DNA from: Gynuella sunshinyii YC6258
Lineage (GTDB): Bacteria > Pseudomonadota > Gammaproteobacteria > Pseudomonadales > Natronospirillaceae
DNA: 64,000 nt
Direction: 5' to 3'
Assembly (NCBI RefSeq): GCF_000940805.1
Contig: NZ_CP007142.1
Span: 534,593-598,592 of the forward strand
In this document: positions 1 through 64,000 of the stretch, one piece after another
How the letters are laid out: each line of letters starts with the position of its first letter
Position numbering within the stretch: the first letter of the stretch is position 1
Made by a program: the position numbers and the translations under genes
Notes under the pieces: model-generated
Seen by the model: the letters and a program-made list of their open reading frames with translations, nothing else
Told to the model about the DNA's origin: nothing
Database searches by the model: none

Positions 1-330
1 GCAGTAGCCGCAGCCATAGTGAATGCATCGGAATCCACCCTGGAAATCACCAATATTGCAACGGATCCGTCGCTGCAGGGCAGGGGATACGGCAAACAGA
101 TGGTCGCCTTCATTGTCGGGTTCGCCAGACAACATGGCTATGCAACTTTGCAGGTGGGAACGGGGAATTCCAGTCTGGATCAGTTGGGTTTCTATCAAAA
201 GTGCGGTTTCCGCATATCCGGCATCATCCCGGATTTCTTTATCCACGATGATCCGCCTATCTTTGAAAACGGGATCCGCTGTCTCGATATGGTGCTGTTA
301 ACTCAGAGCATCAGCAGGTTATCCGATTAA
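1..330 (+). CDS. GNAT family N-acetyltransferase, 5' end outside window
   Basis: The reading frame is open back to base 1, so this is the C-terminal part (about 109 residues) of a longer protein. A GTG at 19 is only an internal codon. The acetyl-CoA-binding motif A of GNAT enzymes is clear (QGRGYGKQM), followed by the usual helix and the FYQKCGFR segment near the C-terminus. GNAT enzymes transfer an acetyl group from acetyl-CoA to an amine; the substrate cannot be told from this fragment. The gene ends 3 bp before a CRP-like site that belongs to the next transcription unit. Confidence 0.8.
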   Translation, partial: AVAAAIVNASESTLEITNIATDPSLQGRGYGKQMVAFIVGFARQHGYATLQVGTGNSSLDQLGFYQKCGFRISGIIPDFFIHDDPPIFENGIRCLDMVLLTQSISRLSD

Positions 331-332
331 TT

Positions 333-348
333 TGTGATATTAATCACA
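333..348. promoter_or_regulatory. CRP (or FNR-family) binding site
   Basis: Perfect palindrome TGTGA-N6-TCACA, the textbook CRP consensus. Its centre (340.5) lies about 70 bp upstream of the start point predicted from the sigma70 promoter at 377-404. That is the class I activation distance (near -71.5). The site and spacing are seen in the sequence; activation is inferred. Confidence 0.65.
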
Positions 349-358
349 TTTATTATTA

Positions 359-378
359 AATGAGAATAATTATCATTT
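359..378. promoter_or_regulatory. Fur box
   Basis: aatgagaataattatcattt contains TGAGAATAATTATCA, one mismatch from the 7-1-7 Fur consensus TGATAATNATTATCA. It overlaps the -35 element of the promoter at 377-404, the expected position for iron-dependent repression. A second, closely similar box lies at 12421-12440. Confidence 0.65.
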
Positions 379-404
379 GAAATTAAAATGAGTTCAGGTA
401 TTAT
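377..404 (+). promoter_or_regulatory. Predicted sigma70 promoter of the small-RNA candidate
   Basis: TTGAAA (377-382), a 16-bp spacer, then TATTAT (399-404). The predicted start is near 411. The Fur box overlaps its -35 region and a CRP site is centred about 70 bp upstream. Confidence 0.5.
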
Positions 405-410
405 GAACCT

Positions 411-670
411 GTTGCTGATCTAAGGCTCTCTGAGTTACCACACTCACTCCTCTTTCTCTCAATTAGATCAGTAACACAGCTAAGACCTGTCCTTAACGGA
501 ATGTATTAGGCTTAGGGAAATGCCACTGTCAGATCTCCTCTGATATAAGGCAAGTAGTAAAGAGCAGGAAGCTTGATGCGGTCAACAATGGACGAAAGGA
601 CTGCGAAACTGGAAGGTAGTCAGTGCGCTTCGCTCAGGTCAGTCGGGGGACTCTGAGCGAAGCTTTTTTT
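411..670 (+). ncRNA. Candidate small regulatory RNA
   Basis: A self-contained transcription unit of about 260 nt with its own promoter (377-404), CRP and Fur sites and a strong intrinsic terminator (627-670), but no convincing protein gene. Seven GGA trinucleotides occur along it (in contexts such as CAGGAAG, AAGGACT and CTGGAAG). This recalls the CsrA-titrating RNAs CsrB/RsmY, but no match to any known family was recognised and no GacA-type upstream element was found. Fur plus CRP control would also suit an iron- or carbon-responsive sRNA. A 26-codon ORF at 576-656 has a good Shine-Dalgarno sequence but ends inside the terminator stem. The 5' end is a prediction. Confidence 0.45.
627..670 (+). 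terminator. Strong Rho-independent terminator
   Basis: An 11-bp perfect stem (GCTTCGCTCAG at 627-637 with CTGAGCGAAGC at 653-663) is followed at once by seven T on the + strand. The opposite strand has no T-run after the stem, so it ends + strand transcription, about 300 bp after the acetyltransferase stop. Confidence 0.85.
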
Positions 671-681
671 GCTGAACTTAA

Positions 682-1680
682 TTAAGTTAACTTAACAACC
701 AGTTTGCCCTGATTCTCACCGCTAAACAGCAGATTAATTCCGGATATCGCACTTTCCAAACCTTCCAACACATGTGCCCGGTACTTCAGTTGACCCTTCA
801 TCAGATAACCTGCCACCAGTTGCGCCAGTTCCGGTGCTTCATGCATATGATCAGGCATGGTAAAGCCCTGAATCCGTAACCGTTGTTTGATGACTGGCAC
901 CCAATCCGGCCCTGGATCCGGTTCAGCTTTGTTATACTGGGAAATCAGTCCACAGACGATCACCCGACCAAAAGTATTCATGCTATGCAGGGCGATGGAT
1001 TGAATCGGTCCACCGGTATTTTCAAAGTATATATCGATGCCATTGGGAGCCGCAGCGCGCACTTCATCCTTGAGGTTGTCGCTGCGATAGTTCAGTGCCA
1101 CATCAAAGCCCAACTCTTCGGTCATCCAGCGGCATTTTTCCTCGGATCCGGAAATACCGATCACCCGGAGACCTTCGGCCTTGGCCATCTGCCCGACAAT
1201 ACTGCCTACAGAGCCCGCACCACCGCTGATCAGAATGGTTTCGCCCGCCTTGAAATCTGACAATCGCAGAAATCCCTGGGCAGCCGTCAAACCCGGCAGT
1301 GCGATGGTGGAAAGAATGGCCTCATCAGGCAGATCCAACGGTACGGCATTCACCCCCTGACCGTTACTGACAGCTTCCTCTGTCCATCCGAACATACCCA
1401 TGACCCGGGTACCGACGGGAAATTGCTCGTTCTGACTTTCAATGACTTTGGCCAGGCCATTGGAACGCATGATTGCGCCGAGCTCAACCGGTGGGATGTA
1501 ACTATTGGTATCGGGACTCATCCAGCCGCGCATGGCAGGATCAAGGGACAGACAGGTTTGTTTGACCCTGAACTCTCCAGCGTTTAGAGGCTCACGGGAA
1601 TGTTGTCTGACTTCAAAGTTATCCGGTTGGATCGTTGTATCCGGGCGGGAAATCAGATGGATTGCTTTGTACTGTTGCAT
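682..1680 (-). CDS. CurA-family NADP-dependent oxidoreductase
   Basis: 332 residues. A zinc-independent medium-chain reductase resembling the curcumin/dihydrocurcumin reductase CurA and leukotriene B4 12-hydroxydehydrogenases. These reduce activated C=C bonds of enones with NADPH in the cytosol. The N-terminal GroES-like half carries the CLSLDPAMRGWM segment typical of the family. The Rossmann nucleotide-binding motif is at about residues 150-175 (ISGGAGSVGSIVGQMAK). No zinc-ligand cysteine set is seen. The start is supported by an AGGAGG Shine-Dalgarno a few bases upstream (minus-strand sense). It is a single gene facing the candidate sRNA terminator. The natural substrate is unknown; detoxification of reactive carbonyls is a guess. 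Confidence 0.85.
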   Translation of the reverse strand: MQQYKAIHLISRPDTTIQPDNFEVRQHSREPLNAGEFRVKQTCLSLDPAMRGWMSPDTNSYIPPVELGAIMRSNGLAKVIESQNEQFPVGTRVMGMFGWTEEAVSNGQGVNAVPLDLPDEAILSTIALPGLTAAQGFLRLSDFKAGETILISGGAGSVGSIVGQMAKAEGLRVIGISGSEEKCRWMTEELGFDVALNYRSDNLKDEVRAAAPNGIDIYFENTGGPIQSIALHSMNTFGRVIVCGLISQYNKAEPDPGPDWVPVIKQRLRIQGFTMPDHMHEAPELAQLVAGYLMKGQLKYRAHVLEGLESAISGINLLFSGENQGKLVVKLT

Positions 1681-1808
1681 AAAATCCTCCTGTTATTTGA
1701 TTAATCCGACCAATACTTATGCCGGATTAACAGTGGCCTGAACTATACATTCTCTGGCGCGTTTTTGCCCAGTCATGCTATGTCATTAAAACGTAACGAT
1801 GGTATCGA

Positions 1809-2987
1809 TTACTGCCCTGCCAATACCTTCAGTACTTCCAGGCAGGCACCGATAGTATGGTAATCACACTTGGCACCGGCCGAACTTTTCTCATTGGAAT
1901 ATTTACTGTTATCACGTCTCAGAATGCGGAACCAGGCTCCGTATTCGTGATCAACAAAATGCTCCCAGCAGTACTCCCAGAGACGGTCATACTGTTGTTT
2001 GTATTTCTCGTTGCCGGTAGCGGAATACAACATCGCAGCGGCAGCGAAACTCTCTGCCTGAACCCAGAAATACTTGTCGTCGTCACACCATTTACCCTGC
2101 GGATCAAAGCCGTAAATCAGACCGCCATATTGCTCATCCCAGGCGGCCTGCCAGGCCCGGTCAAACAGTTCCTGGGCTTTCTCCAACAACCAGTCTTCCG
2201 GAGCCAGTCGATGTAATTGAAGTAGCAGTTTTGCCCATTCGGTCTGATGACCGGGTTGGAATCCCCATGGCCGGTAAAGGTTCTTCGGATCCTCTTTGTT
2301 ATATTCCCAATCCAGGTTGAAGCGGGTATCAAAGTGCTCCCAGATCAGACCATCAGACAAAGTTGCCTGTCTTTGAGCAATATTGCCGGCCAGAGTTTTG
2401 GCCCGGTTGAGGAATTTATGATCACCGGTGGCTTCGAATGCAGCAATCATGGCCTCACACATATGCATGTTGGAATTTTGGCCACGATAATCGCTGAGTT
2501 CACCGGCGGCGCTGATTTCATCGGCATAAAGGCCATATTCCGGCTGCCAGAATTTTTCCTCCAACTGCTCATAAATGAAATCCAGTGGCCCCTTATCCTG
2601 GATAACGGTGACTTTTTTCAACGCAGCATAAGCCAGCAATACAAATGCATAACCATAGGCCTGTTGAGTCAGATCATCCGGCTCGCCGTTATTGAACGTC
2701 CAAACGTATTTTTTTTCATCTTCCAGCCAGTGATGGTTTTCCAGAAAATGCAGGCCATGTTTAGCCCGTTCCCGGTAATCCCGATCAGCAAATAGCTGAC
2801 CGGCCAGCGCATAATTCACAATGATGCGGGTGCTGCTGACCAATTGCTTGAACCCTTCATTAAAACGCTCGCCATTGTCATAGAAGTTTTGAAAGTAACC
2901 GCCTTTTTCATCAATGATGATGGGCTCATAAAAATCCAGTATTGATTTGATATGTTGTTCTAAAAATTCTTTGTTATAGAAATTCAT
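1809..2987 (-). CDS. AGE-family sugar 2-epimerase/ketol isomerase (mannose isomerase-like)
   Basis: 392 residues, full length for the N-acylglucosamine 2-epimerase (AGE) superfamily, a single (alpha/alpha)6-barrel rich in Trp and His (QPGHQTEWAKLL, FWVQAESFAAA, DYHTIGACLEVLK near the end). Members interconvert N-acetylglucosamine and N-acetylmannosamine, or mannose, fructose and glucose, or epimerise cellobiose. The next gene upstream on the same strand is a PfkB-type kinase that looks like a fructokinase. A mannose-to-fructose isomerase feeding the kinase is therefore the simplest reading (inference). The 192-bp gap to the kinase holds no ORF. Confidence 0.8.
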   Translation of the reverse strand: MNFYNKEFLEQHIKSILDFYEPIIIDEKGGYFQNFYDNGERFNEGFKQLVSSTRIIVNYALAGQLFADRDYRERAKHGLHFLENHHWLEDEKKYVWTFNNGEPDDLTQQAYGYAFVLLAYAALKKVTVIQDKGPLDFIYEQLEEKFWQPEYGLYADEISAAGELSDYRGQNSNMHMCEAMIAAFEATGDHKFLNRAKTLAGNIAQRQATLSDGLIWEHFDTRFNLDWEYNKEDPKNLYRPWGFQPGHQTEWAKLLLQLHRLAPEDWLLEKAQELFDRAWQAAWDEQYGGLIYGFDPQGKWCDDDKYFWVQAESFAAAAMLYSATGNEKYKQQYDRLWEYCWEHFVDHEYGAWFRILRRDNSKYSNEKSSAGAKCDYHTIGACLEVLKVLAGQ

Positions 2988-3179
2988 GATAGAGCCTTTG
3001 TTATTGGATTTATCAAATAAGGCGGGTAATTTCCCTGCCGTCAGAAACTACCCGAGCGGCAAATTGACTGCCAGACATGCGTCATTCGGTCTTTGTCGCC
3101 CAACACCCAGAGCATGCGTGAAACTACGCGGCCCTGCGGTCAAAAACAAGTTATCAACCTGACCTGAACGGTTGTCGGA

Positions 3180-4133
3180 TTAACAATCGCCAAACTGCCA
3201 GAATGCTTTTACGTCTTCCATCTGTGGCAGCGAAGGCAATGCCCCGGCCCGACTGACGGCAACACCACCGCAGGCGGCGGCAAAACGGGTTACCTGGCTG
3301 ATACTCTGTTCATCCAGTTGATCAAGACCCAACTGATTCAACGCCATCAACAGGCCGCCACTGAAAGCATCGCCGCCGGCCGTTGTATCCACCACCTTGA
3401 CCGCCGGAGGCGTAATTTTTGTGCGCACAGAGCGGGTGATGACTTCAATATCACCACCACCGTCTGTAATCCAGACAGCCGTGGCCGTCTGCAGCCACTG
3501 CTCCAGGGGAAATCCCTGTGCCACAATCCAATCAGCTTCTTCTTTGGATACCTTGATCACATCTGCCCATTTCAACAGGTCGATGATGACTTCTGCATTT
3601 ACCTGCGTATCGGGCCAGAGGTTATGGCGGAGGTTCACATCAAAACTGATGATCGCCTGCTGCTGGCGGGCTTTTTTGACCGCCGCCAGAGTAGTGGCGG
3701 CAATATTCGGATCGGTCAGGGTATTGGAGCAGAAATGAAAAATGCCAATCTGATCAAAAGCCGCATCCGTCAACTGCGCCTCGGTCATGAGAACGTCGGC
3801 TGAATGTTTACGCAGGAATTCAAAGCTGCGGTCACCACTGTCGTCCAGAAAAACATAGGCCAGCGGGGTATGGGCCTGCGGGTGAACATGAATGAACTGC
3901 ATATCCACATCCATCTGTTTCATCGCTGCAATCAGAAAGTGCCCAAACCGGTCATCACCGACCTGACCCAGAAAGCGCGCCGGGCCACTCAACCGGCCAA
4001 CCGCTGCCGCCACATTTGCCGGCGCTCCTCCAGGATACTGCCGAAACTCCGGCAAGGTGAACCCACCTTCTTCGGTCGTATGAAAATTCAGAAAATCAAT
4101 CAGTAGTTCACCAAAACATAAAATAGGCTTCAT
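3180..4133 (-). CDS. PfkB-family carbohydrate kinase, probable fructokinase
   Basis: 317 residues. Ribokinase/PfkB fold with both signatures: the N-terminal GGAPANVAAAVGRL with the following GQVGDDRFG loop, and the C-terminal DTTAGGDAFSGGLL, whose GGD aspartate is the catalytic base. Such enzymes phosphorylate a sugar hydroxyl with ATP. Overall features fit bacterial fructokinases, which would convert fructose to fructose-6-phosphate. It lies upstream of the AGE-family isomerase on the same strand, so the two may form a short mannose/fructose salvage path. No sugar transporter or regulator is adjacent. Sugar specificity is inferred. Confidence 0.85.
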   Translation of the reverse strand: MKPILCFGELLIDFLNFHTTEEGGFTLPEFRQYPGGAPANVAAAVGRLSGPARFLGQVGDDRFGHFLIAAMKQMDVDMQFIHVHPQAHTPLAYVFLDDSGDRSFEFLRKHSADVLMTEAQLTDAAFDQIGIFHFCSNTLTDPNIAATTLAAVKKARQQQAIISFDVNLRHNLWPDTQVNAEVIIDLLKWADVIKVSKEEADWIVAQGFPLEQWLQTATAVWITDGGGDIEVITRSVRTKITPPAVKVVDTTAGGDAFSGGLLMALNQLGLDQLDEQSISQVTRFAAACGGVAVSRAGALPSLPQMEDVKAFWQFGDC

Positions 4134-4369
4134 GCGGCTCTCTCATTTTTATTGATGGACGCAGAGTCAGTCTGCATAACGGGTGTTCATGGTATTGAAT
4201 GCGACAAAGTATAACCAAGATAACCATCATGAACTGAGCCATATCAGATGAGCCTGGGTTTAGCAGTCTTTCTACACAGTCATTGGAATGCCGGATTATT
4301 ACTTGCCTATTCGCCATCGAAGTATTGTGATTTAACCAAAAAACCGATCTTTTTTCTGCACTCTCATGA

Positions 4370-4783
4370 GATTACACAGAATCTTCTGGGAATTTATTCG
4401 ACATTGACGTTATCGCCCGGCTGGCCGCTGTTGTGCAACAGCAGTATCCCGAAGTTGAACAGATTCATCGCAGAGCTTCTGGAGCCATCATTGTCGATTG
4501 TCTGTATCAGAACGATTTACACACCTATCTTGCAGATCAACGGCTGACCAACCTGAGTACAGCTTTTTCTCGTCTCGAACCCTCTCACTATGTTCAGGAC
4601 AAGCTGATGGCCGACTGCCAAAGGTTGCAGAGTCTGGTACAGAAAGGGGCACAGATTCTGGTACGCGGAGGCAAATAGATGGCGCATGCGGTGGCCAATA
4701 CACTGGATCAGGCACTCAGTCCCATCGGTACCAGTATTGCCGCCCTCAAGGCCGAAGGTCGCTACCGCGAAGATGTCTATTAG
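4370..4783 (+). pseudogene. Remnant of a CysJ-like flavoprotein reductase (C-terminal NADPH domain)
   Basis: Read in one frame, this stretch encodes the final ~137 residues of a sulfite-reductase-type flavoprotein. Visible landmarks are LYQNDLHTYL, LTNLSTAFSRL, the HYVQDKL block, a QILVRGGK segment where relatives have V-C-G-G/D, then MAHAVANTLDQAL and the family-typical end GRYREDVY. The frame is broken by a TAG at 4676-4678 in the conserved V-C-G-x-x-x-M-A loop, and the loop Cys is Arg. There is no start codon and no FMN or FAD domain upstream (a TGA closes the frame at 4367). It is therefore a decayed stub, not a gene. The 235 bp before it hold nothing recognisable. Confidence 0.75.
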
Positions 4784-4851
4784 GGGCTGTTGGCACTCTG
4801 AATCAACATGCTATGCTGAGTCACGATGGATGTTGGTTAAGAGTGTTAAAT

Positions 4852-5193
4852 ATGAAAAAAGTCTTTTCCAGTCGAGACCTTTTCCTGGTGCAGAGGGCCA
4901 GGGAATTGTTGGAAGCAGCTCGGATTCCCTGCAATATTCACAATGAATACTCGGCTGGTGCCGTGGGGGAATTATCCTTTCTGGATACCTGTCCGGAACT
5001 CTGGATCAGTGATGATGAATGGTATCCACGGGCCCGGAAAATTCTGGCGGAACTTGAGCCACCAATGGTTAAACCAAGTGAGTGGGTATGTCACAGCTGT
5101 CATGAGCATAATGCCGGCAGCTTCGACATGTGCTGGCAATGTGGTGCAGACCGGGAACTGCAGAATTCGATGGGCTTACACAACGGTAACTGA
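4852..5193 (+). CDS. DUF2007-type protein with C-terminal zinc ribbon
   Basis: 113 residues from ATG 4852; the frame is open further upstream, but that part overlaps the pseudogene remnant and has no ribosome-binding site. The N-terminal half (VFSSRDLFLVQRARELLEAA, then an acidic WISDDEW strand) resembles the DUF2007 'putative signal transducing protein' fold. The C-terminal half has a four-cysteine zinc ribbon, WVCHSCHEHNAG...CWQCG (Cys80, Cys83, Cys94, Cys97), similar to RanBP2-type fingers. Function is unknown; DUF2007 proteins are small cytosolic proteins found widely in proteobacteria. Confidence 0.75.
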   Translation: MKKVFSSRDLFLVQRARELLEAARIPCNIHNEYSAGAVGELSFLDTCPELWISDDEWYPRARKILAELEPPMVKPSEWVCHSCHEHNAGSFDMCWQCGADRELQNSMGLHNGN

Positions 5194-5254
5194 TCCGGTA
5201 CACACGCAAACCGGGTTAATTGAGCAAACCTGCCAGTAACATTAGCGGAATTAT

Positions 5255-5668
5255 ATGAGCGACATTCAATATCGTAGTAACCACCCCATATCAGCTGACC
5301 AGTTTATCGCCCTGTTAAGTGAAACATCCCTCGGCGAGCGGCGTCCAATCAATGATCGAGAATGCATGGAAGGTATGGTGAACAATACCAACCTGATCAT
5401 CACCGCCTGGCATGACGACACTCTGGTCGGCGTCGCCCGTTCGATGACAGATTTTCATTTTGCCTGCTATTTGTCTGACTTGGCTGTACACCGGAACTTT
5501 CAGAAACGGGGAATCGGTAAAGCTCTGATCCGGCTGACCCAGGAACAATTGAAATCGAGCTGCAAGCTGATTCTGCTCGCTGCGCCCGCCGCCAGTGAGT
5601 ATTACCAGCCACTGGGATTCGAGCACAATCCACGGGCGTGGATGCTGGATTACGGTAAGCTGAAATAA
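5255..5668 (+). CDS. GNAT family N-acetyltransferase
   Basis: 137 residues, a complete single-domain GNAT. Motif A (HRNFQKRGIGKALIRL, about residues 78-93) binds acetyl-CoA, and the C-terminal YYQPLGFEHNPRAW is the usual strand-helix end. The arrangement matches the YhbS/ElaA-like small acetyltransferases; the substrate is unknown. It converges with the response regulator gene 12 bp downstream, with no terminator-like hairpin between them. Confidence 0.85.
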   Translation: MSDIQYRSNHPISADQFIALLSETSLGERRPINDRECMEGMVNNTNLIITAWHDDTLVGVARSMTDFHFACYLSDLAVHRNFQKRGIGKALIRLTQEQLKSSCKLILLAAPAASEYYQPLGFEHNPRAWMLDYGKLK

Positions 5669-5680
5669 AACCCCTTCCCG

Positions 5681-6286
5681 TCAGTCTAGAATAAACCCCA
5701 TCTGTCGTGCCTGTAAAACCACCTGAGTACGGTTATCGCAGTCAAATATTTTCAGCAGATCCGATACATGCTCTCTGACAGTGGTAGGGGAAATATTCAG
5801 TGCATTGGCAATTTTTTTATTCGGCAACCCCTGAGCCAGCAATGCCAGTATATCGACCTGTCGTGGAGAAAGGACGATTGCCGGGTGATCATCGCGATCT
5901 CTGATGATGACCTGCTCTCCGGCCAGAACATCCTTCAGCGCCCTGAGCATGGTGTCTTTGGAACTGGTTTTGGCAATAAAACCATCGGCACCCAGCTGCA
6001 GCATCTGCTGGATAGACGCCTGATAATCAACGGTCGATACCACCACCACCGGCAGCACCGGGTAACAGGCTTTAATTTCCTTGAGTCCATTCAACCCGCT
6101 GGTGCCTGGCATATGAATATCCAGCAATACCAGAGCGATGTCCCGATGACTGGTCAGCGCCGACTTCGTACTGGCAAAATCACCGGCTTCTATAACCTCA
6201 ATGTCAGCAAAAAGCTGTTGCAATAACAACCGCAAACCATCGCGATAAAGTTCATGATCTTCTGCAATCAGTACTTTAATTCTCAT
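5681..6286 (-). CDS. NarL/LuxR-family response regulator
   Basis: 201 residues: a receiver domain (about 1-120, phospho-acceptor Asp56 in LVLLDIHMPG, acidic pair at the N-terminus) followed by a LuxR-type helix-turn-helix (about 139-195, LSPRQVDILALLAQG...TVREHV). It is a DNA-binding transcription factor controlled by phosphorylation. Its start overlaps the stop of the 7TM sensor kinase by 4 bases (ATGA), so the kinase is almost certainly its partner. Target genes and signal are unknown. Confidence 0.9.
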   Translation of the reverse strand: MRIKVLIAEDHELYRDGLRLLLQQLFADIEVIEAGDFASTKSALTSHRDIALVLLDIHMPGTSGLNGLKEIKACYPVLPVVVVSTVDYQASIQQMLQLGADGFIAKTSSKDTMLRALKDVLAGEQVIIRDRDDHPAIVLSPRQVDILALLAQGLPNKKIANALNISPTTVREHVSDLLKIFDCDNRTQVVLQARQMGFILD

Positions 6287-8706
6287 GTTTTTGATTCACT
6301 CAGGGTCATCGGTAATACGGACTGAGCGCCATGACTGGATACCCGACCGGCCACATTTTCCTGTGGCGATGGTGTTGTATTGTTCAATTGCGACTGGTAG
6401 CGACGCTCAGCATAGTTCAGCAGGGCCCGTAACTGAGTTGGAAGCACAGGTTGCGATAATGCAACCCAGCCTGTGGGCAGCTCCGTGCCCGAATCACAAA
6501 CACAGGCCACCACATATTGTTCAGCCAGCCGGTTTTTGGCCGCCATCGACCATGACTCATCCATCATCAACTGAGCATCACCAATCAATAGTTCAAAGGT
6601 CATGTCCGATTGATAAAACGTTGCCAGTGAAGAAAAACTCTGAACACTACCGTTATGTTTGCCCAACCAGCCACCGATGCTGTCATCTTCGTCGGTCAAT
6701 TGCGTCAATCGCGCAACACGAGGCAAGCGCTTGTGCGGCTGAGATTCAGCCTCGGTAGCGTGCGTGGCTCGCGGAACCAGAGCGGTAAATATGCTTCCGC
6801 TACCGACCACAGAACTCAGCTCCAGCGGGTGATCCATAAGTACAGAAAGATGTTTCACCACCGAAAGACCAATCCCTGCTCCATCCACACCATCCTGCTC
6901 TACGGCTGAACGTTGATAAATATCAAAAATGTGTGTCTGATCCTCATGAGAAATACCTGTGCCAGTATCCAGTACCTGAATGGCGACACTCTGAGCACGA
7001 CGCCGACAACCCAGCACCACACGGCCCTCATTCGTATATTTGATTGCATTGGAGAGCAGATTTCTCAGCATACGCTCCAGCAGCAATGGATCAGTCAACA
7101 CAGTCAGAGAACATGGATGAATGGCAAAACGCAGATTCTTTTCCTTTGCCAGCCATTGATAGTCATTGTGCAATCGGGAGAAAACATCTTTCAGTGAAAC
7201 TGCTTTGATTTCCGCTTTCATAACCCCGGCTTCAAGCTTGCTTAAATCCATAATGGCACTGAAGGAATCGTTCATTTGCTGATGGGTTTTATTCAGTCCG
7301 GCAAAAATGGGCTGAGCCTCCGGACTTCGAACATATGGCTGCAATGATTGCAAAAAGAGACGCATGGTATGCAATGGCTGGCGCAGATCATGGCTGCTCT
7401 GAGCGATAAAACGGGACTTTGCCTGACTGATGAATTCGGCCTCGATCTTCTTCTGCCTCATCACCTTTACCCGCATGATCAAAGCAACGGCATGAATCAT
7501 CATATGCAGAATCTGCACATATAGGACGTAGATCAATTTATAAGATGGCATCACTTCCTGAACGGGTCGGGCGGGTAGCAGGACAAACAGAATAACCTGT
7601 GCGGTGGACAACACCATCGGTAACCAGCCGAAAATATAAATAAAATAGTAACGTCCCTCAGAACAGACCTTGGCCACTCCGGAACTCAGGATTACCGTCC
7701 ATAACAGCGTATAGTTGAATGCATACAGAAAGCTTTTGGTGATGAACGAGGTAAAATAACCTACAACCAACACCAGAACACTGATGACGGCCACACTGAC
7801 GAATACGTGATACCACCATCCTGAACGTCGGTTTATCTGCAAAAAACTGGCAGCGAACGCCAGTAATGACAACACGTTCACCGAAATCAACAACCAGAAC
7901 AGAGCGTTCTTTTGATAATCATACTGCCAGAACAGTTCCGGCAGGCTGCTGTGCTCGAGGTAATAAAAGAGCATGACAAGCGACGAAAAAGCACCCCAGA
8001 AAAAAGTGTTATCCGCCATGACCAACCAACACAAGAACCCCAGCAAAACCATTCCTATAATAATGCCGATGGCAGGCTTGAAGGCGAAGTCCATTTGAGT
8101 TTTCCAAACCTGGTAACGGGATTCACTCATGAGGGCAATGTACGGATACCAGCCATACTCCTGTGCCGTCAGTTCAATCACCATGGAATAGGATTCTCCC
8201 GGCTCAAGGGTGACCTCAACAGCTCGGCCTATGGTATTGATATCTGCGGAATCGTCCTGTTGGAAAGTCTTTATGCGCTGCCCATCAGGACCGTTGATAA
8301 GGACTCTGGGACGCAGAAAACCGAAGTTGCTGACATGCAGGACCCACTTCCGGTTTGCAGTATCATTTGTCACTTCGGTATACAGCCAGTAACTGCCATG
8401 TCGCTTGAAATCCGGTTCCAGACTATAGGTTTGCTGAGATGCAGCATACGTCATCGCGTTTTCCAGACGTTGGTCTGCCAGTACAGGCGCAAATCCGGAA
8501 GAATGGGCAAGGGATGCCAGCGGGTAGCGTACATCCGTCTGGGTGAGTTGTAACGGGCTGTAACCCTGGTCAGGCAGCGCGGCGGTATCTGCCCGGACCA
8601 AATCCGGTGTCAGTACCAGTACGCCCAAACAACAGACCAGCGCCATACAAAACCTGAAAATATACTGACTTCGGAACAATTGCCGGTATCTGTAACGGCG
8701 ATACAT
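6283..8706 (-). CDS. 7TMR-DISM sensor histidine kinase with degenerate receiver-like C-terminus
   Basis: 807 residues. In order: a hydrophobic export segment (about 16-38); a periplasmic 7TMR-DISM extracellular domain (about 45-200) of the sort that often senses carbohydrates or other ligands; seven membrane helices (about 208-412); a HisKA domain with phospho-His439 in SSHDLRQPLH; an HATPase with N box (NLLSNAIKYT, 549-558), G1 (DTGTG, 580-584) and G2 (GAGIGLS, 609-615). Residues 662-770 look like a decayed receiver: Asp710 lines up with the phospho-acceptor, but the conserved Lys is Gln752 (LSQPV), so normal phosphotransfer is doubtful. Translationally coupled to the response regulator. The ligand is unknown. 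Confidence 0.85.
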   Translation of the reverse strand: MYRRYRYRQLFRSQYIFRFCMALVCCLGVLVLTPDLVRADTAALPDQGYSPLQLTQTDVRYPLASLAHSSGFAPVLADQRLENAMTYAASQQTYSLEPDFKRHGSYWLYTEVTNDTANRKWVLHVSNFGFLRPRVLINGPDGQRIKTFQQDDSADINTIGRAVEVTLEPGESYSMVIELTAQEYGWYPYIALMSESRYQVWKTQMDFAFKPAIGIIIGMVLLGFLCWLVMADNTFFWGAFSSLVMLFYYLEHSSLPELFWQYDYQKNALFWLLISVNVLSLLAFAASFLQINRRSGWWYHVFVSVAVISVLVLVVGYFTSFITKSFLYAFNYTLLWTVILSSGVAKVCSEGRYYFIYIFGWLPMVLSTAQVILFVLLPARPVQEVMPSYKLIYVLYVQILHMMIHAVALIMRVKVMRQKKIEAEFISQAKSRFIAQSSHDLRQPLHTMRLFLQSLQPYVRSPEAQPIFAGLNKTHQQMNDSFSAIMDLSKLEAGVMKAEIKAVSLKDVFSRLHNDYQWLAKEKNLRFAIHPCSLTVLTDPLLLERMLRNLLSNAIKYTNEGRVVLGCRRRAQSVAIQVLDTGTGISHEDQTHIFDIYQRSAVEQDGVDGAGIGLSVVKHLSVLMDHPLELSSVVGSGSIFTALVPRATHATEAESQPHKRLPRVARLTQLTDEDDSIGGWLGKHNGSVQSFSSLATFYQSDMTFELLIGDAQLMMDESWSMAAKNRLAEQYVVACVCDSGTELPTGWVALSQPVLPTQLRALLNYAERRYQSQLNNTTPSPQENVAGRVSSHGAQSVLPMTLSESKT

Positions 8707-8966
8707 CTATGGCCTCAATAACAAAAAACAGTGTGAATGCTCCAAGCGGAGCGAACGGTGATATATCCAAACAACCGCTGAAAAATAACAGCTGCTTTTA
8801 GAGACACCGCTTAGATTAAGAAGGAACTGACTTCGGATGGAACCGGCAATGTACAGCGCAAAAACAGACCATTTCCAAAGACTCTCCAACTCTATCATCT
8901 TAACCCGACATTTGTAGGGTTGTCTGGTTCCTCTTAATCGACGATTCTCATTTAACACGTAACATC

Positions 8967-9911
8967 ATGGTGCATGATGGTTTCAGCAATGACGATGAAA
9001 TTGCCGCCGGTAATGATCCAGCTAACAGTTCCAGCGTAGCCAGTGACATCGACGCTGATGATGTACTTCCAACAGACCCAACACGCTCAAGCCTGGATGT
9101 TCCGGAAATGACTCTGACATTCCAAGCATCAAGTTGTTCCGTTTTGACTGGACCGATGTGGAGGCTGCAACTTATTACCGTCTACTGGAGAATCCTGACG
9201 GTCTGTCCGGTTTCACCCAGGTCGGCCAGGACATTGCCGCCGGTGTTGAAAACATGACCTTAGAGGTGCCTCTCTATGCGCGTCCAAAGGCGAATATATC
9301 CTGCAGGCCTGTAATGACATCAGCTGTACCGATTCCTGTTTGTCGAGAGCACCATGGTTAAAGCCATAGGGGATGTAAAAGCCAGTAACACCGACACAGA
9401 TGATAACTTTGGCAACAATGTGAGTCTGAGTTCAGATGGCTTACACCCTGGTCGTTGGCACACCCGGAGAAAGCAGCAATGCCGTTGGTGTTGATGGTGA
9501 TCAGAGCAATAATGATAAGGTAGGCTCAGGGGCTGTTTATATCTTTGTTCGAGATGCCAGCGGAAACTGGAGTCAGCAGGTCTACATTAAAGCTGCTCAC
9601 CGAAAATTGGCGCACTCCTGAACTCAAAAGGGGCTCCCGGCGTAAACGGAGATGTTTCAGTCGATGATAAACCCGATTCAGGTGCGGTTTATACTTTTAT
9701 CCGCGATATTGGGGGACAATGGAGTCAACAGGCATTTATGCGAGCCAGCCATACAGGACAAGGGGATAGATTTGGCTCCTCAGTCAGTCTGAACAGTGAT
9801 GCTACTGTGCTGGCCATTGTTTCCAGCGGTGAAAAAAGTGGAGCCAAAGGTATTAACGGCGATCAAAGTAACGATTCACTTAATAAACCAGGAGCCGTGT
9901 ATTTGTTTTAA
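8967..9911 (+). pseudogene. Degraded FG-GAP repeat (integrin-alpha-like) surface protein
   Basis: Coding similarity runs through all three frames. A thrombospondin-3-like calcium motif (DGFSNDDEIAAGNDP) is followed by DWTDVEAATYYRLLENPDG, then FG-GAP repeats (DNFGNNVSLSSDG, VVGTPGESS, SGAVYIFVRD, SGAVYTFIRD, GDRFGSSVSLNSD), ending PGAVYLF at TAA 9909-9911. Joining these needs frame changes near 9105, 9280, 9350, 9440 and 9600. The N-terminus and signal peptide are missing. Intact relatives are large secreted beta-propeller proteins. The terminator behind it (9923-9958) is still good, so decay may be recent. The 260 bp before it hold no gene. Confidence 0.75.
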
Positions 9912-9922
9912 CCGCTTCTGAC

Positions 9923-9958
9923 AAAAACAGCCCGCCGAACCGTGCGGGCTGTTTTTTT
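9923..9958 (+). terminator. Rho-independent terminator behind the FG-GAP pseudogene
   Basis: Nine-bp stem ACAGCCCGC (9927-9935) with GCGGGCTGT (9944-9952) followed by a run of T to 9958. An A-run before the stem means it could also work for the minus-strand gene ending at 10082. Confidence 0.8.
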
Positions 9959-10081
9959 AGTTTTTAAAACAATCTGTTTTTCGAGCTAATCTTTTCCATG
10001 TATACATGCTGGCATTTTCTTAACTGCATATTAGCAACGGAAACGATCTAAAAGGCCAGTTGATGGTTTTATCCTACATGG

Positions 10082-10570
10082 TTATAAATTATTCAAGTCA
10101 GCATCGGTATCACTGTCAGTACTCGTATCGGGACGATCTGGTTTCTGACCATGAGGTCTTCCTGCTGGCATATGTGCTTCAAAATAGTCAAGGAAACCTT
10201 CGATCTGCTCATTGCTCAAAACCGGCGTAAGCGACACCCTCAACTGTTCTCTCATGGCTGCCTGTATTGCCTTACGTTCATCTTCAGTAGGCGGGCCAGC
10301 CTGAACCTGCTGCCGTGCTGTCTGCATGGTTTCACGCATGGTGTCACGCTGTTGTTTCAGAATATCCAGAACTTGTTTACCCTGTTCTTCAGTGATATTC
10401 AGTTGCCCGAAAATATACTCGAAATTCTGACCCATCATGGCTGGTGGTGGACGCATGCTCCCGGAATCACAATTATGAGAATTGGTTTCAGCAGCTGAAA
10501 TGGAAGCAATGCCCATGCCCGTACTAACAGACATAGCCATAATAATTACTGTCTTAACTATTGAGTTCAT
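10082..10570 (-). CDS. Spy/CpxP-like periplasmic protein
   Basis: 162 residues with a signal peptide (cleavage probable after about residue 27, ISAAE). The mature part is a helical LTxxQ-type domain (LNITEEQGKQVLDIL, RVSLTPVLSNEQIEGFLDYF, repeated helices with many Gln and Met), as in the chaperones Spy and CpxP. These bind unfolded periplasmic proteins or restrain envelope-stress sensors. The C-terminal tail is acidic and Asp-rich (about 145-160), which could bind metal. It stands alone and is divergent from the diguanylate cyclase. Family membership is likely, the role inferred. Confidence 0.65.
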   Translation of the reverse strand: MNSIVKTVIIMAMSVSTGMGIASISAAETNSHNCDSGSMRPPPAMMGQNFEYIFGQLNITEEQGKQVLDILKQQRDTMRETMQTARQQVQAGPPTEDERKAIQAAMREQLRVSLTPVLSNEQIEGFLDYFEAHMPAGRPHGQKPDRPDTSTDSDTDADLNNL

Positions 10571-10785
10571 AACTTGATCCTTTATTAATCTTTGCTTGAG
10601 TTATGATTATTACTATCGTTCCTAAACTTGCAGTAATTAAGGAAAAACCAAGGAGTCGGGCTGATAACGAAGTAAATCGCAATTTCCTGACAACTGTTTC
10701 AAATCGTGAAGCTCACGACACTGGTAACCATACCGTTCAATCGTAGCTTTTAGTGACATATCGCATTGCTTTGAGAAATAATCTG

Positions 10786-11892
10786 ATGGAAGAAAAGACA
10801 CCAAAGTTTTCCATACTGGATCTGGATTCAACTCTCGATATATCCATAACCCGACGTATCATCGCCATTGGTTGTCTGGTATTTGTCGGAGTCTGGATTA
10901 CCGAAATCGGTGCAGGTTTGATCACTGAATTTGATGCCATTGGCTATCCGATCTGCATCGCCGCACTGCTGTTTCTGATTGGCTTGAGTTATGTTAGTGA
11001 CCGCATGGACATTGTGGTAAGGACCGGTGCATTTTCAGTGGCCGCTGTCTATTTGATTCTGTTAAATATCTGGGGAAGTTTTCAGGATATTAATTTCGAA
11101 AATTATTATTCTGCGGCCACTGCGATGCAGTGGTTACCACTGATATACGTGATTGCATTTTTGTTTTTGCGCATTCGGGAAGCATTGATTGCCTCCGCTA
11201 TTTCTTATTTCTCTTTATTAATTGGCCAATACCTCGCTTTGAGTCATCACCTTGGATTTGAACAAACGTGGCCCTTGGTCACCAATCTTGCTATCGCCCA
11301 TTTCTGTTATGTGGTGGTACTGTGGTCCATTATTAAACTTCGGGCAACCACTCATGAAGCACAAATACGGGCCAAAACCATGGAAAAATTCGCCCTGGTT
11401 GATGAATTGACCGGTATTTTCAACCGGCGTGGTCTTGAACTCAATCTGGATAAACTACGCTCTACCTGGCGAAAAAACCCCTTGCCTTATACTATTTTTA
11501 TGATCGACATCGATCATTTCAAACGTATTAACGATCAGTTTGGTCATTTGGTTGGGGATGAAGTACTGGCCAGGGTATCGGCCGCAATAAACAAACACAT
11601 CCGTCCGGAAGACGTTCTGGGTCGCTGGGGAGGAGAAGAGTTTATGATCATTACCACACGACTTGACCAAACGAGTGCTGTCGGATTTGCTGAAAGACTG
11701 CTCAACGTAATCGAGACACTCGATCTGGGACACATTGGTAAAGTAACTGCCAGTATTGGTATCGCAAACTCTGATGAAACCGAGACTCTGAAGGGCGTTA
11801 TTTTAAAAGCCGATCAATCGCTTTATAAAGCCAAGAAATCCGGCAGAAACCAGGTAGTCTGTTCCTCTTCAATAACCCCATCAGATGAATAA
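10786..11892 (+). CDS. Membrane-bound diguanylate cyclase (GGDEF)
   Basis: 368 residues from ATG 10786; an in-frame GTG at 10753 would add 11 residues, and neither start has a good Shine-Dalgarno. Six predicted membrane helices (about residues 25-185) form the sensor part. The GGDEF domain (about 205-360) starts with the usual LVDELTGIFNRRGL and carries the active-site motif as GGEEF (282-286), which is active in many cyclases, plus an RPED inhibitory I-site (273-276). It makes cyclic di-GMP from GTP, probably with product inhibition. No EAL domain. Monocistronic, divergent from the Spy-like gene. Confidence 0.9.
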   Translation: MEEKTPKFSILDLDSTLDISITRRIIAIGCLVFVGVWITEIGAGLITEFDAIGYPICIAALLFLIGLSYVSDRMDIVVRTGAFSVAAVYLILLNIWGSFQDINFENYYSAATAMQWLPLIYVIAFLFLRIREALIASAISYFSLLIGQYLALSHHLGFEQTWPLVTNLAIAHFCYVVVLWSIIKLRATTHEAQIRAKTMEKFALVDELTGIFNRRGLELNLDKLRSTWRKNPLPYTIFMIDIDHFKRINDQFGHLVGDEVLARVSAAINKHIRPEDVLGRWGGEEFMIITTRLDQTSAVGFAERLLNVIETLDLGHIGKVTASIGIANSDETETLKGVILKADQSLYKAKKSGRNQVVCSSSITPSDE

Positions 11893-11901
11893 AAATTATG
11901 G

Positions 11902-12102
11902 TCAGCTGTCTTCTTTAAGCTGATTATTGTCAGCATCGTAGTGCCAGCCGTTAATCTGAAGTAATTCATCCATAAACCCTGCTGATAAATCATAATAATT
12001 CATAAATTCTGCCAACGATGAAAACTGATCCCGGAGCTTCATGTTAATCAGACTCAGGCTCATGGCCGGATCCATTTTTCTCAAACTGCTGTCACTGAAC
12101 AT
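11902..12102 (-). CDS. DUF4250 family small protein
   Basis: 66 residues. The core (DPAMSLSLINMKLRDQFSSLAEF, then NGWHYDADNNQL) matches the DUF4250 pattern of short helical proteins of unknown function. No signal peptide or membrane segment. It lies 15 bp downstream of the DUF2061 gene on the same strand and is probably cotranscribed. It converges with the diguanylate cyclase, whose stop is 9 bp away. Confidence 0.7.
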   Translation of the reverse strand: MFSDSSLRKMDPAMSLSLINMKLRDQFSSLAEFMNYYDLSAGFMDELLQINGWHYDADNNQLKEDS

Positions 12103-12117
12103 ATTCGCTCCTCATTG

Positions 12118-12339
12118 TCAGGCTGCAATTGCTTCATGGTGACTGGCCTGCTGCTTTTTCTGTCGCAGGTTTTCCCAGATTCGCTCGTGAATGGTATACG
12201 CCACGGTATTAACGGCCGGTTCCACCAAAGCGATGATACCTCCCACCAATAAACTACCGGACAGAATATATGCCACCGTAAAAGCCACGGTGAAATGCGT
12301 CATTGCAAATGTCAGAGTTTTCATGCTGTTCCTCGCCAA
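12118..12339 (-). CDS. DUF2061 small inner-membrane protein
   Basis: 73 residues. Starts with a polar MARNSMKTLTFAMTH segment, then two hydrophobic helices (about 14-28 and 31-48), then VNTVAYTIHERIWENL, the hallmark of DUF2061 membrane proteins of unknown function. It is the first gene of a likely two-gene unit with the DUF4250 gene. Its upstream region (12340-12510) is shared with the divergent ParD-like/map operon and holds a Fur box, so either direction could be iron-controlled. Confidence 0.75.
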   Translation of the reverse strand: MARNSMKTLTFAMTHFTVAFTVAYILSGSLLVGGIIALVEPAVNTVAYTIHERIWENLRQKKQQASHHEAIAA

Positions 12340-12420
12340 TCAATTCTTTGTTTTGTGGGTTAATCCTAAGACCTGAAAGCGCTACGTTCCAATTGACTAT
12401 ATTTATCTTCGCCATAGATA

Positions 12421-12440
12421 AATGATATTAATTATCATTT
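12421..12440. promoter_or_regulatory. Fur box before the ParD-like/map operon
   Basis: aatgatattaattatcattt contains TGATATTAATTATCA, one mismatch from the 7-1-7 Fur consensus. Its right half and the following bases (ATTATCATTTGAAAT) are identical to the box at 359-378. It is 70 bp before the ParD-like start and 80 bp before the divergent DUF2061 gene. Iron repression of one or both is inferred. Confidence 0.6.
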
Positions 12441-12510
12441 GAAATATATGTTTTATATATGATTTATATACGATATGCTTATCGAATTCACCAGCAGAAG
12501 AGAGAATTGA

Positions 12511-12729
12511 ATGGGTATTTTAAAGATATCTGAGGAATTGCATGAAGAGTTGCGACTGAGCAGTAAAGTCATGTCGCGCTCCATCAACGCTCAGGCCGAA
12601 CACTGGATCAAAATTGGCATGCTGGCCGAGTTTAATCCAAGCCTTGGATATACCGAACTGGTGGCCATGTTGATGGAAAATCCGAATATCTCCGTACACA
12701 GCCTGAGTCAAAAGGCGGTGTCAGCATGA
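12511..12729 (+). CDS. ParD-like family protein
   Basis: 72 residues: MGILKISEELHEELRLSSKVMSRS... followed by an INAQAEHWIKIGMLAE helix, the pattern of the ParD_like family, which resembles ribbon-helix-helix antitoxins. Its stop overlaps the ATG of the methionine aminopeptidase by 4 bases, so the two are translationally coupled. No ParE-like toxin is nearby, so a toxin-antitoxin role is not supported. It could be a DNA-binding autoregulator of the operon (inference). A Fur box lies 70 bp upstream. Confidence 0.75.
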   Translation: MGILKISEELHEELRLSSKVMSRSINAQAEHWIKIGMLAEFNPSLGYTELVAMLMENPNISVHSLSQKAVSA

Positions 12730-13526
12730 TTCATTTAAAAGATGATTCAGAAATGCAATTGATGCGGGAATCCGGTCGGCTGCTGGCACAGGTTTTTGAA
12801 ATGTTGAATGACTTTATTCGTCCCGGTATCTCAACACTGGATATCGATGCCAGAGTAGAAGATTTCATTGTTAATACTCTCAAGGCCAGACCCGCCAGCA
12901 AAGGTCAGTATGGTTTTCCGTTTACTCTGAATACATCCATTAATGAAGTGATCTGCCACGGCATGCCGGATGCTCAGGATATTCTCAAGGATGGCGATAT
13001 TATCAACTGTGATATCACCCTTGAAAAAAATGGTTTCATCGCTGATTCCAGCAAAATGTACTGTGTGGGAACGGTCAGCGCTGAGGCTAAAGAATTAATT
13101 GATGTGACCTATCAGGCATTATGGGAAGGTATTAAAGTTGTCCGCCCGGGCGTCAGGCTTTGTGAGATCGGTCGTGCCATTCAAAAATTTATCAAGCCCC
13201 GCGGGTATGCCATCGTACGTGACTACACCGGTCATGGTATCGGCCGTGAAATGCATGAAGATCCGCATGTATTTCATTATTTCGAACCCAGTGTCGATGT
13301 TGAATTACGTGAGGGTATGACCTTTACGATTGAACCCATGATTAACCAGGGCACCTATAAAACCCGTTCGCTGACTCAAAACAATGGCTGGACAGTCGTT
13401 GTGACCCGGGATAATAAATTATCAGCCCAATGGGAACACACCATTGCAGTAACCCGTGACGGTTTTGAAGTTCTGACTCTTAGAGATGAAGAACGCCACA
13501 ATGCAAATACAGCGCTCACGTCATAA
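12726..13526 (+). CDS. map: Type I methionine aminopeptidase, accessory copy
   Basis: 266 residues, complete. All catalytic residues are present: His78 (VICHGMP), metal ligands Asp96 and Asp107 (NCDITLEKNGFIADSS), His170 (GHGIGREMHEDPH), Glu203 (TIEPM) and Glu237 (WEHT). It removes the N-terminal methionine from nascent proteins after deformylation. The housekeeping map usually sits next to rpsB; this copy is instead coupled to a ParD-like gene behind a Fur box, so it is probably a second, iron-regulated enzyme (inference). Ends before an inverted repeat at 13550-13578. Confidence 0.9.
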   Translation: MIHLKDDSEMQLMRESGRLLAQVFEMLNDFIRPGISTLDIDARVEDFIVNTLKARPASKGQYGFPFTLNTSINEVICHGMPDAQDILKDGDIINCDITLEKNGFIADSSKMYCVGTVSAEAKELIDVTYQALWEGIKVVRPGVRLCEIGRAIQKFIKPRGYAIVRDYTGHGIGREMHEDPHVFHYFEPSVDVELREGMTFTIEPMINQGTYKTRSLTQNNGWTVVVTRDNKLSAQWEHTIAVTRDGFEVLTLRDEERHNANTALTS

Positions 13527-13549
13527 ATTTCACACCAGGCTGTTTCTAC

Positions 13550-13578
13550 GAGTCCGGCAATATTTGATTGCCGGACTC
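13550..13578. terminator. Strong hairpin between convergent map and ECF41 sigma genes
   Basis: Eleven-bp perfect inverted repeat GAGTCCGGCAA / TTGCCGGACTC with a 7-nt loop, 23 bp after the map stop and 23 bp before the end of the convergent sigma gene. No clear T-run on either side, so termination is probable but not certain. Confidence 0.5.
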
Positions 13579-13601
13579 ATGACTTTCGATGTTTCATCCA
13601 A

Positions 13602-14486
13602 CTAATGAAGTGATGCTCTATTCTGTACGGCAGATAACTTATCGGGATTACGAACGATGAATATCCGGTTGATCTGACCCTGTTCATTAACTCCAAAAGT
13701 TACGGTATTAATAATATTTCCCTGATGCTTCATTAAAATCCCTTTGGCGCCATTTATCGGCACGTACTGCCACTGTAGCTGTTGCCACCAGCCCTGCCGT
13801 TGTATTGCGCCGAAAAATTCCAATACTCTTTGACGCCCGGACAATACCCGTAACGCAGCCAGAACCTTGCCACCACCATCTGATGTCAATTGCACATCTT
13901 CTGCCAGTAACCGGGTAAAATGCTCCAGCTGCTGACCATTCATCGCCTGATGAAACGCTTCAAGCAGTATTTGCTGCCGTTCAGGAGGCATTTGGTAACG
14001 GTTGTTGTCCTGACCGATAGCAGCATTGGCTCTGGAAACCAGTTTTCGACAGGTGCTTTCACTGGTTGCCAGGATGACAGCAATATCTGTGTAGGAATGG
14101 TTAAACACTTCCTTTAACAAATATGCGGCACGCTGTTTTGGAGTCAATCGTTCCAGCAACAACAAAAACGCCATGGATAACGAGGAAGCCAGAGTAACTT
14201 CCTCCTCGATGGTATGTTCTTCAGCCGTATGAATGGGCTCAGGTAACCAGGGGCCAACATAGTCAACTCTGCTGTTATGAGGTGCTTTTAATATATCCAT
14301 ACAGATCCGGCTGCATACAGTTGTCAGCCAGGCGACAGGATTTTCAATATGGTTAACATCCTCACGACACCAGCGGATAAAAGTATCCTGTACTGCATCT
14401 TCCGAATCGGCATACGACCCCAGCATACGATACGCAAGCCCTTTCAGACGGTTGCGATGCTGCTCAAACAATTGACCTTTATCCAT
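13602..14486 (-). CDS. ECF41-type RNA polymerase sigma factor with SnoaL-like C-terminal domain
   Basis: 294 residues: sigma-2 (about 5-70) and sigma-4 (about 105-155) regions followed by a long SnoaL/NTF2-like domain (about 165-290). The three motifs that define group ECF41 are all present: WLPEP (80-84), DGGGK (203-207) and NPDKL (280-284). ECF41 factors have no anti-sigma factor; the fused C-terminal domain controls activity. As is typical, the neighbour (1 bp upstream, same strand) encodes a carboxymuconolactone-decarboxylase-like protein. The promoter at 14989-15015 matches the ECF41 consensus, so the pair is probably autoregulated. Confidence 0.9.
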   Translation of the reverse strand: MDKGQLFEQHRNRLKGLAYRMLGSYADSEDAVQDTFIRWCREDVNHIENPVAWLTTVCSRICMDILKAPHNSRVDYVGPWLPEPIHTAEEHTIEEEVTLASSLSMAFLLLLERLTPKQRAAYLLKEVFNHSYTDIAVILATSESTCRKLVSRANAAIGQDNNRYQMPPERQQILLEAFHQAMNGQQLEHFTRLLAEDVQLTSDGGGKVLAALRVLSGRQRVLEFFGAIQRQGWWQQLQWQYVPINGAKGILMKHQGNIINTVTFGVNEQGQINRIFIVRNPDKLSAVQNRASLH

Positions 14487-14487
14487 A

Positions 14488-14931
14488 TCAGTGTCCCGAT
14501 ATCTGCATACGGTTCCAGAAGTTAATCATTCCGATCACGGCACTGTAAGCACAGATTTCCTGGTCAGAATAGTGATTTCTCAAGGTTTCGCGCAAAGCAG
14601 AGTAATCCGTATCCTGCCGAATGGTTGTCAGAGCTTCAACCCACGCCAGTAGCGCTTTCTCCGCCTCGCTAAAGTCAGCAGTCTGATCCCAGACCATCAA
14701 ATGATCGAGACGTTGATTACTCTCGCCGTCTTTTCTGGCTTCCCGGCTATGCATGCCGACACAAAAACCGCAGCGATTGATCTGCGACGCTCTAAGTACC
14801 GCCAGATGGCGCAGCGGCGTATCCTGAATGTGATTATCAATAACCTGCTGTAGTTCGACCATCCGGGCGACAATATCAGCAATTTCAGTATGATAGTGCA
14901 AAGGGCGGGAGAGGTTTGACTGATCGTTCAT
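14488..14931 (-). CDS. Carboxymuconolactone decarboxylase/AhpD-like protein (ECF41 partner)
   Basis: 147 residues. AhpD-type helical domain with the redox motif INRCGFCVGMHSREARKDGE: Cys54-x-x-Cys57 and His61, as in peroxidatic AhpD relatives. The family reduces peroxides through the cysteine pair. Proteins of this class are the commonest genomic partner and regulatory target of ECF41 sigma factors. It is first in the two-gene operon, directly behind the ECF41-type promoter. The actual substrate and the signal sensed by the sigma factor are unknown. Confidence 0.85.
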   Translation of the reverse strand: MNDQSNLSRPLHYHTEIADIVARMVELQQVIDNHIQDTPLRHLAVLRASQINRCGFCVGMHSREARKDGESNQRLDHLMVWDQTADFSEAEKALLAWVEALTTIRQDTDYSALRETLRNHYSDQEICAYSAVIGMINFWNRMQISGH

Positions 14932-14988
14932 ATTCGATTTCCTGTAAAGGCCACATCATTCGATGTGATGGGTTAGTTACCCGAACAT

Positions 14989-15015
14989 GACGAAATGGAA
15001 CGTCTGATTGTGACA
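14989..15015 (-). promoter_or_regulatory. ECF41-dependent promoter
   Basis: In minus-strand sense: TGTCACA (15015-15009), exactly 16 bp, then CGTC (14992-14989). This is the published ECF41 -35/-10 motif with its expected spacing, 58 bp upstream of the partner gene's ATG. It implies the sigma factor drives its own operon. Confidence 0.8.
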
Positions 15016-15046
15016 TCGCAGAAATTTTTTTCACAAATAACAGACG

Positions 15047-15610
15047 TTACCTTCCGCGTCTGGACTTGCTAATAACGACGCTCAACCAGGCTGCGACGGC
15101 TCCGGCCAATGCACCGAACAGATGTGCTTCAAACGATACTGAAGGATTATTTGGTAAGACTCCGTAGATCATCCCGCCGTATAAAAACACCACAATCAGG
15201 GCAATGATGATATTGACGAAGCTACGGTTAAATAACGCCAGCATGATACTCAGACTCCATAGACCAAATATCCAGCCACTGGCACCAATGTGAACTGCAG
15301 GGCGACCAAATAACCAGACCAATAAACCGCTGGCGGTAATAATAAAAAAGCTGCTCCACAAATACAGCTTGACACCTCGCAGTATGCACAACGTACTGAA
15401 AATGATAAAACCGATCAGATTGTTACTGAGATGTTGAAAACTGCCATGTAAAAACGGCATGAGATAGATATTTGGAAGACTGTCGAGCACCCGTGGTTCG
15501 ACACCGTATTTTAACAATCGAAACCCGGTGGATGCATTGGCAAAATACATGACCGTCATAATAATCACCGGCCATAATATAATCTTGAAACAAAGCCAGA
15601 ACTTTTTCAC
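15047..15610 (-). CDS. Rhomboid-family intramembrane serine protease
   Basis: 187 residues with six predicted membrane helices. The catalytic dyad is visible: Ser111 in GASGWIFG and His163 in FEAHLFGALAGA. The family HxxxN element is also visible (His60-L-S-N-N64 after FLHGSFQ). Rhomboids cut single-pass membrane proteins within the bilayer. It is shorter than GlpG and lacks its cytosolic N-terminal domain, as in the rhombosortase-like or minimal rhomboids. No GlyGly-CTERM substrate was seen in the window. A single gene; the 247 bp upstream contain nested inverted repeats. Confidence 0.8.
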   Translation of the reverse strand: MKKFWLCFKIILWPVIIMTVMYFANASTGFRLLKYGVEPRVLDSLPNIYLMPFLHGSFQHLSNNLIGFIIFSTLCILRGVKLYLWSSFFIITASGLLVWLFGRPAVHIGASGWIFGLWSLSIMLALFNRSFVNIIIALIVVFLYGGMIYGVLPNNPSVSFEAHLFGALAGAVAAWLSVVISKSRRGR

Positions 15611-15685
15611 ACCAATTCTGTTCCTATTAATTCAGCAACTAAATAGATCGTCCTGATCTATTTAATCGTCGCCTCAATAAATCTG

Positions 15686-15775
15686 GCGGTGTTGCGCGAA
15701 ACACCGAATCCTCGGACCGCTTGATTTATCGGGGCTCGCATTGGCTATGGCCAATGGTGTGGTCCGACATCTCGG
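15686..15775. repeat. Cluster of nested inverted repeats, possible structured element
   Basis: Within the 247-bp gap there is an outer stem TCGGACC (15712-15718) / GGTCCGA (15761-15767) enclosing CATTGGC (15739-15745) / GCCAATG (15750-15756). A further small stem, GGTGT/ACACC, lies just before. The element has no ORF and no T-run. It could be a degenerate repeat or a structured leader; identity unknown. Confidence 0.35.
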
Positions 15776-15857
15776 TGCGTCCATGCATCACTACTAACCC
15801 GACATAAATATTTGTGGGTTAATATATCTGTTCAGATATGTGATGACATTCTTTAAA

Positions 15858-16532
15858 TTATTCGTATTTATAACCGGCACCATAAACAGACCGGACAAAT
15901 TCTCGACTATCATCGAGTGCCTGAATTTTCTTTCTTAACTTTTTAATATGGCTGTCAATGGTACGATCACTGACAATGCGGTTATCCTGATACATCAAAT
16001 TCATTAGCTGATCTCTGGAGAGGATCTTCCCTGCTTTCTGCTTCAATGCGTTCAACAATTGAAATTCCACCGATGTCAGTTCAATTATTCGATCACGATA
16101 TTTTACACAGTTGGTCTGATCCAGCAGAGTGAGATCATCCACATTCTCAGTATCCTGATTATTCCGGTTAAGCCGATAGCGTCTTAATACAGCCTTCACT
16201 CTGGCGACCAGTTCTCTTGGACTAAATGGTTTACACAGATAATCATCTGCTCCTAGTTCCAACCCCAAAAGACGGTCTATCTCATCGACCCTTGCGGTTG
16301 CCATGATAATTCCCATGTTGTCATCTTTTCTTCTGATTTCACGACATATTTCCATGCCATCGAGCCCTGGCAGCATAATATCCAACACGATCAGATCGGC
16401 GGTATTGGTCTGCAGCCATTCTGCCACCTCATCCCCTCGATGCAACAGCGACACTTCATAACCAGACTGAATCAGATAATCCCGTTCGATTTCCGCCAAT
16501 TTAACTTCATCTTCAACAATGAGAATATTCAT
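15858..16532 (-). CDS. OmpR-family response regulator (BaeR-like)
   Basis: 224 residues from ATG 16532, which overlaps the kinase stop by 4 bases (ATGA). A longer in-frame start at 16565 would overlap the kinase by 37 bp and is less likely. Receiver domain with acidic pair Glu7-Asp8, phospho-acceptor Asp51 (VLDIMLPG) and the Lys in LCKPFSPREL, then a winged-helix DNA-binding domain (about 130-222, TSVEFQLLNAL...DRTIDSHIKKLRKKI). Transcription factor of a two-component system; the overall look is closest to BaeR/CpxR-type envelope-stress regulators. Confidence 0.9.
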   Translation of the reverse strand: MNILIVEDEVKLAEIERDYLIQSGYEVSLLHRGDEVAEWLQTNTADLIVLDIMLPGLDGMEICREIRRKDDNMGIIMATARVDEIDRLLGLELGADDYLCKPFSPRELVARVKAVLRRYRLNRNNQDTENVDDLTLLDQTNCVKYRDRIIELTSVEFQLLNALKQKAGKILSRDQLMNLMYQDNRIVSDRTIDSHIKKLRKKIQALDDSREFVRSVYGAGYKYE

Positions 16533-18025
16533 AATCCGTACTCCGGAAACTGAATCTGTATCCAAAGGCCACCATATTCCGAATGTCTGGCCATAATTTT
16601 ACCATTGTGGGCTTCTACAATATTTTTTACCAAGGACAACCCCAGCCCACTGCCACCCGTTGCCCTATTCCGTGAGGAGTCGACACGGTATAAACGATCA
16701 AAAATATGCGTCAGAGACGCTTCTGGAACACCGGGCTTAGAGTCCATCCAGTCAATCACAACGAAGTGCTCCTGCTTGCTGACCCTGACCAGCAAAGTAC
16801 CAGGGCAATCGGTATATTTATTGGTATTGCTGACCAGATTGCGAACCAGCTGTGACAATCTTCGTTCATCGCCGTTAATCTCATAATGAGCAGCTTGAGA
16901 TTGAAGTTCAAGGGAAATACGAATGCCATTCGCTACGGTTTCCAGATTTGCCTCCAGAACACCCACCATATTGCAACGCTGCATATTATAGGTAAGAGCC
17001 CCGACGTCAGACATTGATAACTCATGAAGATCATTAATCAAAAATGACAGTCGTATGATCTCTTCGTTCAGGGAAATCAGCGACGCTTCATCAACTTTAC
17101 GCACTCCATCAATCATTGCTTCCAATTCAGCCTGTAATAATGCAATTGGTGTACGCAATTCATGAGAAATGTCAGCGACCCATTTTTGTCTGGCATTGAG
17201 ATTTTGACTGAGTGTTTTTGCAAGCCGATTAAAATCCCTCGCCAGGTGGCCTAATTCATCGTTACGGTCGGTATTCAGGGATACATCGAATCGACCATCA
17301 GCCAGTGTACGAGTCGCTTTTTGGATATTTTCAATTGGTTTTAACAATCGATTTGCAAACGGTACCGCAAACAGAAAGGACACTAACCCTGCAGCCAACA
17401 GAATCCAGATAGTCTGGGCATTTCGTTGTTTGATAAACAGCAAATCCATATCATCACTGATGGTGTTGCGTTGAATAGCACCAAGATATCCCATGACCTG
17501 GTCATCATCCCTAATCGGTAACCAGATAATCTTACTGCCATCATCGGGTAACTGCCCATGTAGTATGTGTTTGTTAGAATCCGTCAGTATCAGGCGTCGG
17601 AACAACTCCGGCGGTGGCATGGGTTTGTCGGGTAGAACTCCTGGATCAAAGGGCGGTTCATAATCAAAATACCTCGGCCCTGGTGGTTTTTCATTTTCAG
17701 GTCGAAAGTTTCTTTCACGATCGTTAAAGGCAAGGGAAGAACGTACAAAGTTTTTCCAGATATCATCGGACACTATCAGTCCGTTCCAATCCCCGTCCCT
17801 CAGAAAATGTTCTCTTAAATTTGTGATGACGGGAGACAGGTGTCTGTTCTCAATGCGATTCAGGTAACTCAAAAAGCTATGATTCAGCGACCACCAGTTT
17901 GCCAGTAGAAAAGCACCAGCTAATACCAGATTAGCTGCCAAAATGGTCAAAAAAACTTTCTTGCGAATACCAACTCTCATGATCGGACGAAAAAAACTCG
18001 ATTTTACTCTGTTAGCATATGGCAT
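16529..18025 (-). CDS. Sensor histidine kinase (BaeS-like)
   Basis: 498 residues from ATG 18025; ATG 17980 would remove 15 residues and begin MRVGIRKKVF just before the first membrane helix. Two membrane helices (about 22-44 and 204-224) flank a periplasmic domain of about 160 residues with an unusual Pro-rich acidic stretch (about 108-140). HAMP (about 225-278), HisKA with His288 (DISHELRTP), and HATPase (NLVSNTNKYT; GGSGLGLSLVK) follow. It phosphorylates the response regulator translated from the overlapping downstream start. The 255 bp upstream have no gene. Confidence 0.9.
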   Translation of the reverse strand: MPYANRVKSSFFRPIMRVGIRKKVFLTILAANLVLAGAFLLANWWSLNHSFLSYLNRIENRHLSPVITNLREHFLRDGDWNGLIVSDDIWKNFVRSSLAFNDRERNFRPENEKPPGPRYFDYEPPFDPGVLPDKPMPPPELFRRLILTDSNKHILHGQLPDDGSKIIWLPIRDDDQVMGYLGAIQRNTISDDMDLLFIKQRNAQTIWILLAAGLVSFLFAVPFANRLLKPIENIQKATRTLADGRFDVSLNTDRNDELGHLARDFNRLAKTLSQNLNARQKWVADISHELRTPIALLQAELEAMIDGVRKVDEASLISLNEEIIRLSFLINDLHELSMSDVGALTYNMQRCNMVGVLEANLETVANGIRISLELQSQAAHYEINGDERRLSQLVRNLVSNTNKYTDCPGTLLVRVSKQEHFVVIDWMDSKPGVPEASLTHIFDRLYRVDSSRNRATGGSGLGLSLVKNIVEAHNGKIMARHSEYGGLWIQIQFPEYGL

Positions 18026-18280
18026 TTTTAAAGTCGTTTTGTGCAGAAAATAAGGATTCAGACACTAAAGTATCACAATAACTGACCGAACAGCTGAACC
18101 TCATGAGGTTTTTGAACTAACACTGAGTATTATCCCAAGGTCAGGCAAAAAGGCTTCTATTGATCAAGCAGAATAAGGTGGGTTTAGTGGTTTTGGACAG
18201 TTGAACATTGAGGAGAGAAAGACTACTGACCATTGATCAATAGCCTGTTTACAAATCAGAAAATAAATTTTGACATTACG

Positions 18281-18913
18281 TCATTCAATTTCGGAGATAA
18301 AACCTTCTTTCGGACGCCGAACCTTTTTCAGGTTTACCAGCCAATCTTTGTCGGAATCCCTATATCCCAACGGCATGATCGCTACAGATCTCAGATGACG
18401 TTCTTTAAGGTTCAGAATTTCATCGAGCATGGCGGGATCGAAACCTTCCATTGGCGTGGAATCCACACCTTCAAATGCAGCTGCTGTCAGTGCAAGACCA
18501 AGACCGATATATGCCTGACGTGCGGCATGTTCAAAGTTCTCTTCTGGATCCCGTGGAGGATAGCCGGCTAACAGTTTCTGACGGTAAGCCTCCCACCCTT
18601 CGTTCTTGAAACCACGCTCTTCATTAACCAGATCAAACATCATATTGATACGTTCTTCGGTGTAATTATCCCAGGCCGCGAATACCAGCAAATGAGAACA
18701 ATCTGTTACCTGACTTTGATCCCAGGCGATCGCTCTGATTTTTTCCTTGATCTCTTTGTTCTTGACTACAATGACTTCAAACGGCTGCAAGCCGCTGGAA
18801 GTTGGGGCAAGGCGTACTGCTTCCAGTATATTATCAACCTTTTCCTGTGGAACCGGTTTGCTCGGGTCCATTTTTTTGGTGGCATAACGCCAGTTGAGTT
18901 TCTCAAAAAGCAT
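18281..18913 (-). CDS. Nitroreductase-family NAD(P)H-dependent flavoenzyme
   Basis: 210 residues. FMN-dependent nitroreductase fold: RYATKKMDPSKPVPQEKVDNILEAVRLAPTSSGLQPF is the N-terminal FMN-contact region, and GLGLALTAAAFEGVDSTPMEGF is the central helix typical of NfsB/YfkO-like enzymes. The C-terminal VAIMPLGYRDSDKDWL strand is also typical. These enzymes reduce quinones, nitroaromatics or flavins using NAD(P)H. Single gene. The physiological substrate is unknown. Confidence 0.9.
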   Translation of the reverse strand: MLFEKLNWRYATKKMDPSKPVPQEKVDNILEAVRLAPTSSGLQPFEVIVVKNKEIKEKIRAIAWDQSQVTDCSHLLVFAAWDNYTEERINMMFDLVNEERGFKNEGWEAYRQKLLAGYPPRDPEENFEHAARQAYIGLGLALTAAAFEGVDSTPMEGFDPAMLDEILNLKERHLRSVAIMPLGYRDSDKDWLVNLKKVRRPKEGFISEIE

Positions 18914-19630
18914 GGATTCTACTCCAGTGGAATTAAAAGACTATTGTTCACCGTATATGCGCAGCCAGCGCTTTTTACCGTGATTACCGGAGCGACTATA
19001 TTGGTAGGTTTTGTCAGTTTTCAAGCCAATAGAAACAGAATTTATCTGGTCAACCAGCACATATAATTTTCGCACTGACAAAAATGTGACAAATCCTGAA
19101 GTATTTATTCAATCAACGGAATGAACAACTACACAAACCCCATAGATATAAGTAGAGAGGAGAAAGAGCGGTGGTAACTGATATGACCAACAGAATGATA
19201 TGTTCAATAACCAAGACAGAAATCAGAATTTGATTGCATCTTATTCATTTGGAAACGAAAAAAATTTTTCTTACTAAATTTTGATATTAGAAATTTCAAA
19301 GCCGCCATTAAAAATTAAAAAAAAGGCAAAAATGATACATTATAATTTTTTTAATGATATCTGCATAAACATGTAGCTTATAAAGTTAATATAAAAACAA
19401 TTAACAAAATTTAATTATCAAAATAGCGATATTCAAAAATGTCATTCATGATAACTCATTGAAATTTTCATGTTAAATATTCCACGATTATATCAGTGCA
19501 TGAGCAAAAAACGACACTGTAAATCTGGCGGTCTCAATACCAGCATTAGGATCAAATTTTTTGTAGGTGTTTGCACTGATAGCTCTACAGCATGTATCAC
19601 TCCGATCACTGGACTTGACTGACTCCTCTT
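18914..19630. other. 717-bp gene-free AT-rich gap
   Basis: No ORF with coding character, tRNA or recognised RNA. The central part (about 19200-19500) is strikingly AT-rich with long A and T runs. No DnaA box (TTATCCACA) occurs here, so it does not look like a second origin half. It separates the nitroreductase from the 3' end of mnmE, where other gammaproteobacteria often carry mnmG, rsmG and parAB. Confidence 0.6.
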
Positions 19631-20992
19631 TTATTTGCCGATACAAAAACTCGAAAAAATCCTGCCGAGCAAATCGTCACTACTGAATGAACCGGTAATT
19701 TCACCCAAGGCATTTTGGGCGTCACGAAGATCTTCAGCCAGTAGCTCTCCGGCACCGGAATCCAGCAGTTGATGGCGTCCATTAGCAAGACTTGTACGAG
19801 CACGTTCAAGTGCATCCAGATGACGACGACGGGCCATAAATGAACCTTCATTGCCGGCTTCATAGCCCATGACACTTTTAAGATGGCTTCGTAGGGCTTC
19901 AATACCGGACTGTTTTTTTGCGGAGATACGAATTACGGTATTGCCACTGTTATTCTCCAGTCCCGGGGGTTCACTGCTCAGATCGCATTTATTGCGGACC
20001 ACTGTTACCCGTTCATTTTTGGGCAATCGATCAATAAAATCCGGCCAGATTTTCATGGGTTCTGTTTCCGAGGTCTCGGTAGAATCGACCATCAACAACA
20101 CCAGATCAGCCTCGGTAATTTCCCGCCAGGCTCTCTCGATGCCTATTTTTTCAACTTCATCGGGCGCATCACGCAAACCGGCGGTATCAACGATGTGTAA
20201 TGGCATGCCGTCAATATGGATGTGTTCTTTGAGTACATCGCGGGTGGTACCGGCAATATCTGTCACAATCGCCCGTTCCTGACCAGCCAGAGCATTCAGC
20301 AGACTCGATTTTCCAGCGTTCGGCCGGCCGGCAATGACTACTTTCATGCCATCACGCATCAGTGCACCTCTATTGGCTTCTATAAAGACTTCATTGAGGC
20401 GGCTGATAATATCGTCGAGGTCGCCAGTTACTTTGCCATCTGCCAGAAAGTCGATTTCTTCTTCGGGAAAATCAATCGCTGCCTCAACATAGATGCGCAG
20501 TTGAATCAGAGCTTCAACCAGTGCATTCACTCGATTTGAAAACTCTCCCTGTAAGGAACGTAAAGCGCTGCGCGCTGCCTGTTCAGAGACCGAATCAATC
20601 AGATCCGCTATAGCCTCCGCCTGAGCCAGATCGAGCTTGTCATTCAGAAATGCCCGCTCGGAGAACTCTCCGGGACGTGCCAGCCTGGCACCCAATGACA
20701 GTATTTGTTGCATTACCAGATCCAGAATCACTGGTCCACCGTGTCCCTGAAATTCATAAACATCTTCACCGGTAAATGAGTTAGGGCCAGGGAACAGCAA
20801 GGAGATACCTTCGTCCAGCAATCCGTCCTGGTTGTCCCGCACAGGGCCATAGTGGGCGTAGCGGGGGGTAAGCTGACGACCGGTCAACTGCTGGCTGATA
20901 ACAGCGGCTTTAGGCCCGGAAACGCGAATAATCCCGACCCCGGCACGACCTGTGGCCGTTGCGATTGCAACGATAGTGTCACCTTGGCTCAT
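19631..20992 (-). CDS. mnmE: tRNA uridine-5-carboxymethylaminomethyl modification GTPase MnmE
   Basis: 453 residues from ATG 20992, which has a GGAG Shine-Dalgarno 7 bases upstream; ATG 20998 is too close to it. N-terminal tetrahydrofolate-binding domain ([23 protein letters not shown]), helical domain interrupted by a Ras-like G domain (P-loop [12 protein letters not shown], switch GTTRD, DTAG, NKCD), and the invariant C-terminal CIGK, whose Cys is essential. With MnmG it installs cmnm5 groups on wobble uridine-34 of several tRNAs. It is the last gene of the rpmH-rnpA-yidC-mnmE block. Confidence 0.97.
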
Positions 20993-21002
20993 AACCATAC
21001 TC

Positions 21003-21033
21003 CAAAAACAACAAAGGCCCTTAACGGGCCTTT
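21003..21033 (-). terminator. Terminator between yidC and mnmE
   Basis: Hairpin of AAAGGCCC / GGGCCTTT (21013-21033) lies 21 bp after the yidC stop. In minus-strand sense it is followed by GTTGTTTTT. It would limit read-through into mnmE, though mnmE starts only 11 bp beyond the T-tract. Confidence 0.65.
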
Positions 21034-21054
21034 AGATTTTCATTCATTTAGTAA

Positions 21055-22734
21055 TTAACTGGTAGCCTTCTTACTATCTGCTTTGGCTATCTGATGGTTA
21101 ATGTACCACTGCTGGGCAATGGTGATCAGATTGTTCACCAGCCAGTACAGTACCAGACCGGACGGGAACCACAGGAACATGACCCCGAATACCAAGGGCA
21201 TCATCTTCATCATCTTGGCCTGCATGGGATCCATGTTTGCCTGAGTTGTCATCTGCATTTGCAGGAACATGGAACCAGCCATCAGAATGGGCAGAATGAA
21301 GAAGGGGTCTTTGAGTGACAAGTCATGGATCCAGAAGATCCATGGCGACTGTCTCAATTCAACCGCTTCCTGAAGTACCCAGTACAGAGCCATGAATACC
21401 GGCATCTGCACCAGCATGGGTAAACATCCACCCAACGGGTTAATTTTCTCTTTCTGATACAACTTCATGAGCTCCTGACTCATTTTCTGGCGATCTTCGC
21501 CATACTGCTCACGCAGTTCCTGCATCTTTGGAGCAAATTTCTTCATTTTCGCCATACTGCGATAGCTGGAAGCGGTCAAAGGATAGAACAAACCTTTAAT
21601 GCAGATTGTCAGCAGAATGATCGACCAACCCCAGTTAATGACCACGGACTGGATTTTTGTCAACAACCAGAAAATAGGCTGGGCCGCCCACCACAACCAG
21701 CTGTAATCCACACTGAGTTCTAGATGGTCTGCGACTTGCCGAAGGTGCTGCTGAATCTTCGGACCGGTATAGATACTGGCAGTCAGCTCACCAGTCGCTC
21801 CCGGTGCCACTGCGACGGTCGGGCCGGTAAAACCACCACGGTAACGATTGTCGGAAGTCTTATTAAAGTAGTAAGTGTTGGAATCCTGCTTGCTGGGAAC
21901 CCAGGCGGTCAGAAAATAATGTTGCAGGAAGGCAACCCATCCACCTTCATTTTTCAAATGCGTAACACCGTCATCAATATCACCGAACGTTACTTTTTCA
22001 TAACGGGTATCCGGGGTTGTCCATGCAAACGCCAGTACCGAGGAGAAACTCATCCCTTGTGAGGCGCTTGGATCGGCACTTTTATCACGGTTAATTTCAC
22101 CGTAAAAGGAACCTTCCCATGGCTTATCGGAGTTGTTGGTCAGACGATAGGAGACATCAAACAGGTAATCACCCTTACGAAAGTGGAAAATCTTATCGTA
22201 GGTGATGTCATTGGCGGTATACGACAATACAACATCAAGGGAATCCCCCGTCATAGTGTAATTGCTGGCAGAAGCCGTAAATTCGCCACGCCCTTCCGAG
22301 TGTGTTCCTAAGAATAAACCGCTTTTAACGACAAATTTTCGGGTTGAATCATCTTCAAGCAGAATAAACGGAACATCCGGAGTTTCCAGCGATTGTGGGT
22401 ATTTAGGCAATGCCAGATATTCAATATCACCACCACTGAGATCGATATTAAGTTCCAGAACATCTGTCTTAACGTGGACATAACGATTGGAACCAGTATT
22501 TTCCGTTGCGGTTGGCTGCACAGAAGTACTTTGCCCAACAGGAGGTACTTCATCAGCATCGGTGGTCGAGTTCATAGGACTGCTGGATGCATCGGGGATT
22601 GATGAAGGCAGCTGAGACTGTTGCTGAGGAGCCGTATTGATCGTTTGGCCGTAGTCTGTATTCCAGGCCTGTAGCAACAAATAAGAAACTACAGCGAGAG
22701 CAACATACAGAGCATAACGTCTGACATTTTCCAT
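21055..22734 (-). CDS. yidC: Membrane protein insertase YidC
   Basis: 559 residues from ATG 22734, which begins MENVRRYALYVALAVV directly before the first membrane helix. A TTG at 22764 would add 10 residues and is less likely. Domains: N-terminal helix, large periplasmic beta domain (about 50-340), then the conserved five-helix insertase core with the positively charged loop (SYRSMAKMKKFAPKMQELREQYG) and the C-terminal QMQMTTQANMDPMQAKMMKMMP and VNNLITIAQQWYI segments. Inserts proteins into the inner membrane alone or with SecYEG. The small yidD gene usually found between rnpA and yidC is absent; only 86 bp separate them. Confidence 0.97.
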   Translation of the reverse strand: MENVRRYALYVALAVVSYLLLQAWNTDYGQTINTAPQQQSQLPSSIPDASSSPMNSTTDADEVPPVGQSTSVQPTATENTGSNRYVHVKTDVLELNIDLSGGDIEYLALPKYPQSLETPDVPFILLEDDSTRKFVVKSGLFLGTHSEGRGEFTASASNYTMTGDSLDVVLSYTANDITYDKIFHFRKGDYLFDVSYRLTNNSDKPWEGSFYGEINRDKSADPSASQGMSFSSVLAFAWTTPDTRYEKVTFGDIDDGVTHLKNEGGWVAFLQHYFLTAWVPSKQDSNTYYFNKTSDNRYRGGFTGPTVAVAPGATGELTASIYTGPKIQQHLRQVADHLELSVDYSWLWWAAQPIFWLLTKIQSVVINWGWSIILLTICIKGLFYPLTASSYRSMAKMKKFAPKMQELREQYGEDRQKMSQELMKLYQKEKINPLGGCLPMLVQMPVFMALYWVLQEAVELRQSPWIFWIHDLSLKDPFFILPILMAGSMFLQMQMTTQANMDPMQAKMMKMMPLVFGVMFLWFPSGLVLYWLVNNLITIAQQWYINHQIAKADSKKATS

Positions 22735-22820
22735 TCGATTTAAAAACCTATTTTCGGTGGGCAAAAAAGTGGGCGTAATCCTACCTTCTGGGGCTTATTT
22801 TTACCACTGTTGAGACTGGC

Positions 22821-23189
22821 TTAAACGGCTGATTCCTGAAGCCGTTTATCAAGCTTCTTAAACATTTTGCGGGTAATGTTGTGTAGTGCTTTCCGATCAA
22901 GTTTATCAGCGCCTTTGCGTGCCAGTACCACAATATCAATTGAAGTAGGGGAGTGGGGTTTTAACCGGAATTCTTCGCGAATAATGCGTTTGATCAGATT
23001 TCTGTTAACCGCCCGTTTGACATTCTTCTTGGCAATAATAAATCCGAGACGATTAGCAGGAAGATCGTTGGTTCTGGCGAGGAAAAGAAGTTCTGGGCAA
23101 GCTGCCCTGGATTGGGTGAGATCGAAGACCCTACGAAAGTCCTTGGCTGTCAGAAGACGTTGCTGTCGGGTAAATTCGCAGGATCCCAT
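22821..23189 (-). CDS. rnpA: Ribonuclease P protein component
   Basis: 122 residues. Typical RnpA: an N-terminal LTAKDFRRVF segment, the central RNR-like RNA-binding motif (KKNVKRAVNRNLIKRIIREEFR, where KR.VNRN.IKR is diagnostic), and a short C-terminal helix. It binds the M1 RNA to process the 5' ends of tRNA precursors. It follows rpmH by 21 bp on the same strand, the near-universal bacterial order. Confidence 0.97.
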   Translation of the reverse strand: MGSCEFTRQQRLLTAKDFRRVFDLTQSRAACPELLFLARTNDLPANRLGFIIAKKNVKRAVNRNLIKRIIREEFRLKPHSPTSIDIVVLARKGADKLDRKALHNITRKMFKKLDKRLQESAV

Positions 23190-23210
23190 ATCGGTTATCA
23201 GCTGAAAAAA

Positions 23211-23345
23211 TCAGGCAGATAAAACCTTACGACCCTTGGCACGACGACGAGCCAAGACTTGGCGACCATTGGCAGTAGCCATACGGGCACGGAAACCGTG
23301 AGTACGTTTACGCTTCAGATTGCTTGGTTGAAATGTTCTTTTCAT
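23211..23345 (-). CDS. rpmH: 50S ribosomal protein L34
   Basis: 44 residues, identified by direct translation of the minus strand: [17 protein letters not shown] then [21 protein letters not shown], the almost invariant L34 sequence, ending KVLSA. First gene of the rpmH-rnpA-yidC-mnmE block. Its upstream region is the origin-containing gap shared with dnaA. Confidence 0.98.
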
Positions 23346-23979
23346 CACTATCCACCGAGTACTTAGATGTAGGACTGTAGCCCTGAATTAGGACGGCGGA
23401 TTCTATAGAGTTTTCCAGCGGGTTACAACGTCCATTTGAGGACCGTTTTCAGCTTATTCGCGTATGAGAATTTTAAAAGAGTATTTAGAAGTATTGTTTA
23501 TATTTTTTTGTTTTTTATGATTGTTATAGTTATTAGTAACCGAAATTTTTGTTGATAAGTAATAAAAAATCAATAAAAACAATAAGTTATATAAAATAAA
23601 AGTCTGTTGATTACAGTTGGGTATCTTGCCGAAAACCTTGAATAAGGTGGGTATAAAACAGGTATTTATCCACAGAAAAGTTATCCAGATGTTTGCACTC
23701 AGGTTTTCCAGCCTTTTGTACCTACATTTATCCACACGGTGTTATTTTTTTTCGGTATTCACTGGATAACATTGAGGAAAACTATTAAATAAATTTTTTA
23801 AACCATTAAAAAATAAGGTAAAAAATATTTTTTGAAATTGTGGATATCTTTTGGCTTTCGATGTGGATAATTATTGCTCTGAGCACTAAAATAAGTGTCC
23901 TTGCTTCTGAAGTGTTTCAAAATATTCCCTTTTGTTCAGTTTTTAAGCATCCATTTATGGTTTTGTAGCAGGACTGATA
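23346..23979. other. Putative chromosomal replication origin (oriC) in the rpmH-dnaA gap
   Basis: 634 bp without a gene, very AT-rich. DnaA boxes: TTATCCACA at 23666-23674 and 23728-23736 (+), a perfect box in reverse (TGTGGATAA) at 23862-23870, and near-matches at 23681-23689 (TTATCCAGA) and 23839-23847 (TGTGGATAT). An almost pure A/T tract (about 23781-23838) between the direct and inverted boxes could be the unwinding element. Position next to dnaA and box content match the origins of Pseudomonas and relatives. Promoters for rpmH and dnaA must also lie here but were not resolved. Confidence 0.85.
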
Positions 23980-25446
23980 GTGTCTGAGACTGTTTGGCAA
24001 CAATGTTTAAGTGAGCTGGAGATAGAAATACCCAGCCAGCAGTTTAATACCTGGATCAGGCCATTACAGGTCGTTGAGAATGATCAGGAAGTTATTCTGA
24101 GTGCTCCCAATCGGTTTGTGATGGATTGGGTGAAAGAAAAGTATCTTGATCAGATTATGGCCATCCTCAGCGGATTGGGAAGATCAGATATAAAGGTGGT
24201 AATTGGTCAGAGAAAAGAGGCAGCCATGACCAGTTTTAACTCACCGGCCAGTGGCTATATACGATCGGGGGCACCCGTTTCGACTGATAATAGTAAGGGC
24301 CAGTATTACCCTCAGTCATCCACCTCTCAATCCAATCGTGTCATCGATATTGATAACAATGAAACCTCTGCCTCCAGGGAATATTCCCCTGCCTCTCATT
24401 CTCTGGAAGATAGTGCAGCACCACTGGAAAACTATCTCAGCCCCCATTACACCTTTGAATACTTTGTTGAAGGCAAATCCAATCAGCTGGCCCTAGCCGC
24501 TGCACAACAGGTAGCGGAGAATGCTGGCGGTGCATATAACCCACTATTCATATATGGTGGAGTGGGACTTGGAAAGACCCATCTTATGCAGGCTGTTGGG
24601 CATAGTATTTTAAGAAAAAATCCGAATGCAAGGGTGATGTATTTGCCTTCCGAGACCTTTGTTCAGGATATGGTTAAGGCGCTACAGAGAAACGCGATTA
24701 ATGAATTTAAGCGTTTTTATCGCAGTCTGGATGCACTTTTGATTGACGACATACAATTTTTTGCTGGTAAGGATCGCTCTCAGGAGGAATTTTTCCATAC
24801 ATTTAATGCGTTACTTGAAGGGAATCAACAGGTTATTTTAACGTGTGATCGTTTCCATAAAGAAATTACCGGTGTTGAAGACAGGTTAAAAAGTCGTTTC
24901 AGCTGGGGATTGACGGTTCAGGTCGAACCACCTGATTTGGAGACGCGGGTAGCGATTCTGATGAAGAAAGCAGATGAAACCGGTATTCATTTGCCACAGG
25001 ATGCGGGATTTTTTATTGCGCAGCTGGTCCGTTCAAATGTCAGGGAGCTTGAAGGGGCGTTAAAACGTGTCGTTGCCAATGCCCATTTTACGGGTGCTCA
25101 AATTTCTGTCCAATTGGTCAAAGATTCTTTGCGTGATCTGCTGGATCTGCAGAAGAAACAAGTTAGCATAGAAAATATTCAGCGCACGGTATCTGAGTAT
25201 TTTAAAATCAAAGTTGGTGATTTGAATTCCAAGCGTCGGTCCAGAAGTGTGGCGAGACCACGGCAGATAGCAATGGCTCTGGCAAAGGAACTGACTAACC
25301 ATAGTTTGCCTGAAATAGGAGATTCTTTTGGTGGCCGTGACCATACAACCGTGTTGCATGCGTGTCGTAAAATAAAAGACTTGCGTGAAAAAGATTTGGA
25401 TATCAGAGAGGACTACGACAACCTTCTAAGGACTCTGACAACCTGA
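23980..25446 (+). CDS. dnaA: Chromosomal replication initiator DnaA
   Basis: 488 residues from a GTG start at 23980, preceded by AGCAGGA. Domain I (1-85, [24 protein letters not shown]), a variable Ser/Asn-rich linker (about 86-150), AAA+ domain III with Walker [10 protein letters not shown] (about 192-200) and Walker [10 protein letters not shown], and DNA-binding domain IV with [15 protein letters not shown] near the C-terminus, which reads the DnaA boxes in the gap upstream. Binds ATP and opens oriC. Followed by dnaN after 67 bp. Confidence 0.98.
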
Positions 25447-25513
25447 TAAAATTCAGCATATTCGGCGACCCTTTTCAATTAATAAGATTTTTACCCAATA
25501 AGTGAGAAATAGG

Positions 25514-26620
25514 ATGATTAAATTTTCGGTGCCAAGGGATGCTCTGATCAGACCTTTGCAACTTGTTTCCGGTGTCGTTGAGCGTCGGCAAACTTTACCT
25601 GTTTTATCGAATTTGTTGGTGGTGTTGGAAAATAATCAGATTTCACTAACCGGAACAGATTTAGAAGTCGAACTTATTGGCAGGTTATCTATAGAAGGGC
25701 CGGCTTCTGATGGTGAAGTGACAATTCCTGCCAAAAAATTAATGGATATTGTTAAGTCGCTACCAGATGACGCGATGATTACTTTTTCAACCGACGAAAG
25801 TCGAGTCATCATTACCAGCGGTAGAAGCCGTTTTACTTTGTCCACATTGCCTGCGTCTGAATTTCCTAACGTCGAAGATGAACAAGACAATCTGACCTTT
25901 GGCGTCGACCAACAGATATTGAAGGGACTTATCGATGCCACATCGTTCGCAATGGCTCAACAGGATGTTCGCTACTACTTAAATGGCATGCTGCTGGAGA
26001 TATACCAGGGCCATATGCGTACCGTCGCCACTGATGGCCATAGACTGGCCCTGAGCTCTGTAGAAATGGATATGGTCACGGAGGGTCGCAGGCAGGTCAT
26101 TATTCCTCGCAAAGGGATATTGGAATTAGCCCGACTGTTGGGGGAGGGAACTGGTGAGGTGCAGGTTTCTATCGGTAGCAATCATGTTCGAGTAAAAACT
26201 CCAGGCTTTACCTTCACCTCCAAACTGGTAGATGGGAAGTTTCCTGACTATGAGCGTGTGTTACCGAAGGGTGGTGATAAGATCATTGTTGCAGAACGGG
26301 CTGAGTGTAAATCGGTTTTTGGGCGAGCGGCTATTTTATCTAATGAAAAGTACCGGGGTGTCAGAATCATTTTACAGGATGGTAATCTGCAGGTTCTTGC
26401 TAATAACCCGGAGCAGGAAGAAGCCGAGGAGAACATGGCGGTGGACTATGACGGCGAAAGACTGGAGCTCGGTTTTAACGTGAATTATCTGTTGGATGTT
26501 TTCAATGTTATCAATGGTGATCAGGTTCAAATGATCATGTCTGATCCCAATAGCAGTACTTTAATTCACGACGCAGAAAATAAAGGGTCTCTTTACGTTG
26601 TGATGCCTATGCGGCTTTGA
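25514..26620 (+). CDS. dnaN: DNA polymerase III beta sliding clamp
   Basis: 368 residues from ATG 25514 (MIKFSVPRDALIRPLQ), agreeing with the usual length near 366; a GTG at 25502 in frame is an unlikely start. Three repeated clamp domains; LTGTDLEVELIGR and the C-terminal VVMPMRL are typical. The dimeric ring tethers polymerase and many repair proteins to DNA. Part of the dnaA-dnaN-recF-gyrB operon-like block. Confidence 0.98.
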   Translation: MIKFSVPRDALIRPLQLVSGVVERRQTLPVLSNLLVVLENNQISLTGTDLEVELIGRLSIEGPASDGEVTIPAKKLMDIVKSLPDDAMITFSTDESRVIITSGRSRFTLSTLPASEFPNVEDEQDNLTFGVDQQILKGLIDATSFAMAQQDVRYYLNGMLLEIYQGHMRTVATDGHRLALSSVEMDMVTEGRRQVIIPRKGILELARLLGEGTGEVQVSIGSNHVRVKTPGFTFTSKLVDGKFPDYERVLPKGGDKIIVAERAECKSVFGRAAILSNEKYRGVRIILQDGNLQVLANNPEQEEAEENMAVDYDGERLELGFNVNYLLDVFNVINGDQVQMIMSDPNSSTLIHDAENKGSLYVVMPMRL

Positions 26621-26636
26621 TGAACTTAATTAGATA

Positions 26637-30144
<3,508 letters not shown>

Positions 30145-30181
30145 CTTATTCAAAGTGTGTAGTATTTTTTGAGATGAATGA

Positions 30182-30206
30182 AGCAGCCTTTATGGCTGCT
30201 TTTTTC
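30182..30206 (+). terminator. Rho-independent terminator after gyrB
   Basis: AAGCAGCC / GGCTGCTT hairpin with a short TTTAT loop followed by TTTT, 38 bp behind the gyrB stop. Closes the dnaA-gyrB block. Confidence 0.8.
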
Positions 30207-30357
30207 TACGCTGACTAAAAAGTTGGATGATGATTTGTGCTGGTATTCAAATTATTGAGTAAAACGACTTTAACCTATATTGCTTCCAAGCTCGTTTATG
30301 GTAGTGGGCAAATTTTCCACTTTTCTTTTTATATCCTGGTAACGAAGGACTTTATTT

Positions 30358-32163
30358 GTGTTAAAAGTAATAAAGAGTAATCTGGCTTTTTTCCTGAAGA
30401 CCTGTGTATTCAGTATCGTTATTGTTTCGTTAATAATTACCCGCAATGCAATGATGGCAGCGTCGCCCGACACTTACCTTGGCCAGATCTACTATCCGTT
30501 GGCTGTCACGGGTCAGGCATATATGCTACATCTGGTTCTGCTCATAATATTCACGGTAATTTCATGGCTCCCAAAACGGTTGTTCAATGGATTATTAGTT
30601 ATTATATTAACTTCTTTGAATTTCACCTTGCTGCTTGATAGTCAATTGTTTCAGCTATACCGCTTTCATCTCGATATGTTTTTTATCAAGATGTTCTTTA
30701 TCGATATGGATGGGATGGGTGTTTCATATGGAACAGTTGGTCTTGGGGTGGGGGTACTGTTAGCAATCCTGCTACTGTTTATTGCATTGACTCAGTATGC
30801 TCCCAGGTTGCTTTCAAACGGTAAAACAGCGGCTTTTTGGAGCCTATTGTTTGTGAGCACCCTGATAGGGCAATGTATTCATGCCTGGGCATATGCTCAT
30901 AGCATGAGAGAGGTTGTTTCTTTTTCTCAGGTCATTCCATGGTATCAACCGTTAATTGCGAATGACGATATTCAAAAATGGGGATTACTCAATGAATCCC
31001 TGCGTCAGGATAATCTGAATATTTCTGTTAAGTCCTCTGGGACATTCCACTATCCAAAATCTCCTCTGCAATGCCAGGAAAGTAAAGAAGATTACAATAT
31101 TGTTTATATCGTTCTGGAAAGCTGGCGTTTTGATCAATTAAAGCCGGAAATTGTTCCTAATATCTATCAGATAGGTAAAGAATCTTTGATGTTTACCCAT
31201 CACCTGAGTGGTGGAAACGTGACGGATAAAGGCCTGTTCAGTCTGATGTACGGTACATCTGCTATCTATTGGGAGGATGCTTTGGGAGCTGGTTCTGAAC
31301 CAGCATTGGTAAGTGCGTTGAAGCAGAAGGATTATCAGTTTTATATCCTGGCTAACCAGAATATTGAACGTACTAAAGCCCAGGATTTGTTTTTTAAAGG
31401 CATCACGGCGATACAGAACCATCAGGAAGGCAGTTCAACGGAAGGAGATCAGGGGCTTGGTCCCAAGCTTATGACGGCAATAGATAATCATCCCAATCAA
31501 TCGTTTTTCAGCTTTCTATTCTTCAACAGTACGCATTACCGATACCTCACTCCTGAAGGGTTCAAAAAGCCGTTTCTTCCAGCAGAGATGATTGAGGTTT
31601 CAGAGGTTGACAATACGACAGATCCGACACCGTATCTGAATCAATATTTTAATGCCGGCCACTTTATTGACCAGCTTGTCGGACAAATCCGAAGCGGACT
31701 GGAACAACGTAATCTTTGGGATAAGACCATTGTGGTGATCACCGGAGATCATGGCGAAGAATTTAACGAGTCTGGTAAAAACTACTGGGGACATGGCAGT
31801 AACTTCAGTCGTTATCAGTTGCAAGTTCCTCTGGTCATTCATTGGCCTGGGAAGCAGGAATTGATTGAACATCGAACGACTCACGAGGATATTTCTCCTA
31901 CGCTGGCGATAGAAGCAATAGGGTGTGAAAACACATATGGCGATATATCAACGGGGTCCAGTCTATTCAGTCGTGATAAAAGAACGTTGATTGCGCAGAG
32001 TTATGTGAATACTGCAATTATCGAAAATCGTACTGTTAATGAACTTTATCCCGGTTACATCAAAGTCTACGACTTAAATGATATAAATGAACATGCAAAA
32101 TCCCCGGAGGGATTGTTGCAGGCAACGCAGGAAATAAAGTCGCACTTTCGTATTCAGAACTGA
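30358..32163 (+). CDS. YejM/PbgA-like inner-membrane sulfatase-domain protein
   Basis: 601 residues from GTG 30358 (GAAGGA Shine-Dalgarno at proper spacing). Five membrane helices in the first ~190 residues with features of the DUF3413 domain (LLDSQLFQLYRFHLDMFF, SFSQVIPWYQPL), then a periplasmic sulfatase/alkaline-phosphatase-like domain (YIVLESWRFDQLKPEIVPNI, VTDKGLFSLMYG, ITGDHGEEFNESG, GHGSNFSRYQLQVPL). The architecture is that of YejM (PbgA/LapC), which in enterobacteria senses lipopolysaccharide and controls LpxC turnover through LapB. The GDHGEEF metal-ligand motif is intact, so hydrolytic activity is possible. Stands alone after gyrB. Confidence 0.85.
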   Translation: MLKVIKSNLAFFLKTCVFSIVIVSLIITRNAMMAASPDTYLGQIYYPLAVTGQAYMLHLVLLIIFTVISWLPKRLFNGLLVIILTSLNFTLLLDSQLFQLYRFHLDMFFIKMFFIDMDGMGVSYGTVGLGVGVLLAILLLFIALTQYAPRLLSNGKTAAFWSLLFVSTLIGQCIHAWAYAHSMREVVSFSQVIPWYQPLIANDDIQKWGLLNESLRQDNLNISVKSSGTFHYPKSPLQCQESKEDYNIVYIVLESWRFDQLKPEIVPNIYQIGKESLMFTHHLSGGNVTDKGLFSLMYGTSAIYWEDALGAGSEPALVSALKQKDYQFYILANQNIERTKAQDLFFKGITAIQNHQEGSSTEGDQGLGPKLMTAIDNHPNQSFFSFLFFNSTHYRYLTPEGFKKPFLPAEMIEVSEVDNTTDPTPYLNQYFNAGHFIDQLVGQIRSGLEQRNLWDKTIVVITGDHGEEFNESGKNYWGHGSNFSRYQLQVPLVIHWPGKQELIEHRTTHEDISPTLAIEAIGCENTYGDISTGSSLFSRDKRTLIAQSYVNTAIIENRTVNELYPGYIKVYDLNDINEHAKSPEGLLQATQEIKSHFRIQN

Positions 32164-32178
32164 CAGGTGGATAATAGC

Positions 32179-32209
32179 CCAATGATCCGGATTAAATTCC
32201 GGTCATTGG
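32179..32209. terminator. Hairpin between convergent sulfatase and HAD genes
   Basis: CCAATGA-T-CCGG / CCGG-TCATTGG stem with an 8-nt AT loop, 15 bp after the sulfatase stop and 33 bp before the end of the HAD gene. Poor T-run; likely bidirectional but weakly supported as a terminator. Confidence 0.45.
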
Positions 32210-32241
32210 CTTGATTGGGCTGTTAATGATGTTTGCAAACG

Positions 32242-32847
32242 TCATATACAGTCATTTAAATGTTGTAGGCTTTGTTGAATATCCTCAGGACCGAACACCT
32301 GAAAACTGTGTATGCCAAGAGATTTTGCAGCTTCGACATTAATGAGACCATCATCGAAAAAACATACTTCACCGGGCTCTACCGCCATGTGTTCCAGAGC
32401 ACGAAGATAGATCTCTTGATCCGGCTTCATGCAACCCATTTCAAAAGACAGAAATATGTCATCAAAATGCTCCAACAGGCCATAATTTTCCCGTACTTCT
32501 GAAATATGTGGAGGATTGGTATTGGACAGCAACGCCAGGCGATAGTGTTTTCTTAATTCGGCCAGAATTTCTTTGGCACTGGATTTGGGGCCGGCCAGCA
32601 TTTCCATGAAGTCCTTCTGTATTTCCTGCTCGTTTTTGGTAATGCCAAACTCTTGTCGAAAATGACTGATAAATTGATCGAAGCTCGATTGACCGGTCTC
32701 AAAAGCCTTCGCTGCTTCTGAATTGATCCATGCCTGATGAAGCTGCTCAATAGGTACATCCCGTTGCAACAACGCAGACACTTTTTCCCGCCAGCGAAGG
32801 TCGACGAGAACACCGCCTAAATCTATTAATAGAGTTGTGATTTTCAT
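32242..32847 (-). CDS. HAD-superfamily phosphatase (HAD-IA, YihX-like)
   Basis: 201 residues. Motif I LLIDLGGVLVDL carries the nucleophile Asp9; the second Asp position is Gly, as in the YihX-type subgroup. An alpha-helical cap (about 18-90), motif II LLSNTNPPH, and motif III with the conserved Lys and acidic pair (GCMKPDQEIY ... CFFDDGLINVEAAK) follow. YihX itself dephosphorylates alpha-glucose-1-phosphate; the substrate here is unknown. Divergent from the peroxiredoxin gene. Confidence 0.85.
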   Translation of the reverse strand: MKITTLLIDLGGVLVDLRWREKVSALLQRDVPIEQLHQAWINSEAAKAFETGQSSFDQFISHFRQEFGITKNEQEIQKDFMEMLAGPKSSAKEILAELRKHYRLALLSNTNPPHISEVRENYGLLEHFDDIFLSFEMGCMKPDQEIYLRALEHMAVEPGEVCFFDDGLINVEAAKSLGIHSFQVFGPEDIQQSLQHLNDCI

Positions 32848-32966
32848 AATATACCTTATAACTACGCTAGGTTATTAGCGTGTATAAATTCATCCAGAAT
32901 AACCATGCCGTTTAAGCCTTAAGGCTTAGACCGCACACTCTTTTCTCCAAAAAAAGGAAACCCGTA

Positions 32967-33446
32967 ATGGCTATCAACGTAGGTGAGAAACTACCAGAAG
33001 CTACTTTCCATGTCCTGGAAAATGAAGGCATGAAAGAATATAGCACCCAGGATTTGTTTGCTGGTAAAACTGTCGCACTGTTTGCTGTACCCGGCGCCTA
33101 TACCCCAACATGCAGTGCTGCCCATGTTCCGAGCTTTGTCATTAACTTTGACCGTCTGAAAGAAAAAGGCATCGATACCGTTGCCTGTGTGTCAGTGAAT
33201 GATGCGTTTGTTATGAAACACTGGGGAGAAAATCAGAACGCCGAAAATCTGCTGATGCTTGCAGATGGTTCAGCGTCATTTACCAAAGCCGTAGGTCTGG
33301 AACTCGATTTGACTGCACGTGGTATGGGAATACGTTCGCAACGTTATTCAATGCTGGTGAAAGATGGGGTAGTGACGCAACTGAATATCGATGAGCCAGG
33401 TAAATACGAAGTCAGTGATGCTGAAACTCTGTTGAGCCAGCTTTAA
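32967..33446 (+). CDS. Prx5-type peroxiredoxin
   Basis: 159 residues. Redoxin fold of the human-Prx5/PrxII-like group. The peroxidatic cysteine is Cys49 in VPGAYTPTCSAAHVPSF, with the Thr and Pro of the active site; a further Cys74 is present. It reduces hydrogen and organic peroxides, probably with glutaredoxin or thioredoxin. Preceded by AAAAAAGGAAA (Shine-Dalgarno). Its stop overlaps the end of the convergent aroE by 4 bases. Confidence 0.9.
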   Translation: MAINVGEKLPEATFHVLENEGMKEYSTQDLFAGKTVALFAVPGAYTPTCSAAHVPSFVINFDRLKEKGIDTVACVSVNDAFVMKHWGENQNAENLLMLADGSASFTKAVGLELDLTARGMGIRSQRYSMLVKDGVVTQLNIDEPGKYEVSDAETLLSQL

Positions 33447-34264
33447 AGGCTGGCTCTCAGTTTATCAATAACACTGGAGGTGTCAGTAACTGTTACTTCC
33501 CGCCATACCTGAAATGACTCGGCGGCTTGCTCTACCAGCATGCCGAGTCCATCGATGCACTTTGCGGCTCCGAGAGACTTGGCCCAGGCATTAAATCGAG
33601 TGTCACCAGAACCGTACATCATGTCATAGCAGACAATATCACCGTGAATCAGCGATTCTGGAACGGGTGGTACTTGGTCATGAAGGCTTGCTGATGTGCC
33701 ATTGATAATGAGGTCAAAGTGTCCACTCAGGGCCTCATAAGGGCTGCCTTCAATGCTGCCATACTCAGAGAATAACTTAGCCAACAAAGTGGCTTTTTCA
33801 ACCGTGCGATTGGAGATGACGATTTGTTCAGGGTTTTGTTGTAATACAGGATGTAAAACGCCTCTGACGGCTCCTCCGGCTCCCAACATCAGAATCCGCT
33901 TACCCGTCAGTGAAATTTGATGGTTGGCAGTCAGGTCTCTGACTAATCCTGCACCATCGGTGTTGTCCGCATACAACTTGCCATTGCTTAGTTTTTTTAA
34001 CGTATTGGCTGCGCCGGCAGTAGCTGCCCGTACACTGTGTTCGTCCGCCAGACGATAAGCATTCTCCTTAAATGGAACGGTAATATTGGCTCCTTTCAGA
34101 TCTTGGGAAAACAGCTCTATAACGGTGTGATCGAATTGATCTGCTTCAACCAGATAGCGGTCATAAACGATATCCTGTCCACACATTTGCGCAAATTCAG
34201 CATGAATAAATGGAGACTTGCTCTGATGCACTGGATTGCCGATAACTAGATAACGATCACTCAC
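33443..34264 (-). CDS. aroE: Shikimate dehydrogenase
   Basis: 273 residues from a GTG start. Substrate site SKSPFIH, catalytic Lys in NITVPFKENAYRLAD, NTDGAGLVRDL, and NADP Rossmann loop MLGAGGAVRGV with the SNRTVEKA arm. Reduces 3-dehydroshikimate to shikimate in aromatic amino acid biosynthesis. Last gene of dprA-tsaC-aroE; 46 bp behind tsaC. Confidence 0.96.
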   Translation of the reverse strand: MSDRYLVIGNPVHQSKSPFIHAEFAQMCGQDIVYDRYLVEADQFDHTVIELFSQDLKGANITVPFKENAYRLADEHSVRAATAGAANTLKKLSNGKLYADNTDGAGLVRDLTANHQISLTGKRILMLGAGGAVRGVLHPVLQQNPEQIVISNRTVEKATLLAKLFSEYGSIEGSPYEALSGHFDLIINGTSASLHDQVPPVPESLIHGDIVCYDMMYGSGDTRFNAWAKSLGAAKCIDGLGMLVEQAAESFQVWREVTVTDTSSVIDKLRASL

Positions 34265-34310
34265 TGTAAATTTCTCTTCGTTAATAACGGATTAAGGCTT
34301 AAAGGTTGGG

Positions 34311-34859
34311 CTAGCGTATTTGGGCACCCGTCAGGGCATTACGGATCTGGCTGGGTTTGTTCAGGCCTGACGTTTCTCCAGGCAATATGTAATCAATCTG
34401 GTTGGCCAGTGTCTTTTGAATCTGGACTCTACGAACTGCAGCAGGTCTGGTGGCAACATTTGCAGATGTAGAAACCAACAATCCGCCCCAGGCATTGCAA
34501 AGTTCTCTGACTAACGGGTGTGCCGAAACACGAATGGCTACTGACGCGTGCTTTCCGGTGATCCATTTGGGTAACAACCCCATTTCCGGAAATACCCAAG
34601 TATGGGGTCCGGGCCAGCTTGCCAGTACAATCTGTCGGTTTTCCTCGGGAAGATTGCTTAGCCAGGGATTAACGTACTCAACTTTGGAAGTAATCAAGAT
34701 TAACCCTTTGTGCTCCGGACGATGTTTGATATCCAGAATTCGCTGAACTGCATGGCGATTAAATGGATTACAGCCCAGACCCCACACACCTTCGGTGGGG
34801 TAGGCAATAATATGACCTTGAGATAAATGCCGAATGGCTTTGGAAATATGTACGTTCAT
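34311..34859 (-). CDS. tsaC: Threonylcarbamoyl-AMP synthase
   Basis: 182 residues from ATG 34859 (MNVHISKAIRHLSQG); a GTG at 34883 would add 8 residues. YrdC/Sua5 fold with IIAYPTEGVWGLGCNPFN, the conserved KHRPEHKGLILI, PGPHTWVFP and LVSTSANVA segments. Makes threonylcarbamoyl-AMP from threonine, bicarbonate and ATP for the t6A modification of ANN-decoding tRNAs. Length suits TsaC rather than longer Sua5. Between dprA and aroE, the order usual in gammaproteobacteria. Confidence 0.95.
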   Translation of the reverse strand: MNVHISKAIRHLSQGHIIAYPTEGVWGLGCNPFNRHAVQRILDIKHRPEHKGLILITSKVEYVNPWLSNLPEENRQIVLASWPGPHTWVFPEMGLLPKWITGKHASVAIRVSAHPLVRELCNAWGGLLVSTSANVATRPAAVRRVQIQKTLANQIDYILPGETSGLNKPSQIRNALTGAQIR

Positions 34860-34892
34860 AAGCCCCGAACTATAAGCAAGCACGACATAAAA

Positions 34893-35981
34893 TCAAAGCC
34901 TTAAATAGCCTCCGGGTGACTGCAGAATAAGTCCTTCCAATTCCAGGGTGAGTAACCTTTCACTGAGCTCTGCAACTGAAAGCTGCGTCCTCGCGATAAT
35001 AAGATCCAAAGACGTTATTTCATAATCGATAGCATTCAGAACGGGATCATCAACTACCGCAGGTTTTACTGTTTTAACTGTCTGAGTGGTTTGCCCGAAT
35101 TCAACCAGAATATCCTCCACCGAGGCCACCAGTTTGGCACCTTGCTGTATCAACTGATTACATCCCTGACTTTGAGGATTATGGATATTACCGGGGATGG
35201 CAAAGACTTCCCGGCCTTGTTCCATCGCCTGATCGGCGGTAATTAATGAACCGCTGCCGGGAGCAGCTTCAATGACTAGAATACCTCTGCTCAGCCCGGA
35301 TATAATACGGTTTCGTCTGGGAAAATGCCGGGCCAGAGCAGCAGTGCCCACAGGAAACTCGGATACGATAGCGCCACATTGGCTCATCTGCTGAAACAAG
35401 AACCGATGTCGCTTGGGATAAATCTGATCCACGCCACAGCCCAGCACGCCGATGCTCGGGTAGCCGGATTCAGCGCAGCCGTTATGGGCAGCCCCATCGA
35501 TTCCAATGGCCAGGCCACTACAGATAAGCCAGTCCGAACGGGATAATTCACGGGCGAAGGTATCCGCGTTTTTCAAACCGATGGCGGATGCATGACGACT
35601 GCCTACGATACCAATCTGATTGCGGTGCAGATATTCCGGATGCCCCATTACGAACAGTACTGGAGGAGGATCAGGGATCTGTCTTAACTGCTCAGGATAA
35701 TCATCACTCTCAAGCGTTAGTATGTGGTGATTGGAACTGAACTCTAACCAATTAAGGTCGACAGCAATACCGTTCATGATCCAGCTGTTGGATTCGTGCT
35801 GTTGATATTGTTGACAGCTGACAATGACACGTTCTGAAAAACCGGCTTGACGCAGACGCTCGGGTTTTTCGGTCAGGAACTCTGCCGGAGATGGGTAGAA
35901 ATTAAGAACTGCAGTCTGCTTGATCGGGGATAGCCCGAGACGATTAAAGCCCAGCCAGGCCTTCAGGCGAATAACATCCAT
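34893..35981 (-). CDS. dprA: DNA-processing protein DprA
   Basis: 362 residues. SAM-like N-terminal helices, the Rossmann DNA-binding core (IGIVGSRHASAIGLKNA, ICSGLAIGIDGAAHNGC, GVLGCGVDQIYPKRH, GILVIEAAPGSGSLITADQAMEQGREVFAIPG) and a C-terminal winged helix. It protects incoming single-stranded DNA and loads RecA during natural transformation; many non-competent bacteria keep it. Precedes tsaC by 33 bp. Confidence 0.95.
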   Translation of the reverse strand: MDVIRLKAWLGFNRLGLSPIKQTAVLNFYPSPAEFLTEKPERLRQAGFSERVIVSCQQYQQHESNSWIMNGIAVDLNWLEFSSNHHILTLESDDYPEQLRQIPDPPPVLFVMGHPEYLHRNQIGIVGSRHASAIGLKNADTFARELSRSDWLICSGLAIGIDGAAHNGCAESGYPSIGVLGCGVDQIYPKRHRFLFQQMSQCGAIVSEFPVGTAALARHFPRRNRIISGLSRGILVIEAAPGSGSLITADQAMEQGREVFAIPGNIHNPQSQGCNQLIQQGAKLVASVEDILVEFGQTTQTVKTVKPAVVDDPVLNAIDYEITSLDLIIARTQLSVAELSERLLTLELEGLILQSPGGYLRL

Positions 35982-35997
35982 GTATCTATTCCTTAAA

Positions 35998-36030
35998 CAA
36001 AAAAGGCCCTCATAAATTGAGAGCCTTTTA
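35998..36030 (-). terminator. Terminator after the LysM gene
   Basis: In minus-strand sense AAAAGGCTCTCAATTTATG then AGGGCCTTTTTT: a hairpin AGGCTCTC / GAGGGCCT (one G-T pair) followed by a T-tract, 12 bp after the LysM stop and 17 bp before dprA. Confidence 0.7.
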
Positions 36031-36041
36031 TTTCCTATTTA

Positions 36042-37121
36042 TTAATATCCAGGAGTTTTGGTTTCGTCACCGATACTCAGAGGTCTGGTGGCCTCGAGTA
36101 TGATGCCATAGGACAACTTCTCAAAAGTCCGGAATATCATCAACATGCCGGCATTTTCCGTCGGCAGTTTAGTTGGTTTGTTGGTAATCGGATCCTTGAC
36201 CACGCCACCCTGATGCCAGACATGCAGGATGTTGCCAGGTTTCACACCTTCCCGATCACCAAGATTCAAGACCACGATATCGTACTGACCAATACCTCTG
36301 ACGCCTCGAAGAACTGCCAGAATCGAACCACTGACATATTCTTTGGGAGCGCTTGGATAAAATGTACTTTCAAGCAAGTCATTGCTGGCCACCATCAGGC
36401 GGTCGCCAATACGGACATTCTCATTGGAACGCTGGATCTGCAACGTGGAAATGTCGTTGTCATTACTGCGTTCAAATGTGGCATTGCCCATGCTCTGACC
36501 TTCATAGCCCAGAATTTCCGAGGTTTCGGGATCTACATAGGGGGTCGGGTTAGGACGGTAAATCTGGTAACTTGGAGCAGGGACTTCACCAAAATCACCT
36601 CTACCGTAAATGATATCACCGGCACCCAGCACTATGCGGCCTTCAAAACCTCCCAGAATATAGGGGGCGGCTACCAGCTCTTCACGATCAAAGATGCGGT
36701 TGCTTGAAAGGAAACTGTCGATGAACTCTCTTGGAATCGCGGGAATGGCGCTCTCGATAGGTTCTACGCGGACGGAAGGTCTTAATTTAACGACTCCGTT
36801 CTGCATGTTATCGGATTCCACTACAACAGATGAAGCAGCTCCACCGCGTCGTCCGATGGTCAGCTTGCGCTCTCCACCGACTGTAATAAAACCGATCTCG
36901 TCACCCGGATAAATCAGGTGAGGATTTTCAATTTGGGGATTGATATACCAGATTTCGGGCCACAACCAAGGATCTTCTAAAAACATATTAGAAATTCCCC
37001 AGAGGGTATCCCCTTTTTTAACTACATATCGCTCCGGGACATCTGGCCGCAATTTCACGACATCTGCAAAGACGGCAGATGCGAATAATAGTCCGATGAC
37101 AGCGATCCACAATTTCCTCAT
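36042..37121 (-). CDS. LysM-domain peptidoglycan-binding protein
   Basis: 359 residues from ATG 37121, which has AAGGGA upstream; ATG 37142 is a weaker option. Signal peptide (MRKLWIAVIGLLFASAVFA), then one LysM domain (about 30-80: YVVKKGDTLWGISNMFLEDPWLWPEIWYINPQ) followed by a long beta-rich region of unknown fold (ILHVWHQGG near the end). A LysM protein in this place, divergent from def-fmt and upstream of dprA, is conserved in Pseudomonas and relatives. Periplasmic or cell-wall-associated; role unknown. Confidence 0.88.
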   Translation of the reverse strand: MRKLWIAVIGLLFASAVFADVVKLRPDVPERYVVKKGDTLWGISNMFLEDPWLWPEIWYINPQIENPHLIYPGDEIGFITVGGERKLTIGRRGGAASSVVVESDNMQNGVVKLRPSVRVEPIESAIPAIPREFIDSFLSSNRIFDREELVAAPYILGGFEGRIVLGAGDIIYGRGDFGEVPAPSYQIYRPNPTPYVDPETSEILGYEGQSMGNATFERSNDNDISTLQIQRSNENVRIGDRLMVASNDLLESTFYPSAPKEYVSGSILAVLRGVRGIGQYDIVVLNLGDREGVKPGNILHVWHQGGVVKDPITNKPTKLPTENAGMLMIFRTFEKLSYGIILEATRPLSIGDETKTPGY

Positions 37122-37327
37122 GGCAGGAATCCCTTGTATCATTCATGGTTAGCTTGGCTGTTTGCCCCGGGAGGTTAGAAATAATCGCCCGGGACCCATA
37201 TAGTAGCTTACAGCAAATAATAGGCTTTCGGCATAACTCTATGCCCATTCTCTTACTAGAATGGAATGGAGTTCAACTTTTATCTTAGCAGTCAATGCTC
37301 TAACCGCACATTTTAAACTGAATTGTT

Positions 37328-37849
37328 ATGGCTAAATTAGAAATTTTAGAATTCCCCGATCCACGATTGCGAACGGTCGCCAAACCGGTAACCGAGGTAA
37401 CTGATAAGCATCGGCAACTGATCGAAGATATGTTTGAAACCATGTATGACGCTCCAGGCATAGGACTGGCGGCCACACAGATTGATTTTCACGAGCGGAT
37501 TATAGTGGTCGATGTTTCGGAAGATCAGGATCAGCCCTATGCGTTGATAAATCCCGAGTATGAATGTATCGGTGAACCGATTGACTATCAGGAAGGTTGT
37601 TTGTCTGTACCTGGGTATTATGAAAAAGTCACCCGCAATGACCATATCAGAGTCAAGGCACTGGATAAAAACGGTGAACCCTTAGAATTTGAAGCTCATG
37701 ATCTATTGGCTATTTGTATACAACACGAATGTGATCATCTGGCTGGGAAGTTGTTCGTTGACTACCTGACCAATCTCAAGCGTAGCCGGATCAAATCCAA
37801 GCTGGAGAAAAAACATCGTGAAGAGGCCAAAGCGAAAGCTGCGGGCTGA
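37328..37849 (+). CDS. def: Peptide deformylase
   Basis: 173 residues. All three motifs are present: [16 protein letters not shown] (Cys metal ligand) and [11 protein letters not shown] (two His ligands, catalytic Glu). Removes the formyl group from the N-terminal methionine. First gene of def-fmt-rsmB-trkA-trkH; 23 bp before fmt. Confidence 0.97.
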
Positions 37850-37872
37850 TCAGCGAACAGGGAGATTCTTTT

Positions 37873-38811
37873 TTGCGTATTATTTTTGCGGGTACTCCGG
37901 ACTTTGCAGCAGAACACCTGCGAGCCGTCTTAGCCACTGAACATGAGGTGGTTGCCGTTTACACACAACCGGACCGACCTTCCGGACGGGGCAGGAAGCT
38001 GGTTGCCGGTCCGGTAAAACAACTGGCAATGGAACATGATATCCCAGTATTTCAGCCGACTTCCCTGAAACCGGAATCCGAGCATCAGCAGTTAGTTGGA
38101 TTAAATGCTGACCTGATGGTGGTTGTGGCATATGGACTGATATTGCCAAAAGCAGTACTCAATATTCCCAAACATGGCTGCATAAATGTGCATGCATCAC
38201 TTTTACCCCGCTGGCGCGGCGCGGCGCCGATCCAGCGCGCAATTATCGCCGGAGACAGCAGAACCGGAGTTACGATCATGCAAATGGACGTTGGACTTGA
38301 TACTGGAGACATGCTTTTAAAAGCAGAATGCGCAATTGATCCCGCCGATACGGCAGAGTCTCTTCACGATAAATTAATATCTATTGGTCAGCCTTGTTTA
38401 CAGCAGGCTTTGAACGATATCGAAAGTGGTCATATCAATCCTGTTCATCAGGACAATAGCCTGGCGTGTTACGCCGATAAGTTAAGCAAGGACGAAGGAA
38501 AAATTGATTGGCAGTTGCCTGCTGCCCAGCTGGATCGATTGATCAGAGGGTTTAATCCATGGCCGGTGGCACATGCGAAACTGGACGATCAGGTGATTCG
38601 CATCTGGCAGGCTGGTTATGAAAATGGTGACTCGGATCATGCTCCCGGTCATATCACTGATATAAGTAAAGACAGTATCAAAGTGCAATGCGGTCAAGGG
38701 CAACTGGTACTGGATATCGTTCAGTTACCCGGCTCAAAAGCCATGCCGGTCACACAGATTCTCAACAGCAAACGTGAGTGGTTCGAGCAACATCGGACAT
38801 TCCAGTTATGA
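37873..38811 (+). CDS. fmt: Methionyl-tRNA formyltransferase
   Basis: 312 residues starting at TTG 37873 (LRIIFAGTPDFAAEHL), preceded by AGGGAGA; no ATG or GTG fits the family N-terminus. Catalytic segment INVHASLLPRWRGAAPIQRAI and the LDTGDM loop are present. Transfers a formyl group from 10-formyl-tetrahydrofolate to initiator Met-tRNA. Overlaps the rsmB start (ATGA). The TTG may tune expression. Confidence 0.96.
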   Translation: MRIIFAGTPDFAAEHLRAVLATEHEVVAVYTQPDRPSGRGRKLVAGPVKQLAMEHDIPVFQPTSLKPESEHQQLVGLNADLMVVVAYGLILPKAVLNIPKHGCINVHASLLPRWRGAAPIQRAIIAGDSRTGVTIMQMDVGLDTGDMLLKAECAIDPADTAESLHDKLISIGQPCLQQALNDIESGHINPVHQDNSLACYADKLSKDEGKIDWQLPAAQLDRLIRGFNPWPVAHAKLDDQVIRIWQAGYENGDSDHAPGHITDISKDSIKVQCGQGQLVLDIVQLPGSKAMPVTQILNSKREWFEQHRTFQL

Positions 38812-40100
38812 GTAGTCTGCGAAGCATTATTGCGAGTACGGTTGCGACGGTAACTGTTGACGGCAGAAGTCTTACCGATGCTTTGAATCGCGCTGAGAAA
38901 TCTTGTGAGGAAGACCAACTGTCTGCGCTCCGGCATTGGTGTTATGAAAGCTGTCGTTGGTATTTGAAATATCAGGCGGTGCTGGATCGATTGCTGAAAA
39001 AGAAAATCAAAAGCAAAGATGAAGACATCGTTTGTCTCATGATCCTGGGTCTAATCCAGCTTGATGACCCATCCACACCTGATTATGCCGCTATTTCGGA
39101 ATCGGTGAACTGCACGGTTGAACTTGGTAAACCCTGGGCACGAGGTCTGGTGAATGCAGTTCTGCGACAATGGCAGAGCAAGTCCGAAGATCTATTGACT
39201 GATCTGGCAAACGATATCAGGTATGTGAGTGCTCACACCGGATGGCTTGCCAAACGCATTCAAAAAGATTGGCCCGTTCAGGCTGAAGCAATTATGGCTG
39301 CCGCCAACCAGCGAGCGCCGATGAGCCTCCGGGTGAACCTGAGTCAGGGGAGTCGTGAAGAATATCTTCATAAACTGCAGCAGGAAGGTATTGATGGCCA
39401 GCTAAGTTCTGTCGTTGAAACGGGAATACAGTTGATCGGAGCCGTGTCCGTTCTGGCATTGCCGGATTTTTCCTCCGGTGCCTGCAGCGTACAGGATGAG
39501 GCAGCACAACTGGCCGGCGAACTGCTGGAGTTGAGCCCTCATCATAGAGTGCTGGATGCCTGTTGCGCTCCGGGTGGTAAAACCACTCACATTCTTGAAC
39601 ACGGTGTCACTGATCTGGTGGCAGTCGACAGTGATGAAACCCGACTCGAACGAGTCAGAGAAAATCTGCAACGCATGCAAATGTCTGCACAACTGGTCTG
39701 TGCTGATGTGAGTGAGACTGAACAGTGGTGGGATAAACAGGCATTTGATCGGATTTTACTGGATGTTCCCTGTTCTGCCACAGGGGTGATCCGTCGCCAT
39801 CCGGACATTCGTCTGCTGCGAACAGCTTCTGATATTCAGGAACTGGTTCAAATACAGCGAAGAATGCTGCAAAAACTCTGGCTGTTGTTGAAACCTGGCG
39901 GCATTCTGTTGTACTCGACCTGTTCCATTCTGAAGGCTGAAAACCAGCACAATGTTGAATGGTTTCTGGAGCAGACAGGCGACGCATCGCTCATGCCATT
40001 ACCCGATTTGTTAACGGAATATCAAGGACAGTTATTGCCAGCAGTTCAGGGCCATGATGGCTTTTACTATGCCAAGCTTAAGAAGAGTGAGCTGGAATGA
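38808..40100 (+). CDS. rsmB: 16S rRNA m5C967 methyltransferase
   Basis: 430 residues from ATG 38808, overlapping the fmt stop by 4 bases; the frame continues upstream but within fmt. N-terminal NusB-like domain (about 1-140) and C-terminal SAM methyltransferase with [17 protein letters not shown], the catalytic cysteines in [17 protein letters not shown] and [12 protein letters not shown]. Methylates C967 of 16S rRNA. Overlaps trkA. Confidence 0.96.
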
Positions 40101-41473
40101 AAATAATTATATTGGGAGCTGGCCAGGTCGGCAGCACCCTGGCAGAGAACCTTGCCAGTGAAGATAACGATATTACGGTGGTGGATAGCAAGGAAAGCAA
40201 ACTCAGGGATTTGAGTGACCGGCTGGATATTCAGACGGTTACCGGTATGGGGTCCATGCCCTCAATATTGGAAAAAGCCGGTGCGGATGACGCAGATATG
40301 CTGATTGCAGTGACCAGCAGTGATGAGGTCAACATGATTGCCTGTCAGGTCTCATATTCGTTGTATCGTACTCCTACCCGTATTGCCCGTATTCGCAGCA
40401 ACGATTATCTGCAGAACAGCGAAAAGTTGTTTAAAAATGATGCGATTCCGGTGGATGTATTGATCAGTCCTGAACAGGTGGTCTGTGATTATATCCGCCG
40501 CCTGATCGAAACACCGGGAGCTCTGCAGGTGCTGGATTTTGTCGAAGGCAAAATTCAGCTGGTTGGGGTGAAAGCGATTAAAGGTGGTTTGCTGGTGGGT
40601 CAGGAACTACGTTATCTGCGTCAGCACATGCCATCCGTTGACACCCGTGTTGCCGCAATTTTCCGGAAAGATCGCAGCATTATTCCCGTCGCCTCCACCA
40701 TTATTGAAGAAGACGATGAAGTATTCTTCATTGCTGCACGCAATGATATCCGTGCAGTCATGAGTGAACTGCGCCGTCAGGAAAAAGCCTATTCCCGCAT
40801 TATGATTGCCGGAGGCGGCAACATTGGCTATCGATTGGCCAAATCCATCGAAAAACGTTACGCCGTAAAGATTTTTGATCGTGGTCAGGAACGCTGTCAG
40901 TGGCTGTCTGAGCATCTTGATTATGCCCTGGTATTGCAGGGGGATGCCTCCAATCAGGAACTTTTGCTGGAGGAAAATATCGAGGATACCGATGTATTCA
41001 TTGCTCTGACCAATGACGACGAAGCCAATATCATGGCGTCAATGCTGGCCAAGCGACTAGGAGCCCGTAAAGTCATGACCTTGATTAACAATTCCGCGTA
41101 TGTTGATCTGGTTCAGGGCGGGGATATTGATGTGGCGATTTCTCCTTCACAAGCCACCATTGGTGGCCTGTTGAGTCATGTTCGCCGAGGCGACATTGTC
41201 AATGTTCACAAACTGCGCCGCGGAGCGGCCGAAGCTATCGAAGCGATTGCCCATGGAGACGCCCAATCATCGAAAGTAGTGGGGCGCATGATCGAGGATA
41301 TCGATCTGCCAGAGGGTTGTACGATAGGTGCCATAGCCCGTGGGGAACAGGTGTTTATTGCTCATGATGATTTGGTGATAGAACCTGACGATCATGTCAT
41401 GTTGTTTTTGACTGACAAACGTCGGACACCAGATGTCGAGCGGTTGTTCCAGGTTGGACTGACCTTTTTCTGA
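40097..41473 (+). CDS. trkA: Trk system potassium uptake regulator TrkA
   Basis: 458 residues. Two tandem RCK units, each with a Rossmann NAD-binding motif ([14 protein letters not shown] near residue 6 and [15 protein letters not shown] near 237) followed by a TrkA-C domain. Peripheral membrane protein gating TrkH in response to nucleotides. ATG overlaps the rsmB stop by 4 bases; trkH follows after 10 bp. Confidence 0.96.
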
Positions 41474-41483
41474 TCGGGGCATC

Positions 41484-42932
41484 ATGCAAAGCAGGATTAT
41501 CATTCGTATTACCGGGCTACTCTTAATGCTGTTCAGCCTGACTATGTTACCTTCGGCAATGGTATCGCTGTTGTACCAGGACGGTGCTTATGAAACGTTC
41601 ATCATTGCTTTCGGTGTGGTTCTGGTCAGCGGTTTTCTGATCTGGTTACCAGTAATGAACTACCAGGGAGATCTTCGAACCCGCGATGGGTTTGTTATTA
41701 CGGTGGTTTTTTGGTTAGTGCTAGGCCTTGCGGGCAGTCTGCCTTTCTATTTTGCTCCCAGTGTTAAACTGGACTTCACCAACGCATTTTTTGAGAGTTT
41801 TTCCGGTTTGACCACAACCGGAGCCACGGTGATTACCGGGCTTGATGATTTACCGCAGTCCATTCTGTTTTATCGTCAGCAATTGCAGTGGCTTGGTGGA
41901 ATGGGAATCATCGTGTTAGCCGTTGCCATTCTGCCATTGCTGGGGGTGGGTGGAATGCAGCTCTATCGCACCGAGACACCCGGGCCGGTCAAAGACAATA
42001 AACTCACACCCAGAATCAAAGAAACCGCCAAGGCGCTTTGGTATATCTATGTCACACTTACCATCGCCTGTGCGTTGGCCTATTTCATCGCTGGTATGGG
42101 TGTGTTTGATGCTATAACGCATGCATTTTCGACCATCGCCATTGGTGGGTATTCTACACACGATGCCAGCATCGCTTATTTCGACAGCGTTGCAATAGAA
42201 ACCGTTGCTGTCATTTTTATGCTGATTGCCGCCGCCAATTTCAGTATTCATTTTGTGGCATTTCGTCACCGCTCCATAAAGATATATTTCCAGGAACCGG
42301 AATACCGGACATTTCTCTACATTTTTGGGGTATTGCTGCTCATCGTCGTGTTCACCTTGTGGGTTACGGGAACATATCCAGCTTTGTCTGCGTTGCGTTA
42401 TGGGTTGTTTGAGGTGACCTCGATCCTGACCACAACCGGTTTTGGTGCGGCCGATTTTTCCTCCTGGCCGTTATTCGTTCCGTTTATGCTGTTTTTATCG
42501 TCTTTTATTGGCGGTTGTGCGGGTTCTACGGCTGGGGGAATGAAGGTCATCCGGGTTATGCTGATCACCAAACAAGGCCTTCGTGAAGTCCAGCGTCTGA
42601 TGCATCCTCAAGGGGTTTTTCCCTTGAAAGTGGGTAAGCGGACTATGAGTGACAACGTGATTCAGTCCGCCTGGGGATTCTTCAGTGTGTATATTCTGAT
42701 GTATGGACTGATTTTCATGCTGCTGCTTGCAACCGGGCTGGATTTCACCACCTCCTGGTCCGCTGTGGGTGCCTGTATGAACAATCTTGGGCCGGGTCTG
42801 AATGAGATTGCTCAGCACTACGAAAATATCAACGAGCCGGCTAAATGGATACTGTGTTTCGCTATGTTACTGGGTCGTCTGGAAGTGTTCACACTGCTGG
42901 TGTTGTTCACGCCGATGTTCTGGCGTCGATAA
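41484..42932 (+). CDS. trkH: Trk system potassium transporter TrkH
   Basis: 482 residues with about ten membrane helices. The four pore loops of the SKT superfamily are visible: SGLTTTGATV, STIAIGGYSTHD, SILTTTGFGAADF and the last near MNNLGPGLN. Cation-selective channel that takes up potassium with TrkA. The family usually ends within a few residues of FTPMFWRR, as here. Confidence 0.96.
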   Translation: MQSRIIIRITGLLLMLFSLTMLPSAMVSLLYQDGAYETFIIAFGVVLVSGFLIWLPVMNYQGDLRTRDGFVITVVFWLVLGLAGSLPFYFAPSVKLDFTNAFFESFSGLTTTGATVITGLDDLPQSILFYRQQLQWLGGMGIIVLAVAILPLLGVGGMQLYRTETPGPVKDNKLTPRIKETAKALWYIYVTLTIACALAYFIAGMGVFDAITHAFSTIAIGGYSTHDASIAYFDSVAIETVAVIFMLIAAANFSIHFVAFRHRSIKIYFQEPEYRTFLYIFGVLLLIVVFTLWVTGTYPALSALRYGLFEVTSILTTTGFGAADFSSWPLFVPFMLFLSSFIGGCAGSTAGGMKVIRVMLITKQGLREVQRLMHPQGVFPLKVGKRTMSDNVIQSAWGFFSVYILMYGLIFMLLLATGLDFTTSWSAVGACMNNLGPGLNEIAQHYENINEPAKWILCFAMLLGRLEVFTLLVLFTPMFWRR

Positions 42933-42985
42933 CTATCGGCTGGTTATAATGCGCGTCATTTTTTTACAGTGGACAAGGCGGGTCA

Positions 42986-44227
42986 ATGAGCAAAGAACCA
43001 GTGCAATATCGGGATGACAATTCTCACGGCTACCAGCAGGATGATGATATTTACATTGGTGAATTAGTCAGAAGCTTACTGCAACAGAAAGCTCTGATTG
43101 CCGCTATTACACTGGCAGGATCAGTGTTGGCAGTAGTTGTTGCCATGTCAATGCCGAACATTTACCAGCTAAGGGTCATGGTATCTGTACCAACTGGGCT
43201 GCAAATTGCGCCAATCGTTCAAAATGCGTATTTCCCTGATGATGCTTTACCAACGACCCAGGATATTTTTCGGAACTATCTGCGAAATCTCAACTCTGGT
43301 CGTAACCTCAAAACCTTGTTTGATCAGGAAAAGTTGGGTGAAAAGCTTGATAGTACTAATCCTGATGGTGAATTTTATCGGCTTCAGTCTGATTTCAAGG
43401 CCGAATTTATAGAACCTGATTATCTGAATTTGCCTGAAGATGCCGAGATGCCAGCGGAGTTGATCTCAGTTGCCGTGGAGACTCCCTTCCCTGATCAGGT
43501 CGCCTCGTTTTTGAATGACTATATTGTTTTTGCAGAACAGCAAACCCTCGAAAACCTTAAGAGTGACAGCTCCGGTTATATTCAGCAGCGTCAGAGTGAA
43601 ATCAGCCGGCGGATAGAACAATTGGTAAGTGATGCCGCTCGAACCCGCCAGGTTCGCATTGCGCAGCTACAAGAAGCATTAAGCATTGCCAGAACCGTGG
43701 GCATCAAAGATCCCGTATCATTGTCAGAAGCTATGGTGGTCAGCGAAAACTACTTTCCCGAGAAAGTAGATAACACTCTGGCGGAGCAGGCTTATCTGGC
43801 CGCGCAAACCGCTCTGGCAACAGCCTCTTCCGCAGCCTCCACCGAAAAACAGATCACTTTGAATGTGAATGGTCTTCATACCCAGGAAAAAGGTCAGACG
43901 CAAAAATCTGATTTTTTGTATTTGAAAGGTGAGAAGCTGCTCCAGGCGGAGCTGGATCGACTGGTGCAACGGTCAGACGATGGCTTATATATTCCTGAGA
44001 TAGCCCGACTGCAAAGTGAACAGGCTTTGTTGAACAGCTATTCGCTGGATTTCAGCGGTGCTGAGGTAAAACATATCGAGCTGAAAGCCTTTTCCCCGAA
44101 AGATCCAGTCAAACCCAAGCGCAAGCTGATTATGAGCATTGGTGTGTTTGGCAGTTTCATGATTGCGCTGTTTGTGGCACTCATTGTGATCGCGGTTCAA
44201 CGTGACGAAAAAATTCACCACCATTAA
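42986..44227 (+). CDS. Wzz-like chain-length determinant domain protein
   Basis: 413 residues. Acidic cytosolic N-terminus (about 1-35, ending DDDIYIGELVRSLLQQK), membrane helix (about 36-56), then the Wzz core (MPNIYQLRVMVSVP), a long coiled-coil-rich periplasmic region (about 170-350) and a second helix near the end (about 382-405) preceded by the Pro-rich SPKDPVKPKRK motif. Polysaccharide co-polymerases of this type set O-antigen or capsule chain length. No polymerase or glycosyltransferase genes are adjacent, so its partner is elsewhere. Sits between trkH and glyQ. Confidence 0.8.
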   Translation: MSKEPVQYRDDNSHGYQQDDDIYIGELVRSLLQQKALIAAITLAGSVLAVVVAMSMPNIYQLRVMVSVPTGLQIAPIVQNAYFPDDALPTTQDIFRNYLRNLNSGRNLKTLFDQEKLGEKLDSTNPDGEFYRLQSDFKAEFIEPDYLNLPEDAEMPAELISVAVETPFPDQVASFLNDYIVFAEQQTLENLKSDSSGYIQQRQSEISRRIEQLVSDAARTRQVRIAQLQEALSIARTVGIKDPVSLSEAMVVSENYFPEKVDNTLAEQAYLAAQTALATASSAASTEKQITLNVNGLHTQEKGQTQKSDFLYLKGEKLLQAELDRLVQRSDDGLYIPEIARLQSEQALLNSYSLDFSGAEVKHIELKAFSPKDPVKPKRKLIMSIGVFGSFMIALFVALIVIAVQRDEKIHHH

Positions 44228-44279
44228 TCAATCGCCGGAATACCCCGGCGATCAGAACTCAACATAACAGGCAAATATC

Positions 44280-45230
44280 GTGAGTGAGCAAAAGACGATG
44301 ACTTTTCAGAGTTTAATTCTGACTCTGCAACAGTATTGGTCCGACCAGGGCTGTGTAATTCTTCAACCTCTGGATATGGAAGTGGGGGCAGGTACATCGC
44401 ATCCGGCAACCTTTCTCAGAGCCCTGGGGCCGGAAACCTGGAATTGTGCCTATGTGCAACCCAGCCGTCGTCCGACAGATGGTCGTTATGGTGAAAACCC
44501 CAATCGTCTTCAGCACTACTACCAATATCAGGTCATCTTAAAACCAAGCCCATCCAATATTCAGGAGTTGTACCTGGGGAGCCTTAAAGCCATTGGTATC
44601 GATCCGGAAGTACACGATATCCGGTTTGTTGAGGATAACTGGGAAAACCCGACTCTAGGTGCCTGGGGACTGGGTTGGGAAGTCTGGTTGAACGGCATGG
44701 AAGTTACACAGTTTACCTATTTTCAACAGGTTGGTGGCATTGAATGTTATCCCGTCACCGGTGAAATCACCTACGGTCTCGAACGACTTGCCATGTATGT
44801 GCAGAATGTTGACTCGGTATATGATCTGATCTGGACAGTGGGACCGGATGGAAAACCCGTGACCTATGGTGATGTATATCATCAGAATGAAGTTGAGCAA
44901 TCAACGTATAACTTTGAGTACGCTGATGTCGATATGCTGTTTGCCAATTTTGAAGCTTATGAGGCAATGGCGCAAAAACTGATTGCTGACAACCTGCCAT
45001 TGCCTGCTTACGAACAAATCCTGAAAGCCGGCCACAGCTTTAACCTGCTGGATGCCCGGAAAGCCATATCAGTCACTGAGCGCCAGCGCTACATTCTTCG
45101 CATCAGAACGTTATCCCGGGCAGTTGCCAAAGCATATTTTGATTCCCGTCTGGCACTTGGATTCCCAATGGCGGAAGAGGGTATTCGTCAGGAAGTCATT
45201 GCCGCTGCAGTAAAGGAGAACAAAGAATGA
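44280..45230 (+). CDS. glyQ: Glycine-tRNA ligase alpha subunit
   Basis: 316 residues from GTG 44280; an ATG six codons in (44298) also fits the family. Highly conserved: [39 protein letters not shown]. The catalytic subunit of the bacterial alpha2beta2 glycyl-tRNA synthetase. Overlaps glyS by 4 bases. A hairpin (ATCGCCGG / CCGGCGAT, 44230-44251) lies between the Wzz-like gene and this start. Confidence 0.97.
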
Positions 45231-47299
45231 GCCACACCGATTTTCTGATTGAACTGGGTACAGAAGAGTTGCCACCGAAGGCACTCAAAGGTTTGGCGGA
45301 CGCTTTTGTGGACATTTTTACTGAGCAGCTGGCGTCGGCAAACCTTAAGCATGGTGAAGTGCATGGTTATGCCGCCCCCCGGCGCCTGGCCATCTGGATT
45401 GAATCATTACAGCAGGCTCAGGCCGACGAAACACTTGAACGTCGGGGGCCTGCTATTCAGGCCGCATTTGATGCCAACGGCAAACCTACCAAAGCTGCGC
45501 AGGGATTTGCTGCAAGTTGCGGTGTGACGGTCGATCAACTCGAACAGCTGAAGACAGACAAAGGCAGCTGGTTGGTTTTCAAGGGTATAAAAAAAGGTGT
45601 GACTGCCGAAGCTCTGTTGCCAGATATTCTGGCGACGACGGTCGATAAATTACCGATTCCCAGACGTATGCGCTGGGGAAGCAGCCGGGTGGAGTTTGTG
45701 CGCCCGGTACAGTGGCTGGTGATGCTGCTTGGCGAAAAAGTGGTTCAATGTAAACTGCTCGGTGTCAGTTCTGGTAATACTTCTCGTGGTCACCGTTTTC
45801 ACGCTCCGGCACCTGTCGAAATTTCCACCCCCCGGCAATATGCTGATATTTTGGAGCATCAGGGCAAGGTCATCGCGGACTTTGACCGTCGTCGCCGCAT
45901 TATTGCAGAACAGGCACAGAAAGTGGCCGAGAATCAGAACCTACGGGTTGTGATTGAGGATGATCTGCTTGATGAGGTAACGGCTCTTAACGAATGGCCA
46001 GTAGCTTTGTTGGGGCGTTTTGAAGAGCGTTTTCTGGAAGTTCCCGCTGAAGCTTTGATCAGCTCCATGGCCGAACACCAGAAGTATTTTTACACCACCG
46101 ATGGCGAGGGCAAGATACAACCGTACTTTGTGTTTATTGCCAATCTGGAATCGAAAGATCCTGCTCAGGTCATCGCCGGGAATGAGAAAGTCATTCGACC
46201 CCGATTATCAGATGCAGCGTTCTTTTGGGAGACGGACAAAAAAACACCTCTGGCAGAGCGGATTACCAGACTGGATAGTGTGATGTTTCAAAAAGAACTG
46301 GGTTCCATTGGTGATAAGTGTCGTCGATTACAGAAAAGTACGGCCATGATTGCTGAGCTTCTGGGCAGTGATCAGACTCTGGCAGAGCGTGCGGCACAGT
46401 TGGCCAAAGCTGATCTGGTCACGGATATGGTATTCGAATTTACTGAACTGCAGGGTATTGCCGGTAGCTACTATGCGATCCATGACGGAGAACATGAAGA
46501 AGTGGCTGCTGCGATGAAAGAGCAGTATTTGCCCGCAGGTGCGGGTGATCAATTACCCGTGACAGCCACCGGAACAGCACTGGCGTTGGCTGATCGGCTG
46601 GATAATCTGACTGGATTGTTTGGGATTGGTCAGCCACCGAGCGGCACAAAAGATCCTTTTGCGTTGCGCCGTGCGGCTCTGGGCGTTTTGCGAATTCTGG
46701 TGGAAAAAGATCTCGATCTCGATCTGGCTGTACTGCTGAACATTGCCTTGCAGCAGCATAGCTTCAGTGAAGAGCAAAAACAGGTTACCCGCCAACAAGT
46801 GCTGGATTACCTGCTTGACCGCTTCACTGCATGGTATGGTGATCAGAGGATCAATAATGTCATTGTTCAGGCTGTCCGGTTCAACAACATCAGTACACCG
46901 GTTGACTTTGATCGTCGTGTTAAAGCCGTCGCCCATTTCAGTCAGAACGAAGCTGCTGAGGCTTTGGTGGCCGCCAATAAACGGGTTAGCAATCTACTCA
47001 GTAAGTCTGCGGAAGATTCGATATCACAGCAGGTCGATCAATCCCTTTTTTCAGAAAATGCAGAAGTGGCTTTGTACGCAAAAATCATGGAAATTCGTGC
47101 AGTCGTGGAGCCCTTGTTCGTCAAAGGACTGTATACCGAAGTCTTGGCTGAGCTTGCTGGCCTGCGGGACACAGTAGATGCCTTTTTTGACCAGGTAATG
47201 GTTATGGCAGATGATATGGCGGTCAGAAATAACCGTCTGGCTCTGCTGGCACAGCTTCGGGCCCTGTTCCTGGAAGTGGCTGATATCTCAGTTTTATAA
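45227..47299 (+). CDS. glyS: Glycine-tRNA ligase beta subunit
   Basis: 690 residues, full length. N-terminal [15 protein letters not shown], central [11 protein letters not shown]-type region ([24 protein letters not shown]), the HD-like core ([16 protein letters not shown]-type segment [19 protein letters not shown]), [17 protein letters not shown], and a C-terminal anticodon-binding-like domain. Recognises tRNA-Gly. ATG overlaps the glyQ stop. Confidence 0.97.
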
Positions 47300-47309
47300 G
47301 GTCATTCGG

Positions 47310-47356
47310 CTGATTCACTTATTCTTAGTCCTGGAGGAAAGAGTGTAGTGAATCAG
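47310..47356. repeat. 10-bp inverted repeat between glyS and the acyltransferase
   Basis: CTGATTCACT (47310-47319) and AGTGAATCAG (47347-47356) are perfect complements separated by 27 bp. No T-run follows. It could be a hairpin of the glyS mRNA 3' end or an operator for the next gene; function unknown. Confidence 0.4.
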
Positions 47357-47432
47357 TCCCGTTAGATCTTTGGGGCGGAATCCAGTTAATCTAGCTGCAT
47401 AAATCAAGACTGACTAGTATTAAGGATCTTCA

Positions 47433-48167
47433 ATGGCCTGGTTGCTCGCAGCTATCAGAACGACCATTTTCATTTTTTTTCTATATGCACCGTTCACTAT
47501 ATTCTGGGCAACCCTGTCTGTTTTGGTTGCCTGGATGATTCCCAAACGGTTTCGTTACTATTTTGTCATTTACGTCTGGACCAGCACCATGGTGTTTTTC
47601 ATGCGCTGGGTGGTTGGTATTCGCTATCGAATAGTAGGAAGAGAAAATATTCCTGCTAAAGGCGTGATTGCCTGTAACCATCAGAGTACGTGGGAAACTT
47701 ATTTTCTGCAGACTTTGTTTTATCCGCAAACACAGGTGATAAAGCAGTCTTTGCTTAAGATTCCATTTTTTGGATGGGCATTTGCGCTACTCAATCCCAT
47801 TGCCATCAACCGTGCTGATCGGCGCAGCGCTATGCAGCAGGTAATTGAACAAGGAACCCGCCATTTTCAGGAAGACAATACATACGTGCTGATTTTCCCA
47901 GAAGGTACCCGCTACGATGTTCAAAAACTGGGGAAATTTACCAGAGGTGGCGCGGTATTGGCGAAGGCAGCGGGGGTTCCTTTTATTCCGGTTGCGCAAA
48001 ATGCCGGCTACTGCTGGATCAACAAACGATATGTCAAATTTCCCGGATTGGTTACGGTGGAAATTTTGCCACCGATTGATTTGTCGGATAAGACCGCTGA
48101 ACAGGCTACCAATCTTGCTCACGCTCAAATCCAGACGGCACTGGAACGGGCTCCGGTTCCGAGATGA
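47433..48167 (+). CDS. PlsC-like lysophospholipid acyltransferase
   Basis: 244 residues. Two N-terminal membrane helices (about 5-45), then the acyltransferase core: NHQSTWET, a variant of the His-x4-Asp motif with Glu in the acidic position (common in this subgroup), and FPEGTRYD. It acylates lysophosphatidic acid or a related lysophospholipid at the inner membrane. Genes of this subgroup often lie behind glyS in Pseudomonas relatives. Its stop overlaps the ATG of the HTH gene. Confidence 0.88.
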   Translation: MAWLLAAIRTTIFIFFLYAPFTIFWATLSVLVAWMIPKRFRYYFVIYVWTSTMVFFMRWVVGIRYRIVGRENIPAKGVIACNHQSTWETYFLQTLFYPQTQVIKQSLLKIPFFGWAFALLNPIAINRADRRSAMQQVIEQGTRHFQEDNTYVLIFPEGTRYDVQKLGKFTRGGAVLAKAAGVPFIPVAQNAGYCWINKRYVKFPGLVTVEILPPIDLSDKTAEQATNLAHAQIQTALERAPVPR

Positions 48168-48586
48168 ATTCGTTTGCCCAGCGTCTGAAAAAATTGATTG
48201 GTGAACGTACGGTCAGTGCATTTGCCAGGCAAGTGGGAATGAATGAAAGCCTGATTCGAAAATACCTGTCTGGTTCAGAGCCATCTATCAGCAAAGCTGC
48301 ACAAATAGCTGATAAAACCAATTCTTCATTGTACTGGCTGGCAACCGGACTGGGTTGTCAGGCAGATACAATCGATCAGGTGGATGACAAGGTACTGCAA
48401 AGTGCATTGTCGATTGTCCAGGAGGTCGCCCGGAATCGTGAGATTCCTATGGATAACCCCAAACTGATGAAACTCGTTTTTGTTCTCTATCAGCACCTCT
48501 ATATTCGTCGTCAGAGTGATGGATTTATTGATCTTCGTAAAGCCGTAGTAGTGGCGCGCCGTATGGCCAACGAAGAAAATCTGTAA
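48164..48586 (+). CDS. HTH (CI-repressor-like) DNA-binding protein
   Basis: 140 residues. An N-terminal lambda-repressor-like helix-turn-helix (about 8-60: VSAFARQVGMNESLIRKYLSGSEPSISKAAQIADKT) joined to a helical C-terminal region without a LexA-type peptidase. Overlaps the acyltransferase stop by 4 bases, so it is translationally coupled and may regulate that gene or lipid composition (inference). Not in a prophage setting. Confidence 0.8.
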   Translation: MNSFAQRLKKLIGERTVSAFARQVGMNESLIRKYLSGSEPSISKAAQIADKTNSSLYWLATGLGCQADTIDQVDDKVLQSALSIVQEVARNREIPMDNPKLMKLVFVLYQHLYIRRQSDGFIDLRKAVVVARRMANEENL

Positions 48587-48673
48587 TATCGCCCTGGACG
48601 ACTATTCAGACCGTATTCAGTCCTTCCTTCTAAAATGCCGGTATTCGCTGTTTACAGTATCGAGGTTAGCGAT

Positions 48674-49192
48674 ATGAAGCTTATTAGAATAACCGGACCG
48701 GTCTGTGTAGCTCTGATGTTGGCGGGAACGCCAATGATTGCGGGTGCCGACAGCTATATCACGAAAGCCAAGGTCATCGATAGCACTCCCATTTATGAGT
48801 CCATCAGACATCGTCAACCCATAGAAGTCTGTCGTGATGATGATGACGGCTATCAGCATCGTAGCAGTGTGACCGGTGCTGTCGTTGGCAGCGTGATCGG
48901 AGCAGCGATTGGCAGTCAGGTCATCAGTTCTCATCATCATCATGATGCGGTTGCAGGGACTATCGTTGGTGGTGCCGTTGGTGCGGCAATTGGCAGTCAG
49001 GCGGGGATGAAGCCTCAGTACCGGCCACATCGGCAATGTCACACGGAATATGACATCGATTATCGTGAAGAGTTGGTGGGTTATCGGGTGACCTACCTTT
49101 ATCAGGGAAAAGAATATCAGACCCGTATGCAAAAACGCCCTGGTCGTTTTGTTCGTCTCAGGGTTGAAGTATCCTTGTTGGATGACTATTAA
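48674..49192 (+). CDS. Glycine-zipper outer-membrane/periplasmic protein
   Basis: 172 residues from ATG 48674 (a GAGG-bearing leader precedes it; ATG 48635 would place 13 polar residues before the signal peptide). Signal peptide (MKLIRITGPVCVALMLAG...GAD), then two glycine zippers (TGAVVGSVIGAAIGSQ and AGTIVGGAVGAAIGSQAG) separated by a His-rich SSHHHHD turn, and a C-terminal region with GYRVTYLYQGKEYQTRM as in the SlyB/YmgG-like family. Probably a small envelope protein inserted through the zippers; the His cluster could bind metal. Confidence 0.8.
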   Translation: MKLIRITGPVCVALMLAGTPMIAGADSYITKAKVIDSTPIYESIRHRQPIEVCRDDDDGYQHRSSVTGAVVGSVIGAAIGSQVISSHHHHDAVAGTIVGGAVGAAIGSQAGMKPQYRPHRQCHTEYDIDYREELVGYRVTYLYQGKEYQTRMQKRPGRFVRLRVEVSLLDDY

Positions 49193-49261
49193 CCGGGCAC
49201 AAAATCAGCCGGATTAATAGCCGGCGACACGAGATGCTGTGTAATCGCAGCCGGGAAATAT

Positions 49262-49555
49262 ATGAAAATGAATAGAGTTTTGGTGTCGACAGTTTTGATA
49301 TTGGTAACTGTCATGTCTTTACCGGTGTACGCTGGCAACAATACATGCCCGGGAAAGGCACTACCACTGAAAACTGAAGATCAGATAATCACCATGATAA
49401 CATGTGAGCTGGGAGGAAAGGTTCTGCGGCTCAGCCCAATGACTGATCAGGCTGGTAACTTTGAAGCATTGTTACTTTTAAACGGTCGGGTCAGTACTGT
49501 TATTGTGAACACCGAAACCGGAACCATTGAACCATATCGCGCAATAGGAGAGTAA
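49262..49555 (+). CDS. PepSY-like small secreted protein
   Basis: 97 residues: signal peptide (cleavage probable after about residue 25, VYAG), then a short domain with GGKVLRLSPMTDQAG and RVSTVIVNTETGTI, whose pattern fits a single PepSY-like beta-alpha unit. It is 1 bp before the response regulator gene and so belongs to the same operon. Small PepSY proteins beside two-component systems can inhibit the sensor or proteases in the periplasm; that role is inferred. Confidence 0.7.
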   Translation: MKMNRVLVSTVLILVTVMSLPVYAGNNTCPGKALPLKTEDQIITMITCELGGKVLRLSPMTDQAGNFEALLLLNGRVSTVIVNTETGTIEPYRAIGE

Positions 49556-49556
49556 T

Positions 49557-50237
49557 ATGCGGGTACTCATTATCGAAGATCACGAGCGTTTGGGTACAAC
49601 GCTTAAAGAAGTGCTGACTGCCAAAGGATATGCAGTGGATTGGGTCAGTGATGGTGAAGCGGGCCTGTTTCATGGTCAGGAATACGATTATGACATTGCG
49701 GTAGTCGACCTGGGCCTGCCAAAAATTGATGGTGTTGAAGTCATCAAACAACTTCGCAGTCAGGGGAAAACCTATCCTATTCTGATTTTAACTGCGCGTG
49801 GCAATTGGCAGGATAAAGTCGTTGGCCTTGAAGCCGGAGCCGATGATTATCTGGTGAAACCGTTTGTTAACGAAGAACTGTTGGCCCGTTTGAATGCTTT
49901 GTTGCGACGTTCCGCCGGAATGTCCTCTCCGGAAATTTCCATTGGTCCCATTCAACTCAATACGGCTAGAAAAGAAGTCAAAGTACATGGTCAGGTGGCA
50001 GAGTTGACCTCTTACGAATACAACTGCCTTGAGTATCTGGTACTGAACCGCGATAAAGTGATCTCCAAGTTAAAGCTTACTGAGCACCTGTATGACCAGG
50101 ACTTTGACCGCGACAGTAATGTGATTGAAGTGTTTATTGGCCGTCTGCGCAAGAAAATCGATCCTGATAACGATATCAAACCGATACTGACCGTCCGTGG
50201 GCAGGGTTATCGAATCAACGACGATCTATGCGTCTAA
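49557..50237 (+). CDS. OmpR-family response regulator (PhoP/QseB-like)
   Basis: 226 residues. Receiver with Asp51 (VVDLGLPKIDG) and Lys in DYLVKPFVNEEL; winged-helix output domain (about 125-222: LTSYEYNCLEYLVLNRDKVISK, DRDSNVIEVFIGRLRKKID). Directly follows the PepSY-like gene and overlaps the kinase start by 10 bp, so all three are cotranscribed. Possible magnesium, cation or antimicrobial-peptide sensing by analogy with PhoPQ. Confidence 0.92.
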   Translation: MRVLIIEDHERLGTTLKEVLTAKGYAVDWVSDGEAGLFHGQEYDYDIAVVDLGLPKIDGVEVIKQLRSQGKTYPILILTARGNWQDKVVGLEAGADDYLVKPFVNEELLARLNALLRRSAGMSSPEISIGPIQLNTARKEVKVHGQVAELTSYEYNCLEYLVLNRDKVISKLKLTEHLYDQDFDRDSNVIEVFIGRLRKKIDPDNDIKPILTVRGQGYRINDDLCV

Positions 50238-51535
50238 ACTCCCTCCGTAGCCGACTGCTGGTGGCAACACTGGCAGTGACGGTTACATTTACCCCGTTGA
50301 CCGGCTTTGCTTTGCATAAAGCCTTTCGCTCCAGCCTTGAGGCCGGTGTCAGCGAACAACTGCAATTACAGATCTACAACCTGCTGGCTGAAGCTGTTCT
50401 GAAAGATAACCGTCTGGAAATTCCATTCTCGCTGCGGGACGAGCGTCTTAACAATTCTCAAAGCGGTCTATTTGCGTTTGCCAGCACGCAGCGTAAATTA
50501 CAGTGGAAATCAGGTTCCACCCGTTGGGGCAGAGAGCTTGAAACATTTCTTGAGTTACCCTCATTGGAGTCAGGTGCATCAGAAAGCGGTGAGTGGCGAC
50601 TGGGAAAGGAAAAATACTTTTATCGTCGTTTTCAGGTGGTTTGGGAAGACTCGGAGCAGCATGAAATTCCGATCCAGTTCACTGTTATGCAAACCCAGGT
50701 ACCGTTTCAGGCCCAGTTGAAGACTTTTACCAAGTTACTGCGGATCTGGTTACTTGCGTTGGTGTTTGGACTGATCCTCGCGTGGATTGCCATTCTTCGC
50801 TGGGGATTGCAGCCAATGCGAAGACTGGCCGTTGAATTGCGCCGGGTCGAGGCCGGCAAACAGCAGCAATTGTCCGGCGATTATCCCGATGAAATACAAC
50901 CTATCACCTACAATCTGAACCGTGTGCTTGAGGCCGAGCAGGATCAGCGGGAACGTTATCAGAAAACGCTCGCAGATCTGGCTCACAGTTTGAAGACTCC
51001 GCTGGCGGTTATCAAAGCGGCCCCCACCCAGGAAGATCTGGTCGAGCAAGTTGAAAGGATGGATCAGATCATTGGTTATCAGCTTAACCGCGCAGTGGTG
51101 AGCAAAAAGACAGGTTTTGTCGGCAAACCCTGTCTACTGCTTGAAAATGCAGAACGTCTTACCAAAGCCCTGAGTCGGGTATATCCGGATGTCCATATCG
51201 ATACATCAGCTGTAAGTCCGGATTACCAGATGCGGATGGACGAAAAGGATTTACTGGAAATCCTGGGTAACCTGATGGAAAACGCCTGCAAATATGGCCA
51301 TGGTAAAGTGCGTCTGGTTGCCGCAGAAAATGAGTTTCGGGTTGAGGACAATGGTCCGGGGATTCCTGAAAATGAACGCTTGCAGGTATTACAGCGCGGT
51401 GTACGGTTGGATTCTCTTCAGCGGGGTCAGGGTATAGGCATGGCTGTCGTAGCCGATATTATCAGTAGTTATGATTATGAACTGATCATAGATGACAGCG
51501 AGCTGGGTGGAGCCAGTTTTATCGTCCGATACTGA
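50228..51535 (+). CDS. Sensor histidine kinase (PhoQ-like)
   Basis: 435 residues. Membrane helix 1 (about 12-30), periplasmic sensor domain of ~140 residues resembling PhoQ (LFAFASTQRKLQWKSGSTRW), membrane helix 2 (about 170-192), HAMP, HisKA with His253 (LADLAHSLKTPLAVIKAAP), and HATPase (NLMENACKYGHGKV, DNGPGIP, RGQGIGMAVV). Overlaps the response regulator. Followed by a hairpin-rich intergenic region. Confidence 0.92.
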   Translation: MRLNSLRSRLLVATLAVTVTFTPLTGFALHKAFRSSLEAGVSEQLQLQIYNLLAEAVLKDNRLEIPFSLRDERLNNSQSGLFAFASTQRKLQWKSGSTRWGRELETFLELPSLESGASESGEWRLGKEKYFYRRFQVVWEDSEQHEIPIQFTVMQTQVPFQAQLKTFTKLLRIWLLALVFGLILAWIAILRWGLQPMRRLAVELRRVEAGKQQQLSGDYPDEIQPITYNLNRVLEAEQDQRERYQKTLADLAHSLKTPLAVIKAAPTQEDLVEQVERMDQIIGYQLNRAVVSKKTGFVGKPCLLLENAERLTKALSRVYPDVHIDTSAVSPDYQMRMDEKDLLEILGNLMENACKYGHGKVRLVAAENEFRVEDNGPGIPENERLQVLQRGVRLDSLQRGQGIGMAVVADIISSYDYELIIDDSELGGASFIVRY

Positions 51536-52223
51536 AGTAACCAATAATTGCCTTCCGTGGCAGTCGAACCGGCGCTTGCCCGACCTGTCCATCCCCTCGC
51601 GCCAAACCGGTGCGATACCTGGAGCGTAAGCGCTCTCATTATCGTAGCAGCAAGTTGATAGATGCCCCGTTTGGTCTGGAAACATCTATCTGTACCACAC
51701 CGTCGATGCAAATAACGCATTTGCATCTTTACCATTAACCGAATATGCCGTCCCCTTTATATGAGCGGGATTAAACCTTCGTTATCGTACAATTCGTTTG
51801 CGTCATCAGTTGCTAAGGCAACTTTGTATTTTTCCCACTCAGTCGATAATGTATGAAAACCATATTCCATCGTAAAACCTTCCGTGATGTCATTCTCAAG
51901 CCGACAGTTATGGAGATTCCTCTAACGAGTGGTTGGTGATAGCATGACACAGGTTTCTCGCGACTCATTATGGGCCATGCCTGAGTTATGAACAGGGAGA
52001 TATGTTGGCCGGTATCCAGTTTGTCTGAAAATTTTCAAAACCACTGAAACCGATATGAAACCGGACCAACCCGGTTCATGCCAGATCCTATTATAAAACC
52101 TGCTTACGGCTCAGTGTGCGGCTGTGGCACTGAACAAAAGCTGAATCTACACTGACCGAATAACCTCAATAAAATGGCTGCGATAGTCATGATTAAGTTG
52201 AACAAAGCTGATTAGAGCGAGCA
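51536..52223. other. 688-bp intergenic region with several hairpins
   Basis: No gene recognised. Three clear inverted repeats: GAGCG/CGCTC (51622-51635), GATAGATG/CATCTATC (51657-51690) and GATGCAAAT/ATTTGCATC with a 5-nt loop (51705-51727) followed by TTT, which could terminate the kinase transcript. A 28-codon ATG ORF near 51853 has no support. Promoter sequences for the TPR-GGDEF gene are probably in the last 200 bp. Confidence 0.5.
51705..51730 (+). terminator. Possible terminator after the PhoQ-like operon
   Basis: Nine-bp perfect stem GATGCAAAT / ATTTGCATC, loop AACGC, then TTT. The stem is AT-rich and the T-run short, so only moderately convincing. Confidence 0.4.
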
Positions 52224-54356
52224 ATGGAAATAGAACTAGTAAGGGAACATATTAAGTCGCTGCTCGACCGAAGCTGGAACATGGCCAAAGCCTCTCCAGT
52301 GGATGCCATTGCAGAAGCACACCAGGCCGAAAATCTCGCTCTGGAAATCGATGACACCTTTCTGGTACAGCAATCCCGTTTTAATCGTTCCTGGTGCCTG
52401 CTTTACACCGGAAAATACCATCAGGCACTTGGACTGTTGCTTGATCTGTTGCCGTGGTATGACGACTATGGTGACAGTTACTGGTTATCCAAGATGTACA
52501 ATGCCATCGGTTATACCCAGCAGCGACTATCACGTTTTGGTGAGGCGTTGGAATCCTATTGGAAAGCCCGTGAGCATGCTATTAATGCCAGTAATACCGC
52601 CGAAATATTCACCACTACCAATAATCTGGCTTCACTGGAGATTGAAAAAGGTGAATATCAGATTGCCCTGCAGCTGATCGCTGAAGCTGACAAGCGGATG
52701 AAGCAGGATGTGCCCGACCATCTGCTGGCGGATATCCGGTTGAACCGCTGTAAAGCACAAATCGCCGTTAATGATGTCAGCCAGGGAGAAATCAATCTTC
52801 GCAAAGTCATCAACTTTGCCAGAGATCTCGACTATAAAACCCTGGAATTTGACGGTCTGATCACCTTGGCGATGATTTACAGCGAGCGCGGTCAGGAAGA
52901 TGAGGCAATGGTGTCCATTAGCGAAGCCATGAAGCTGGCCCTGAGTCTGGCCAACACCGATCTGGTCAGCATCGTATATCTGCGCCGGGCCCAGGTGCTC
53001 AATGCCCGCAACAACGTCACTGAAGCCATCGAAAACCTTTCCAAGTGCCTGTATTTTGTCGATCAGCGCGACAACAAAGTGGCCCTGGACGCCCATCGTT
53101 TACTGTCTTCGCTCTATAAACATATGGGTAATTACCGGCAGGCCCTGGAGCATTATCACAATGGCAGTCAGCTGGAAAAAAACATATTTCATACGGAGTC
53201 AAAGGCTCAGATCGAAGCGCTTCAAATTCAGTTGCAGGCAGAAAAACGGATTCGTGAAACCCAACTGGCCCGGATTCGCAACAAAGAGCTTAATGCCCGT
53301 AATCAGCAATTGGAAATCATTAACCTGATTGGTCGGGAAGTGGCTTCCTCACTGGATATCCATCGTATTATTCAGACTCTGCACAAACACTTTGCAGAGT
53401 TGATGGGAGTGCAGATTCTGGGTGTTGCGCTGATCAATGAACAAACACAGGCGCTGGACTTCAAGTACTTCATCGAAAAAGACATGATGCTTGAGTCATT
53501 CAGTATTCCTCTGGATACCCATGCAAGTTATGCCACTTATGCGGTTAATACCGGTGAACTGGTATTCAGTAACAATGCCCGTGAAGACGCATATGAGTAT
53601 TTTGGCAATGTGCAGGACAACATTGTTCAGGGCTCTTTCATTTATGTGCCGTTGTATAAGGATGATGCGGTATATGCGCTGTTTACGTTGCAGAGCAACA
53701 AAATTCAGGCATTTAAAGTTGCTCATATTGAACTGGTCAGATCGGTTTCGCTGTTTTTATCCATCGCTATTCTGAACGCTCTGACCCATCAGCATATTCA
53801 GACGCTGACCCGGGAAATCGTCAAAGAGAAAAATGAAATTGCCCATCTGGCCAGTCATGACCGACTGACCAAACTGAACAACCGGATCGGGCTGGAGAGC
53901 CATTTTGATCAGTTGAGTTCCCAGGAAGGGATTCAGTTTGCGGTGGTGTATATCGATCTCGATAAATTCAAGCCCGTCAATGATCAATATGGTCATGAAA
54001 TCGGCGATGAAGTCCTGCAGATTCTGGCTGAAAGGATGCGCAGGGCCACCCGTCGTTCGGACATCGCTGCACGTATTGGCGGTGATGAGTTTGTAATCAT
54101 CCTCAATGGCGTCAGCACGGAGGCGGAAGCTCAGCAGATTGTCATGCAACTGCAGGAAAAACTGAGCTCACCGATTTCGGTCCGGGATCTGATTCTGAAA
54201 CTGGAAGCCAGTTTTGGTATTGCCTTCTACCCCGAACATGGCCACAGTCTGAAAGCCATGTTAAAGGCCTCTGATGAAGCGATGTATCGGGTCAAGTATC
54301 GCGATGATAAAGAGCCTCCGTTTGCTGTAGCTGTCGACTTCGACGACAAACCCTGA
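52224..54356 (+). CDS. TPR-GAF-GGDEF diguanylate cyclase
   Basis: 710 residues, soluble. N-terminal tetratricopeptide repeats (about 20-320), a coiled coil (about 325-365, QIEALQIQLQAEKRIRETQLARIR), a GAF domain (about 370-525) and a GGDEF domain (about 540-700) with RIGGDEFVII (GGDEF 619-623) and an intact RRSD I-site (610-613). Makes cyclic di-GMP, probably switched by protein partners bound to the TPRs and a small ligand in the GAF domain. Monocistronic. Second cyclase in the window. Confidence 0.92.
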   Translation: MEIELVREHIKSLLDRSWNMAKASPVDAIAEAHQAENLALEIDDTFLVQQSRFNRSWCLLYTGKYHQALGLLLDLLPWYDDYGDSYWLSKMYNAIGYTQQRLSRFGEALESYWKAREHAINASNTAEIFTTTNNLASLEIEKGEYQIALQLIAEADKRMKQDVPDHLLADIRLNRCKAQIAVNDVSQGEINLRKVINFARDLDYKTLEFDGLITLAMIYSERGQEDEAMVSISEAMKLALSLANTDLVSIVYLRRAQVLNARNNVTEAIENLSKCLYFVDQRDNKVALDAHRLLSSLYKHMGNYRQALEHYHNGSQLEKNIFHTESKAQIEALQIQLQAEKRIRETQLARIRNKELNARNQQLEIINLIGREVASSLDIHRIIQTLHKHFAELMGVQILGVALINEQTQALDFKYFIEKDMMLESFSIPLDTHASYATYAVNTGELVFSNNAREDAYEYFGNVQDNIVQGSFIYVPLYKDDAVYALFTLQSNKIQAFKVAHIELVRSVSLFLSIAILNALTHQHIQTLTREIVKEKNEIAHLASHDRLTKLNNRIGLESHFDQLSSQEGIQFAVVYIDLDKFKPVNDQYGHEIGDEVLQILAERMRRATRRSDIAARIGGDEFVIILNGVSTEAEAQQIVMQLQEKLSSPISVRDLILKLEASFGIAFYPEHGHSLKAMLKASDEAMYRVKYRDDKEPPFAVAVDFDDKP

Positions 54357-54384
54357 ATTCATCGGATATCTGATTCCGCTGATT

Positions 54385-54405
54385 CAGGGTAAATATTGCC
54401 CTGAT
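54385..54405. promoter_or_regulatory. 21-bp palindrome upstream of the ABC operon
   Basis: TCAGGG-N9-CCCTGA, 29 bp after the cyclase stop and about 140 bp before the binding-protein start. It could be a weak terminator (no T-run) or an operator for the LacI-type regulator encoded at the end of the operon. Confidence 0.35.
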
Positions 54406-54528
54406 CGTTCAATTTCATAAAACTGCCATCTGGCCATCACTTCCCTGTCATCTGTTCCAAGCACACTTCAAACACCTATGAACACCTGTTCACATTCAAA
54501 GTTGTCGGTTTTACGGGGGTATAAGGCT

Positions 54529-55878
54529 GTGAAGAAAATGAAATGGTTAGCATCAGGTCTGTTGTGTTCAGCATTGCTGACAAGCGGATTGACACTTGCG
54601 AAAGATTATACAATCTCGGTCGTGGCCGGGGGATCCAGTGACGCAGACAGCTATCGCACCGAGGCGATAGCCATGGCTGCCGATATACTGATGCGGGAAG
54701 CCGCTGTGGCGGGTGAGTCGCTCAATATCAAAGTGGAACAGCGCAGTTATAACAACTGGGATGATTTCAAACAGGCTGTCACGCTGGCGGCTGAATCCGG
54801 TAAAGCGCCGAACATTGTGGTAACCGGACATGAAGACATCGCTGCCTGGGCGCAATCCGGATTGATCGTGCCGATAGAAGACTACATCAGTCTCGATTCG
54901 TGGCCGGTCAACAATATTTATCCCAATCTGCTGAATATCGCGTCCTATAACAACAGGGTATACGGTCTGCCTCAGGATGCTGAAGCGCGACCATTTTTTG
55001 CCTGGAAGGATCACCTGGCCAAATTGGGCTACAGTGCCGCCGATATCGACGCCTTTCCGGATAAAATCGCCACCGGTGAATATACCCTCTACGACATGCT
55101 CAACGATGCCAAAAAAGCCCAGGACATGGGGCTGGTGGAACCCGGATATGGATTTTACCCACGGGTATCCAACGGTCCTGACTACTGGCAGTTTTACACC
55201 AGTTTTGGCGGCCAGTTACAGGATCCCCAGAGTCATCGTCTGGTATTTGATCAGGAAGCGGCGCGGAAAACCTATCAGTTCTTCATCGATGCGGTCAAAA
55301 TGGGGGTGACCCGCAAAAACCATATCGGTACGCCATGGGATCAGTGGTATGCCGAAGTGGCTCATGGCAAAGCGATGTTCTGGCATGGTGGTACCTGGCA
55401 TTATGCCCGCTATACCGGCAAAGAAGGGCTGACGGACTTCTTCGGCAATATTCAATTCAGCCTGATTCCTGCCGGTGACCGCTCCGGAAAAGCCAATACC
55501 CTGACTCATCCGCTGGTCTATCTGCTGACCGATCAGAAAAATGACGACGTACAGGAAATCGCCGCCAAACTGATTCAGATTGCCTCCGAGCCACGAATTA
55601 ACACCCTGCATGCGATCAAATCCTCCCATCTGGGCATCACTAAAGAACAACTCAATATTCCGCTCTATGCCAATAATCGTTGGGCTATGGAAGCCACTGA
55701 ACGCCTGCTGCCTTACGCCAGTGCGATGCCCAATGACACCGACTTTGGCAACTTCTGGAATATCTACTGGAAAGGTCTGGAAGCTGCCTGGACCGGTCAG
55801 AAAACCGCAGAGCAGGCCGTGAAAGAAGCGGTCACAGAGCTGCGTGCCACGATGGCCAACAGCGTCATTATTCGCTGA
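54529..55878 (+). CDS. ABC transporter substrate-binding protein (UgpB/MalE-like)
   Basis: 449 residues from GTG 54529, which puts VKKMKWLASGLLCSALLTSGLTLAK as a normal signal peptide; ATG 54478 (no Shine-Dalgarno) and ATG 54538 are alternatives. Family-1 extracellular solute-binding fold (DFKQAVTLAAESGKAPNIVVTGHEDIAAWAQSGLI, YGLPQDAEARPFFAWK, GKAMFWHGGTWHYA). Captures a sugar or sugar-phosphate-like solute in the periplasm. Head of a six-gene operon with two permeases, an ATPase, a GDPD enzyme and a LacI regulator. Confidence 0.88.
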   Translation: MKKMKWLASGLLCSALLTSGLTLAKDYTISVVAGGSSDADSYRTEAIAMAADILMREAAVAGESLNIKVEQRSYNNWDDFKQAVTLAAESGKAPNIVVTGHEDIAAWAQSGLIVPIEDYISLDSWPVNNIYPNLLNIASYNNRVYGLPQDAEARPFFAWKDHLAKLGYSAADIDAFPDKIATGEYTLYDMLNDAKKAQDMGLVEPGYGFYPRVSNGPDYWQFYTSFGGQLQDPQSHRLVFDQEAARKTYQFFIDAVKMGVTRKNHIGTPWDQWYAEVAHGKAMFWHGGTWHYARYTGKEGLTDFFGNIQFSLIPAGDRSGKANTLTHPLVYLLTDQKNDDVQEIAAKLIQIASEPRINTLHAIKSSHLGITKEQLNIPLYANNRWAMEATERLLPYASAMPNDTDFGNFWNIYWKGLEAAWTGQKTAEQAVKEAVTELRATMANSVIIR

Positions 55879-55917
55879 TGGCGTCGCACAGGGACGTGCG
55901 TTATCAGGTTTCTGAGT

Positions 55918-57228
55918 ATGAATAAATCCACGTCTCTAGGGCCCTTCATGTTGTCGCCGGCCCTGCTGTTTGTGACATTATTTTTTCTGCTGCCGGTAGT
56001 CATGACGGCGGTATTTTCATTTACCACGATGAGTACGGCTACCGGGATTACCGGTGGACGCTATCAGATCAGCCCGGCGTCACTCAGAGTGCTGGCAGGG
56101 GATTATCAGCTGCCTGAACTGGCCAGACAGTTGGGTCAGCAACGCTATCATATCGACGATTCCGGCCTGAATATTCTGCGGGAAGAGCAGGAAAATACCG
56201 AGCTGGTTGATGAAATCCAGCAGAAGCTCTCGGGCCAGAGCTTCACTCAGCGGCGCGATCTTGAACGGGCGTTACGACAACTCAATCACCGTCCTCGCAA
56301 TGTTCGAAAAATCAAAGAAATTGCCGAAGCTTTTCAGCATACCGTCGGCAGTGAACCTTTTGACAGTGCAGACGCCTTGCTCAAGGCCATTCAGGACAGC
56401 GGAGTAACCCTGACGGAATCAGAACAACAGGCGGTGATCAAAAGCAGTTATACCGGCTGGCACTGGAGTCTCGAAAACTATCGTCGCATGGTGTCTTTAC
56501 CAGATACCGCAACTGCCTTGTTCAATACATTGATCTACGTGTTGTTCACGCTGATGCTGTTTAATCTGGGATTTGCACTGTGTCTGGCTCTGATGACCCA
56601 TTATCTGCCGCCACGCAGCGGCGCGTTTTTTCGAGGCCTGTGGTTACTGCCGCGTATTTCTCCGCCGGTATTATATGTGTTGCTGTGGAAATGGGTGGCC
56701 TGGGATACCGGGTTTCTCTCTGCTTTGCTGGCCAACTTCGACGTTGCTCCTAGAAACTGGATGTTGAACTCTGCCACCAATGCCTGGGTGTTCATTATTC
56801 TGATCAACGGTTTTGTGGGCGCGTCCATGGGCATGCTGATTTTTTCCTCGGCCATCAAAGCGATTCCGCAAACCCAGTTTTGGGCCAGTGATGTTGATGG
56901 TGCCAGTCGCTGGCAACAGATCCGCTACATCATATTGCCACAGCTGCGCTGGCCGATCCTGTTCATCACCTGTTATCAGACGCTATCGTTACTGGCCTCG
57001 TTCGATCTGATTCTGCTGGCCACCGATGGTGGTCCAGGGGGAACAACGGAAGTCTGGTCTCTCAAGGCCTACCACACGGCGCTGAATAATTATGCCGGTA
57101 ACCTGCAATATGGTTATGGCGCAGCTTTGGCGATGGTGCTGGTGGTGATGGGTCTGGTGCTGTCATTGTTGTATCTGCGGGTCTTTAAGTTCGACCGACT
57201 GGTCAGCAAACCACGTATTGAGATTTGA
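55918..57228 (+). CDS. ABC transporter permease with large periplasmic insertion (MalF-like)
   Basis: 436 residues, longer than the usual ~300. Membrane helix 1 (about 12-33) is followed by an extra, mostly helical and charged segment of ~150 residues (about 40-185) before helix 2; MalF also carries an insertion early in the chain. The rest has the normal permease core with the EAA loop (DVDGASRWQQIRYIILPQLRWPILF) that docks the ATPase. Pairs with the next permease. The insert may contact the binding protein. Confidence 0.88.
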   Translation: MNKSTSLGPFMLSPALLFVTLFFLLPVVMTAVFSFTTMSTATGITGGRYQISPASLRVLAGDYQLPELARQLGQQRYHIDDSGLNILREEQENTELVDEIQQKLSGQSFTQRRDLERALRQLNHRPRNVRKIKEIAEAFQHTVGSEPFDSADALLKAIQDSGVTLTESEQQAVIKSSYTGWHWSLENYRRMVSLPDTATALFNTLIYVLFTLMLFNLGFALCLALMTHYLPPRSGAFFRGLWLLPRISPPVLYVLLWKWVAWDTGFLSALLANFDVAPRNWMLNSATNAWVFIILINGFVGASMGMLIFSSAIKAIPQTQFWASDVDGASRWQQIRYIILPQLRWPILFITCYQTLSLLASFDLILLATDGGPGGTTEVWSLKAYHTALNNYAGNLQYGYGAALAMVLVVMGLVLSLLYLRVFKFDRLVSKPRIEI

Positions 57229-57242
57229 CCGGAGGTATTGTC

Positions 57243-58058
57243 ATGCGCTCTGCCAAACTGCCATTTGTCATTCTGAGTATCCTCAGCGTACCGCTGGCAC
57301 TGATGTATCTGTATCTGCTGATCGACACGTTTACCATCAGTGAGCCAGGGTCGCTGATGCCCCGTGGTTTTACCCTGGAGCACTGGCGTTTTCTCTGGCA
57401 GGACCTGCCGGGGCGCGCCAATATCTGGCAGGTAACCCTGAACACGATCATATTTGCCACCATCACCACCACGCTGGTGTTGTTGTTATCGTCCAGCGCT
57501 GCCTACGCGCTGTCACGATTGAATATCCCCGGTCGTCGCATCCTGCTGGGCGGAGCAATGGTGTTACACGCTTTTCCCAGCGTGACGCTGTTGATCGCCA
57601 TTTTTCTGATTCTGCAATATGTCGGTCTGTACGACACCATTGCCGGCGTGGTGATCATCAAAGCCTCTCTGGAACTGCCGCTGGGGATCTGGATTCTGAA
57701 AGGGTTTTACGACACGGTGCCCTGGGAGATCGAAATGGCAGCCATCCAGGATGGTGCCAGCCGTTTTTATACCTGGCGCAAAATTGTGTTGCCGCAAATT
57801 AAACCGGCGCTCGCCGCACTGGCGATTTTTTCATTTCTGGCCAGCTGGAGTGAATACATCCTGCCCCAGGTACTGGCACCCGGAAATCATGCGCAAGTGT
57901 TATCGGTGTATCTGGCCGGCCTGATCGCCGATGACAGTCATTTTGATATGGCGCTGTTCAAATCGGTCGGACTGTTTTATGTGCTGCCGGTCTTTGCATT
58001 GTTCCTGATTTTCCAAAAACAACTGATGAATATGTACGGTGGAGGTACCAAGGGCTGA
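57243..58058 (+). CDS. ABC transporter permease (MalG/UgpE-like)
   Basis: 271 residues from ATG 57243 with a GGAGG ribosome-binding site. Six membrane helices and the EAA loop (EMAAIQDGASRFYTWRKIVLPQIKPAL). Partner of the longer permease 14 bp upstream; its stop overlaps the ATPase ATG by one base (TGATG). Confidence 0.9.
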   Translation: MRSAKLPFVILSILSVPLALMYLYLLIDTFTISEPGSLMPRGFTLEHWRFLWQDLPGRANIWQVTLNTIIFATITTTLVLLLSSSAAYALSRLNIPGRRILLGGAMVLHAFPSVTLLIAIFLILQYVGLYDTIAGVVIIKASLELPLGIWILKGFYDTVPWEIEMAAIQDGASRFYTWRKIVLPQIKPALAALAIFSFLASWSEYILPQVLAPGNHAQVLSVYLAGLIADDSHFDMALFKSVGLFYVLPVFALFLIFQKQLMNMYGGGTKG

Positions 58059-59119
58059 TGGGTATACAAATACGTAATTTTACCAAGAGATTCGGGCAGA
58101 CCACCGTCATCGACAATATGAATCTGGACATTGAGAGTGGGGAAATGATCGCACTGCTCGGACCATCCGGCTGTGGTAAATCCACAACGTTGTTTGCCAT
58201 CAGTGGGATCCACAAAATCGATGAGGGTCAGCTGCTGCTGGCGGGTGAGGATGTCACCGGCAAACCGCCTCAGCAACGTAACGTCGGGGTGATCTTTCAG
58301 TCTTATGCGCTCTACCCGCATATGACCGTGGAAGAGAACATCGGTTTTCCGCTGATGATCCGAAAGGAAGCCAAAGCTGACATTAAACGGAAGGTCCAGG
58401 AAATGACCGAACTGGTCGGCCTGAAAGGATTGCTTGGACGTAAACCGGCAGAACTGTCGGGTGGTCAGCAGCAGCGGGTATCTCTGGCGCGGGCCATGAT
58501 CCGTCGTCCGGAGGTGCTGCTGCTGGATGAACCGCTGGCCAATCTCGACGCCAGACTGCGCATCACCATGCGGGCGGAAATCCGGCGAATCCAGCAGGAG
58601 ACCGGCATTACCGCAGTACTGGTGACCCACGATCAGGTGGAAGCCATGAGCATGTGTGACCGCATTGCCATCATGCGTGATGGCAAAGTGCTGCAATATG
58701 ATACGCCGGAGCAGATGTATCAGGTTCCGGCCAATGATTATGTGGCCGGATTTATGGGCAATCCGCCGACTTCGTTTCTGTCCGGCCACTTGGAGCACGG
58801 AACCTTCCGCAGTCTTGAAGCTGATGTTCAATTACCGTTACCGGTTTTGCACAGCTACAGTGATCAGCCGGTCAGGCTGGGTCTGCGACCTGAACATGTA
58901 CGCCTGGAACCACAGAGTGCCAATACCGCCACGATCAGTTTTATCGAGAATCAGGGGCGGGAACTGCTGTATGACCTGACCCTGGCCGATGGCAGTGTCA
59001 TCCGCACCATCCAGCCGGTCAACCTGCATTACGGTGTTGGTCAGAGTGTCCACTGGGATATCGATCCCCACCATATTCTGGTGTTCGATGAACAGGGAGA
59101 TCTGATTCATGCCGGTTAA
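58058..59119 (+). CDS. ABC transporter ATP-binding protein (MalK/UgpC-like)
   Basis: 353 residues. Walker A GPSGCGKST, Q-loop FQSYALYPHMTVEEN, signature LSGGQQQRVSLARA, Walker B VLLLDEPLANLDA, H-loop VTHDQVEAM, then a C-terminal TOBE/OB region (about 240-350). Energises the two permeases. Overlaps the GDPD gene start by 11 bp. Confidence 0.93.
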   Translation: MGIQIRNFTKRFGQTTVIDNMNLDIESGEMIALLGPSGCGKSTTLFAISGIHKIDEGQLLLAGEDVTGKPPQQRNVGVIFQSYALYPHMTVEENIGFPLMIRKEAKADIKRKVQEMTELVGLKGLLGRKPAELSGGQQQRVSLARAMIRRPEVLLLDEPLANLDARLRITMRAEIRRIQQETGITAVLVTHDQVEAMSMCDRIAIMRDGKVLQYDTPEQMYQVPANDYVAGFMGNPPTSFLSGHLEHGTFRSLEADVQLPLPVLHSYSDQPVRLGLRPEHVRLEPQSANTATISFIENQGRELLYDLTLADGSVIRTIQPVNLHYGVGQSVHWDIDPHHILVFDEQGDLIHAG

Positions 59120-60587
59120 GCCATTATTGCTGGAGTTGCAGCAATCGTCCCGTCGCCAGCCATTGTGCATTGCCCATCGCGGTGCCAGTGCGCATCGTCT
59201 GGAAAATACCCTGGAGGCCTTTCAGCTGGCCGCCAGGATGAATGCTGACTTTTGGGAGCTTGATGTCTGGCGGTCGGCCGATGGTATCTGTGTGGTCAGC
59301 CATGACAATCATCTGCGACATGCAACCGGTCAGGATATCGGCATCGATGCCTTGAGTTATGAACAGTTGCAACAGTATCCACTGGCTAATGGGGAACAAC
59401 TCCCAAGCCTGGCTGCGGTTATTGAGTTGGCAATACGCACAGACAGTGGCCTGTATATTGAGTTGAAAGATCCAGGCAGCGGACCGGAAGTGGTCCGGTT
59501 ATTACAAACAGCACGCTTCGAAAAGGCCATCATTGCCGGTTTTGATGCCGATGCCATTGCCATGCTGGCGGATCAGGCCTGCCCGTATCCATTGGCGGTC
59601 ATGGTCGCAGTCAGTGAAGATCCATTGATCAAAGCTGCCACCGCCCAGGCGGATATTGTGCATCTGTGCTGGGAAAAAGCAGATCGGCATCCCCATCAAC
59701 GGGTCACTGAAACATTACTTCGTCAGGCGCAGGAGCAACAGCTGGCGGTGGTTTTATGGCATGAGGAGAGACCTGCGGAACTGGCGCATTTGTTAACGTT
59801 GCCGGTACTGGCCATCTGTACCAACAATCCGGAGTTAATGAATACTTACCAACCGGATCCCGCCAATGCGATTGCCATCTGTTGTCATCGTGGTGCCCAT
59901 CGGATTGCGCCGGAAAATACCCTGCCAGCGGCTGAACTCGGGTTGTGCATGGGGGCGCAGGTCATTGAACTGGATCTGCATACCAGTCTGGACGGACAAC
60001 TGATGGTCATTCACGACTCGACCCTGGACCGTACCACCAATCTAATGGGACCGGTGTCTGACTACACCGCCCGGCAGTTGGCAGAGTGTGATGCCGGAAG
60101 CTGGTTTCATCAGGATTATCAGTCTGCGGGCATACCCTTGTTCAGTGATTACCTGCATCTGATTCAGCGCTATCAGCGTCAGCTGTTTGTAGAACTCAAA
60201 CAGGTTGATGTTGACCAGGTAATTTCTGAAGTAAGTAATCACTCACTTTTGGAAAGCTGTTTTTTCTGGAGTTTTAACAGTGATTATCTGGATCAGATTC
60301 AGCATCGTTACCCGCAGGCCCGGGTGATGCGCCGGCGTCAGGATTTTCCGGATCTGGAGACCCTGCTGGCCAGTGGGACGCCCGCAGTGGTCGAATATGA
60401 CTACCGCATTGATGATCTGACAGAAATGGATCGATGCCGCGCCCGTGGGGCTCAGGTCATGATCCGTTTCTTTGCGGACCGCATTGAAGATGCCTTACCG
60501 GTGATCGAACTCAGGCCGGATCTGGTCAACCTGGATGACCCGTTTCTGTTTCAACGGGCCTATCAGCAATGGTTGAACCGCCAATGA
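59109..60587 (+). CDS. Tandem-domain glycerophosphodiester phosphodiesterase
   Basis: 492 residues, about twice the usual length: two complete GDPD TIM barrels. Domain 1 (about 17-245): HRGAS with His23, Glu50/Asp52, His65 and Glu118 (IELKDP). Domain 2 (about 255-490): HRGAH with His260, Glu288/Asp290 (IELDLH), His302 (IHDSTLDRTT) and Glu362 (VELKQ). Both keep the catalytic histidines and metal ligands. They cleave glycerophosphodiesters into glycerol-3-phosphate and an alcohol. No signal peptide, so cytosolic. Lying within an ABC operon it resembles UgpQ, which acts on diesters as they enter. Confidence 0.9.
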   Translation: MPVKPLLLELQQSSRRQPLCIAHRGASAHRLENTLEAFQLAARMNADFWELDVWRSADGICVVSHDNHLRHATGQDIGIDALSYEQLQQYPLANGEQLPSLAAVIELAIRTDSGLYIELKDPGSGPEVVRLLQTARFEKAIIAGFDADAIAMLADQACPYPLAVMVAVSEDPLIKAATAQADIVHLCWEKADRHPHQRVTETLLRQAQEQQLAVVLWHEERPAELAHLLTLPVLAICTNNPELMNTYQPDPANAIAICCHRGAHRIAPENTLPAAELGLCMGAQVIELDLHTSLDGQLMVIHDSTLDRTTNLMGPVSDYTARQLAECDAGSWFHQDYQSAGIPLFSDYLHLIQRYQRQLFVELKQVDVDQVISEVSNHSLLESCFFWSFNSDYLDQIQHRYPQARVMRRRQDFPDLETLLASGTPAVVEYDYRIDDLTEMDRCRARGAQVMIRFFADRIEDALPVIELRPDLVNLDDPFLFQRAYQQWLNRQ

Positions 60588-61576
60588 GCCGGATCAAACG
60601 CGTCACTGCCCAGGATGTGGCGGAAGCCGCCGGTGTCTCGCGTGCGGCGGTGTCACGCACGTTATCCAACAACGGCTACGTCTCTCCGGCGGTCAGAGCC
60701 AGAGTGCAGGCGGCAGCGGATAAACTCGGATATCGGGTCAATTATCTGGCCCGGGGACTGAATCAGCAGCGTTCGGATATCGTCGGTGTGGTGGTGGCTG
60801 ACATCGACAGCTCGTTCCGTGCCTGCCAGATACGGCATTTAACCGAGACTCTGCTGCAATATAATTATCGGCCGCTGTTAATCCCGACAGGCGAGAAGCG
60901 GGACTGTTCACAAGTCATCGACATGCTCATGCATTACAGCGTCTCCGGGGTCATCATCACCTCGGATACACCACCGGCAGAAATATACACCAACTGCATC
61001 GAGCATCAGGTACCGGTCATCCTGATCAACAAAGCCGATCAACATCCGAAAGTGGATCGGGTGTTGTGCGATAACGCCAAGGGTATGGAATTACTGCTGG
61101 ACTACTACCAGCGCCATCATTGTCAGCGGTTGGTACTGGTCACGACTGCGGGTAATTCCTACAGCATTCGCGAGCGGGAACATCTGTTTAGCCGCCAGGT
61201 ATCCATGCCGTATGAGGTGATTCGGGTGGCCAGGCATGACTATCAGGGCGGTGTGGAGGCCGGCCAAAAAGTGCTCGAACTGACCGGGCAGCCCGACGGC
61301 ATCCTGTGTTTGAACGACTACCTGGCCATCGGTGTGATCGATGTTTTAAAAGCCTCACTGAGTAAGCAAGTACTCGCAAACATAAGGATCACCGGCTTTG
61401 ATGACATGGCGCAGGCTGGTTGGTTGAATTACCAGCTGACCACCGTTCACCAGTCTTGTGAGAGCTTGGCTGCGACTGCGGTCAAGTTGCTGCAACGACG
61501 TATCAGCCATCCCCAGGCCACCGAAGTGGCCGAGGTGATTGATGTCATCCTGGTGGAACGGGATGGCGGTCAATAA
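60584..61576 (+). CDS. LacI-family transcriptional regulator
   Basis: 330 residues from ATG 60584, overlapping the GDPD stop by 4 bases. LacI helix-turn-helix (VTAQDVAEAAGVSRAAVSRTLSNNGYVSPAVRARV), hinge (NYLARGLNQQRSDIVGVVV) and a periplasmic-binding-protein-like sensor domain. Probably represses the importer operon until its substrate or a breakdown product is present. Converges with the J-domain gene 7 bp away. Confidence 0.92.
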   Translation: MSRIKRVTAQDVAEAAGVSRAAVSRTLSNNGYVSPAVRARVQAAADKLGYRVNYLARGLNQQRSDIVGVVVADIDSSFRACQIRHLTETLLQYNYRPLLIPTGEKRDCSQVIDMLMHYSVSGVIITSDTPPAEIYTNCIEHQVPVILINKADQHPKVDRVLCDNAKGMELLLDYYQRHHCQRLVLVTTAGNSYSIREREHLFSRQVSMPYEVIRVARHDYQGGVEAGQKVLELTGQPDGILCLNDYLAIGVIDVLKASLSKQVLANIRITGFDDMAQAGWLNYQLTTVHQSCESLAATAVKLLQRRISHPQATEVAEVIDVILVERDGGQ

Positions 61577-61583
61577 ACGCAGT

Positions 61584-63500
61584 TCAGGGAAATGCGGGCA
61601 TATCGCGAATAGATACGAAATTAAGACGTTCCCGATAAGATTGATGGTTCTGATAGTGCATGAGACGTACTTGTATGAGAGCCAATTGAGCGGGGGAAAC
61701 GTTTTCGGGAAGTAACTTGATCGCCTTCTGCTGATTCCGCACCGCATCTACAAACTGACCGGTACGTGCATAGGCGGCTGCCAGGGTATCGAAATATGCC
61801 CAGTTACGGCTTTGACCTTTCGACAGTATTCCGTGCATCAATTTAATGGCCAGGGTTCCATTGCTTATTCCTGCGGTGGATAGCACCGACAACTCCCAGG
61901 CAAACTGGTTGATGTCATTATCGCTGGCAGACGCTTGCAAACGGTTCAGCACTTCCTGCGGATACTGTTGTTGCCATTGCAGGCCATAGCCATGACGGAA
62001 CAACTCTTCAAGCCAGAATGCATCCAGCGGGCGTTTTTCAGAATCAGGTATCCACGCCAGCAATTCTGCGGCCATTTCATAGTCAGGTTGCAGATTCCCG
62101 CCATCCAGATATTCAAGTGCCAGTTGCCGGCTGGCGACGACATTGTCCAGATCGACTGCCTGTTGCAGATACTGGTGGCCTTTTTCGACGTTCCGTTCGA
62201 CCTTGTCACCGTACAGATACAGGATTCCCAATACCCGCAGCGCATCAGCATGATGCTGGGCGGCGGCTTGTTCCAGCATGGCAATGCTTGCGGCATCGTC
62301 CCGCCCGGTGTTACCTGGGTTGTCAGTGTTGTAGAGATCATACAGGGCGACCGCAAATAAAGACTGGGCATCGCCGTTTTCAGCAAGCGGTCTGAGCGCT
62401 TGCAGTTTTTGGTTCAGATGAGATTGAGAGATGAGTCTCTTAGCACCATCATCAGAGGCTATTGGCTTTGTCTCCTCAACGAGTGCCGTCTTTTCTTTAG
62501 GGGTTGTGTCTTCATCCTTGTTCATCGCGAATTTAAAAGAATAAAAGATAAGATGAGCGACAAACATAAATATGAGCCAGTACACGATCGCCTTTCTAGT
62601 GTCCTGCGACTCATTGTCTGGCTTCAAAGTCTGCTGCATCAGGATATTAATGTTGTTCACCGGAAGATCGGCAATCTGATACTCACGAAGACCTTGCTGC
62701 TGGAGATATTGGTGGACTTTTTTCGCCAGTTTTTGATGATCGTCTTGACGACAAAACTGTTTCAGTTGCTCAAACCGGTCCGGGTAAAACAATAACGCTT
62801 CCAGTTGCTGGTACTGCCTGAACTTTGCAGCAGAAAGTTTGTTGCTGAAATGATTGGTCACCTGCCGGCGGATCAAGTCATTGAGGTAAATTTTCGCGTA
62901 CCGCTGGTAGCTCCAGTGATAGTCACTGTCTTCATGGAAATGATTGACCAGAATGTCGTGGGGATTGTTCAGGTCCATGCGCCAGTGAAAGGCTTTTTCC
63001 AGGAACCGGGTAAATTCAAAATCGTACCGTAATTGTTGTACCAGGCGCTCTAACAGCCGGCCTTCGAGTTCATAACGAATATCCAGTGCCTCAAAGTCTT
63101 CCTCTTTGAGTATCTGGCTGAGAAACTCAATGGCCTGTTGGCTGTCTACGTCCAACCGTTTGATAATGTCCGCCACCACCTGGTCAATGCGGGCCGACTC
63201 TGCATCAATGGCGAGTTGCCGGTCTGGTACCTCAGTGGCAGGCTCCAGGTAGTCGTGTACCGGTTGAGCCATTGGCTGCGCGGTCTGATCCGTATCATCC
63301 GGGTTCGGGGCATCCTCGTCCTCAACTTCGTCAACGACGAACTCGGCCATGGCCAGTGCCTGATCATACGCATCCCGCAACTGTTGAAAGGCTTCCGGCT
63401 TGTCTTCCGGGTGGTTGTCTTTTAACAGTCGGGAATAGGCGCGTTTGATATCGCGTTTATTATCGGTGGGGTCAATACCCAGTATCTGCCAACAGTTCAT
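61584..63500 (-). CDS. Membrane-anchored J-domain/Sel1-repeat protein (DjlB/DjlC-like)
   Basis: 638 residues from ATG 63500 (MNCWQILGIDPTDNKRDIKRAYSRLL); ATG 63527 is less likely because it falls inside the chaperone gene. The N-terminal J domain carries HPE (30-32) in place of the strict HPD. Next come an acidic linker, a long helical region, one membrane helix (about 303-324), then Sel1/TPR-like repeats (LFAVALYDLYN, ALRVLGILYLYGDKVERN) in the C-terminal half. Directly follows an HscC-type Hsp70, as DjlB/DjlC pair with HscC in E. coli. Probable co-chaperone recruiting HscC to the membrane. Confidence 0.8.
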   Translation of the reverse strand: MNCWQILGIDPTDNKRDIKRAYSRLLKDNHPEDKPEAFQQLRDAYDQALAMAEFVVDEVEDEDAPNPDDTDQTAQPMAQPVHDYLEPATEVPDRQLAIDAESARIDQVVADIIKRLDVDSQQAIEFLSQILKEEDFEALDIRYELEGRLLERLVQQLRYDFEFTRFLEKAFHWRMDLNNPHDILVNHFHEDSDYHWSYQRYAKIYLNDLIRRQVTNHFSNKLSAAKFRQYQQLEALLFYPDRFEQLKQFCRQDDHQKLAKKVHQYLQQQGLREYQIADLPVNNINILMQQTLKPDNESQDTRKAIVYWLIFMFVAHLIFYSFKFAMNKDEDTTPKEKTALVEETKPIASDDGAKRLISQSHLNQKLQALRPLAENGDAQSLFAVALYDLYNTDNPGNTGRDDAASIAMLEQAAAQHHADALRVLGILYLYGDKVERNVEKGHQYLQQAVDLDNVVASRQLALEYLDGGNLQPDYEMAAELLAWIPDSEKRPLDAFWLEELFRHGYGLQWQQQYPQEVLNRLQASASDNDINQFAWELSVLSTAGISNGTLAIKLMHGILSKGQSRNWAYFDTLAAAYARTGQFVDAVRNQQKAIKLLPENVSPAQLALIQVRLMHYQNHQSYRERLNFVSIRDMPAFP

Positions 63501-63504
63501 CGCC

Positions 63505-64000
63505 TTAAAACGTAAAATCGCCCTCAAACTGGTCCAGAATATCCGTCATCTGTTTGCGTGCGGCGATAATGGCTTTGGGGTCCTGGCTGTCCAGAACCGC
63601 ATTAAAGTTTGCCAGTAAGTTGCCAATCTGTTGTCTGGCGTGGCCCAGATGTTCCCTGTAAAGCCGTTCTGCCCGGTTGATCAGAACCAGGTTCTCCTGT
63701 AACTCACGCGGATGAATTTTAATGGCTTCCAATGCTTTCAGCCGTTCGGCAATTTCTGCCTGTGTCAGCACACCAGGGTTGCCTTCGATGATTAGCTGAT
63801 GGCTTTCCCGGGTGCTGACAACCGTGACGATCACCTCAAGTATTCCATTAATATCGTAGGTGAAACGAACGTCGACCTGCTCCTGACCGGCCTCAGCTTT
63901 GGGTACTTTGATGTCCATTTTGCCCAGGAAAATGTTATCGCTGACCGACGGGCTTTCTCCCTGGTAGATATTGATTTCAATGGACTTCTGAAAATTGCTG
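63505..64000 (-). CDS. hscC: HscC-like Hsp70 chaperone, 5' part outside window
   Basis: The frame runs to the window edge, so only the last ~164 residues are present; an ATG at 63918 is internal. The visible part is the Hsp70 substrate-binding region (SIEINIYQGESPSVSDN, then LGKMDIKVP) with RFTYDINGILEV and a STRESHQLII stretch typical of HscC, and the helical lid truncated as in that subfamily (ends QFEGDFTF). It binds unfolded client proteins in an ATP-driven cycle. The stop lies 4 bp before the J-domain ATG. Confidence 0.85.
   Translation of the reverse strand, partial: SNFQKSIEINIYQGESPSVSDNIFLGKMDIKVPKAEAGQEQVDVRFTYDINGILEVIVTVVSTRESHQLIIEGNPGVLTQAEIAERLKALEAIKIHPRELQENLVLINRAERLYREHLGHARQQIGNLLANFNAVLDSQDPKAIIAARKQMTDILDQFEGDFTF

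Follow-up and report, generated by a model that had tools for sequence, protein, structure and literature searches.

Two minus-strand genes make up the locus studied here, within the 64-kb stretch of Gynuella sunshinyii DNA that was analysed (hereafter the window): a gene for a carboxymuconolactone decarboxylase (CMD)/AhpD-like enzyme, called the partner below, and directly behind it the gene of an ECF41 sigma factor (Table 1). A single base separates the stop codon of the partner from the start of the sigma gene, and the partner start codon follows the CGTC of the -10 element after 57 nt. The flanking genes encode a convergent type I methionine aminopeptidase and, upstream and co-directional, a rhomboid-family protein; no anti-sigma gene was found beside the operon, whose neighbours are these two genes. 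The inverted repeat behind the sigma gene received no intrinsic terminator call and is a possible operon end.

Table 1 Features of the ECF41 locus in the window
Feature	Coordinates	Strand	Remarks
ECF41-type promoter TGTCACA-N16-CGTC	14989..15015	-	-35 at 15015..15009, -10 at 14992..14989; exact match
Leader, -10 to start codon	14932..14988	-	57 nt; 6-bp hairpin at 14952-14967
Partner gene (COE), carboxymuconolactone-decarboxylase/AhpD-like, 147 aa	14488..14931	-	PF02627, TIGR00778 and 2o4d match
ECF41 sigma factor, 294 aa	13602..14486	-	Sigma70_r2, r4_2, NF007214 and 5xe7 match
WLPEP, sigma2-sigma4 linker, residues 80-84	14235..14249	-	exact
DGGGK, C-terminal domain, residues 203-207	13866..13880	-	exact
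NPDKL, near C-terminus, residues 280-284	13635..13649	-	exact
Predicted NTF2/SnoaL-like C-terminal domain, residues ~165-285	13632..13994	-	AlphaFold2 model and structure matches
Perfect 12-bp inverted repeat, sigma/methionine aminopeptidase intergenic	13550..13578	.	z -5.9

The sigma factor scored above the cut-offs for sigma2 (PF04542) and sigma4 (PF08281) and for the NCBIfam SigJ family (NF007214; 291.7 bits, cut-off 271), and below that for SigX4 (TIGR02957; 300.9, cut-off 323.25). Its first match by sequence was the structure of SigJ (5xe7; E = 4.1e-38), and in the single-contig 6.476-Mb genome it is the sole match at E <= 0.001. ECF41 proteins carry WLPEP in the sigma2-sigma4 linker and a C-terminal extension of ~100 aa with three conserved motifs (PMC3426412). 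The extension of the present protein is ~130 aa long, and the three motifs that the first-pass annotation had read as those of ECF41 (WLPEP, DGGGK and NPDKL) are exactly where it placed them; the names DGGGK and NPDKL are its own, since the available text of PMC3426412 leaves the extension motifs unspelled. DGGG and the N, P and K of NPDKL were invariant in 21 aligned proteins, and DGGG was absent in L041, a member of the clade described below, and in L075.

The SnoaL-like C-terminal domain claimed in the same annotation held up in the predicted structure, whereas Pfam SnoaL_2 alone stayed below its cut-off (E = 0.0025, 18.8 bits, cut-off 27); at a lenient E of 10 this family matched 16 of the 21 aligned proteins, the window's included. 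In the AlphaFold2 model (mean pLDDT 81.5, pTM 0.48, with linker residues 72-88 below 50), residues 165-285 resembled ketosteroid isomerase and SnoaL-like chains with Z of ~11-12 and rmsd of ~3-4 A, and an NTF2/SnoaL fold is predicted for the extension. Foldseek with the whole model returned SigJ (5xe7) first (E = 2.2e-14), the overlay of the two having an rmsd above 12 A. SigJ of M. tuberculosis shares the sigma2-WLPEP-sigma4-SnoaL layout but has Q at position 148 and DSNGK in place of DGGGK. The highest Z (12.9, residues 103-289) belonged to SigG1 of Streptomyces (7qh5), according to its paper an ECF56 protein with a SnoaL_2 domain; membership of ECF56 was rejected because the sigma motifs are those of ECF41.

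The partner contains a CMD domain (PF02627, E = 1.6e-16), scored above the cut-off of TIGR00778 (46.7 against 27.8) and below that of the peroxidase-related TIGR01926, and matched PA0269 (2o4d) at E = 3.5e-27. Its cysteines lie in C54-x-x-C57-x3-H61. In M. tuberculosis AhpD, Glu118 stands 12 residues before the first Cys and His132 two after it; in the partner these positions are taken by His42, 12 residues ahead of the first CxxC Cys, and Phe56 (first Cys +2). The label of a classic AhpD-like partner thus holds for the CMD domain and CxxC-x3-His but not for the position 12 before CxxC, where His replaces Glu. Because His42 and Phe56 replace the AhpD Glu and His, the partner is, as judged by its residues, AhpD-like only, and we do not claim a catalytic peroxidase. 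PA0269 (2o4d, 2ijc) and Atu0492 (2gmy) both share the CMD domain and CxxC-x3-His with it, in alignments covering 116 to 136 residues of the partner query; PA0269 has Glu where the partner has His, whereas Atu0492 also has His there.

Upstream of the operon, TGTCACA-N16-CGTC is present exactly and in the right orientation, as had been annotated. TGTCACA-N14-18-CGTC occurs once in the window, against 0.12 expected by shuffling (12 of 100 shuffles contained one). In the whole genome, seven TGTCACA-N15-17-CGTC sites compare with nine of the reversed control, a scan that covered the TGTCACA form alone, while clade relatives also use CGTCACA and GGTCACA; on these counts a wider TGTCACA regulon in the window's genome was rejected. 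Placed among mechanical frames, which are not annotated genes, the operon's own site is well positioned and one other is doubtful (L006, with a spacer of 17, ~115 nt ahead of the first ATG of a 354-codon stop-to-stop frame and in part overlapping an opposite-strand frame). Sites L004, L005, L007 and L008 lie inside long ORFs on either strand, and L003 overlaps the first codons of an ORF.

The motif recurs at related loci. Among 103 of them, the window included (102 distinct, L015 and L071 being one sequence), 88 carried NGTCAC[AG]-N15-17-CGTC on the sense strand within 1500 nt upstream, compared with 3 on the opposite strand and 4 with the reversed pattern, ten loci having less than 1500 nt of upstream sequence. 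With 15-17 nt allowed, the spacer was 16 nt in 85 of 89 sites. Counted back from CGTC, the sixth spacer base was C in 58 of these 85, the fifth T in 53 and the last T in 50; the corresponding bases of the window are C, C and T, and the preferred CT at the sixth and fifth is also present in the S. meliloti promoter that has been mapped. PMC3426412 gives the two motifs and the spacer length, with no mention of spacer bases in its available text. By analogy with S. meliloti, where transcription starts 9 nt past the motif (PMC3616915), a start near 14980 is expected here. It is very improbable that the operon is instead read mostly from the upstream rhomboid gene or from a sigma-70 promoter, the ECF41 motif being minor or unused. 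The rhomboid ORF does end 31 nt ahead of the -35 with no terminator called between them on the minus strand, and a weak sigma-70-like site (9/12) lies within the rhomboid gene (15294..15267), but on that strand the stretch from the rhomboid to the partner gene received no such call, and the ECF41 motif is found upstream of most related loci.

Among paired ECF41 genes the arrangement seen here, partner first and sigma gene second, is the most common, and 97 of its 107 loci have the promoter ahead of the partner (Wecke et al. 2012, PMC3426412). According to the same source, a linked carboxymuconolactone decarboxylase, oxidoreductase or epimerase is frequent and not universal, ECF41 sigma factors activate the promoter ahead of the partner gene, and partial truncation of the extension raises activity, whereas full deletion abolishes it. 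Every defining feature that could be tested was found at the locus, which is therefore a complete ECF41 module as first annotated, with what we grade as its probable cognate promoter. Likened by their description, ydfG/ecf41Bli of B. licheniformis and RSP_0606-0607 of R. sphaeroides share the CMD partner, the motif and the extension with it, the -10 of B. licheniformis being TGTT where the window has CGTC (PMC3426412). SMb20029-rpoE9 of S. meliloti shares the gene order and a single TGTCACA-N16-CGTC, and has a mapped transcription start (PMC6180224, PMC3616915); SMb20029 is the only target found for RpoE9 (PMC6180224). RpoE9 differs in having 35% sigma identity, Q148, no W234 and a Glu-type partner, and in falling outside the clade of the window. 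For B. licheniformis and R. sphaeroides, 5'-RACE, promoter-lacZ fusions and C-terminal truncation have already been reported (PMC3426412), and target and start site are established for the S. meliloti factor (PMC6180224, PMC3616915); point mutation of both promoter motifs was not found in the available text of these ECF41 studies. To call the locus a clean case to study is fair, but these types of assay had already been applied to other ECF41 systems (PMC3426412). Taken alone, the window holds one more tidy, ordinary example of a large known family.

We read the operon as a self-activating ECF41 stress operon, with a probability of roughly 0.87. Within this reading we infer co-transcription with feedback, a small-molecule cue, open and closed states of the sigma factor, and removal of the compound by the CxxC enzyme. 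The SnoaL-like domain would dock on the WLPEP linker through the DGGGK and NPDKL surfaces and hold the sigma factor poorly active; this closed state is offered as a proposal only, the docking linker (residues 72-88) being modelled with low confidence. A small molecule or a modification, probably arising from reactive-compound stress, would alter the contact between domain and linker, and the freed sigma factor would take RNA polymerase to TGTCACA-N16-CGTC. One mRNA would then give both the thiol enzyme and more sigma factor, a positive feedback in which the two frames are probably translationally coupled, until the enzyme, by way of its CxxC, had cleared the compound and the switch closed again.

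Relatives of the sigma factor were present at E <= 1e-20 in 2 of 22 genomes of the family, its own included. At E <= 1e-30 they were present in 13 of the 244 genomes sampled from the order and in 9 of the 369 from the class; the distribution is therefore patchy. Since L015, from the same order, equals L071 in sequence, the order includes the gammaproteobacterium 45_16_T64. The scan for relatives demanded WLPEP in its pattern, so this motif is conserved by construction in the best 80 of more than 590 matches that were kept. The named relatives among these best 80 are led by Ensifer and Sinorhizobium, at 52-53%; Pigmentiphaga and Luteimonas follow at 50-51%, and two MAGs rank in between.

In a quick maximum-likelihood tree built from 101 sigma proteins, with L018 (one in-frame stop) and L021 (a partial match) left out, the window's protein grouped with 15 others at an SH-aLRT of 100. 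This clade spans alpha-, beta- and gammaproteobacteria, and the mixing of classes within it suggests horizontal transfer. In most of its loci (L010-L012, L031-L041 and L123-L125) the partner precedes the sigma gene, as in the window. Six marker residues (C58, K117, Y122, K148, Q171 and W234) were each found in 12 to 15 of 15 clade members against 0 to 24% of the rest, residue 234 in 13 of 15 against none, with L075 counted in neither group; L075 has a long branch and an ABM-family gene in the partner's place. Of the 13 clade loci that have a partner, 12 carry His and one Ala at the partner residue 12 before CxxC, compared with Glu 23, Asp 7, His 3, Gln 2, and Asn, Trp and Leu one each in 38 non-clade rows. 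Among five loci fetched later, L123, L124 and L125 had all six markers and His, His and Thr at the partner position, while L126 and S. meliloti RpoE9 (L127) had none of the six, with Asp and Glu. RpoE9 and SigJ, the two characterised ECF41 members compared, thus fall outside the window's clade by their sequences.

The strict TGTCAC pattern was absent from 10 of 15 clade loci, and a missing promoter in the closest relatives was considered; it was rejected, as CGTCACA or GGTCACA was found in each of the ten on reading the DNA. In L038, GGTC replaces CGTC. Of 18 clade loci, 12 begin the -35 with C, 5 with T (as the window does) and 1 with G, L075 being excluded from this count; outside the clade the first base was T in 63 of 74 sites. 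We rejected the idea that residue 148 reads this base, because all 15 clade members have K148 while their promoters have T, C or G; outside the clade both Q and K at 148 occur with T. At most, K148 may go with a loosened preference at this base.

In two clade members, Ensifer sp. LC163 (L033) and Pigmentiphaga kullae (L034), the partner has been lost and the promoter lies directly ahead of the sigma gene. The L033 sigma gene starts on the apparent first codons of the partner, and L034 retains a short remnant of the partner's end. No clade-type partner was found elsewhere in these two genomes, whose best matches were paralogs of 42% and 32%, compared with partner identities of 51-52% in two relatives. 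In 16 of 16 genomes of the genus of LC163 the sigma gene is open with WLPEP, DGGG and NP-K, and CGTCACA-N16-CGTC is kept at every sigma locus. The partner is kept in nine of the sixteen (143 aligned residues); the other seven lack it or retain a remnant (35 aligned residues in L129, pieces recognised by eye in L130). A FastTree tree of sigma codons joins these seven in a single group (support 1.000), and from this grouping we infer the timing of the loss.

Among the seven partner-less species the NG86 omega of the sigma gene had a median of 0.077 (21 pairs, median dS 0.32), compared with 0.055 among the nine partner-keeping ones (36 pairs) and 0.109 between the groups (63 pairs), the pairs not being independent. 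The between-group median was 0.170 for the SnoaL part against 0.056 for sigma2-4. Judged by the low omega among the seven, the sigma factor appears to be kept by purifying selection without its partner. Since the enzyme was naturally lost while the sigma factor was kept, these genomes argue that the partner is an effector rather than a sensor. They also bear on the idea that it acts as a thiol-redox regulator of the sigma factor, whether anti-sigma or co-sensor, and is not the product enzyme of the switch. Such a role would suit the tight operon with its one-base gap, CxxC thiols that could report the redox state, and the absence of any other candidate regulator adjoining; we nevertheless judge it improbable, because YdfG had no effect on Ecf41Bli activity (reported as data not shown, PMC3426412) and because the 7 of 16 Ensifer species that lost the partner while keeping sigma gene and promoter indicate that the sigma factor can do without it.

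In the seven partner-less genomes, YGTCACA-N16-CGTC occurred at 78 sites against 23 of the reversed control, and the context of all 78 was examined by mechanical frames. The sites include those at ECF41 loci, namely the clade sigma gene (7/7), the RpoE9-type partner (7/7) and, in three genomes, a third ECF41 sigma factor with WLPEP, DGGGK and NPEKL. A matching promoter also precedes a gene for a DUF2165 membrane protein (PF09933) in all seven, CGTC ending 50-53 nt before the ATG; six of these sites were found by pattern and that of G983 by orthology (TGTCACG). A RidA-type gene (PF01042), whose protein is below the NCBIfam Rid cut-offs, has one in the six genomes examined, G978 being outside those searched, with CGTC ending 98-112 nt before the likely ATG. 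Here four genomes were found by pattern, and G620 and G983 by orthology (CGTCACG).

The core bases of 10 of these 13 sites are fixed by the search pattern, so that invariance there is uninformative; the three sites found by orthology are independent cases, and all have GTCACG-N16-CGTC in the same place. In each of the two sets 3 of 16 spacer positions are invariant, as are 20 (DUF2165) and 11 (RidA) of the 40 bases downstream and 7 and 3 of the 40 upstream. To us the two clusters look like promoters. Other ECF41 factors of the same genomes could read them, but the first -35 base speaks against this: it is C in 12 of the 13 sites, as in 16 of 16 clade sigma promoters, and T in the RpoE9-type (7/7) and third-sigma (3/3) promoters of these genomes. 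A gene for an MFS transporter (PF07690) lies 3' of the sigma gene in 16 of 16 Ensifer loci and also in L031, L032, L035 and L124.

That the clade's sigma factor serves mainly targets elsewhere, the adjacent enzyme being an exchangeable effector, is a possible reading of these data, though we doubt it. For it speak the loss of the partner throughout the seven species of the Ensifer lineage under sigma selection of the strength given above, the promoters of the DUF2165 and RidA-type genes with their three orthology-found cases, and the recurrent transporter gene. Against it, the DUF2165 frame is broken in two of seven genomes (L169 in G620, L180 in G978) and the RidA frame in one of six (L210 in G989), by either decay or error in these drafts; the window's genome has a single well-placed TGTCACA site and neither a DUF2165 nor a RidA ortholog at E <= 1e-12; and the extra targets come from draft genomes of one genus, which contain other ECF41 factors. 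Among the nine partner-keeping Ensifer genomes, none had the DUF2165 gene at E <= 1e-12, eight had RidA relatives of ~50% identity or less with no motif in 300 nt, and the ninth had no RidA relative at E <= 1e-12. Since the enzyme was lost, the sigma gene and its promoter were kept, and the promoter stands before DUF2165 and RidA-type genes, the clade's sigma factors probably serve more than the adjacent enzyme alone.

Beyond the self-activating operon itself, the window's sigma factor may belong to an ECF41 subtype with an exchangeable adjacent thiol enzyme. One Ensifer lineage would have lost the enzyme while selection kept the sigma factor and CGTCACA-N16-CGTC, a like promoter would drive the DUF2165 and RidA-type genes, and the MFS gene lies 3' of the sigma gene. 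We give this wider reading slightly less than an even chance, having lowered it from even on account of the broken frames at 3 of the 13 extra targets. If it is true, the subtype would sense a reactive small molecule that the CxxC enzyme, RidA or export can deal with, and the reach of ECF41 regulons would extend past the neighbouring gene. According to published work, no ECF41 target is detectable apart from the neighbouring enzyme or its operon (PMC3426412; PMC6180224 for RpoE9). An ECF41 influence that goes past the partner has, in principle, a precedent, because the A. brasilense ECF41 factor RpoE10 is reported to control lateral flagella (cited in PMC12826043, PMC8999054). We found no literature joining any two of ECF41, RidA and DUF2165 in a search that left subscription papers mostly outside. 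The comparison with relatives matters more than the window's locus itself: the enzyme-less Ensifer sister lineage is a natural knock-out experiment, and DUF2165, RidA and the MFS transporter are concrete genes whose products could help to narrow down the ECF41 signal.

Further sites that recur among the seven Ensifer genomes were disregarded: one is common to all seven and one to six, both in long opposite-strand frames, and pairs of sites occur in two genomes each, such as those 29 nt ahead of an ORF (L175, L206) or inside a longer frame (L164, L184). Directly 3' of the sigma gene of L011, which comes from a gammaproteobacterium in the same order as the window, lies a RidA-like gene of which this contig has the first half; the second is on another contig.

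The gene for the partner, the carboxymuconolactone-decarboxylase/AhpD-like CxxC protein encoded before the ECF41 sigma factor, has been lost in seven of the 16 Ensifer species (loci L128-L134), in which the sigma factor gene and its promoter were retained. Between the Ensifer groups with and without the partner, divergence of the SnoaL-like C-terminal part of the sigma factor (omega 0.17) exceeded that of sigma2-4 (omega 0.06). ECF41-type promoters were also located in the partner-less lineage upstream of DUF2165 and RidA genes, which are candidate additional targets of the sigma factor. The reading frames behind these promoters were broken at two of the DUF2165 loci (L169 and L180) and at one RidA locus (L210).

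Features in the window and at related loci
Feature	Position or loci	Context
ECF41-type promoter 5′ of DUF2165 gene	L169, L180, L183, L202, L209, L216, L244	Partner-less Ensifer lineage
ECF41-type promoter 5′ of RidA gene	L171, L182, L199, L210, L222, L223	Partner-less Ensifer lineage
Perfect 12-bp inverted repeat, 5-nt loop	Window 13550-13578	Between convergent sigma factor and methionine aminopeptidase genes
6-bp hairpin	Window 14952-14967	Leader, between promoter and partner gene
Response regulator and sensor kinase, overlapping genes	Window 15858-18025	Strand of the rhomboid gene, upstream of it
ABM-family protein gene (PF03992), 99 aa	L075 3663-3962, Paracoccus marinus	Between promoter and sigma factor gene

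Across the 85 ECF41 promoters of related loci whose spacer is 16 nt long, C at the sixth and T at the fifth base before CGTC were conserved, as was the T immediately 5′ of CGTC. Judged from these sequences, it is as if the spacer carried a third recognition element.

The leader segment around the 6-bp hairpin (14925-14982, 58 nt) gave a z of -2.8, with only 2 of 200 shuffles folding equally well or better. Beyond the sigma factor gene, the perfect inverted repeat (z of -5.9 as RNA) was not scored as a terminator by terminator calling in the window; it is perhaps the common end of the sigma factor and methionine aminopeptidase transcripts. In the two-component pair, the top NCBIfam match of the response regulator was BaeR, with a score below the cut-off, and the sensor kinase had the domains HAMP-HisKA-HATPase.

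The ABM-family gene of P. marinus represents another exchange of the partner. Two further loci come from genomes of the window's order. At L011, a RidA-like gene lies 3′ of the sigma factor gene, its first half on that contig and its second half on another contig of this genome, C25; the gene was perhaps split through an insertion. The sigma factor gene of L018 contains one in-frame TGA and is possibly a decayed copy.
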